From: a virus
Direction: 5' to 3' (one strand)
DNA: 34,021 bases
IMG/VR virus record: IMGVR_UViG_3300025266_000025
Coordinates: 1 to 34,021 of that record
A program made the translations under genes and the position numbers. The notes beneath the pieces were generated by a model. The model searched no databases, had not been told where the DNA came from, and was given only the letters and a program-made list of their open reading frames with translations. This document shows positions 1 to 34,021 of this stretch, one piece after another (positions within the stretch are counted from its first letter, which is position 1; every line of letters begins with the position of its first letter).

Positions 1-127
1 CAGCATAGCAAAACAAGAGTATTTACAGTGGTCAGGACTACAGATTCTTAATTCTGGCGATACTATAGAAGTTAAAGGCTCTGCAACGGGCTGTACTGTG
101 ACTATTAGTGGCGGTCAAGCAGTATAA
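1..127 (+). CDS. C-terminal end of a small virion-type protein (cut by window edge)
   Basis: An open frame enters at base 2 and stops with TAA at 125-127, giving 41 residues. The tail of the protein is rich in Gly, Ser, Thr and Val (for example LQILNSGDTIEVKGSATG), which suggests a beta-rich structural domain. The gene lies immediately upstream of, and on the same strand as, the virion operon, so a small virion or tail-associated protein is the likely role. The start is outside the window and I do not recognise a named family. Confidence 0.6.
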   Translation, partial: SIAKQEYLQWSGLQILNSGDTIEVKGSATGCTVTISGGQAV

Positions 128-217
128 TCGCTAAAATAGTTTATAACTGTGGTACTACATGGTATTATTAAAAGAATTTAATAGGCATAATTTAGATAGA
201 AAAACAAGGTTTTTATT

Positions 218-1252
218 ATGAGTTTTTTAGACGACTATTTAACCCTAGAAAATATTGCAGCTATTGGCGCAGGGTTTGCTACGGGCGGCGCAGGTTTTGG
301 GCTTATGGCTTCTATGGGGGCTGGAGCCGCTGCGGGAGGCGGTATTGCCGCACTACAGGGTAAAGATGTAGCTACAGGTGCTATTGGTGGTGGTTTGGCT
401 GGCATGACGGGGGGTAGTTTAAATGCTGCCTTCGCTCCCGCTAGTGCTTCTATCGGCGCTACTGCAGGTACTACAGGTACTACTGTTGCAGGTAATACAG
501 CTGGAGATGCTTACCAACAATCTCTATTCACACAACCCGGGTCTGCCGCGGATGCAATAAGTACAAACTATGGCGGTATAGAAGGCGTAAGATCTGATAA
601 TATACTAGCTCAACAGTTTACTGGGGGAGAGGGCGGAGCGCTCCAAGGGGTTACAGGATATCAACCCACAGACACAAGTTTTATGGCAGGGGTGGGGCGC
701 TTTGGTGGTGGTAATGAGTTTACCGGAGGCGGTTTAAAAGATAAAGCATTAGGCGCAGGTAGGTTGGGTATTACGGCCGCTGCACCTGCAATAATGAACT
801 CTCTCGTCCCTGAAGAATTTGATACTTTTAGTCGCAGGGGAGATAAATACGACCCTAATAAACAACTCAATCTGAATATGGATACTGGGATTGATGAAGC
901 TTTAAACAAAGACTCAGGTCTAAGGTTTTTAGCTGGAGGTGGTTATCTAAGTAATGGCTATCTTGAAGGCGGTGAAGTAGAAGAAAGCATAAATATGAGC
1001 GAAGGTATTGCTAGTGGTATGAATGATGGCATGAGTGATGATATCCCTGCCATTATTGATGGTACACAACAAGCTGCGTTGTCTGAAGGTGAGTACGTTA
1101 TCCCTGCCGATGCAGTAAGTCACTTAGGTAATGGTTCATCAGAGGCTGGCGCTACACGACTTCGTGAGATGATAGGACAACTAAGAATGGCAAGAACAGG
1201 TAGAGAAATACAAGCGCCCGAAATTGACCCTTATGAGTATATGCTCTCGTAA
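218..1252 (+). CDS. Gly/Ala-rich virion protein with conserved C-terminal domain
   Basis: 344 residues. The first 90 residues are dominated by Gly and Ala with hydrophobic stretches (GGAGFGLMASMGAGAAAGGG), as in phage proteins that meet or cross membranes during DNA ejection. The C-terminal 90 residues hold the pattern MSDDIPAIIDG, then ALSEGEYVIPADAVSHLGNG, then a basic helix. I know this arrangement from many structural proteins of marine phages. The function is unproven; a tail or ejection role is inferred from position and composition. The gene ends TAATG, its last base being the first base of the next start codon, so the two are translationally coupled. The start is preceded by AAGG about 10 bases upstream. 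Confidence 0.7.
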   Translation: MSFLDDYLTLENIAAIGAGFATGGAGFGLMASMGAGAAAGGGIAALQGKDVATGAIGGGLAGMTGGSLNAAFAPASASIGATAGTTGTTVAGNTAGDAYQQSLFTQPGSAADAISTNYGGIEGVRSDNILAQQFTGGEGGALQGVTGYQPTDTSFMAGVGRFGGGNEFTGGGLKDKALGAGRLGITAAAPAIMNSLVPEEFDTFSRRGDKYDPNKQLNLNMDTGIDEALNKDSGLRFLAGGGYLSNGYLEGGEVEESINMSEGIASGMNDGMSDDIPAIIDGTQQAALSEGEYVIPADAVSHLGNGSSEAGATRLREMIGQLRMARTGREIQAPEIDPYEYMLS

Positions 1253-1674
1253 TGCAAATATCTTTGGTGCCAACAGAGCACATTGAAGATATGTGGCCTA
1301 GAGTAGAAAGGCATATGGAACGTGCTGCAGAGTACACATATGGTAGATTCTTAGCAGAAGATATAAAAGAAGCCTTGGTTAGACCTGGTACTGCACAGCA
1401 ATTGTGGATCGCGTTTGATAAAGAAAAGATTTATGGCACAGGGGTTACTGAGATTATTCAGTTTCCTAGATTAAAAACTCTTACTATGCACTTTGTAGGG
1501 GGTGATGAATTTAAAAAGTGGGGACACAAAGGGCTAGAGATATTTCAAAGGTTTGCAAAAGATCAAGGATGTGATGTGATAGAATCTTATGGTAGACCGG
1601 GTTGGGAAAAGATGTGGAAAAATGATGGTTATGTATCTAGATATACCTTATATGAATTACCGGTAGGAAAATAA
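1252..1674 (+). CDS. GNAT-like small virion-operon protein
   Basis: 140 residues. The sequence runs like a GNAT acetyltransferase fold: an N-terminal helix pair, a strand (QQLWIAFDKEKIYGTGVTEI), a following strand (KTLTMHFVGG), a helix (GLEIFQRFAKDQGCDVIESYG), and a C-terminal GW..MWKNDGY segment matching the usual end of the fold. The canonical acetyl-CoA loop (R/Q-x-x-G-x-G/A) is not clear, so catalysis is doubtful. Phages often carry such a degenerate GNAT protein next to the internal virion proteins. The start overlaps the previous stop (TAATG) and the next gene begins 2 bases after the stop, so it belongs to the virion operon. It could be a core component, a chaperone, or a true modifying enzyme. 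Confidence 0.6.
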   Translation: MQISLVPTEHIEDMWPRVERHMERAAEYTYGRFLAEDIKEALVRPGTAQQLWIAFDKEKIYGTGVTEIIQFPRLKTLTMHFVGGDEFKKWGHKGLEIFQRFAKDQGCDVIESYGRPGWEKMWKNDGYVSRYTLYELPVGK

Positions 1675-1676
1675 AA

Positions 1677-2951
1677 ATGAATGCACTAAAAATATTACCC
1701 AATAGACTTAAAGTATGGGCTCTAAAGAACCTATACACAGATGTAGCTTCTATGGGAGACGGCGGAGATACTGAGTTAGCTCATGTCAATCTTGCAGAAA
1801 TTGCTCTACTAAAAGCTAGTGGGGGTTTAGGTACTATTAATGGTAGGACAGGACTTCGAGAATTTAAAGGGGGCGGCAGTTCAAAGCCAGCAGAAACAAC
1901 CTCTTATTCTACTAACTTGCCAGAATATGCACAGCCTTTTTATGAAGAACTACTAAAACAAACGGGTAAACAGACCTATACAACTGATCCTTCGGGTAAC
2001 GTTACAGGCGTTAAAGCTTTTAACCCTTATGGAGGAGACCGAGTAGCTGGGTTCACAGATCAACAAGCAGCACTACGGGGAGAGACAGCGGGTCTAGCTT
2101 CTCCTGCCGGTTTTCAACAGGCTCAGACAGGGTTAGCACAGGGTACAAACTTAGGGTTCGCTACAGGTCAGGCGGGAATTAATGCAGCTCAAAATTATGC
2201 TCCCGGTTCTCTTGCTCAACTAGGTGTAGCTACTCCTAATACTTTTGGTAATGCACAAGCACAGCAGTACATGAGTCCTTATCAGCAAAACGTAACAGAT
2301 GTGCAGCTCGCTGAGGCTAGAAGGCAAGCTGATATAACAAAGAACACTGGCGCTTTAGGTAGCATAGGACGCGGAACTTTTGGTGGTGGTAGACAAGCTT
2401 TAGTAAGTAGTGAGCTCGATAGAAACTTAGCTACTCAACTAGGTAGGATTCAAGCTGAAGGTTCACAGGCGGCTTATGGTGATGCCCAGAAACAATTTGA
2501 AAGAGATCGAGCTGCAGGTATGTCAGCCGAAGAAGCTAACCTAAAAGCTAGTATGGATCTAAGAGCCAGACAGCAACAGGGTGAGCAATATGAAACAACT
2601 ATGGATAAAGAGCTAGGACTTGCTGGACTACAGATAGGAATGGAGGGGTCTAAGGAAATGGGAGCTCTATCCCGTGCAGAACAAACATCAAACCTTGAAA
2701 GACTTAAAGCACAGGCTGCGAGCGCAGGAGAAGTACAAGCGCTACAACAAGAAATTGACAACCTTGCTTATCAAGAGTTTATGGAAAAAGAAAACTACGA
2801 AAGAGGCTTGTTGCAATATCAATCTGATATTCTACGCGGTAATGCAGGCGCTCTAGGTAGCACAACAACTCAATATGCAGCGCCTCCTAGTTTGGCTTCC
2901 CAGATCACTGGTCTTGGGTTGGCAGGTATTGGTTTAGCTAAATCTATATAA
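1677..2951 (+). CDS. Virion-type structural protein, probable ejection/internal protein
   Basis: 424 residues. The N-terminus contains TELAHVNLAEIALLKASGGLGTINGRTG, a segment I associate with a conserved protein of marine phages in this gene position. The middle is rich in Gln, Ala, Gly and Tyr, then becomes a long Ala/Glu/Gln/Lys helix (about residues 210-370) likely to form coiled coil. The last 20 residues are hydrophobic and Gly-rich (LASQITGLGLAGIGLAKSI). This organisation fits internal virion proteins that leave the capsid with the DNA, but no catalytic motif is visible. It starts 2 bases after the GNAT-like gene and ends 8 bases before the next gene, with AAGG as ribosome site there. 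Confidence 0.6.
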   Translation: MNALKILPNRLKVWALKNLYTDVASMGDGGDTELAHVNLAEIALLKASGGLGTINGRTGLREFKGGGSSKPAETTSYSTNLPEYAQPFYEELLKQTGKQTYTTDPSGNVTGVKAFNPYGGDRVAGFTDQQAALRGETAGLASPAGFQQAQTGLAQGTNLGFATGQAGINAAQNYAPGSLAQLGVATPNTFGNAQAQQYMSPYQQNVTDVQLAEARRQADITKNTGALGSIGRGTFGGGRQALVSSELDRNLATQLGRIQAEGSQAAYGDAQKQFERDRAAGMSAEEANLKASMDLRARQQQGEQYETTMDKELGLAGLQIGMEGSKEMGALSRAEQTSNLERLKAQAASAGEVQALQQEIDNLAYQEFMEKENYERGLLQYQSDILRGNAGALGSTTTQYAAPPSLASQITGLGLAGIGLAKSI

Positions 2952-2959
2952 GGTAAGTT

Positions 2960-4702
2960 ATGAACATAATTCAACTACAAGATAAATTAAAAAGCATACC
3001 AAACGAAATTCTTGTAGGGTATGTACAGACTCCTACAGGTGAAGTACCTACGTACTTAGCACTAGGTGAACTACAGCGCCGTAAGACAATGCGCGAGAAA
3101 TACAACGATGCTAAAGCACCTGAGACTAGCGTGTCAGAACAAATTGTAGAAGAAGCCTCGCCACAAACGCCACAAATACCCCCTCAAGGGATAGCACAAG
3201 GTATGCCACCACAAGGTATGCCACCACAAGGTATGCCACCACAAATGCCACAAGGTATGCCACAAGGTATGCCACAAGAGGCTGGTGTTGCAGGGCTCTC
3301 AGCTCCTAATGTAGGACAAAACTATAACACAGGTGGAATTGTTGCTTTCGAAGAGGGCGACCTAATACGGCCTGACCAAAATCCACTCGGAGAATATAAT
3401 CAATTTGGTGCTATAAAAAAACTCCTACCCATGTATGACGAATATGGTCAGTTTAAAGATGGAAGATATACTGACAAAGATGGCTCCCCTAATTACTCTC
3501 AGGTAGCTATGGACACTGTTAATGTCGGAAGTAATGCACTTATGCTTGGTTCAGGCGTAGGTATAGTTGGGTGGGGTGCAAAGACACTCGGTCAAGCGGC
3601 CATCAAAAAAATGATAGGAAAATATGGTTTGCCTTCAGCTAAAAAAATGCTGGAGAAATTATACAAGACAAACACAGGAAAAGGCTATACTAGTAAAAGC
3701 GGGAAGCAATATGCCGCAGGTTCCCCCCAAGGAAATACGCTTGCCGCGGCAGGTAAAAAACCGGGGAGTATGCCCCTAAAAAAATCAGTGTTTTCGCCGT
3801 TAAGAACTGCAGCGACAGCGGTTGTTGGAGGGGGAATATTAGAAGGTTTAACTAGTGATTCTCCAGAAGCTGCGAGTCTTGCTCCCCCTGTAGACCCTAA
3901 TAATTCCGCTATAGACATAAATGGCAACGGAGATGGGAGCGGAGGGATTACCACATTAACAGACAGCGGTCCAGTCCTTAGTGCTGAAGAACAAATGGAT
4001 CTCTTCTACCAGAATCTTCAGGACAACCGAGCAGCAGAGCAAGCTGCTTTTGGTATTGCCCCCCGTGATGAATATTACCAAAGCGAAAGAGACGCACTCC
4101 AACAAGAACGTGATAAGACTTCAGGGGATAAAGACGCTGCCCTTAATATGTCTCTTATTGAAGCAGGGTTGGGTATTGCTGGAGGAACTTCTCAGAATGC
4201 ACTTGAGAATATAGCTAAGGGTGCTGTGCCGGGAATTGCAAGTTACGCCCGAGCTAAGAAAGAAAGAAAGGCTGAAGATAAACTGTTTGATAAAGAGAGC
4301 AGACTCATTGATCGCTCAGAGCGAGCTGAGGGAAGATCTGAACTTTCAGACTACCGTGCCAATGAGCTAGAGAGAGCAAAAATTGCTGCTGCTTCAGGGC
4401 TTTCTTCAAAAGATTTAACAGATATAGCTACCAAAACTACTACGCAAATGGATGCTAGATATGCTGATAAAACTGGAGCTGGTATGAATGAGATATACCA
4501 AGAAGAGGCAAAAAGATTAGGGCTCAAAATGGTTGGTGGTCAGTATTCTGCAACGCAACTTAATAAAGCCAGAAATAGTATATATAATAGAGAATGGAGT
4601 GAATTATATGAACTCAATAAAACTCAAATGCCCCCCAAGACAAACTCCTCCGGAACCGCAAACTACTTATCTGGTTGGAAAAGTAAATTAATATCTAAAT
4701 AA
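2960..4702 (+). CDS. Virion-type protein with Pro-Gln-Gly-Met repeat linker
   Basis: 580 residues. The N-terminal 45 residues (VPTYLALGELQRRKTMREKY) form a compact helical segment typical of this family in environmental phages. Residues about 75-105 are a low-complexity linker of repeated PPQGM and PQGM units, encoded by a DNA tandem repeat. A short GGIVAFEEG motif follows, which recurs in phage virion proteins. Residues 190-220 are hydrophobic and Gly-rich. The C-terminal half is highly charged and helical (KERKAEDKLFDKESRLIDRSERAEGRSE). There is no enzymatic signature. A tail or ejection protein is the best guess from position, between another such protein and the giant polyvalent protein. 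Confidence 0.6.
   Translation: MNIIQLQDKLKSIPNEILVGYVQTPTGEVPTYLALGELQRRKTMREKYNDAKAPETSVSEQIVEEASPQTPQIPPQGIAQGMPPQGMPPQGMPPQMPQGMPQGMPQEAGVAGLSAPNVGQNYNTGGIVAFEEGDLIRPDQNPLGEYNQFGAIKKLLPMYDEYGQFKDGRYTDKDGSPNYSQVAMDTVNVGSNALMLGSGVGIVGWGAKTLGQAAIKKMIGKYGLPSAKKMLEKLYKTNTGKGYTSKSGKQYAAGSPQGNTLAAAGKKPGSMPLKKSVFSPLRTAATAVVGGGILEGLTSDSPEAASLAPPVDPNNSAIDINGNGDGSGGITTLTDSGPVLSAEEQMDLFYQNLQDNRAAEQAAFGIAPRDEYYQSERDALQQERDKTSGDKDAALNMSLIEAGLGIAGGTSQNALENIAKGAVPGIASYARAKKERKAEDKLFDKESRLIDRSERAEGRSELSDYRANELERAKIAAASGLSSKDLTDIATKTTTQMDARYADKTGAGMNEIYQEEAKRLGLKMVGGQYSATQLNKARNSIYNREWSELYELNKTQMPPKTNSSGTANYLSGWKSKLISK
3196..3278 (+). repeat. Short tandem repeat encoding PQGM units
   Basis: Three 15-base units ACAAGGTATGCCACC stand in tandem at 3196-3240. 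They are followed by shortened 9- and 12-base copies to about 3278. All units are multiples of three, so the array only changes the length of the Pro/Gln/Gly/Met linker. Slippage-driven length variation between relatives is expected. Confidence 0.9.
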
Positions 4703-4716
4703 AACGCAGGGTCTAA

Positions 4717-7700
4717 ATGCCAATATTTGAAGTTACGTCACCTACAGGGGAAGTATTTGAGGTAGAGGCTCCACAAGGAGCTTCGCAAGAGGATGCTATA
4801 GCTTATATTGCCTCTCAACAGACTCAACAAGCAGCACCAGAGGAACAGGAAGAAAGTGGTTTTCTACGCCGTTATGTTGGAGATCCTTTAGCCTCTATTG
4901 GGCAGGGTGTTGTAGGCTTGGGCGAAGCTGCTGTAGGTCTAGCAGATATCCCAACTAGAGGATATGCAGGGAAAGGTTTTTCTGCCGCAAGCAAGAGCGT
5001 TTTTGGTGGTGATCTAGAAGACGCATCTCAATATTTTGAAGATTTAAAAACTCCTGAACAACTCGCGCAAGAAACAGCTGTTGACACTGCCGAAGGGTTT
5101 ACTGGTACTCTAGGAGCCCTAGTAGATAACCCTGCCGCCCTCGTCGATCTTATCCTAAATACTTTACCCCAGATGGCTGGAGGTGCAGGTATTGCTAGAG
5201 CCGGATTAAGCATGGCTAAAAAACGGGCTGTGGGAAAACTAGGGCCCGGCGGAGTTGGCCCACTGGCTAAACCTAATTATCTCAAAGCTGCTGGTGTTGG
5301 TGAAGGTGTTGTAGCCGCTGGTGCAGCTGCAGAAGGTATTAGAAAACAAACAGAAGATGGACTATTAACACCTACGCAGGCTATATTAGCAACAGGTACC
5401 GGTGTTATTACTGGAGTGCTCGGTGTTATAGGTGGTAAAGTTGCCAATAAACTTGGCGTAACAGATATAGATGCTCTGATGGCGGGGCAATCTTTAGGTG
5501 CCGAGGGACAAAGGAAAGTAAGAAATAGTCTACTAGTAGCAATTAGAGCAGGTATTGGGGAGTCTGTATTTGAAGAGCTACCTCAGTCTATGCAAGAACA
5601 GATGATACAGAATATTGCATTAGATAGAGACCCTATGGAAGGCGTTTCTGAGGCTGCTGCACAGGGCGTTGCCGCTGGGTTTACCTTAGCAGGAAGCGTG
5701 GGAGGCGGTGGACAGTTCTTACAGAATACAAAGATTAGAAAGGAAGAAAGAGCTAAATTAATTGCCGATAGAATAGAAGAGTCTGAGGCGTCTGATGATA
5801 CTCCAGATAAGCCCAATTTTAATGATCAAAAGAAAGCAGAAGAAGATAAAATTTTAGCTCGAAGAGCAGCTGAAAAAGCGCAGGCTGAGAAAGACAAAGG
5901 TGGGGATGTAGTAGGTCGTAGAAAAAAAGTACCTGCAGCACCCATAGCACCCCCAGTTGATGTTGACGTTGACGTTCCTGAGTCGGGTCGTATTGTAAGT
6001 GAAGACGAAATAATAAATCTCGGCTTTGAGTTCTCACCTGCAGTAAAAAGAAGACTAGAAAAGCTTGATTATAGTAAGCCTCAAGGTGTGCAGGGAGCAT
6101 TAAAAACTCTAAATAATGTTTTAGAATCCCGTACTAGCCGAGGTAAAGATGCTACAAAACTAGAGAGAGCCTCTATACCTTCTATTCAGGCCAAAATAAA
6201 TAGCCTCGAGCAGGTACAGAGTAGGATTGAGCAAGATAAATTAATAGACGAAGAAACTAAAAAAGCTGTAGCAGAAGAAAATAAGAATCAAAAAATAATA
6301 GCGGCAGCAAAAAAAGCTACTACAAAACCTGTTGAACCCGTAGTAACTCCTGTTGCTTCCGAGCCTACCCCTGCCGAATATGAGGGTCCAAAGCCTCTTT
6401 TCACTACTGAAACTTTAGACTCGTTCGGGTATAGTAAAACGGGTTCTGTTCGTAAAAAACTAGCTGGGCTTATGGGCGGAGAAGCAGGTTTAGATACTGC
6501 TATAGCTCAACTTGAAAAAACTTTAACGACCCCAGCCAAGAAAAAGTCTGCTGCTGGAAAGAGAATGACCAAAGCTTTGGTGGCAATGAAAAAACGCAAG
6601 GCTAAAGGATCATATAATGTAGGGGTTCAAACGGAAACTAATCTTTTTTCCGAAGATCAATTAGTTGATATGCGCCTACCGGCCTACACAAGAAAGACTC
6701 TTGAAGGTCTTAAATCCACTCGCCCAGAAGACGTAAGCAAGGCAAAAACAATACTTACAAAGGCTCTAGATAGATCAACAAAAAACAGAAACACTAGAGA
6801 AACAATTGAAAATCAAATAAATAGATTAGAGAGAGATGAGCTTAAGGGTATAACGCTGCCTGATAACACTAGAGAAGCCTTAGCTGATCCTAGTACCTCA
6901 GCTAGAACTTTTGCTACTCCTGCCGCTTTAGAAGAGGGTATAGGAAAAGGCTTACTAGTAGAGAAAAACGGGCGTGAGATATACATTTCATCAAATGAGT
7001 ATGCTGCTGCTACAGCTAAAAATGATAAAAACTTTGAAACAGTTAGCGAGCGGTCTTTAAAACCTGTAGATGAGAAAGCAATATCACTCAACAACCCACT
7101 GACAGGCAACTCTAAAAACCCTATCACTGGTAAAAAACCAGTTAAGGTGGGAGATAGAATAACTATTGCTCGTATTAATAATGCCCCGTCAGCTAGTAAA
7201 AATCCTGAAACTGGGAAAAGATCTCGTAGTGCAGCATATAAACCAGAGAAGTTTTCGGGTGTTGTTGAAGAGCAGTCACTAACGGATAGCGACACAGGTC
7301 AGGAAACATCACAGCTAGTTTTAAAACTAGATAAGCCTATAAATGGCGTTGGTGTTATAGGACTAAACGACTCTCAGGTAGTTAACCCCGTAGCTGCAGA
7401 TTTTAAAAGAGTCCAAAACGTTGCCCAAAAATTAAAAGCTAAATATAAAGGTGTTGGCCGGGATAAAAATAAAAACTATGACGCTGAAACTTCAGCTATA
7501 ACAAGCGATATTATAAGTGCCGAGAGTTCAGAAGCTAGCCAAGAGCTAAATAGAAAGGAAAAAATAACGCTCGCGCGGAGAAAATTAAATGACGCTGTGA
7601 TTAAACAGTTTGGTACAGAACTACCGAAAACCGTGGGCGAACTACTAACTGGTTTTGCAGGTACGATGATTAACTCAAAACTTAACATAGCGCAGAGGCA

Positions 7701-10700
7701 GCTTTTAAAAATACTTGTTGCCACTCCCAACATAAATAATGTGGCTCTAGTTTTTGACGCGAGCGGTACAATTGCGGGAGATGCGTCAGGTCAATATGAC
7801 GTGGGAACTAATACTATAACATTAGAATCTCTCAGTGGTGGCTTTGTGGAAACTGTATTTCACGAGATGGTTCACGCTGCCACAGCCAGAGGCATTAGAA
7901 ATCTAAATCCTAAAAACAAACCTTTTAAACAACTAACAGTTCTATTTACAGAGGCCAATCTTGCTGCCAGTGATGCAGGGATAGAGGCTTATGCTAACAT
8001 AGAAAGCTTAGATGAATTCGTAACACTAGCTTTTTCCGACAAAAATTATCAACAGTTTCTTTCTGAAGTAAAAACTAAAACTAAGATGAGTAAGAAACAA
8101 CAAAACTTATTAGATACTGATACGCTCTGGAGAGCTTTTGTCGATGCAGTAAAAGCTATTGTGGTTAAAGCGAAAGAAGGTATATCTAGAACGGTTCTCA
8201 ATAACGTAATAACGCTACAGTCTGAGTTGTTTCTTGGTCCTGATGCAGCTAAACAAAGACGGTATGAAGGGCAGATTCTATATGATACAGGTAATAACGT
8301 TACTGAAACGACTAACGAAAAAGAGTTATCAGAGAAAGCTGGGCTTTTAGATAAGATAACAACGAAGTTCTTTTCTTTTGACGCAGGGCTAAATAGAGCC
8401 CTAGTAAGAGCCATGAACGCAGCAGGCGTTGACCCTGAGACTATAGAGAACGCGATGTACAAAATGACAGCTGCACAGGGGCTTCATGCTACCAACATGG
8501 CACAGCAATATGCTATACACGGAATTATAGAATATAACGAGGATGCTAAAAAATTCGTAGTAAAAGACGAAGGATTAGCTACTTCTAGTATGGCTAAGAT
8601 AAAAGAATTAGTTAGTCAGTTTGCTATAAACGAAGGGATATCTCCAGAAGAGGCAGGTAAGATTGCCCATAAATCTTTTGAGGCAACTCGCTTAGATGAA
8701 GTTCAGAAGGGTTTTAATGCAGACATAATAGAAGAAGCACAAGATCTTGAGGGAGAATCTTTAAAATCTAAGCTAAATGAATTAAAAATGATTCATCTAA
8801 ATGAACAGGAAATTACCGAGGGCTTGCTATTAAAAGAACAGCACCCCGAGTTAGTGGAGATTGCAGAAACGTGGAATAAAGTAAGAATAAAAACCATAGA
8901 ATTTGCTGTAGATCGAGGGACTATGAGCACTGCTCAGGCAGAAGAATATATAGACTCTGCTGGTTATGTTCCTTTCTATAGAAATGATGACGATGGTAAT
9001 CCAATAGCGGGCGTGGATATTACCTCTGGACTAACACAAATTGGTAACCTTAATAATAAAACTTTCAGAGGGTCTGAGAGAGAAGTTACTAATATTTTTG
9101 AAAACATGGATAGATGGGTACAACACCAGATACGAGCAGGCATCATAAATCAACTTAGAGTAGACAAGGTTGATACAACGATGATAAATCAAGGAGAAGA
9201 CAAACCTTTAGTTAGAGGAATAGACAGTAAAGAAGAAGCTAAAACTAAAGGGAATGTAGTATCTGTGACCCGAAATAAACCAAGAACGCCTACCGAAGGT
9301 GATCCTAGCACCACGGAGTTTGTTACAGAGCTATATGAGTTTTCTGACCCTATATATGCTGCAGCCTTTGGCCCACTACAAGCAATGGCTGTAGACGGAT
9401 GGAAGCAATACTTTAGAACTGCTGCTAATTTCTTAAGACAAAACATAGTGCTTTATCCGCTGTTCTCTATCTCGCAGCTACCTCAAGATTCTATGTCGGC
9501 AATGATAAGCTCAGGGGTTAAGAATCCATTCATGATACCTTTAAGAGTTCTTAAAGAGTTTTCTCTTACCCTTGTAAGTATGAGTGAGACACACAAAGAA
9601 CTAGAAAAGTTTGGTGCAGTGGGTGGCCGTGCGTGGACTCAAGCCGTTGAAACAGATAAAGCGGCAGCAGAGAAAGCCATAGCAGAGAGAGACACGAGTA
9701 AATTAACCAATAAACTTTACACTGAGTTTACAGAGAGTAAGTTTGTTAAGGTTCTAGAAAAAATTGCAATGTCTTCAGATAACGCTGTTAGACAGGCGGT
9801 GTATGAACAAACTATGAAAGAAACGGGTAATCAAGCCCTTGCCGTGGAAAGAGCTTTTGAAGTTATTAACTTTAGAAGAAAGGGTTCGAGCCAAACCATT
9901 AATACGCTGTCTCAAGTTGTACCATTTTTTAGTGCCGGTTTACAAGCGCTATCAGTACAGGCTCGTGTGTTATCTGGTGGAGGTATAGCTCCCGGCCAAC
10001 GGGCAGAACAGATGCGACAGACTATAACTAGTGGCGTTATGTTAACAGGTGTTTATCTTGCTTATGCTGCAGCAATGTCAGGAGATGAAGACTATGAGAA
10101 ACTTGACCCTAGAGAAAAAGACACTAAGCTAATCCTACCCGGAGGATGGAGTATCCCTCTACGCCCTGACCTTTTTACTTATATGGTTAAGGTAGTACCA
10201 GAGAATATCCTACGCGAGATGAGAGGGGATCAAGATGGGGAGAAAACATTCCAAGCTATAAAAAGGGGCTTTATAAATAGTGTATCTATGTCTGCAATAC
10301 CTCAAGCAATTAGACCTATGATTGATCTATACTCTAATGAAAGCGGTTCTTTCTCAGAGAGAAGAAAAATTGTACCTGACGCGCTTCAAGACGAAGAGGG
10401 TGCAGACCAGTTTAAAGAAAATACTTCCGAGCTTGCTATTATGTTGGCAGAGGGTTCAGGCGTTAGTGCAATTAAAATAGATTACTTCTTGCGTCAATAC
10501 TTCGGTTATACAGCAGGACTTATTACAATGGCAGTGGATGAGGTTATTGTTCAGTCTGGCACGTTAGATTATGAACGCCCTAATAGATCTTTCCGTGAGG
10601 TCCTACTCGATGTTCCGGGCACAACTCCTTTTATAGTAAGGCAGTTTGGTAACAGAGAGATTAGTGATTACTACGAGATGAGAGAAGATGTTGCAAAAGT

Positions 10701-10989
10701 AGTTAGCACTTTTAATAAAATGCAGGGCTCCAAATATAGAATGTCTTATGACCGTAAGAGAGTATCTGAGTTTTATAAAGAGAACAAAAAGATGATTGAG
10801 TATGGCCCCTTAATCAGATCCAAAAATAAAATGCTCTCAGACCTTAGAGCCTATAGACAGGAAATTATAGCAATGCCTAGAGAACTTATGGGCGGAGCTG
10901 ATAAGAAACGGATCATAGATGAAACCAGAAGAAAAGAACGTCTATATCTTCGGGACATAAAAAAGTACCGTGAGCGGCTATATGACTAG
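4717..10989 (+). CDS. Giant polyvalent virion protein with zinc-peptidase motif and LPD38-like region
   Basis: 2090 residues. Order seen: a small N-terminal beta segment (FEVTSPTGEVFEVEAPQGAS, residues 4-23) common at the start of large phage ejection proteins; a Gly/Ala-rich hydrophobic region (about 60-330); a charged coiled region; three divergent repeats of about 80 residues starting near 428, 562 and 644; a zincin motif HEMVH at 1049-1053; a long helical part; and near 1685-1760 the pattern SDNAVRQAVYE...INFRRKG...PFFSAGLQAL, which matches what I know of the LPD38 domain of large polyvalent proteins. The basic C-terminus ends the virion operon. Likely an ejected internal virion protein analogous to T7 gp16 in position and size. 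Peptidase activity is inferred from the HExxH motif only; a downstream third ligand was not fixed. Confidence 0.75.
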   Translation: MPIFEVTSPTGEVFEVEAPQGASQEDAIAYIASQQTQQAAPEEQEESGFLRRYVGDPLASIGQGVVGLGEAAVGLADIPTRGYAGKGFSAASKSVFGGDLEDASQYFEDLKTPEQLAQETAVDTAEGFTGTLGALVDNPAALVDLILNTLPQMAGGAGIARAGLSMAKKRAVGKLGPGGVGPLAKPNYLKAAGVGEGVVAAGAAAEGIRKQTEDGLLTPTQAILATGTGVITGVLGVIGGKVANKLGVTDIDALMAGQSLGAEGQRKVRNSLLVAIRAGIGESVFEELPQSMQEQMIQNIALDRDPMEGVSEAAAQGVAAGFTLAGSVGGGGQFLQNTKIRKEERAKLIADRIEESEASDDTPDKPNFNDQKKAEEDKILARRAAEKAQAEKDKGGDVVGRRKKVPAAPIAPPVDVDVDVPESGRIVSEDEIINLGFEFSPAVKRRLEKLDYSKPQGVQGALKTLNNVLESRTSRGKDATKLERASIPSIQAKINSLEQVQSRIEQDKLIDEETKKAVAEENKNQKIIAAAKKATTKPVEPVVTPVASEPTPAEYEGPKPLFTTETLDSFGYSKTGSVRKKLAGLMGGEAGLDTAIAQLEKTLTTPAKKKSAAGKRMTKALVAMKKRKAKGSYNVGVQTETNLFSEDQLVDMRLPAYTRKTLEGLKSTRPEDVSKAKTILTKALDRSTKNRNTRETIENQINRLERDELKGITLPDNTREALADPSTSARTFATPAALEEGIGKGLLVEKNGREIYISSNEYAAATAKNDKNFETVSERSLKPVDEKAISLNNPLTGNSKNPITGKKPVKVGDRITIARINNAPSASKNPETGKRSRSAAYKPEKFSGVVEEQSLTDSDTGQETSQLVLKLDKPINGVGVIGLNDSQVVNPVAADFKRVQNVAQKLKAKYKGVGRDKNKNYDAETSAITSDIISAESSEASQELNRKEKITLARRKLNDAVIKQFGTELPKTVGELLTGFAGTMINSKLNIAQRQLLKILVATPNINNVALVFDASGTIAGDASGQYDVGTNTITLESLSGGFVETVFHEMVHAATARGIRNLNPKNKPFKQLTVLFTEANLAASDAGIEAYANIESLDEFVTLAFSDKNYQQFLSEVKTKTKMSKKQQNLLDTDTLWRAFVDAVKAIVVKAKEGISRTVLNNVITLQSELFLGPDAAKQRRYEGQILYDTGNNVTETTNEKELSEKAGLLDKITTKFFSFDAGLNRALVRAMNAAGVDPETIENAMYKMTAAQGLHATNMAQQYAIHGIIEYNEDAKKFVVKDEGLATSSMAKIKELVSQFAINEGISPEEAGKIAHKSFEATRLDEVQKGFNADIIEEAQDLEGESLKSKLNELKMIHLNEQEITEGLLLKEQHPELVEIAETWNKVRIKTIEFAVDRGTMSTAQAEEYIDSAGYVPFYRNDDDGNPIAGVDITSGLTQIGNLNNKTFRGSEREVTNIFENMDRWVQHQIRAGIINQLRVDKVDTTMINQGEDKPLVRGIDSKEEAKTKGNVVSVTRNKPRTPTEGDPSTTEFVTELYEFSDPIYAAAFGPLQAMAVDGWKQYFRTAANFLRQNIVLYPLFSISQLPQDSMSAMISSGVKNPFMIPLRVLKEFSLTLVSMSETHKELEKFGAVGGRAWTQAVETDKAAAEKAIAERDTSKLTNKLYTEFTESKFVKVLEKIAMSSDNAVRQAVYEQTMKETGNQALAVERAFEVINFRRKGSSQTINTLSQVVPFFSAGLQALSVQARVLSGGGIAPGQRAEQMRQTITSGVMLTGVYLAYAAAMSGDEDYEKLDPREKDTKLILPGGWSIPLRPDLFTYMVKVVPENILREMRGDQDGEKTFQAIKRGFINSVSMSAIPQAIRPMIDLYSNESGSFSERRKIVPDALQDEEGADQFKENTSELAIMLAEGSGVSAIKIDYFLRQYFGYTAGLITMAVDEVIVQSGTLDYERPNRSFREVLLDVPGTTPFIVRQFGNREISDYYEMREDVAKVVSTFNKMQGSKYRMSYDRKRVSEFYKENKKMIEYGPLIRSKNKMLSDLRAYRQEIIAMPRELMGGADKKRIIDETRRKERLYLRDIKKYRERLYD

Positions 10990-10995
10990 ATTTTG

Positions 10996-11019
10996 GGGGG
11001 TTACCAATGCACTACCCCC
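10996..11019. other. GC-rich hairpin between convergent operons
   Basis: GGGGGT at 10996-11001 pairs with ACCCCC at 11014-11019 around a 12-base loop, just after the virion operon stop codon. There is no T-run on either strand. It may assist the terminator that follows, or end leftward transcripts from the replication block. Confidence 0.45.
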
Positions 11020-11030
11020 TACGCTAAAGT

Positions 11031-11062
11031 CCTCAGAATCGCATTCTAAGAGGTCGTTTTTT
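11031..11062 (+). terminator. Rho-independent terminator of the virion operon
   Basis: CCTC plus AGAAT (11031-11039) pairs with ATTCT plus GAGG (11043-11053), with a CGC loop and a 2-base AA bulge. The T-run TCGTTTTTT follows at 11054-11062. It lies between the stop of the giant virion gene and the convergent replication block, where a terminator is expected. The 3-base loop and the bulge make it only moderately strong. Confidence 0.6.
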
Positions 11063-11074
11063 AACAAATTTCCT

Positions 11075-11278
11075 CTATAAACGCCAAACCCGGACACCTA
11101 GGTGCCCATCTTTGGTAGTCGCATAAGCTTTTATTCTTATCTTAACTGCCTTAGCTCGTGTCTCTACAGTAAAAATCATAGGTGACGTTTTTACTGTAGG
11201 GATAAAAAAGCTATCCCCCCGCTCCATATATTCAAACGGGAAGAGCCACTCTGGTTCATTATGTAAGTTCAGGGTCAA
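11075..11278 (-). CDS. Conserved small phage protein (GDSFF...GVRVWR type)
   Basis: 67 residues. It carries GDSFFIPT in the middle and ends with a basic stretch plus GVRVWRL. I recognise this arrangement as a small protein of unknown function found beside phage primases, possibly DNA-binding because of the Arg/Lys-rich second half. The start is uncertain. The longest frame opens at a TTG overlapping the primase 3' end by 20 bases, with GAGG only 3 bases upstream, and a stop codon lies just before it. The only in-frame ATG is immediately before GDSFF and would remove 19 residues that relatives usually have. It is the last gene of the leftward block. Confidence 0.6.
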   Translation of the reverse strand: MTLNLHNEPEWLFPFEYMERGDSFFIPTVKTSPMIFTVETRAKAVKIRIKAYATTKDGHLGVRVWRL

Positions 11279-14099
11279 GTACCTCTAAAATAGTCTTGTT
11301 GATCGTAGTGGTATCAATGATATAACAAACCACGTTGAATTGGTCTATCCCTGTTTTCCAATTAGCTGCCATTCTTTTCTTCTTCATAGTAATCTTAGCG
11401 CCGCTCTGTGCCATTTGGAATAGCCATTGCTTGGGAGATATATTATTCTCTTCAGTTAAGAACTTACGAAAAATAGGCATTGATAAACAGAGTTCTTTTT
11501 TATCTAAGTCCAATCTAATTGCTAAAGTATTTCTAGGTTCAGTAGTGGCATGACCCCCGTTTATTATTAGTAGGTTACTATTATTGTGGTGTATAAATTC
11601 TCCTATAAGAGAAAGGTAGTTAACACTATTAGATTGAACCACGTTATCTCTAATATCTATCATCTCACCAACTATGCGTTTATATATACGCTCTAAATCT
11701 AGATGAACAATATCTGCTTTAGCAGCGAGCTCGCCCCCCACCATAGTTACTGCAACTAGGTTCTCATAAAATCTAAAGGCAGTATCATCACCAAAATCAA
11801 CCTTAAACTTATTTACCCATGTAGCAATCTTAGCCTCGATCTCTGGGCGAGTATACTTCATAACTTCCTTAACAAATTCTGGCCCTGCCCACCCATAGTT
11901 AGTTCTAAAGGGGTCGAAGAGTGCACGGCCTTCGCTAGGATTATCTACTAATAGTTGAGCTTTACGCATATAGATTTCTATAAGTCGAGCTACCTCCCCA
12001 TTAGGATCCTTCTTTAAGATAGCAAGCTTGTCATAGAGCGAATGATTGGAGGTAAATATAGCCACCAGAGCGGCGGAAAGTTCATGCTCGCGTTCAGCGT
12101 TAACAGAAGCCTGCATTCTAATCTTAGCTTTACCCTGTGATATTTTGTGGATAAGTTGAGAGAGTGTTTTACCATGAGTATTTCCAACCTCATCTAGCCC
12201 AAAAGGAATATTGTGTAGTGCTAAGTAACGTCCAGTCATACCATTCTCTGTTGCATCTAACACAGACAGATCTTTAGGATTACCCCAGACACTTAGACAA
12301 GCATATAAAGAAGCTGTCTTGGCGGAACCAGTATCTCCTGTCAGGCATATCGTCACACCTGAAGTAGAAGTGAAGGGCATAAGAATAGAACTAAAGCCAG
12401 TGAGCATAACAAAGGCGTGTACCTCTAAACCCTCCTGATTTAATTTATTTGCAGACTGCTTCCACACATCGTAGGTTCCCGTCTTGATTAGGTGTTTGGC
12501 GATGCCACGACATAGTGGAGAGGTAGGACTATTAGATTCTTTACCATTCTTATCTATCTCAGTACCTCCTACTACAAAAGCATCGTAGTCGGCAGTCCAG
12601 CCCATTTGGTTACGCATAATTTCGGCAGATCCCTGAGCAATTAAATACTGCCCCCACTTAACTATATAGCTCATAATATATTTCCATTGGTCAGAGAGAG
12701 GGTCAAATAAAACCCCATTCATTGATAGTATTTTTCTTAACTCATTACCGTCGTACATACTACTAAAAGGTAGCGTAAACTCTCTAGATTTATCATTAGG
12801 AAGTTCAGTTACCATCATCATACAATCGCCCTGCGTAATGCTATATATACGCTTCGTAGGGTAGAGATCATAAGTTGTTACTTGTCGTTCTTTCTCCTCA
12901 ATTAAATCACCATTAGCATCATACACGGGAGCGGGCTTGAAGATAATTCCTCCGTTCACCCCGCGCTTAAACCCAGTAAGTTCTGGTGGTAGTCCATGTA
13001 GTTTCGTAGTTACCATAGGCACACCTCCCTGAACTGGCACTATCTCACTAAAGAGTGGTGTCTCAGTTGTTGGCGATGCTATGAATGTTTTACCTAGGGG
13101 TAGCGGATTAGTTATCTTATTAAAATAAGCGCAGTCCTCACATAGCCCCGGATTTATATTATTAAAGGTTACACAGGATTGGGGCTTGTCTTGTGTCTGG
13201 GTCGCCTTACTTTCTGTTGCTTCTCTATCGTAGCCTGCGTAATCCTGTGACAGAAGATGTATTGCCTCATCACGATCAGTACAGTGTTGAGCTATAGATA
13301 GTCCTGCATACCATAGGGGTTCAGGGAGCGAGGTTCTATTATTAATGATATGCCTAATCTGTAGACAACCCTCGTTAGAAGCTTCATCTAAACTTTTGAC
13401 TGCAATTCTAGAAAACTCTGAAGCATAATTATTCTGGCCAGACATCTGTCTGCCTAGGTCGGTTAGCTTCTCGCGTTTTATTGTATCCTCTAGTGGTACC
13501 TCTACCTCACCTAAAAGCGCTTTCCACACTTTAAAATCAGATGTAAAGTCTGACCACTTAATAATCCTAGTAGGCGATGGAGGGTTAGTCTTATGGTTAA
13601 AGGTATTAGGGCAGCGTAATATCCTAGCTATGTCTGCTGTAACAACGGGGTCAATATCTAGTCCTCTACCTAGACAGTAGTCTTTAAATTTGTCTGCATA
13701 TATTTTCCATTCTGCTACAGGAATCTCTTCACTGAAGAACCAATAGGCGTGAACACCTGTACCTGAGTCAACTGTAACGGGCGGCGGTAGTTCATTAGTC
13801 ATGACAAAGTCATTAAGAGAAATCAGCGCAGCTTCTTTACTATCGTATCCCTTGCCCTCTCCCACATCTAGGTCTACAAAAAATGACCGTATGCTAGTAG
13901 CGTTATCTGCCTTCCTACTATGACCTTTAAAATTACTCAGTGCCATAAAAACATTTGTGTCCTGCTTAGAATCAATTACTTCAACTAGCTCATCTATTGA
14001 TTCTACAAACGTATGCTTTGGTCTTTTAGTAGAGGGATCTATCTCCACAACGCAGTAACTACCACTATTAGGAAGCGCTAAGGTGTAAAATTCTTTCAT
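11259..14099 (-). CDS. Fused primase-helicase (AEP-type primase plus DUF927-like ATPase)
   Basis: 946 residues. N-terminal primase: the DLD pair at 76-78 (FFVDLDVG), SGTGVHAYW at 112-120 with His117, and DIARILRCPNTFNHK at about 157-171 match archaeo-eukaryotic-type primase motifs. A Cys cluster near 310-325 (SC...LCEDC) may bind zinc. The helicase half has a Walker A loop GDTGSAKT near residue 587 and the acidic GLDEVG segment as Walker B, as in DUF927-type phage helicases. It probably primes and unwinds at the fork for the family A polymerase encoded upstream, and no separate DnaB- or DnaG-like gene is present. It starts 1 base after the stop of the HTH gene. Conserved motifs appear intact. 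Confidence 0.85.
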   Translation of the reverse strand: MKEFYTLALPNSGSYCVVEIDPSTKRPKHTFVESIDELVEVIDSKQDTNVFMALSNFKGHSRKADNATSIRSFFVDLDVGEGKGYDSKEAALISLNDFVMTNELPPPVTVDSGTGVHAYWFFSEEIPVAEWKIYADKFKDYCLGRGLDIDPVVTADIARILRCPNTFNHKTNPPSPTRIIKWSDFTSDFKVWKALLGEVEVPLEDTIKREKLTDLGRQMSGQNNYASEFSRIAVKSLDEASNEGCLQIRHIINNRTSLPEPLWYAGLSIAQHCTDRDEAIHLLSQDYAGYDREATESKATQTQDKPQSCVTFNNINPGLCEDCAYFNKITNPLPLGKTFIASPTTETPLFSEIVPVQGGVPMVTTKLHGLPPELTGFKRGVNGGIIFKPAPVYDANGDLIEEKERQVTTYDLYPTKRIYSITQGDCMMMVTELPNDKSREFTLPFSSMYDGNELRKILSMNGVLFDPLSDQWKYIMSYIVKWGQYLIAQGSAEIMRNQMGWTADYDAFVVGGTEIDKNGKESNSPTSPLCRGIAKHLIKTGTYDVWKQSANKLNQEGLEVHAFVMLTGFSSILMPFTSTSGVTICLTGDTGSAKTASLYACLSVWGNPKDLSVLDATENGMTGRYLALHNIPFGLDEVGNTHGKTLSQLIHKISQGKAKIRMQASVNAEREHELSAALVAIFTSNHSLYDKLAILKKDPNGEVARLIEIYMRKAQLLVDNPSEGRALFDPFRTNYGWAGPEFVKEVMKYTRPEIEAKIATWVNKFKVDFGDDTAFRFYENLVAVTMVGGELAAKADIVHLDLERIYKRIVGEMIDIRDNVVQSNSVNYLSLIGEFIHHNNSNLLIINGGHATTEPRNTLAIRLDLDKKELCLSMPIFRKFLTEENNISPKQWLFQMAQSGAKITMKKKRMAANWKTGIDQFNVVCYIIDTTTINKTILEVLDPELT

Positions 14100-14100
14100 A

Positions 14101-14421
14101 TCACACCCTGATTAGATTAGGTTTTATTTTAGATTCTAAATATTCTTTAGCCTGTTTAATATTAATAGCCGGTAAACTACCATCGGCTAAACCTTTTTCT
14201 ACTAGGCTAATAAACTGTTCAATTCGGTTGTTGTTTTTATCCCTCACGGGCTGTCCTCTAAACCAAGAGTGTATAGACATACGACTTACGCCAAATGTTT
14301 TGGCTATATACACAGTGGGTAGATTGGCTTTTACACACAGCTTTGCTAACTGAGCGCCAGCTCTTTTGGGGTCGGCTTGATGGAGACTAAAAATAAACTG
14401 TTCACTATAGGGTCTAGGCAT
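14101..14421 (-). CDS. Helix-turn-helix DNA-binding protein
   Basis: 106 residues. A helix-turn-helix is visible at about residues 33-55 (NLPTVYIAKTFGVSRMSIHSWFRG), with the usual Gly turn followed by a SRMSIHSWF recognition helix. It is Xre-like in style but lacks other domains. The ribosome site AAGGAG lies 6 bases before the ATG. It sits directly upstream of the primase-helicase gene, separated by one base, so a role in origin recognition, helicase loading or local transcription control is possible. No target site is identified. Confidence 0.7.
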   Translation of the reverse strand: MPRPYSEQFIFSLHQADPKRAGAQLAKLCVKANLPTVYIAKTFGVSRMSIHSWFRGQPVRDKNNNRIEQFISLVEKGLADGSLPAINIKQAKEYLESKIKPNLIRV

Positions 14422-14424
14422 TAC

Positions 14425-15282
14425 TTACTCCTTAGATTCTTTCCATTTGTTTACTATGTCCAAAACGTTTTGCTCTTGTCTTGGGTTCTTGGTTATTACA
14501 CTGTCTTTAATATTATCAACTGCTTCAAACTTAAAACCTTCTCGAACTGCTTCCCCTTGGGGTTGATACACAGTCAGCTTTATGGCGCTCTGTGCCGCCT
14601 GACTGTCCGTTTGTTCTTTAAGTGTGTCTCTTATTTCTGCTGCTACAGCGGCAACAGGAGAGAACAAGAGTCTTGTAAGTTCTTTTTTATACTTATTTGT
14701 AGTAGTAACAAACTGCATTTTAGTAACTAACTTTGCCGCACTCACATTGTTCTTTGCAAGCATCTGGATGTAAGCTTTAAAGGGCCACTTGCCTTCTTCT
14801 TCTTTCCCAAAACAGGAGGTGGACGGCAATACAAGCTGCAGTACATCTCCTCCGGGATCATCAGCAGAGACAACGGCTAATCGCCAAGACAGCTTACAGG
14901 CTGTCCCTCTACCTTCCGAACCTGAGCCACGCACACTATTAGGACACGCGTGGCAAAATTTAGATTGGGGAGATAGAACTTCAGGATCAGGGGACGTTGA
15001 ATCATTAGACCAACATAGGGGACTCACTTTTTTTCCCTCCTCATATGCATGGCTATAATAAGAACGGGACGTACTGTGTGCCATCTTCACTATTATAACC
15101 TGCATAGTTGTTGGGTTATCGCCTATACTCAGCTCCTGCCCCGCAACAAACTTACGAAACTCCCCCCCTCGTAATGAGATACGTTTGGTTATATTCCCAT
15201 AACCACTATTAGCTACGGCAAGCGTATCTTCATCTAGAGATAGGTCTGAACTTTCCTTAAGTATGGCTTTAAGTTTATCCAT
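14425..15282 (-). CDS. Conserved replication-module protein sharing a C-terminal tail with the SSB
   Basis: 285 residues. I do not recognise a named family. It has four Cys in a central region (PLCW, FCHACPNS, ACKLSW), which could hold zinc. A beta-rich section resembles single-strand-binding or accessory proteins. The very end reads LDIVNKWKESKE, almost the same as the end of the adjacent ssDNA-binding protein (ISDIVNKWGAKN). The gene follows the SSB gene by 4 bases, so both are made together. A role beside SSB at the replication fork is the natural inference. The ribosome site is weak (GGAG about 15 bases before ATG), suggesting coupling to the SSB stop. Confidence 0.6.
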   Translation of the reverse strand: MDKLKAILKESSDLSLDEDTLAVANSGYGNITKRISLRGGEFRKFVAGQELSIGDNPTTMQVIIVKMAHSTSRSYYSHAYEEGKKVSPLCWSNDSTSPDPEVLSPQSKFCHACPNSVRGSGSEGRGTACKLSWRLAVVSADDPGGDVLQLVLPSTSCFGKEEEGKWPFKAYIQMLAKNNVSAAKLVTKMQFVTTTNKYKKELTRLLFSPVAAVAAEIRDTLKEQTDSQAAQSAIKLTVYQPQGEAVREGFKFEAVDNIKDSVITKNPRQEQNVLDIVNKWKESKE

Positions 15283-15286
15283 AATA

Positions 15287-15973
15287 TTAGTTTTTAGCTC
15301 CCCACTTGTTTACGATGTCGGAAATATTCTTAGAGTTATCTGAAGAACCTGAGCTTTTAACAACCGGTTCTTTAACCGCAGGTTCTTTAACCGCAGGTTC
15401 TTTAACTACAGACAACTCAGGTTTTACTTCCTCAACTTTGGGCGTTGCTTCTTGAAAGGCTTCAGACTGATCTTGTTTATAGCCCTCAATCTTCCCAAAG
15501 GTGCCGCCACCAGAACTGGCTGTAACATACTTAACAACCTGAACAGCTGAAATCCACAACGAAACTCCGACTCCATTGGGAGCTACATAGGGTCCAATAT
15601 TATATGCAGCCCTAAGCTCAGAGCCAGCCCAAATATCTGTGTTCTCCATCGGTACTGCGTTACTATCAACAATGCTAGGCGCAAACTTAGACTTAAGTCT
15701 AAACATAACATTACCTGTAGGCTTACCATCATCCCCAATTTCATCTGTATAAGGTGGATTAGCCACTTGGATGTCTGTCTTCTTTTGTATCTTTATTTGC
15801 GATTCTACGTGTTCCGCAAAAGCAGCATTGATGTGTTCAATCATTTCCGCTGCTTCTCCCTGAGTTAGTATAAGATTTACCTTATAGTCCCCGGGCTGAG
15901 AAAACTTAGTATCTGGCTTAGACAGATGTGGAAAATTCACTACCCCAACTGGGGTCATAAGTATATTATTCAT
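15287..15973 (-). CDS. Phage single-stranded DNA-binding protein (T7 gp2.5-like)
   Basis: 228 residues. The first 165 residues form an OB-fold-like pattern seen in phage SSBs: MTPVGVVNFPHLSKPDTKF, then a middle VMFRLKSKFAP, then AGSELRAAYNIGPYVAPNGVGVSLWISAVQVVKY. The C-terminal 60 residues are a linker with three VKEPA/VKEPV units, then a Ser/Asn stretch and the peptide ISDIVNKWGAKN. Classical SSB tails are acidic; here the terminal peptide is instead a mixed DIVNKW motif also present on the next protein. It protects single strands at the fork and probably recruits partners through this tail. AAGGAG stands 8 bases before the ATG. Confidence 0.75.
   Translation of the reverse strand: MNNILMTPVGVVNFPHLSKPDTKFSQPGDYKVNLILTQGEAAEMIEHINAAFAEHVESQIKIQKKTDIQVANPPYTDEIGDDGKPTGNVMFRLKSKFAPSIVDSNAVPMENTDIWAGSELRAAYNIGPYVAPNGVGVSLWISAVQVVKYVTASSGGGTFGKIEGYKQDQSEAFQEATPKVEEVKPELSVVKEPAVKEPAVKEPVVKSSGSSDNSKNISDIVNKWGAKN
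15366..15410 (-). repeat. Three 15-base tandem units in the SSB linker
   Basis: The unit GGTTCTTTAACCGCA (plus-strand reading) stands three times at 15366-15380, 15381-15395 and 15396-15410; the last copy differs in three bases. It encodes a Val-Lys-Glu-Pro-Ala repeat in the flexible linker before the C-terminal interaction peptide, so its length can vary without breaking the frame. Confidence 0.9.
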
Positions 15974-15985
15974 AGGTACTTCTCC

Positions 15986-16423
15986 TTATTTACTGGTTGG
16001 TTTTCTTACTGTAATTTGGAACTCCCGCATCATACTAACTCCGGGCGGTAGCCCATCCTCCCTCCTACTTTCTAAATGCTCCTTCATGCCCGTTTGGTTA
16101 AGACGCTTTTGATATAGATGTAGTTCCTCATTATCAATAACGTACTGGCTGAAGTGCTCCCAATCAGAACAAACGTAATATTCTTTAAGGGTTTTTATGA
16201 CAGTACCTCCGGAAGTTTTAATACTATCGGCACTGACATCATTTAGTGAACCTAGCATCACCTGTTCTAACTGATCAAGTTCAGCTTTCAGTTCACGATC
16301 TTTCGCTTGATATTCTTGAGCGAGACTGTTCTTACGATTCCTAATTGTTAGGTAGGCTTTAACCACCTCTTCTAACGAAATCTTAGGCTCCGGGATACTC
16401 ATCTGTTCTTCTATATCACTCAT
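15986..16423 (-). CDS. Conserved phage replication-module protein with coiled coil
   Basis: 145 residues. An N-terminal coiled-coil helix (about residues 20-60) is followed by SIKTSGGTVIKTLKEYYVCSDWEHFSQYV and a C-terminal LPPGVSMMREFQITVRK. This combination is a recurring family beside phage SSB and helicase genes. The function is not settled to my knowledge; the coiled coil plus small globular domain loosely recalls Gam-like DNA-end proteins. The start overlaps the stop of the SNF2-type helicase gene (ATGA), with GGAG 10 bases upstream, so the two are coupled. Confidence 0.6.
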   Translation of the reverse strand: MSDIEEQMSIPEPKISLEEVVKAYLTIRNRKNSLAQEYQAKDRELKAELDQLEQVMLGSLNDVSADSIKTSGGTVIKTLKEYYVCSDWEHFSQYVIDNEELHLYQKRLNQTGMKEHLESRREDGLPPGVSMMREFQITVRKPTSK

Positions 16424-18000
16424 GATTCCAACTCCTCTCTATATAAATCTACTAACTTAGTATGCTGATCAACTTTACCTTGCAACATGGCATACATTCT
16501 TTTCTCAACATCTGACCCCTGTAGGTGAACCACAGTCATCTTGTGCTCCTGCCCTACGCGATCAATCCTTGCAATACACTGTAGATAAACTTCTACACTC
16601 ATCACTGGCCCCCAGAAGACAACAGTGTCTGCTGCAGTTAACGTCACCCCGTGTGACGCGGCTTGGGGTTGTATTACTAGAACTCTTGGCTCTTCAGATA
16701 GTTGAAACCGTGAAATGATACTTGCTCTTTTAGTTGCTGAGACAGCACCATTGATTACTTCATTACTAATGCCCTTCTCATTTAGGTGCTCACTTATGAA
16801 TTCAATTGTGTGGCGATAGGGTACAAAGATTAAAACTTTCTGAGCTGTCTCTTCAAGAACTTCCATGAGAGCATTTAATCTAGGAGATACATCAAACTGT
16901 ATGGTCTTGTGGTCATCTGTATATACTGCGCCCCCAGATATTTGTAAGAGTTTATTCATGCCCGCCGCTGCGTTAACGGCAGTCACTTGCTCAGTGCCCG
17001 TTTGTATTAGCATCTCGCGTTTAAGTTGCTTGTAATACTTCTGTACTTGGGTAGTCAGTGGTACTACTCGCGTCTGATACATCACCGGGGGTAGGTCTAG
17101 ACACTGATCTTTTGCAAATCGTATCGCCGGCTGAAGGGCTTTAAATACATCATCTTTAGAATTGGGCTTAGGGATCCACTTGAACCGCGAGATCTGGTGC
17201 ATCACTTTTTCTTTCCATGCCATAGATAGTCTAGGCACGTTATCAGGACAGACGAGTTTGGCTAACCCGAAAGCATCCATTGGTGACTGTGAAGCGGGAG
17301 TACCTGTCATCATCCACAGTTTCATGTCCTCATTCTTATCTTTACCACCCAGTATTTTATATAGGGCTTTCCATCGTGAGGTCGTATGTGTTTTATAAGC
17401 GTTACATTCATCGACTACGATAAGATCAAAGTTAGATGCAATGATATCGTCTTTTATAATACCTACGCCATCATAGTTAATAATAGTGAAGTCCCAGTCA
17501 CCCTGAATAATCTTTCTGCGTTTTTCAGCAGTACCATGTGCAACTTGGCTAGTCCTGTGCATACAGGTATTAAATACGTCGCCCTGCCATGCAGAGTACA
17601 TAATAGAGAGGGGACAAATGATTAGAACCTTTTTGATTAAGCCCAAGTTCATTAGATAATCTGCCGCCCATAGTACAGACGAAGTTTTACCTGTGCCTGC
17701 TTCATTGAAACAGAAGGCTCTATGATTGATGCTTAGAAATTCTGAGGTAACTCTCTGGTGATCAAAAGGTTCAAACATGCCCGGCCACTTATAATCTCTG
17801 ATCATAGGGGAGGGTAGGTTTTCTTTGAATTTAACAAGCTTATTAAGAGCAAGCATTTCATCAATGCCCCAATAAACTAAGAGTTCTGATAGACCATCTG
17901 TAGTATTTACTACTTCGCTTTGGTCTATTGTTTCTGTGATATGCGGAGTCAGATGCTCCGGTACGGCCAACAATAGGGCCTTGTTATCTATAACTTTCAT
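16420..18000 (-). CDS. SNF2-type superfamily 2 DNA helicase/translocase
   Basis: 526 residues. Motifs in order: Q-type FDHQRVTSEFL (79-89), motif I NEAGTGKTS (99-107), motif II VVDECN (195-200) with DECN instead of the usual DEAH, motif III TGTPAS (232-237), and near the end motif VI QCIARIDRVGQ. The length is typical of phage SNF2-like proteins with little beyond the two RecA lobes. Such enzymes are thought to act in recombination-dependent replication or fork restart. It is preceded by a promoter-like sequence, starts with GGAT as a weak ribosome site, and is coupled to the downstream coiled-coil gene. Confidence 0.85.
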   Translation of the reverse strand: MKVIDNKALLLAVPEHLTPHITETIDQSEVVNTTDGLSELLVYWGIDEMLALNKLVKFKENLPSPMIRDYKWPGMFEPFDHQRVTSEFLSINHRAFCFNEAGTGKTSSVLWAADYLMNLGLIKKVLIICPLSIMYSAWQGDVFNTCMHRTSQVAHGTAEKRRKIIQGDWDFTIINYDGVGIIKDDIIASNFDLIVVDECNAYKTHTTSRWKALYKILGGKDKNEDMKLWMMTGTPASQSPMDAFGLAKLVCPDNVPRLSMAWKEKVMHQISRFKWIPKPNSKDDVFKALQPAIRFAKDQCLDLPPVMYQTRVVPLTTQVQKYYKQLKREMLIQTGTEQVTAVNAAAGMNKLLQISGGAVYTDDHKTIQFDVSPRLNALMEVLEETAQKVLIFVPYRHTIEFISEHLNEKGISNEVINGAVSATKRASIISRFQLSEEPRVLVIQPQAASHGVTLTAADTVVFWGPVMSVEVYLQCIARIDRVGQEHKMTVVHLQGSDVEKRMYAMLQGKVDQHTKLVDLYREELES

Positions 18001-18040
18001 TACTATCCTTTACTTGGTGTACTTAACTTAACTGTTACTG

Positions 18041-18070
18041 AGTATGATCTATTTACTAACTATTAGTCAA
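18041..18070 (-). promoter_or_regulatory. Possible sigma70-type promoter before the helicase gene
   Basis: Read leftwards: TTGACT (plus 18065-18070), an 18-base spacer, then CATACT (plus 18041-18046), about 40 bases before the helicase ATG. It lies in the short gap after the HNH-like gene, a sensible place for an internal promoter. The -10 box matches only four of six consensus bases. Confidence 0.35.
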
Positions 18071-18078
18071 ACTTTATT

Positions 18079-18432
18079 TTACTTTTTTTTAATTACTTTT
18101 TTCTTAGCTACTTTCTTAGCTACTTTCTTAGCTACTTTTTTAACTGCTTTTTTAGTAGGTTTCTTAAATATCCCCGGTGTATTTTTATGTACTGATCCAT
18201 CTGAATTCCTATCAAACGAACTGTTGTCTGCAAAGGAAACCAACTTAGTATTTGAAGCTTTACTTGAGCCTCCCTTACTTAAAGGTCTTACATGTTCTAC
18301 AGAAGTACCGTCGCCAACCTTAGCTTTACCCCTTTTTATAGCAGCTAACCTAGCTTTGTTGCGTATACCTCGAAGCTTAATCTGTTTGGGCGTTGATTTG
18401 TATTCATTTTCTTTCTTATAATCTCTGGGCAT
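18079..18432 (-). CDS. HNH-like small protein with histone H1-like lysine tail
   Basis: 117 residues. The front is a basic segment (TPKQIKLRGIRNKARLAA). Next comes an HNH-like core: EH at 46-47 (VEHVRPLSKGG), Asn61 (NTKLVSF) and Asn70 (NSSFDRN). This is the H-N-N spacing of phage HNH proteins, though the CxxC pairs of many HNH nucleases are missing. From residue 90 the protein is 16 Lys in 28 residues in KKVAKKVAKK register, like the tail of histone H1 or bacterial H1-like proteins. A nicking endonuclease or DNA-binding protein are both possible. The ribosome site AAGGAAAA lies before the ATG. Its DNA tail is a tandem repeat. Confidence 0.65.
   Translation of the reverse strand: MPRDYKKENEYKSTPKQIKLRGIRNKARLAAIKRGKAKVGDGTSVEHVRPLSKGGSSKASNTKLVSFADNSSFDRNSDGSVHKNTPGIFKKPTKKAVKKVAKKVAKKVAKKKVIKKK
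18100..18135 (-). repeat. Three 12-base tandem units coding the AKKV tail
   Basis: TTTCTTAGCTAC (plus-strand reading) occurs at 18100-18111, 18112-18123 and 18124-18135 without mismatch. It codes for repeated Val-Ala-Lys-Lys, and further degenerate copies surround it. The tail of the HNH-like protein therefore appears to have grown by slippage. Confidence 0.9.
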
Positions 18433-18470
18433 AACATTTTTCCTTTTTATATCCCGCTATGATAACACAC

Positions 18471-19151
18471 TTAGGCGAAGGGGTTATTAGGTTTGCGGGG
18501 TTTATGAAACTCACAACTATCAACTGAACACCATCCACATAAGGGCGTAGGGTTAGGTTGCCACTGGTCGTCGTCGTAACTATGCTCTAATCGTTTAAGG
18601 GGCAACTCAAACATCCCCCAGGATTTATCTGTGTCCTTACGGTGGTATTCTTCCATAAGAAAACTATTCTTTAGAACAAACATCAAGCCCCCTTTAACCC
18701 TATTTACTTTAGGGAAATGACTAAACACCATGAGCGACATTAGTCTAAGTTGTTTTGGATCTGGATATTTATTACTGCCGGTCTTGTAGTCTACAACATA
18801 GGCTATATCATTATCAACAATCAACAGATCAGCAATACCCCGTACCCACCGGTGTTCTGCATGAAAGTCACAAGGCTCCCGGCTATAGGTAAGTGCCATC
18901 TCATGCTCAGGATACTTTGTTCCCGGTATATCAATGAGGGGATCAACCATCTCTTTGAAGCGCTGATAGTTTTTAGCAAGGGGTTTTCCCTCGGCCACAT
19001 AATCTTCCAAAGCTTTATGCACCTCAGTCCCATACCGCATAGCTTCGTTTTCTTTAACAATATAATTCTTTAGTACTCGTATCTCGTTGTACTGTCGAGG
19101 ACAATTTTCGTATTGTTTTAATGCAGAATAACTCCATGTAAACTCAGCCAT
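18471..19151 (-). CDS. Cas4/RecB-like PD-(D/E)XK exonuclease
   Basis: 226 residues from the ATG of MAEFTWSYS. An upstream TTG would add two residues, but the ATG overlaps the preceding stop as TAATG, the same coupling as at the previous junction. Catalytic pattern: His45 (GTEVHKALEDY), GIAD with Asp108, and DYK with Asp121 and Lys123. Four Cys are placed as in iron-sulfur Cas4/AddB nucleases: Cys17 (YENCPRQ) and C205, C208 and C213 near the end (PLCGWCSVDSCEFH). It probably resects DNA ends for recombination or degrades host DNA, next to the polymerase and SNF2-type helicase. Cofactor presence is inferred, not shown. Confidence 0.8.
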   Translation of the reverse strand: MAEFTWSYSALKQYENCPRQYNEIRVLKNYIVKENEAMRYGTEVHKALEDYVAEGKPLAKNYQRFKEMVDPLIDIPGTKYPEHEMALTYSREPCDFHAEHRWVRGIADLLIVDNDIAYVVDYKTGSNKYPDPKQLRLMSLMVFSHFPKVNRVKGGLMFVLKNSFLMEEYHRKDTDKSWGMFELPLKRLEHSYDDDQWQPNPTPLCGWCSVDSCEFHKPRKPNNPFA

Positions 19152-19765
19152 TACCAAAACACCTCCATATTGTTATTACGTTTAATTACGTGTCCCTGTA
19201 GAGTCATCCTATATTCGCAAGGAGAGAATTTTTCTAGCCCGGCAATTCTATGGGGAGTTAATCCTGAGTGTAATACTAGGTCTTTCTCTTCATACGGTAA
19301 TTTTACAATATTTCCGCGTGTATCTATATAGTCCATACCCCCACCGGAACTAGGTAATTCAATAGCTACAGTGAAAGCAGACGCGCCTATATCCCCTAGT
19401 CCTAAAGTTTTATGTGGGTAATCAGTGTGCCATTTACCTGCTATACCAATAAACTTTTCATCAGTAGGAAATATATGAAACCCCGGTAGTGCTAAATCTT
19501 GAGCCAAACAAATTTCTTTTCCTAATTCAACAGATAAACACTCTAACACTGTCTCATACAGTCCAGAGAAGTTTCTATAAAGAAGCTCATTCATCCAGAC
19601 GCTTTCTTCGTGATACTCTATTGTGTTGCCATCAAGATAAGCTGACTTACCCAAGGTATAAAAAGGAAAGTCATTTGATCTACTTTCCCATATTGGTCTT
19701 AAAGATAATATTTTCTCTGCAATCGTGTTGGTATCGATGTTTAAATTATGTTTAAAGTGGTGCAT
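19151..19765 (-). CDS. Fe(II)/2-oxoglutarate dioxygenase-like protein
   Basis: 204 residues from MHHFKHNL. The longer frame opens at TTG, but GGGAG stands 6 bases before this ATG, which overlaps the polymerase stop (TAATG). The double-stranded beta-helix signature is visible: HTD at 113-115 (GKWHTDYPH), a middle strand FTVAIELPSSGGGMDYID, the distal His172 in HSGLTPHRIAG, and Arg186 (EYRMTLQGH) for the cosubstrate. Such phage enzymes can hydroxylate nucleic acid bases, proteins or small molecules; the substrate is unknown. The gene sits between DNA polymerase and nuclease genes, coupled by one-base overlaps on both sides, which points to a DNA-linked job (inference). It could instead be a metabolic hydroxylase of the phytanoyl-CoA or prolyl type. 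Confidence 0.7.
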   Translation of the reverse strand: MHHFKHNLNIDTNTIAEKILSLRPIWESRSNDFPFYTLGKSAYLDGNTIEYHEESVWMNELLYRNFSGLYETVLECLSVELGKEICLAQDLALPGFHIFPTDEKFIGIAGKWHTDYPHKTLGLGDIGASAFTVAIELPSSGGGMDYIDTRGNIVKLPYEEKDLVLHSGLTPHRIAGLEKFSPCEYRMTLQGHVIKRNNNMEVFW

Positions 19766-21642
19766 TAGCAACTCCCGTAGTTATCGCCGTAGGCACCTTC
19801 GCAGGCAATCGGTAAACCAGTAGCCCACTCAGGGGGAGTATTCATAACTCCCATAATAAACTTTAGCGCCTCATCTTTTTCTTTAGTGGGGGCAGTAATA
19901 ATAATGGCGTCGTGGACTGTTAAGCAGGGGCGGTATTGCTCGTTTGTCTCAATCATCTGTTCACCAATAACAATCCTAGCTAGGGCTTGCACAATGTTTT
20001 CTGTCATCGCCCCGCCCCAGATATTTATCTTGCCCCGCCTAGACTTATAAACATAACCACTCTTGAGTTCACTCGTGTCATACCTCAGTTCGGGGTAGTA
20101 TATATAGAGGCCGTTGGGTAGCTTGATACCATGCCTATCCACCATCACACATTGGTGTTCACCTAAGTAGTAAGGCTCTAGATCATCAGGCCAGTTAGCT
20201 AGGTGTTCTAGTGCACGATCACAGGCGGCCCAAAAAGTAATAACTTTATGGTTCAGCTCGCGGTATACCTTAACAAGTCGTTTGCATTCATCATCAGGTA
20301 ACGCCTGCCCTGGAGGTGATGTCTTTAATGTATGCTGAAGTTTTTTCCAACCAGTCCCAAAGCCTAGCCCCAGTGTACAGGTCTTACCAACAAACCGTTC
20401 TACTGGGTTAGCTTTCGTAATTGTTCTATCATATACCTTACTAGCAAACTCACAGTAGGCATCTCGTCCTTCCGCATACCAAGCTGTCACATCTTCCTGC
20501 CCAGATAACCATACTAGAATGCGGGCCTCAATCTGACTTGAGTCACAGTTAATTACTACATGATCATCTCTAGGAATAACAGAGTTCTTGAGTGCCTTCT
20601 TCTTAGCATCTCTTGATGGCAGATTTTGGAAGTTAACTTTTTCTGCCCCCGCCCACCTTCCTGTATGTGCCCCGTAGTAACGCAGGGGTATAGGTAGGCG
20701 GCCTTTGTTGCGCGAGCCTATATCAATGAATCTTTCAATACGAGATTCTTCAATCGTAGACTTAGTTCCAAGTCGGACGCGGCATAACTCTTGTACAAGG
20801 GGGTCGTCGTGTTGTTGTAGGGCAATGAAGCCTTCATCAGTTTTAGCTAGGGCCGGAGCATCTTTACCTGTAGCAGGACTAATCTTGAGGGGACAGGGGA
20901 TATTCAGTTCACCTAGTAGTTCTGTAAATTGTTTGTTGCTTGCGAGCTTCTTCCTAACAGCTTCGGGTGTATCACAGTCGAGCCTCGCCATCAGACCCTC
21001 TAACATCAATACTTTTTCTTCTCGTACCTCTTGTAGGCGCTCAATCAGTAACGCATCATCTACCTTCAGTTGTGGTTGGATAAACATTCTTAACGTAATA
21101 TCTATTAGTTTTAACTCATGCTCAGGAAAGTCTATCCCAATAATCTTAAAGAGATCTAGGGTAAGCGCTACATCATTAATACAGTAGGAGGCGTAGTCAG
21201 AGAGTTCAGACGGCGTGAAGTCTTCTAAGCGTTTACCCCTAGCATCTAATACCTCAGTACCTTTTTGTCCCAGTTCATAACGCTCGGCTAATGCCTTAAG
21301 AGAGCCACCGGCATTCGTACCATGAAAGGCTCTAGCTATAGATAGGGTGTCAAAGTAAAACGCAGGATAGATGCCGAAAGTCCAACCAAGGATTGCGCCA
21401 TCAAATAGAGTATTATGACAAATGAGTCCAGAGATTCTCCAGTCAACATTATCTAATAGTGACCGTATCTCAGCGTGTGTCCCAGTATGCCAATGCGTCT
21501 CGCCATCATTAATCTTCATGGCAACACCGATCACTTGGAACTCTGGATGTCTGATATATTCTTCGGTAGTACACTTGGTTAAACTATAATCTTTACTGTA
21601 GTATGTCTCAAAATCTATTGTGACTAACTGTGTTATTTCCAT
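19765..21642 (-). CDS. polA: Family A DNA polymerase with 3'-5' exonuclease
   Basis: 625 residues, the replicative polymerase. Exonuclease motifs: DFE at 10-12, N77...D81 (HNTLFDGAIL) and Y153-x3-D157 (YCIND), all intact. Polymerase motifs: TGRW...NFQNLP at 327-342, motif A DSSQIEAR (Asp367), motif B starting KTCTLGLGFG (Lys420), and motif C TVHDA (His577, Asp578). The residue matching E. coli Phe762 is Leu424. Motif C has Ala579 where HDE is usual. There is no 5'-3' exonuclease domain, as in most phage PolA. It overlaps the zinc-finger gene upstream by 10 bases and the oxygenase-like gene downstream by 1 base. The ribosome site is weak, so coupling is likely. Confidence 0.93.
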   Translation of the reverse strand: MEITQLVTIDFETYYSKDYSLTKCTTEEYIRHPEFQVIGVAMKINDGETHWHTGTHAEIRSLLDNVDWRISGLICHNTLFDGAILGWTFGIYPAFYFDTLSIARAFHGTNAGGSLKALAERYELGQKGTEVLDARGKRLEDFTPSELSDYASYCINDVALTLDLFKIIGIDFPEHELKLIDITLRMFIQPQLKVDDALLIERLQEVREEKVLMLEGLMARLDCDTPEAVRKKLASNKQFTELLGELNIPCPLKISPATGKDAPALAKTDEGFIALQQHDDPLVQELCRVRLGTKSTIEESRIERFIDIGSRNKGRLPIPLRYYGAHTGRWAGAEKVNFQNLPSRDAKKKALKNSVIPRDDHVVINCDSSQIEARILVWLSGQEDVTAWYAEGRDAYCEFASKVYDRTITKANPVERFVGKTCTLGLGFGTGWKKLQHTLKTSPPGQALPDDECKRLVKVYRELNHKVITFWAACDRALEHLANWPDDLEPYYLGEHQCVMVDRHGIKLPNGLYIYYPELRYDTSELKSGYVYKSRRGKINIWGGAMTENIVQALARIVIGEQMIETNEQYRPCLTVHDAIIITAPTKEKDEALKFIMGVMNTPPEWATGLPIACEGAYGDNYGSC

Positions 21643-21839
21643 TTGTCTCGTGCCTCAGTCCACTCATCTCGGCATTCAGCACTGCACCACCGTCTCAGGT
21701 CTATAATAAGATAGCTACACCAAATACATTTACCAGTGTAGTTTTTGGGTGGTGAAATACTAGCCTCACGCAGAGTTTTAATAGTCGCTTCCATAGTTTT
21801 TTGCAACTGCTCATTTGCTATATCAATATCATCTGCCAT
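21633..21839 (-). CDS. Small zinc-finger protein
   Basis: 68 residues. The second half carries CIWC and, ten residues later, CSAEC (C-x2-C...C-x3-C), followed by DEWTEARDKWK. The pattern resembles short phage treble-clef or DksA/TraR-like zinc fingers; the first 30 residues form a helix. A regulator or accessory of the polymerase, whose start it overlaps by 10 bases, is possible. There is no strong ribosome site of its own: a 14-codon reading frame with GAGG before it ends 10 bases inside this gene and may carry ribosomes to it. Confidence 0.65.
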   Translation of the reverse strand: MADDIDIANEQLQKTMEATIKTLREASISPPKNYTGKCIWCSYLIIDLRRWCSAECRDEWTEARDKWK

Positions 21840-21873
21840 TTATGGTTCTCTTATACTCTTCGTCCAGTTTCAT
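21829..21873 (-). CDS. Possible 14-residue coupling peptide
   Basis: ATG at 21871-21873 is preceded by GAGG with a 5-base spacer. It opens a 14-codon frame (MKLDEEYKRTINGR) ending in TGA inside the first codons of the zinc-finger gene. That gene lacks a good site of its own, so the mini-frame may serve translational coupling. Chance is a real alternative at this length. Confidence 0.3.
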   Translation of the reverse strand: MKLDEEYKRTINGR

Positions 21874-21874
21874 A

Positions 21875-22231
21875 TTAATCCTCACATGTTCCAGTGTGAC
21901 AATACTTTCCTAGGACATCTTCTATTGTTTCTTCTAGCGCTTCTTGAACAGGGGTAGGTTTATTAGTGTCGGGGCTTCCCAACAGTGTATTTTGTTCTCG
22001 TATTATACCCCTGAGTTTCTGCAGATAGAAGTCTGCCTTCGCGAGATCTTTTTCTGGGGTTCCCTTGCGACTATAACGCCAGATGTACTTAATCACCTGA
22101 CCTGCACATACTGCTGTTACTCCACATAGACCCTGAGTGGCTGACTCAATAGCGTCAATACACTCCACCTTACCCGCTGTATAGTGTGCGGGGTGATTTA
22201 CTTCATCATTAATTTTCCTATTAATTTCCAT
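21875..22231 (-). CDS. DUF3310 family protein
   Basis: 118 residues from ATG at 22231, chosen because GAGG lies 5 bases before it; the longer frame begins at TTG. It holds VNHPAHYTAGKVECIDAI (11-28) and VIKYIWRYSRKG followed by KDLAKADFYLQKL, the hallmark of DUF3310, a small helical family widespread in phages and sometimes fused to nucleotide-kinase-like proteins. The function is not established. The tail contains two Cys (KYCHTGTCED). It is located between the VRR-NUC nuclease and the zinc-finger gene. Confidence 0.8.
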   Translation of the reverse strand: MEINRKINDEVNHPAHYTAGKVECIDAIESATQGLCGVTAVCAGQVIKYIWRYSRKGTPEKDLAKADFYLQKLRGIIREQNTLLGSPDTNKPTPVQEALEETIEDVLGKYCHTGTCED

Positions 22232-22238
22232 TTTATCC

Positions 22239-22562
22239 TCACTCAATGAATTGTTTAAAATTTGATTTGCCTATGCTACTACCAAACTTAATAAGGGACT
22301 CTAGCACGGGTAGATTATGTTCGTCAATTATCAGGGACTTACCCCCATTATCGACAATGGCATTAAGGTTATTTAGTTGTAGTGTTGTAGGCTTACCTCC
22401 ATTAGCTTTAGCCTCAATCCCTATGAATGCACCTTGATAGCACACAATGATATCTGGAACACCAGATGCGCCATAACCCCCCGTAGCAGGCATAAAGTAA
22501 TAAGCTCCCAGTTTATCTAGGACTTTCTTTATACCCTGCTTTACTTTCTTTTCTGGGGTCAT
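22239..22562 (-). CDS. VRR-NUC domain endonuclease
   Basis: 107 residues, essentially one VRR-NUC domain. GVPDIIV at 34-40 supplies the catalytic Asp37, and GIEAKAN at 48-54 supplies Glu50 and Lys52. The following Gln (TLQLNNL) is also typical. Stand-alone phage VRR-NUC proteins cleave branched DNA such as Holliday junctions or flaps. GGAGG stands 7 bases before the ATG, which overlaps the stop of the upstream gene (ATGA). Confidence 0.85.
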   Translation of the reverse strand: MTPEKKVKQGIKKVLDKLGAYYFMPATGGYGASGVPDIIVCYQGAFIGIEAKANGGKPTTLQLNNLNAIVDNGGKSLIIDEHNLPVLESLIKFGSSIGKSNFKQFIE

Positions 22563-22795
22563 AGTATTTCCTCCGCCTCTTCATCAACTTCATAGGCATA
22601 CATAAAGATAGGCGTTTGTTCTCCAACATAAGATCCAGAAACATTGAATTCAAAATACTCTACGGCTTCCTCGTCAGTCATACCCCCATCAATGAGAATC
22701 TGAATACAGGCTTCAGCAGAGTATATATAAAGCTCCTCGCTCCCGTACCATGTAGTGCCTATTATGGCGGCATTAAACCCATCAGCCCTTAACAT
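22559..22795 (-). CDS. Conserved small phage protein of unknown function
   Basis: 78 residues. The layout AAIIGTTWY...YSAEACIQILIDGGMTDEEAVEYFEFNVSGSYVGEQTPIF is one I have met in many phages as a small acidic protein, always without a known role. The tail is acidic (EVDEEAEEIL). The start follows the preceding stop without a gap and has AGGAAC 8 bases upstream. It is coupled to the VRR-NUC gene through ATGA. Confidence 0.65.
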   Translation of the reverse strand: MLRADGFNAAIIGTTWYGSEELYIYSAEACIQILIDGGMTDEEAVEYFEFNVSGSYVGEQTPIFMYAYEVDEEAEEIL

Positions 22796-22987
22796 TTATT
22801 GTAGTTCCTGTATGCTGATAGAGATTTCTTCAGGTTCCCATGCTCCATCTTCAAGAGCTCGTTGTTCAGCAGCTGCCTCTGACTCTGCCTCAACAATGAT
22901 AGGTACACAATACTGTGTAATGCTTACTGCATACTTCAGCATTGGGTTCTTAGGTTTTGACTTAAACTTAATTACTTTATTTTCCAT
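22796..22987 (-). CDS. Hypothetical 63-residue protein
   Basis: The start is set at ATG 22987 (MENKVIKFKSK) because GGAG stands 9 bases before it; the longer frame would begin with TTG and have no site. It has a basic N-terminus, a middle YAVSITQYCVPIIVEAES strand pair, and a helical acidic end (AAAEQRALEDGAWEPEEISI). This looks like a small beta-alpha protein of the kind with an AESEAAA helix seen in phage accessory genes. No function is assigned. It overlaps the next upstream small gene by 11 bases. Confidence 0.6.
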   Translation of the reverse strand: MENKVIKFKSKPKNPMLKYAVSITQYCVPIIVEAESEAAAEQRALEDGAWEPEEISISIQELQ

Positions 22988-23099
22988 TAATATCTTCTCC
23001 TTCCACAAAATCTAGGGTTGGTTTTAAGTCTAGTTCGAACTGGTCTGATATTGTAGCAGGCTCTAGGTTTAATTCAAGTTGCTCCATTTGATGTGACAT
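22977..23099 (-). CDS. Hypothetical 40-residue acidic protein
   Basis: ATG at 23099 begins a 40-codon frame (MSHQMEQLELNLEP..., ending FVEGEDINGK) with AGGAG about 9 bases upstream. It ends in TAA 11 bases inside the next gene. It fills an otherwise empty gap in a tightly packed operon, and the ribosome site is good, so it is probably a real gene. It is acidic with no recognisable domain. Confidence 0.55.
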   Translation of the reverse strand: MSHQMEQLELNLEPATISDQFELDLKPTLDFVEGEDINGK

Positions 23100-23104
23100 A
23101 GATC

Positions 23105-23470
23105 TTACTCCTCTGGGTAGGTGTTATAATGATCACTAAGGTACTCAGTTTTCCTATCCTCTATATAGTAGTCGATAGTCTGCTCGATATGGGTGAAAAA
23201 TATATGCCCCAGTTCTGAGAGCTGATCCTTGTACTGTCCAAGGCTAAGACTTGCGGGGCTATAGAGCTTTGTAATGATCTTTCTTAGGTTTGTGTCTGCC
23301 TCTTCACCTAGGCTGTCCGGCAGTTGCTCCATACTTAAAAACTCACTCACAATGTCATCATCTTTAAGTATCTTCTTCAGTACCTGCTCGCCAGCTTCCT
23401 GATCATGGTCTTCACAAAACTGATCCCAATCATTATCCGAGGGCGGGGCTCCTACATCATAGCTACTCAT
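23105..23470 (-). CDS. Hypothetical acidic 121-residue protein
   Basis: Strongly acidic and mostly helical, with no motif I recognise. AGGAGA stands 7 bases before the ATG. It is separated by 5 bases from the 40-residue gene downstream and overlaps the stop region of the 45-residue gene upstream. Low similarity to anything known to me; an accessory or host-takeover role is only a guess from its position in the early block. Confidence 0.55.
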   Translation of the reverse strand: MSSYDVGAPPSDNDWDQFCEDHDQEAGEQVLKKILKDDDIVSEFLSMEQLPDSLGEEADTNLRKIITKLYSPASLSLGQYKDQLSELGHIFFTHIEQTIDYYIEDRKTEYLSDHYNTYPEE

Positions 23471-23600
23471 TATTATTCTCCTTTAAAGCTTTTATTAGGC
23501 GGTTATAAACTTCAGTGTGCGTACACTCTTCATCAGGACAGATCAACTGTTTTAAATCAGCATACATCTGTTCATAATTTTTTGGTTTCAAACTGCTCAT
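23463..23600 (-). CDS. Hypothetical 45-residue protein
   Basis: ATG at 23600 with AGGAGA 6 bases upstream opens 45 codons (MSSLKPKNYEQMYADLK..., ending ALKENNNE) and ends in TAG just inside the next gene. CPDEECTH in the middle offers two Cys and a His that could bind metal. The start lies 28 bases inside the 3' end of the upstream gene. The overlap on both sides and the strong site argue for a real small gene. Confidence 0.55.
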   Translation of the reverse strand: MSSLKPKNYEQMYADLKQLICPDEECTHTEVYNRLIKALKENNNE

Positions 23601-23925
23601 AACTTTCTCCTTTCATTGGTAAATATAAATACTCTAGGCCAGCTTCTCTAAAGATTTTACGAACCCAGACAGGGTTAATACCCACCGCATCTAGGTGCGG
23701 CATATTACTCCACATATAAAGCTGGGCGGTCTTCTGCCTAAAAGAGCTAGTGCTTGGCCTGCCGGTGGGCGTGTGTGTCTTGATACCTGTTAGCAGGAGG
23801 TCTCGTGCCACTGATTCAAACACAGCGAACATGAGTCTTGCCTCTGGACTATGAGGGGGCAGTTGGAACTTAATCTTTCTAACCACCGCACCTAATAGAC
23901 CCGTGTTTTCTTTATTCTTACGCAT
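23572..23925 (-). CDS. Conserved hypothetical phage protein, basic
   Basis: 117 residues. The segment LPPHSPEARLMFAVFESVARDLL followed by HLDAVGINPVWVRKIFREAGL is familiar from small phage proteins found in early regions. The second part (GINPVWVRKIFREAGL) looks like the second half of a helix-turn-helix, so DNA binding is possible. AAGGAA lies 7 bases before ATG. The function is unknown. Confidence 0.6.
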   Translation of the reverse strand: MRKNKENTGLLGAVVRKIKFQLPPHSPEARLMFAVFESVARDLLLTGIKTHTPTGRPSTSSFRQKTAQLYMWSNMPHLDAVGINPVWVRKIFREAGLEYLYLPMKGESYEQFETKKL

Positions 23926-23940
23926 AGGGATTCCTTAGTC

Positions 23941-24027
23941 CTAATTGATTAAATAGGCTAACACTAGAAAGAGAAAGCTTAGAGTAACTAAGCCTCCGTT
24001 AGCGGTGAACTCAGGTATTATATTCAT
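23941..24027 (-). CDS. 28-residue hydrophobic membrane peptide
   Basis: ATG at 24027 overlaps the stop of the upstream gene (ATGA) and has AGGAG 8-9 bases upstream. The 28 codons give a short polar head (MNIIPEFTANGG) and then LVTLSFLFLVLAYLI, a single membrane-spanning helix, ending at TAG 23941-23943. It is in a packed operon with clean coupling, so translation is likely. The role could be membrane-active (host takeover, exclusion or lysis support); nothing in the sequence decides this. Confidence 0.55.
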   Translation of the reverse strand: MNIIPEFTANGGLVTLSFLFLVLAYLIN

Positions 24028-24383
24028 GAGCAGTCTCCTATCTGGACTAGACCATCTAGGTTATACCTTTTCTGCTCTTCCTGCCACTCGATCTGCTCCT
24101 CCTTAGTTAAACATTCCTCATGTACGCGGTGGCTACCATCAGCAAACAGCGCGTTCCGAGGGGATGGCGCCTCACCACATAGTAGATCAGGCGTAATGTC
24201 GTCATCAATAGCGATGCCCTTATTACACCTATCACACTCCAACATCATGCACTGGGAGCAACCATAGCCCTCCCTATACTCACCCTCATCTGTATACATG
24301 TCAGCAGAAATTCTATTAACAAATAGTCCGCTCCCAAACGAGGTATCAGCCCCGCAAAAAATACAATCGTTTTCATTACTCAT
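24024..24383 (-). CDS. Cys-rich putative zinc-binding protein
   Basis: 119 residues with nine Cys. CIFC near the start, then CSQC, CDRC and HEEC later form three or four possible zinc knuckles (for example CMMLECDRCNKGI). It resembles treble-clef or LIM-like small proteins, but I cannot name the family. The start has the block-wide leader AAGGAGTACGACATG, and a GC hairpin cassette stands between it and the upstream gene. The first codons after the start (ATGAGTAATGAAA) match those of the 67-residue gene at 25136. Confidence 0.6.
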   Translation of the reverse strand: MSNENDCIFCGADTSFGSGLFVNRISADMYTDEGEYREGYGCSQCMMLECDRCNKGIAIDDDITPDLLCGEAPSPRNALFADGSHRVHEECLTKEEQIEWQEEQKRYNLDGLVQIGDCS

Positions 24384-24406
24384 GTCGTACTCCTTGGTTT
24401 AAAGTT

Positions 24407-24422
24407 GCCCCCTTGAGGGGGC
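24407..24422 (-). repeat. Intergenic hairpin cassette, copy 1
   Basis: Read leftwards, GCCCCCTCAAGGGGGC forms a 6-bp all-GC stem with a TCAA loop. It is followed by AACTTTAAACC and the ribosome site AAGGAG of the Cys-rich gene. The same unit recurs at 27380, 27675 and 28685. The U-run is too poor for a classical terminator. Confidence 0.85.
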
Positions 24423-24451
24423 TATGATGTTTTTCTTTGGTGTTACTCGTG

Positions 24452-24931
24452 TTACACCTCTTCTAGTTGTTTAAAATGTTCGGCATAATCTATGCACCGC
24501 TCAAGTGCTTCACCTATACCATAGCAAGCATGTTGACAATCATATGGATCGCTGTCGCCTTCAAGCAAAGTACAATAAACTCTGAGAACATCATCATATT
24601 CTGTCGTCCAATCATTATCGTGGAATTGTTCAATAGTAATCGAAGGGTGCTTTTCAATGATGGTGCGTATCTCATTTATGTGTGCTGTCGCTCGACCGCG
24701 AAAATCCGCTACACTTTTAAGCGTCCGAATGTCGCTATCCAGTCCTTCTTTAAGTTTCCTTATTTTAGACTCCTGCACTTCTATCTTTTCTTTTGCGGTT
24801 TTAATTTTATTTTCTAGTTCGGTCTTTACTATTTTGTCAAAGCGGTCAAGTTTTGATTGCCTGTAACATTTTTGTAATACTTTTACTGAGTTGTTCATGT
24901 CGTTCTCCAGTTTATTAGTTGTGTTGTTCAT
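24452..24931 (-). CDS. Hypothetical coiled-coil protein with two in-frame starts
   Basis: 159 residues from ATG 24931 (MNNTTNKLEND) or 148 from ATG 24898 (MNNSVKVLQ). The first has GGAG 4 bases upstream and follows the previous stop as TAACATG; the second has GGAG-N6-ATG and fits the leader consensus better. The front 70 residues are a Lys/Glu coiled coil (KIKTAKEKIEVQESKIRKLKEG). The rear is acidic, with DPYDCQHACYGIGEALERC containing three Cys. I do not know the family. Which start dominates cannot be read from sequence. Confidence 0.6.
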   Translation of the reverse strand: MNNTTNKLENDMNNSVKVLQKCYRQSKLDRFDKIVKTELENKIKTAKEKIEVQESKIRKLKEGLDSDIRTLKSVADFRGRATAHINEIRTIIEKHPSITIEQFHDNDWTTEYDDVLRVYCTLLEGDSDPYDCQHACYGIGEALERCIDYAEHFKQLEEV

Positions 24932-24932
24932 G

Positions 24933-25136
24933 TTACTCCGCACAAAAATCATCATAGTCAACGCTGATCATCAGCTTACATTTTCCTCCAATACTTACTA
25001 GCACATTAAATCCACAGCCACCTAAGTCGATGGGGTCTTGAATACTACTTAGCACCTCCACATCGACCCCAGTCACATCCAAATATTCCAACTCACTGTT
25101 TTCTAAGTCCCATACGGGAACCATTTCATTACTCAT
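24933..25136 (-). CDS. Hypothetical acidic 67-residue protein
   Basis: An acidic small protein with a likely beta-rich middle (GFNVLVSIGGKCKLMISVDYDDF). The leader AAGGAGTACGACATG is identical to that of the Cys-rich gene at 24383, including the first four codons. It is the first gene after a promoter-like sequence at 25167-25195. No family recognised. Confidence 0.6.
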   Translation of the reverse strand: MSNEMVPVWDLENSELEYLDVTGVDVEVLSSIQDPIDLGGCGFNVLVSIGGKCKLMISVDYDDFCAE

Positions 25137-25166
25137 GTCGTACTCCTTAGATTTACTTCATTAACT

Positions 25167-25195
25167 AAAATATACTAGTCACTGCGGGTCGTCAA
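25167..25195 (-). promoter_or_regulatory. Internal sigma70-type promoter
   Basis: Read leftwards: TTGACG (plus 25190-25195), a 17-base spacer, then TATTTT (plus 25167-25172), 31 bases before the start of the 67-residue gene. It stands in one of the few real gaps of the leftward block (25137-25273), which otherwise holds no convincing gene. It would re-initiate transcription for the distal early and replication genes. Confidence 0.5.
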
Positions 25196-25273
25196 CAATT
25201 ATTTTCTTGCTCACAATCCTAAACACCGCCCTCCTTCAGTTAAAATTAAATGACCGTTGCCTCTCGTGCCTCG

Positions 25274-25510
25274 TTACTTACCTCCTCCGAATAGTTTCTT
25301 AAGTATCTTGCTAGACTCACGGAACGCCTCGATCTGTGGCAGGAATAGCGCCGGGTTTTTATTAACGTGCCCCTGTATTAACTCTAGCTCCCTACCGTGT
25401 GTCTCGTTGTTAACGAAGGCGTATAGCTTATCTAGTAGACGGTTACTTACCCCTCGACTCAAAACCAGTCGCTCTTCTTCTAGTCGCACCTTAATATCTC
25501 TCTGGTTCAT
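25274..25510 (-). CDS. Hypothetical helical 78-residue protein
   Basis: Charged and helical (VRLEEERLVLSRGVSNRLLDKL), ending in KILKKLFGGGK. The start overlaps the stop of the upstream gene (ATGA), so translation is coupled. The Gly-rich basic tail may be flexible. No motif allows a functional call. Confidence 0.55.
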   Translation of the reverse strand: MNQRDIKVRLEEERLVLSRGVSNRLLDKLYAFVNNETHGRELELIQGHVNKNPALFLPQIEAFRESSKILKKLFGGGK

Positions 25511-25752
25511 ATCGTTTCCGCCTTGGTTTCAAAGGTATAGCCCAGATTCTTGGCTATTGCGACGGTGCCTGCAGTGAGTGTTTCGTTACCCGCCAGCCGA
25601 GCGATGAGCCGGCTCTTGTTGCAGGCAGGGTAGACCAAAGCGTTACCGTATACCTGTTTCTTCTCAACAATTAGTCGCATAGTATTCTCCTTATTAGTTG
25701 TGGGAAATCCTGCCTTAGTGCTGTTATAAATCATCGTTGCTATATCACTCAT
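25507..25752 (-). CDS. Conserved small phage protein with in-frame leader start
   Basis: The likely core is the 57-residue product from ATG 25680 (MRLIVEKKQVYGNALVYPACNKSRLIARLAG...), a layout I recall from small phage proteins of about this length that begin in this way. GGAGAATACT stands directly before that ATG. An upstream in-frame ATG at 25752 with AAGGAG would add 24 residues (MSDIATMIYNSTKAGF...). The upstream ATG follows the previous stop as TAACATG. Both forms may be made. The function is unknown. Confidence 0.6.
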   Translation of the reverse strand: MSDIATMIYNSTKAGFPTTNKENTMRLIVEKKQVYGNALVYPACNKSRLIARLAGNETLTAGTVAIAKNLGYTFETKAETI

Positions 25753-25753
25753 G

Positions 25754-26200
25754 TTACTTCTCCTTGTTATCATTTAAGATATGTATTTCAGTGTCCGGCC
25801 TAATCCTTAGTTCTGGATCCCACATGTCCTCCTCTCGCTCGTCATTAAAGTCTAACTCAATATCAAAAGATAATAGGTCACAGTCCCCCTCGGATTTCCC
25901 TAGCCATCGATCAACTAAATCATAGCAGTCCTCATCTACACCCCGAAAGCCTGTAGCCCTATTAACATTATCATCTAGCGTGACAATCCCATGATCTATA
26001 AAGAACGGTATATCTAAATCCGATATGCGTTGGGGATCAAAAGCATCGTCAGTCCATACCGCCCAACAATTTAATGTTATCCCATCAGGCGGTGAGGTTA
26101 GCTTACTAGTATGTTCCCGCACCAATTTCTGCACCTCGCTCTGTACACTTTCTCCATCATTAATATCTACTACAATATCTACTACTATGTCGTTACTCAT
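25754..26200 (-). CDS. Hypothetical acidic 148-residue protein
   Basis: The start is set at ATG 26200 (MSNDIVVDIVV), 6 bases after GGAGG; a TTG two codons upstream would lack proper spacing. It is very rich in Asp and Glu, with almost no basic clusters (CDLLSFDIELDFNDEREEDMWDPE). This could be a DNA-mimic-like or simply an acidic accessory protein; no family recognised. It overlaps the upstream gene by 8 bases (ATGAGTAA). Confidence 0.55.
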   Translation of the reverse strand: MSNDIVVDIVVDINDGESVQSEVQKLVREHTSKLTSPPDGITLNCWAVWTDDAFDPQRISDLDIPFFIDHGIVTLDDNVNRATGFRGVDEDCYDLVDRWLGKSEGDCDLLSFDIELDFNDEREEDMWDPELRIRPDTEIHILNDNKEK

Positions 26201-26405
26201 CTTCAACCTCCGTCACTTGAAACCTTTTAGATTCGCCAGTCGTGTCGGTCTCCCTTGTTCCGTCCGGCATGGTAATAACAGGATATATAGTAAGCATAAG
26301 CCCACCGTTGGAATCATCAATATAAAAATTTAGATCGACTAAATCCCCATTTTCTGTTTCTATTTCAGCCCAACTATCATAGGGCCATTCAAAGACTTTA
26401 CTCAT
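26193..26405 (-). CDS. Hypothetical acidic 70-residue protein
   Basis: Start at ATG 26405 (MSKVFEWPYDSWAEI), with AAGGAG upstream; a GTG two codons earlier is too close to the site. It is predicted beta-rich (LVDLNFYIDDSNGGLMLTIYPVI) with an acidic end. It overlaps both neighbours by 8 bases as ATGAGTAA, so three consecutive genes share the same junction style. Unknown function. Confidence 0.55.
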   Translation of the reverse strand: MSKVFEWPYDSWAEIETENGDLVDLNFYIDDSNGGLMLTIYPVITMPDGTRETDTTGESKRFQVTEVEDE

Positions 26406-26568
26406 CTTCACTCTCCTTTAAAAATTCTCTGCGGACAATGCTGTCCTCTAGATAGATAGTTTGTTTCGTATCCGTGTTCCCACAGTGGGGGCATTTCTCA
26501 ATTGTGTTGTCAGGATTTTCTGCATACAAATCTTCACATTTTAAACAACAAATTACTTGCTTATCCAT
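26398..26568 (-). CDS. 56-residue zinc-ribbon protein
   Basis: ATG at 26568 follows AAGGAG by 7 bases and opens 56 codons. Two knuckles, CCLKC (Cys8 and Cys11) and CPHC (26-29) followed by GN, form a rubredoxin/zinc-ribbon pair. The helical acidic tail ends KESEDE. It overlaps the next gene by 8 bases (ATGAGTAA). Zinc ribbons of this size often bind nucleic acid or RNA polymerase, so a transcription-modulating early protein is a reasonable but untested idea. Confidence 0.7.
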   Translation of the reverse strand: MDKQVICCLKCEDLYAENPDNTIEKCPHCGNTDTKQTIYLEDSIVRREFLKESEDE

Positions 26569-26593
26569 ATCATTCTCCTTGGTTTTTCTTTGG

Positions 26594-27355
26594 TTATGCT
26601 ACTTGTAGCGTTGGTATTAGTGATGCGGTCTTAAACTTCTTTGCATTTGTCCCATGTATTGTTACAACAATAGAGGGTGCCTCCGATACCCTCGATTCTT
26701 TCTTGCCGGTGTTACATAGCCCACAGTCTATACATTGAACACCGCCAGACTCGAAGGCGCAGGGTATCTCATTGGGGTATAGATTGTCGTTGGGGTTGGC
26801 TACCCTGAACGTGCGGTAGTTCATGTCGTGATACTTCTTAGCTTGCTTGGGGCTGTCTGCCGACACCATGCAGAGCGTAGCTATCCTTGGATCAAAGTTC
26901 TTATGCTCTACTTGATGCGTATATCCCGTGGTACTCATAGATAGCTTGGCGATAGGCTCAAGACATTCGAAAGGGACGCAGGCAGGATCTCCATAAGCAC
27001 CGAACCTTGTCTTTCTCCACCGCAATAACTCACCATGAATCTCTGGATCGAATACAGGGTACAGTCCTCTCTTATATGACTTGTAGACTTGAAGGGGGGC
27101 TTGTCCTAGATTGACGTAGCATGATCCCTTCTTACCCTTATGTCTTCTATGAAGACAATTGCCACAGACAGACTCATCAAGCCCTTCTTTTTCTGCTGTT
27201 ACAGGGTCTACATCGGATCGCATAAACCATACCTGAGTCATGTTACCTGTCTTCATATTGCCAGACTCGAAGGTTAGTATAGCTACTACTTCTTTGCCAT
27301 CTATCCTACTTTTTCCTAGGTATATGATGACACCTTTAGGTGCTTTCTTTTTCAT
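26594..27355 (-). CDS. Conserved phage protein with Cys clusters
   Basis: 253 residues. The pattern GNMTQVWFMRSDVDPVTA, then CGNCLHRRHKGKKGSCYVNLGQAPLQVYKSYKRGLYP, and a C-terminal CIDCGLC motif is one I know from uncharacterised phage and plasmid proteins. There are two possible metal sites: CGNC plus the later SCYV, and CIDCGLC near residues 216-222. The latter resembles an iron-sulfur or zinc ligand set. The enzyme activity is unknown. GAGGAG lies before the start, and a hairpin cassette separates it from the gene upstream. Confidence 0.6.
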   Translation of the reverse strand: MKKKAPKGVIIYLGKSRIDGKEVVAILTFESGNMKTGNMTQVWFMRSDVDPVTAEKEGLDESVCGNCLHRRHKGKKGSCYVNLGQAPLQVYKSYKRGLYPVFDPEIHGELLRWRKTRFGAYGDPACVPFECLEPIAKLSMSTTGYTHQVEHKNFDPRIATLCMVSADSPKQAKKYHDMNYRTFRVANPNDNLYPNEIPCAFESGGVQCIDCGLCNTGKKESRVSEAPSIVVTIHGTNAKKFKTASLIPTLQVA

Positions 27356-27379
27356 ATTGTTTCTCCTCGGTTTAAAGTT

Positions 27380-27395
27380 GCCCCCTTGAGGGGGC
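27380..27395 (-). repeat. Intergenic hairpin cassette, copy 2
   Basis: Identical 16-base hairpin to copy 1, here starting directly after the TAA of the 84-residue gene and 24 bases before the next ATG (27355). It is part of a longer imperfect repeat, 27358-27420 against 27653-27715, in which the last 22 bases are identical. Confidence 0.85.
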
Positions 27396-27650
27396 TTAGG
27401 TTGGTGTTATGCCGCTTGTTGCTCCCGTTTTTATGGCTACCTCCTCTTTAAGAATATCGAACTCAATAAAACTTATATCGGTGCTACATCGGCCGAGCTT
27501 TTCAATAACCCTCTTACTCATAGAGCCGTGATGCTTGCGAAACTCCGGCGCGGTTGCCGCTAGACCTAGCGCATTGTTTATAGCTACCTTGGCTATTACT
27601 AGCTGTTCTCGTTGGACTCGTAGAGCCTCTAATTTTTCTATCGTAGTCAT
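27396..27650 (-). CDS. Hypothetical helical 84-residue protein
   Basis: Helical, with Leu/Ile/Arg/Glu heptads (IEKLEALRVQREQLVIAKVAINNAL) and a basic centre. GAGGAGTACAACATG is the start region. The last residues SGITPT are encoded by a stretch that also occurs downstream of the ArdC-like gene, where it is read in another frame and gives the stop. The 3' end may therefore have been replaced when the repeat cassette was copied. Unknown function. Confidence 0.55.
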   Translation of the reverse strand: MTTIEKLEALRVQREQLVIAKVAINNALGLAATAPEFRKHHGSMSKRVIEKLGRCSTDISFIEFDILKEEVAIKTGATSGITPT

Positions 27651-27674
27651 GTTGTACTCCTCAGTTTTAAAGTA

Positions 27675-27690
27675 GCCCCCTTGAGGGGGC
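27675..27690 (-). repeat. Intergenic hairpin cassette, copy 3
   Basis: The same GCCCCC-TCAA-GGGGGC hairpin, placed between the ArdC-like gene and the 84-residue gene, followed leftwards by TACTTTAAAAC and GAGGAG. Upstream flank ACACCAACCAAC is shared with the other copies. Confidence 0.85.
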
Positions 27691-27701
27691 GTTGGTTGGT
27701 G

Positions 27702-28661
27702 TTATGCCGCTTGTTTCTCTTCTTGTTTGTACTCAACTCCTAGTACAAAGTCGCTTGCTTTCTGTGCTAACCCGAAGGCTTTGACTATCACTTTCTTATC
27801 CTTCTTGAGCACTTCCACCCAGTGATTCAGGTATTGAGCATTGGATGGGCTTGGCTCTGGTTTAACATCGAGCATACTACATAAGAATACAGATCCTATC
27901 TCTGCTACCAGTTCCTCAAAGGCATAGGCTCCATCTCCGAATCTTCCTGAGAAGTCCCTTGCTAGTCTGTCCTTATGTCCTGTCCAATGAGTTAACTCAT
28001 GGAGTAGGGTGCCGTAGTATGCTTCCTCGGCAGTATCATAGTTAGTGTCTACGAAGGACTCTTTCTTTGGCATCTTGATCCTATCAAACGTCGGCATGAA
28101 GCAGGCTGTATCTCCTCTATGTACTATCGAGGCTCCCGTTGATTTCACTGCTTGCTCTGCAAGGATGTTGCAGAATACATCTGGCTTGGTGTTATCCTCT
28201 TCCAGTGTCTTACCTTCATACCCTTCCACTTGGTCAGCGTTAAAGACATAGTGATACTTAAGATTAGGTATTATCTTCTCTATCTCTTCTCCCTGCTTAT
28301 CTTCAGTCTTTATCTTGATCATATTGAAGTAGGTTATCAGCGTTCCCTTCTCTCCTTTCTTTATCTGATAGCCTCCGGCTTCTGCTTGGTTGTAAGTCAT
28401 AAATTCCCCTGAAGTCCAACCTTTTACATGGATCATATGACTCAGCAAGAATATATTAAGCCCCCTATAAGAGCGGCTTGTTATAGCGTTCCGAAGTGTC
28501 CCTCCCTTCGCTGTATTTTTCCATGGTTTGCACCAATCGGTGCCGTGTTGTTCCATCGATTCAACTATCTTGTCAGTGATCAGTTGGTATACATCAACCT
28601 TTACTTTCTTCTTAAAGTTTTTCATAGTCTTATTACCTGTAGTTTTAGTTGTGTTTTTCAT
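27702..28661 (-). CDS. ardC: ArdC-type antirestriction protein
   Basis: 319 residues. The N-terminal domain (about 20-145: DVYQLITDKIVESMEQHGTDWCKPWKN...SYRGLNIFLL...WTSGEFMTYNQAEAGGYQIKKGEKGT) is the ArdC/TraC-like ssDNA-binding domain. The C-terminal zincin domain has HELTHWTGH at 221-229 and a downstream AFEELVAEIG helix with Glu254 as probable third ligand. ArdC proteins carried by plasmids and phages protect incoming DNA against restriction. The position near the promoter of the early block fits this. A second in-frame ATG (28625, MKNFKKKV) repeats the first residues MKN. It is a full-length member with motifs intact. Confidence 0.85.
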   Translation of the reverse strand: MKNTTKTTGNKTMKNFKKKVKVDVYQLITDKIVESMEQHGTDWCKPWKNTAKGGTLRNAITSRSYRGLNIFLLSHMIHVKGWTSGEFMTYNQAEAGGYQIKKGEKGTLITYFNMIKIKTEDKQGEEIEKIIPNLKYHYVFNADQVEGYEGKTLEEDNTKPDVFCNILAEQAVKSTGASIVHRGDTACFMPTFDRIKMPKKESFVDTNYDTAEEAYYGTLLHELTHWTGHKDRLARDFSGRFGDGAYAFEELVAEIGSVFLCSMLDVKPEPSPSNAQYLNHWVEVLKKDKKVIVKAFGLAQKASDFVLGVEYKQEEKQAA

Positions 28662-28684
28662 ATCGTACTCCTTGGTTTAAAGTA

Positions 28685-28700
28685 GCCCCCTTGAGGGGGC
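28685..28700 (-). repeat. Intergenic hairpin cassette, copy 4
   Basis: The same 16-base hairpin between the 165-residue gene and the ArdC-like gene. Leftwards it continues TACTTTAAACC, AAGGAG, TACGAT, ATG, the closest match to the leader of copy 1. Confidence 0.85.
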
Positions 28701-28714
28701 TTTGGTTGGTTGGG

Positions 28715-29212
28715 TTATACCCATTTACGAGCGGTCTGTAGTTGGCTGTCCCAATGGGGTTTGAAGGTAGCCTTCACCCTCTCTCCGAAGTATTCTTCGG
28801 CTTCGACTAGCATCTCAAGGCGATTGTTTGCAGTCAGCATGTAGTAACCTCCGTTACTAGCGGCGAAGGCTTCGTTGTCTTCAGCGTATGTGTTCCCGCC
28901 GTTGTCATTTTCATTGCCTCCATCTCTAGAGATGTTCCAGACTACATACTCGCCATAATCTCCCTTACTTATGTAACAGAGGGCGACTCCAATTGTCCAA
29001 TTGGGACAGTATGTCGTTGGCTCTACTTGGGTAAATACCTTAAGTATTTCAGCGCCCCGATTGTATCGGATGTCGAAACCAAAGTTTCTTAGGTTTTTCT
29101 CCGTCTGATAGCTTACTAACTCCATAATATTCTCCTTGGTGTTGTCGATGGTGTTGTTTAAATCTTCCATAAATTGCTCCGTAGTTTTATTAGTGAATGT
29201 TGAATCTTCCAT
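28715..29212 (-). CDS. Hypothetical protein with three nested in-frame starts
   Basis: 165 residues from ATG 29212. In-frame ATGs at 29170 and 29125 each have GGAG exactly 6 bases upstream, and the first and third sites are identical (GGAGAATATTATGGA). The 5' codons give a repetitive, Asn/Thr-rich front (MED...MEDLNNT...MELVS). The folded part begins about residue 30 (YQTEKNLRNFGFDIRYN) and includes GDYGEYVVWNISRDGGN...GGYYM and a late FGERVKATF. I cannot name the family. It is the first gene after the regulatory gap at 29213-29560. Confidence 0.6.
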   Translation of the reverse strand: MEDSTFTNKTTEQFMEDLNNTIDNTKENIMELVSYQTEKNLRNFGFDIRYNRGAEILKVFTQVEPTTYCPNWTIGVALCYISKGDYGEYVVWNISRDGGNENDNGGNTYAEDNEAFAASNGGYYMLTANNRLEMLVEAEEYFGERVKATFKPHWDSQLQTARKWV

Positions 29213-29560
29213 AATATTCTCCTTTAGTTTACTAATAATCCCCTGTTCCAGTTCCTATCTGTAAAGTTAGAATTAAGAACAGAATTTGGGGAATGAAAAA
29301 CCGCTGAAAGCCCTAAGTTTGCTAGGGTCTATATATATATATAATATTTTATTAATTGTTCTATTGTTCTTCTCTTTTTTAAGGACAATACCTTTTGCCA
29401 ACACCGCGCTAAAGGCTTAAGTCTTTAGTTAAGATATAAAAACCCTAGTGTCCTATGAAAAAGGTTGGAACAATAGAACAATCCTTATATATCAAGGTAC
29501 TTACGTTCAAAAATCAGGAACAAAGTTCCCTAGGTTTTTGAGAACAATTGATTTTGTAGG
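29213..29560. promoter_or_regulatory. Palindrome-rich regulatory gap
   Basis: No gene is seen here. The gap holds CCCTA...TAGGG (about 29310-29328), a TA-rich run at 29329-29351, and a 15-base inverted repeat ATTGTTCTATTGTTC (29355-29369) against its complement (29468-29482). It also has a near-perfect 20-base palindrome CTAAAG..CTTTAG (29409-29428) and GGAACAAAGTTCC (29517-29529). Extra GAACAAT copies occur near 29542. The design suggests a repressor/activator operator region or a replication origin feeding leftward genes. I found no strong sigma70 pair. Confidence 0.5.
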
Positions 29561-29607
29561 AAAAACCTCCGGTTTCATCTGTCTGTCTGCTTTAGCAGAT
29601 CCGGAGG
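29561..29607 (-). terminator. Rho-independent terminator after the acidic protein gene
   Basis: Read leftwards: CCTCCGG (plus 29601-29607) pairs with CCGGAGG (plus 29566-29572), enclosing a second small hairpin TCTGC-TAAA-GCAGA. TTTTT follows directly (plus 29561-29565). It lies 25 bases past the stop of the 89-residue gene, so that gene forms its own short transcript, or the terminator attenuates the long early operon. Confidence 0.65.
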
Positions 29608-29624
29608 CTGTCCTATCGAATAAC

Positions 29625-29642
29625 CTGAAGCTCAAGCTTCAG
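29625..29642. repeat. Palindrome over the stop codon of the acidic gene
   Basis: CTGAAGCT and AGCTTCAG, separated by CA, cover the TGA of the 89-residue gene. Similar palindromic blocks (GAAGCC-TTC-GGCTTC) occur twice inside that gene. Confidence 0.7.
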
Positions 29643-29901
29643 CCTCAAGTCTTAGTTCTTGCTCTGCAAGAAGCTCATCGGACTCTTCTTCTTCGAAGAA
29701 GCCTTCGGCTTCCAGTTGCATCTCAAGATCTTCCAGATCTTGGTTATCCTTGAGTTCGATCTGCCGAGTGACATCCTGCTCTGCAGGATCCTTGGTGGAT
29801 TCTAGTTCATCGAAGAAGCCTTCGGCTTCTAACTGCAACTCGAGATCTTTCAGATCTCTTGTGTCTAAATCATCCGAACAACTTATATTTAAATTTGACA
29901 T
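29632..29901 (-). CDS. Highly acidic protein with internal duplication
   Basis: 89 residues with 32 Asp/Glu against 6 Lys/Arg. Two copies of the module DL(K/E)DLE(L/M)QLEAEGFF(D/E)E fill it, the second encoded by 29694-29740 and the first by 29811-29857; a third partial LRLEAEA ends it. It is the first gene of the leftward block, with a strong promoter and AGGAG ribosome site, so it is probably made first on infection. A DNA-mimic inhibitor (as T7 Ocr acts) is a plausible role from charge and timing only. No family recognised. Confidence 0.6.
   Translation of the reverse strand: MSNLNISCSDDLDTRDLKDLELQLEAEGFFDELESTKDPAEQDVTRQIELKDNQDLEDLEMQLEAEGFFEEEESDELLAEQELRLEAEA
29694..29857 (-). repeat. 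47-base duplicated module in the acidic gene
   Basis: Segments 29694-29740 and 29811-29857 are direct copies with a handful of changes; both begin with CGAAGAAGCCTTCGGCTTC. The duplication is in frame and doubles the acidic protein module. Each copy also contains a perfect hairpin GAAGCC-TTC-GGCTTC. Confidence 0.85.
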
Positions 29902-29972
29902 GGTAGTACTCCTAAGTATTTGATTTATATATATTTAATTTAATATCTACTCGCTGATGCTTTCGATGTCTA

Positions 29973-30002
29973 AATATTCTCAGCTTTTTCTTAATTTGTC
30001 AA
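29973..30002 (-). promoter_or_regulatory. Early leftward sigma70-type promoter
   Basis: Read leftwards: a perfect TTGACA (plus 29997-30002), an 18-base spacer and AATATT (plus 29973-29978), about 70 bases upstream of the acidic gene start. It is the best candidate for the main early promoter. Confidence 0.55.
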
Positions 30003-30243
30003 GTTCGAGGCGTGGCGCGGGTTTCAGAGCGATTGAATTTGGGTTTTTAGAGCAAAAACGGTCATTTGGGCACCCGACCTAGGGGCAACCGCCCCAAATT
30101 TTTCATACGCGCCCACGCGCCCCTTACATTGTAATCCGCTCAAATAATCCCAAATAATTTGTAAACCCGCGATTTTACTTCCGTTTCTACTACTACCCCC
30201 CTAAGTTTACAAAAGGCAATCTAAAAAAATATTTCGCAAAAAT

Positions 30244-30272
30244 TTGTCAAATCCACGTAGCCTAGGTATACT
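30244..30272 (+). promoter_or_regulatory. Rightward promoter of the packaging/virion operon
   Basis: TTGTCA (30244-30249), a 17-base spacer and TATACT (30267-30272); five of six matches in each box. Transcription would begin near 30279, about 36 bases before the terminase small subunit start. Confidence 0.65.
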
Positions 30273-30314
30273 CGGATTCCTAAGCTGCAAATAACCCAGG
30301 TGTAACAGCGACAC

Positions 30315-30935
30315 ATGTCAAAACTTGATAGAGAACCAACGTCAGCCGAGCTAGATGAACTAGAAGAGGGAGCAACCGTATCTGCGGCCATCATTCCTAA
30401 CATAGACGACGACGTGCCCATTCCTAAAAACGCTAGGTCAGCTCTGCCTGATATGTCCCCCCAGGACGAACTATCGATGCGAGCGCAGACAATTAAACTA
30501 GTAAGCGATCTGGCAGAAGAAATAATAGAACCCACAACAGAAGACATAGAACAAGCAGAGAGTTTGGCAAAAGAAATTATGGGAAACCCTGAGTTGAAGC
30601 CTGAGTTCGGTAGCTACCCGAACGAGACTATTGCCTATCTAGCAGGATTAGTATCACAGACGAGCCATATGGTAGCTAAAGACCTGGCCGACATTAAACT
30701 CTCAGTTCTTAATGGACTACTTCAAGAAGCCTCGATGGCAAAAACCTCAAGAGAACGCATATCTGCCTGGAGCAAGATAGGTGAGATCGATGGTGTCGAT
30801 GCCTTTAAAAAGAAAACAGAGATTACTCACATAACAAAATCTGGTGACGAGCTAGAGAAAGAAATAATGGCAACAATAAACTCACTTAAGAGTAAAGTAA
30901 TTGAGGGTGAGCACAGGATAGTTAAAGATGATTAG
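30315..30935 (+). CDS. terS: Putative terminase small subunit
   Basis: 206 residues. It is placed immediately before the large terminase, overlapping it by 8 bases (ATGATTAG). The N-terminus is acidic and disordered-looking; residues about 70-165 are helical (LAEEIIEPTTEDIEQAESLAKEIM...MVAKDLADIKLSVLNGLLQEAS). The segment RERISAWSKIGEIDGVDAFKKKTEITHITKSGDELEKE resembles small-terminase proteins of environmental phages. It should recognise phage DNA ends and regulate the packaging motor. Identity rests on position and partial pattern. Confidence 0.65.
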   Translation: MSKLDREPTSAELDELEEGATVSAAIIPNIDDDVPIPKNARSALPDMSPQDELSMRAQTIKLVSDLAEEIIEPTTEDIEQAESLAKEIMGNPELKPEFGSYPNETIAYLAGLVSQTSHMVAKDLADIKLSVLNGLLQEASMAKTSRERISAWSKIGEIDGVDAFKKKTEITHITKSGDELEKEIMATINSLKSKVIEGEHRIVKDD

Positions 30936-32454
30936 CTATGACGACCTAGAGTTGCTACAGAATGCATTACCCGACATGTCTGAGAAAGATAGACAGAGAA
31001 GCCTAACGTTGCTACAACAGTATCAGAAAGAGGTTACACAGACACAGGGTAAAGAAAACTTCTTAGATTTTATTAAGCATGTCTATCCAGACTATAAAGT
31101 AGGAGCACACCATGCAAGATTGGCGCATTTGTTTGAAGAGATTTCAGAGGGCAAAAGAAAAAGGGTTATCGTTAATATTGCCCCTCGTCACGGGAAGTCG
31201 GAACTTATATCTTACTTGGCTCCCGCGTGGTTTTTGGGAAAACATCCTGCGAAAAAGATCATCATGGCTTCGCATACTGCGGATCTGGCAGTTAATTTTG
31301 GACGCCGAGTTAGGAATCTGGTGGGCTCAGACCCGTATAAAGATATATTTCCTAATGTCTCGCTGCAAGCGGATAGTAAATCGGCTTCTAGATGGGGTAC
31401 TAACTTTAATGGGGAGTATTTCGCAATTGGTGTTGGCGGGGCTTTGGCTGGTAGGGGCGCCGACCTATTCATTATTGACGATCCACACTCAGAGCAGGAT
31501 GCTAAACTTGGAAAGTCAGACGTTTTTCTACCGGCGTGGGAATGGTTTCAGTCCGGTCCGCTTCAGCGTCTTATGCCTGGTGGTGCTATTATTGTTGTTA
31601 TGACTCGATGGTCTAAATTAGACTTGACAGGACAGATAGTTAATCAGATGGTGAAGAATGAAGATGTAGATGACTGGGAAGTAGTAGAGTTTCCGGCTAT
31701 TTTAGAGGATGAACACGGAGAAGAGACCCCATTATGGCCAGAATTCTGGCCCTTAGAAGAATTACAGTCAAGAAGGGCTGCTATTGACATAAGATATTGG
31801 AATGCACAGTATATGCAGAACCCTGTATCAGAAGAAGGGGCACTAATCAAGCGGGAATGGTGGAATATATGGGAAGAAGACGACCCACCCTCCTGTGAAT
31901 TTATAATAATGACGTTAGATGCGGCACAAGAAGCTAATAATAGGGCGGATTACAACGCCTTGACAACTTGGGGTGTGTTTTTTAACGAAGAAGTCAATAA
32001 TTATAATATAATACTACTCAATGCTATTAAAGAACGGCTAGAATTTCCTGAATTGAAGCAATTGTGCCTTGATGAGTACCGTGAATGGGAACCTGATGCA
32101 TTTATTGTAGAGAAAAAGTCTAATGGAGCAGCACTTTACCAAGAATTTAGGCGAATGGGTATACCTGTTGGTGAGTTTACACCCGGTAAAGGACAAGATA
32201 AAATAAGCCGTGTGAATGCTGTGTCTGATTTGTTCCACGGAGGGGTCGTATGGGCTCCAGATAGACGCTGGGCACACGAAGTAATAGAAGAATGTAATGA
32301 TTTTCCCTCTGGAGCTAACGATGATTTGGTGGATTCAACCACTTTAGCATTATCTAGGTTCCGGCAGGGTGGATTTATACGGTTGCCAAACGATGAAGAA
32401 GATGATATACAAACGTTCAGAGGTCGTGGACGAAAAAGACTCTATGCACTATAA
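30928..32454 (+). CDS. terL: Terminase large subunit (packaging ATPase-nuclease)
   Basis: 508 residues. ATPase part: Walker A APRHGKS (85-91), Walker B LFIIDDP (180-186) and coupling motif MTRWSK (225-230). RNase H-like nuclease: Asp331 (MTLDAAQ), VEKKSNG with Glu395, and NDDLVDSTTLAL with Asp465/466/469. All expected catalytic acids are present. It drives DNA into the prohead and cuts the concatemer. The start overlaps the small-subunit gene, so they are made in a fixed ratio. It ends 18 bases before the portal gene. Confidence 0.93.
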   Translation: MISYDDLELLQNALPDMSEKDRQRSLTLLQQYQKEVTQTQGKENFLDFIKHVYPDYKVGAHHARLAHLFEEISEGKRKRVIVNIAPRHGKSELISYLAPAWFLGKHPAKKIIMASHTADLAVNFGRRVRNLVGSDPYKDIFPNVSLQADSKSASRWGTNFNGEYFAIGVGGALAGRGADLFIIDDPHSEQDAKLGKSDVFLPAWEWFQSGPLQRLMPGGAIIVVMTRWSKLDLTGQIVNQMVKNEDVDDWEVVEFPAILEDEHGEETPLWPEFWPLEELQSRRAAIDIRYWNAQYMQNPVSEEGALIKREWWNIWEEDDPPSCEFIIMTLDAAQEANNRADYNALTTWGVFFNEEVNNYNIILLNAIKERLEFPELKQLCLDEYREWEPDAFIVEKKSNGAALYQEFRRMGIPVGEFTPGKGQDKISRVNAVSDLFHGGVVWAPDRRWAHEVIEECNDFPSGANDDLVDSTTLALSRFRQGGFIRLPNDEEDDIQTFRGRGRKRLYAL

Positions 32455-32472
32455 AATAAATAATGGGATAAG

Positions 32473-34021
32473 ATGATGGGTGATATTGATAAAGGACTAT
32501 ACGAAGCGCCACAGGGAATGGAAGCGCTAGGCGAAGAAGAAGTTGCCATCGAGGTAGAGATTGTTGATCCCGAAGAAGTTACCATAAAAATGGGTGACGA
32601 GGAGATAGTAATTGACCCTGATGCAATGGACGATGACACCTTTGCAGACAACCTAGCAGAAGAGTGCTCTGAACAATACCTTGCGGAACTTTCGTCTGAC
32701 TTACTAGAAGATTTTTCTAATGATATCAACTCAAGAAAAGACTGGTTAGAAACTTACGTTGATGGTCTTGAATTACTAGGTCTTAAAATAGAACAAAGAA
32801 GTGAGCCTTGGGAAGGGGCCTGCGCCGTATTCCACCCGCTCTTATCTGAAGCTCTTGTGAAGTTCCAAGCAGAAACAATGATGGAGACGTTCCCCGCAGC
32901 GGGACCCGTTAAGACTTCTATTGTAGGTCGTGAGACACCAGAGTGTGTAGAAGCTGCCGCTCGTGTACAAGAGAATATGAACTATCAGCTCATGGACAAG
33001 ATGCCTGAGTATCGACCCGAGCACGAGAGAATGTTATGGGGTCTAGGACTCGCAGGGAACGCGTTTAAGAAGGTTTATTATGACCCCAGCCTAGAACGCC
33101 AAGTATCTCTATTTGTCCCTGCAGAGGACATGGTAGTGCCCTACGGAGCTTCTAATCTAGAGACGGCAGAACGTATTACTCATGTGATGCGAAAAACCAA
33201 ACAAGAACTACACAACCTTCAACAAATGGGTTTCTATCGTGACATTGAGCTGGGAGACCCTGGCTACGATTTAGATGAAGTTGAGAAGAAGATAGCAGAA
33301 CAAATGGGCTTTGATGCGACTAATGATGATCGCTACAAAATCCTAGAAATGAACGTTGATCTTGACTTAGAAGGTTATGAGGATAAAGACGACGGAGAAG
33401 AGACAGGGATAGCGCTACCTTATATAGTAACTATTGATAAAGGAACTTCTGAGATCTTAGCAATCAGACGTAACTGGAATCCACATGATAACCTACGTGC
33501 TCGCAGACAACACTTCGTTCACTATGGTTACATCCCCGGATTCGGTTTTTATTGCTTTGGTCTAATTCATCTCATCGGGGGGTTTGCTAAATCAGGGACT
33601 ATGCTTCTTCGTCAACTTGTTGATGCTGGCACACTCTCTAACCTGCCCGGTGGATTTAAAGCGAGAGGACTTAGGATTAAAGGGGATGATACTCCTATAG
33701 GTCCGGGTGAGTGGAGAGACGTTGATGCGCCTTCAGGAACTATTCGTGATAATTTAATGCCCCTTCCTTATAAAGAGCCCAGTCAGGTTCTTGCACAGTT
33801 GATGGATAAGATCATTGAGGAAGGACGTAGGTTTGCAAGTGCTGCTGATATGAAAGTATCGGACATGTCAGCTAACTCTCCTGTAGGTACAACCCTTGCT
33901 ATCTTAGAAAGAACGCTCAAAGTAATGTCTGCGGTTAATGCGCGGATCTACTACTCTATGAAAAAAGAGTTCTTATTACTTAAAGATATTATCCGCGATT
34001 ACACAGATCCAGATTACCAAT
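32473..34021 (+). CDS. Portal protein, P22-like (cut by window end)
   Basis: The open frame starts at ATG 32473 (MMGDIDKGLYEAP; the next ATG at 32476 is an alternative) and is still open at the window end: 516 codons. After an acidic N-terminal extension, the sequence shows RKDWLETYVDGLELLGLK...PWEGACAVFHPLL, EAAARVQENMNYQL, GNAFKKVYYDP, and later SGTMLLRQLVDAGTLSNLPGGFKARG and SPVGTTLAILERTLK. I recognise this as the portal of podovirus-like marine phages related in plan to P22 gp1. The dodecameric portal is the entry ring for DNA and docks the terminase, whose gene is directly upstream. The ribosome site is weak (GGGATAAG). Confidence 0.88.
   Translation, partial: MMGDIDKGLYEAPQGMEALGEEEVAIEVEIVDPEEVTIKMGDEEIVIDPDAMDDDTFADNLAEECSEQYLAELSSDLLEDFSNDINSRKDWLETYVDGLELLGLKIEQRSEPWEGACAVFHPLLSEALVKFQAETMMETFPAAGPVKTSIVGRETPECVEAAARVQENMNYQLMDKMPEYRPEHERMLWGLGLAGNAFKKVYYDPSLERQVSLFVPAEDMVVPYGASNLETAERITHVMRKTKQELHNLQQMGFYRDIELGDPGYDLDEVEKKIAEQMGFDATNDDRYKILEMNVDLDLEGYEDKDDGEETGIALPYIVTIDKGTSEILAIRRNWNPHDNLRARRQHFVHYGYIPGFGFYCFGLIHLIGGFAKSGTMLLRQLVDAGTLSNLPGGFKARGLRIKGDDTPIGPGEWRDVDAPSGTIRDNLMPLPYKEPSQVLAQLMDKIIEEGRRFASAADMKVSDMSANSPVGTTLAILERTLKVMSAVNARIYYSMKKEFLLLKDIIRDYTDPDYQ

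Follow-up and report, generated by a model that had tools for sequence, protein, structure and literature searches.

Hairpins at a fixed distance from start codons in the accessory genes of an uncultured phage and its relatives

Four hairpin copies in an accessory-gene block

The stretch analysed, referred to below as the window, is a 34,021-base fragment of the genome of an uncultured phage. It encodes DNA polymerase A, a primase-helicase, an ssDNA-binding protein and a terminase. In its terminase it shares about 50% identity with the Pelagibacter phages HTVC027P and HTVC023P and with phage DSL-LC04. These are the nearest isolates by this protein and have genomes of 58–62 kb, compared with the 34,021 bases of the window record.

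The palindromic 16-mer GCCCCCTCAAGGGGGC occurs in four exact copies on the minus strand (Table 1), all located between leftward genes of the accessory block. The chance expectation in the window is 0.14 matches, and no fifth copy was found in the 34,021-base record with up to three mismatches allowed. As the palindrome reads on both strands, a scan lists eight matches for the four sites. A sequence-only reading of the window had placed the copies at 28685, 27675, 27380 and 24407, confined them to the accessory block and described each as followed by WACTTTAAA, a purine-rich ribosome site and ATG; positions, confinement and downstream order are correct for all four copies, the ribosome site being GGAG. 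Its further statement that most copies are preceded by ACACCAACC applies exactly at 27675 and 27380, but 28685 has CCAACCAACC instead and 24407 has neither. The distance from hairpin to ATG is 23–24 nt in all four cases, with the GGAG located in the linker. The hairpins are predicted to fold with a mean pair probability above 0.99. Their loop, UCAA, is not among the classical stable loops, and the stems are followed by TACTTTAA or AACTTTAA, without a U-run.

Table 1. Positions of hairpins, linkers, genes and flank repeats in the window.
Feature	Positions	Strand
Hairpin copy 1 (GCCCCCTCAAGGGGGC at 28685–28700 plus one A–U pair), before the ArdC gene	28684..28701	-
Linker ACTTTAAACCAAGGAGTACGAT; GGAG at 28668–28671	28662..28683	-
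ArdC-like antirestriction protein (ArdcN and zincin-like metallopeptidase), 319 aa	27702..28661	-
Hairpin copy 2, before the 84-aa ORF	27675..27690	-
Linker containing TACTTTAAAACTGAGGAG; GGAG at 27657–27660	27651..27674	-
84-aa ORF, apparent insertion; 3' end is the duplicated ArdC tail in another frame	27396..27650	-
Hairpin copy 3, before the PHROG 2554 gene	27380..27395	-
Linker; GGAG at 27363–27366	27356..27379	-
PHROG 2554 protein, function not assigned, 253 aa	26594..27355	-
Hairpin copy 4, before the 119-aa ORF	24407..24422	-
Linker; GGAG at 24390–24393	24384..24406	-
119-aa ORF, PHROG 35699	24024..24383	-
Left-flank repeat copy A: ArdC tail and hairpin 2, 54 bp, 93% identical to copy B	27666..27719	-
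Left-flank repeat copy B: tail of the 84-aa ORF and hairpin 3	27371..27424	-
Right-flank repeat copy A: 44 bp from hairpin 1 through the start codon; identity to copy B, 95%	28658..28701	-
Right-flank repeat copy B: from hairpin 4 through the start codon	24380..24423	-

The sequence shared between copies extends beyond the hairpin in different directions. Copies 2 and 3 have 54 bp in common, including the ArdC tail, while their right flanks differ beyond TAAA. For copies 1 and 4 the common stretch is 44 bp long and runs rightward through the start codon, and it is the left flanks that differ. The window copies are thus mosaics joined at the hairpin.

Comparison of start regions revealed two further features. 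The unrelated ORFs at 24933–25136 and 24024–24383 (both minus strand) have AAGGAGTACGACATGAGTAATGAAA in common, which spans the ribosome site and the first codons. One of the two has the hairpin and the other lacks it, so that sharing can be limited to the start region. In the linkers (27651–27674 and 28662–28684, minus strand), pairing is possible between TACTTT and the GGAGTA that includes the ribosome site, and is predicted for the 84-aa ORF. It is not kept in the ArdC leaders of the related contigs L012 and L024.

Searches against Rfam gave zero matches in the window at the gathering score; at E-values up to 1 the sole match was a sub-threshold SgrS at 24941–25105, away from the hairpins. 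A separate noncoding element of 74 bp (10990–11063, minus strand) is 90–96% identical to contigs L009–L016, coding DNA being about 77% identical. It lies upstream of polA in these contigs; in the window it is flanked by the 2090-aa ORF and the primase gene. The element contains two potential stems, CTCAGAAT...ATTCTGAG and GGGGGT...ACCCCC, and no Rfam match to it was found.

Start-anchored hairpins in related phages

Hairpin plus linker was found in only two records among viral contigs, both 99.96–99.97% identical to the window. The strict pattern of hairpin, linker and ribosome site had no match in 84,980 bacterial and archaeal genomes, and a 5.5-kb block had no DNA match among 50,697 phage records. 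The exact sequence is therefore private to the window and near-identical contigs, which alone would suggest a local repeat. Weak short-query matches to Vequintavirinae (E about 10) were dismissed as chance; the two inspected match outside the hairpin. A looser pattern matched four further viral contigs, of which L073 looks like chance. In L074 and L076/L077 (one sequence represented twice), which are unrelated sequences, a hairpin does precede a ribosome site. In L076 (near 595–650, minus strand) and L077 (9877–9907), AAGTACTCCCCCAATTGGGGGAGTACTT lies directly 5' of AAAAAGGAG, followed by ATG, an independent case of hairpin plus ribosome site in unrelated viral sequence.

We scanned relatives sharing about 80–84% polymerase or 77–94% terminase sequence with the window for perfect stems before ribosome sites, using simple ORF calls of our own. 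Hairpin 3' ends peak 16–27 nt before the start codon, with 53 observed at 466 SD-bearing starts with room upstream compared with about 2 in dinucleotide-preserving shuffles; some of the contigs counted are not mutually independent. By a stricter count, 35 of 478 starts have a hairpin (shuffles, 2.2; coding control stretches, 5 of 466). Where the upstream ORF is at least 100 nt away, 29 hairpins are found 10–39 nt before the start (about 3 in shuffles). As the peak persists at such gaps, hairpin position tracks the start codon and not the available gap. The frequency is much higher at leftward accessory starts (40/191) than at rightward ones (7/174; p = 7e-7). Among 267 starts of unrelated ArdC-carrying phages, a weak excess was obtained (13 hairpins versus 3.2 in shuffles).

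The hairpin feature is real and much wider than could be seen from one sequence, from which its genome-specific sequence and its anchoring to start codons were invisible. The sequence-only reading had made copies outside this genome a check on its proposal, and the outcome is two-sided: the exact 16-mer occurs only in near-identical contigs, but structurally equivalent hairpins of different sequence recur throughout the clade.

Stem sequence goes with the genome rather than with the gene. The closest relatives, L012 and L024, have leaders with GCCCCCC-TCAA-GGGGGGC, GCCCCC-TAAC-GGGGGC and GCCCCC-TTTA-GGGGGC, and L012 has in addition GCCCCTC-TCAA-GGGGGGC, in which one C–G pair is changed to U–G. 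Other stems are GGGACT-AWWT-AGTCCC (L091), ACGCGA-CCWG-TCGCGT (L099), TGTATCG-CATR-CGATACA (L105), CCTGACA-NNN-TGTCAGG (L132), TGTCGTAA-NN-TTACGACA (L010 and L083), TTCACG-NNNN-CGTGAA (L146, L147, L154 and L159) and GGGGGC-TTCG-GCCCCC (L146, L153 and L154). In several genomes the stem arms are nearly invariant and the loops vary. A stem 5-mer is common to 27 of 43 hairpin pairs within a contig (63%) versus 75 of 1668 between contigs (4.5%), and none of 500 label shuffles matched this observation. Orthologous genes illustrate the same point. The MoxR-like ATPase (named from its sequence) is 65–72% identical between L010, L091 and L132, and its leaders carry, at the same place, the TGTCGTAA, GGGACT and CCTGACA stems, one per lineage. 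A protein of roughly 306 aa, 52–63% identical between L091, L132, L147 and L159, likewise has GGGACT, CCTGACA or TTCACG stems at the same place, differing by lineage.

The structural details are mixed. The hyperstable RNA loops C(UUCG)G or C(GNRA)G are present in 7 of 43 distinct tetraloop hairpins. Single-pair deviations in the general scan were G–U in three cases and A–C in none, a small sample, and deviant family copies near starts carry A–C changes, which leaves no clear preference for G–U over A–C. By inspection, extra pairing at the stem base is frequent in L132 and L091 and absent in L146. TTCACG-N4-CGTGAA is weak as RNA (about -5 kcal/mol), and in some leaders part of the ribosome site is paired according to folding prediction. 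Some copies of the hairpin families in relatives do not adjoin a ribosome site.

Joints between exchanged genes and possible roles of the hairpin

Traces of gene exchange are also found in the relatives. In L012, three small genes that are missing from L024 lie between the two copies of an exact 70-bp duplication, which takes in the end of the upstream gene's coding sequence (its last codons). Behind ArdC, the linker TACTTTAAAACTGAGGAG is identical in the window, L012 and L024, and the next gene is unrelated (84 aa versus 69 aa). In L146 and L154, two different genes follow the same GGGGGCTTCGGCCCCC leader. Mosaic flanks, the L012 duplication and different genes behind the same leader lend comparative support to the earlier suggestion of a recombination seam, the evidence being a few loci rather than a genome-wide breakpoint test. 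The other earlier suggestion of an element that processes or stabilises transcripts would agree with the anchoring at starts. The comparison establishes the position of the hairpins, their clade-wide recurrence there, their genome-specific sequence and their location at joints between swapped genes.

These data suggest that the hairpins are a start-linked mRNA element which also marks the joints of accessory-gene swaps. An RNA element beside the site of translation initiation is indicated by the fixed start spacing, the stable RNA loops of some relatives, the predicted folding and the absence of a U-run. We tentatively favour a start-anchored mRNA stem-loop that acts on translation or transcript processing and has spread with gene cassettes, an explanation to which we give slightly less than an even chance. 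The repeats would be stem-loops in accessory-gene leaders within leftward polycistronic phage messages. The G–C stem of 6–7 bp would have its base some 23 nt ahead of the AUG, where an initiating ribosome has its 5' edge, and the ribosome site would be left in the linker downstream. Acting at the RNA level, it would most likely insulate the ribosome site from upstream sequence and protect processed transcript ends. The likeness of copies within a genome would result from duplication and exchange of leader plus gene as one cassette, by recombination at the repeat. Small accessory genes that travel together with their leader might in this way be expressed as soon as they are inserted. We consider it rather unlikely, as a more specific form, that the stem-loops are private lineage tags read by a lineage-specific phage factor, forming a translational regulon which newly captured genes join by gaining the tag through recombination.

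Our confidence in the mRNA stem-loop is limited because nearly invariant arms with variable centres, copies away from starts and A–C deviations would suit a DNA-binding dimer. The main rival, to which we assign a low but appreciable probability, is accordingly a palindromic DNA operator: a phage regulator that acts as a dimer and is specific to each genome would bind the repeats and block or tune transcription of the genes that follow them. Stems such as CCTGACA-NNN-TGTCAGG and TGTCGTAA-NN-TTACGACA have the expected architecture, loops occur in both orientations, the half-sites vary by lineage as repressor specificities do, and the SPbeta repeats turned out to be repressor sites (PMC10516654). 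However, an operator needs no fixed distance to the start codon, yet the spacing of 16–27 nt holds even in long gaps, and the UUCG and GNRA loops of some relatives also speak for RNA. Moreover, no promoter overlapping the four window hairpins was seen with a sigma-70 consensus, which may differ from that of the host, and no DNA-binding regulator was recognised among the window proteins scanned. If the stem sequence were instead recognised in the mRNA by a phage protein, through which all tagged genes would be controlled jointly at the level of translation, the start-anchored position and the genome-specific stem common to unrelated genes would be accounted for. T4 regulators such as gp43 bind hairpins at translation starts (PMC3014915), and the -UAAC- loop of the gp43 site recurs in one L012/L024 hairpin. 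This is nevertheless improbable, as loops, the part such proteins usually read, vary within several genomes, and no candidate protein was identified.

A repeat that persists purely as insertion homology, a recombination seam or mobile palindrome devoid of any expression role, would agree with the mosaic flanks of the window, the duplication in L012 and the differing genes behind one L146/L154 leader. It would leave unexplained both the fixed start-codon distance and the perfect stems where flanks have diverged (L132), and we regard it as quite improbable. Least probable of all are weak or decayed intrinsic terminators attenuating the message between genes. At least five T within the 8 nt after the stem are found in 11 of 59 start-anchored hairpins of the clade, and one GGGGGCTTCGGCCCCC copy elsewhere in L154 is followed by TTTTTTT, but a U-run is present at no window copy and is lacking at most clade copies (fewer than five T in 48 of 59), in agreement with the initial judgement that a classical terminator is unlikely. 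An N4-type hairpin promoter would call for a phage single-subunit virion RNA polymerase; no RNA polymerase was found in the window, a genome fragment, and the 2090-aa ORF matches LPD38 and PHROGs of no assigned function, not RNA polymerase.

Comparison with known phage repeats

Cluster A stoperators are repeated, phage-specific short sites between genes which are bound by a repressor. The SPbeta repeated element (SPBRE), bound by the repressor MrpR, lies in promoter regions (PMC10516654). The window hairpins resemble both in being repeated, phage-specific and intergenic. They differ from SPBRE in their fixed spacing to the start codon, and no promoter was seen at the window hairpins and no repressor among the window proteins scanned. 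SPBRE is a precedent for phage repeats of this type proving to be repressor sites.

Promoter-early stem-loops (PeSLs) of T4-type phages are described as stem-loop cassettes of hyperplastic regions which are tied to gene shuffling (as cited in PMC4503421). In a PeSL, a terminator-like stem is joined with an early promoter. The hairpins of the window clade are similar in marking joints between shuffled genes (at a few loci). They differ in having neither a U-run nor an adjacent sigma-70-like promoter (a consensus which may not be the host's), the hairpin being tied to the ribosome site instead. In Citrobacter phage Mordin, an SAS-like 26-bp repeat, CCAACAATCCTAAACTGGAGAATCTA, precedes eight genes (PMC4611695). 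It is similar to the sequence on either side of the L012 hairpin, in the parts CCAAC...TAAACC..GGAGAA, but the printed consensus has no hairpin between those parts.

In our assessment, the nearest known kind are the start-associated sequences (SAS/ESAS) of cluster K mycobacteriophages, repeats located just 5' of the starts of unrelated, mostly non-structural genes (PMC3203893). The ESAS are 17-bp repeats with imperfect symmetry, for which pairing in mRNA has been considered improbable, and those of Adephagia hold a SigA-like promoter (PMC11373665). The 13-bp SAS, GGGATAGGAGCCC, is absent from the four window leaders, which read WACTTTAAA...GGAG, and no ESAS-type promoter hexamers overlap the four window hairpins (judged by a sigma-70-like consensus, which may not be the host's); for lack of the SAS 13-mer and of an embedded promoter, we have not filed the window repeat as a member. 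In addition, the stems described here are short, perfect and replaced outright between lineages. The likeness lies in an inverted repeat 5' of the start codons of several unrelated genes, and in a consensus that differs between subgroups, as the ESAS inverted repeat varies between subclusters (PMC3203893) and stem sharing here falls from 63% within to 4.5% between contigs. SAS/ESAS at phage start codons became known in 2011 and continue to be described as repeats of unclear role; the present clade, with many independent stems at the same place before orthologous genes, is a natural experiment that separates structure from sequence.
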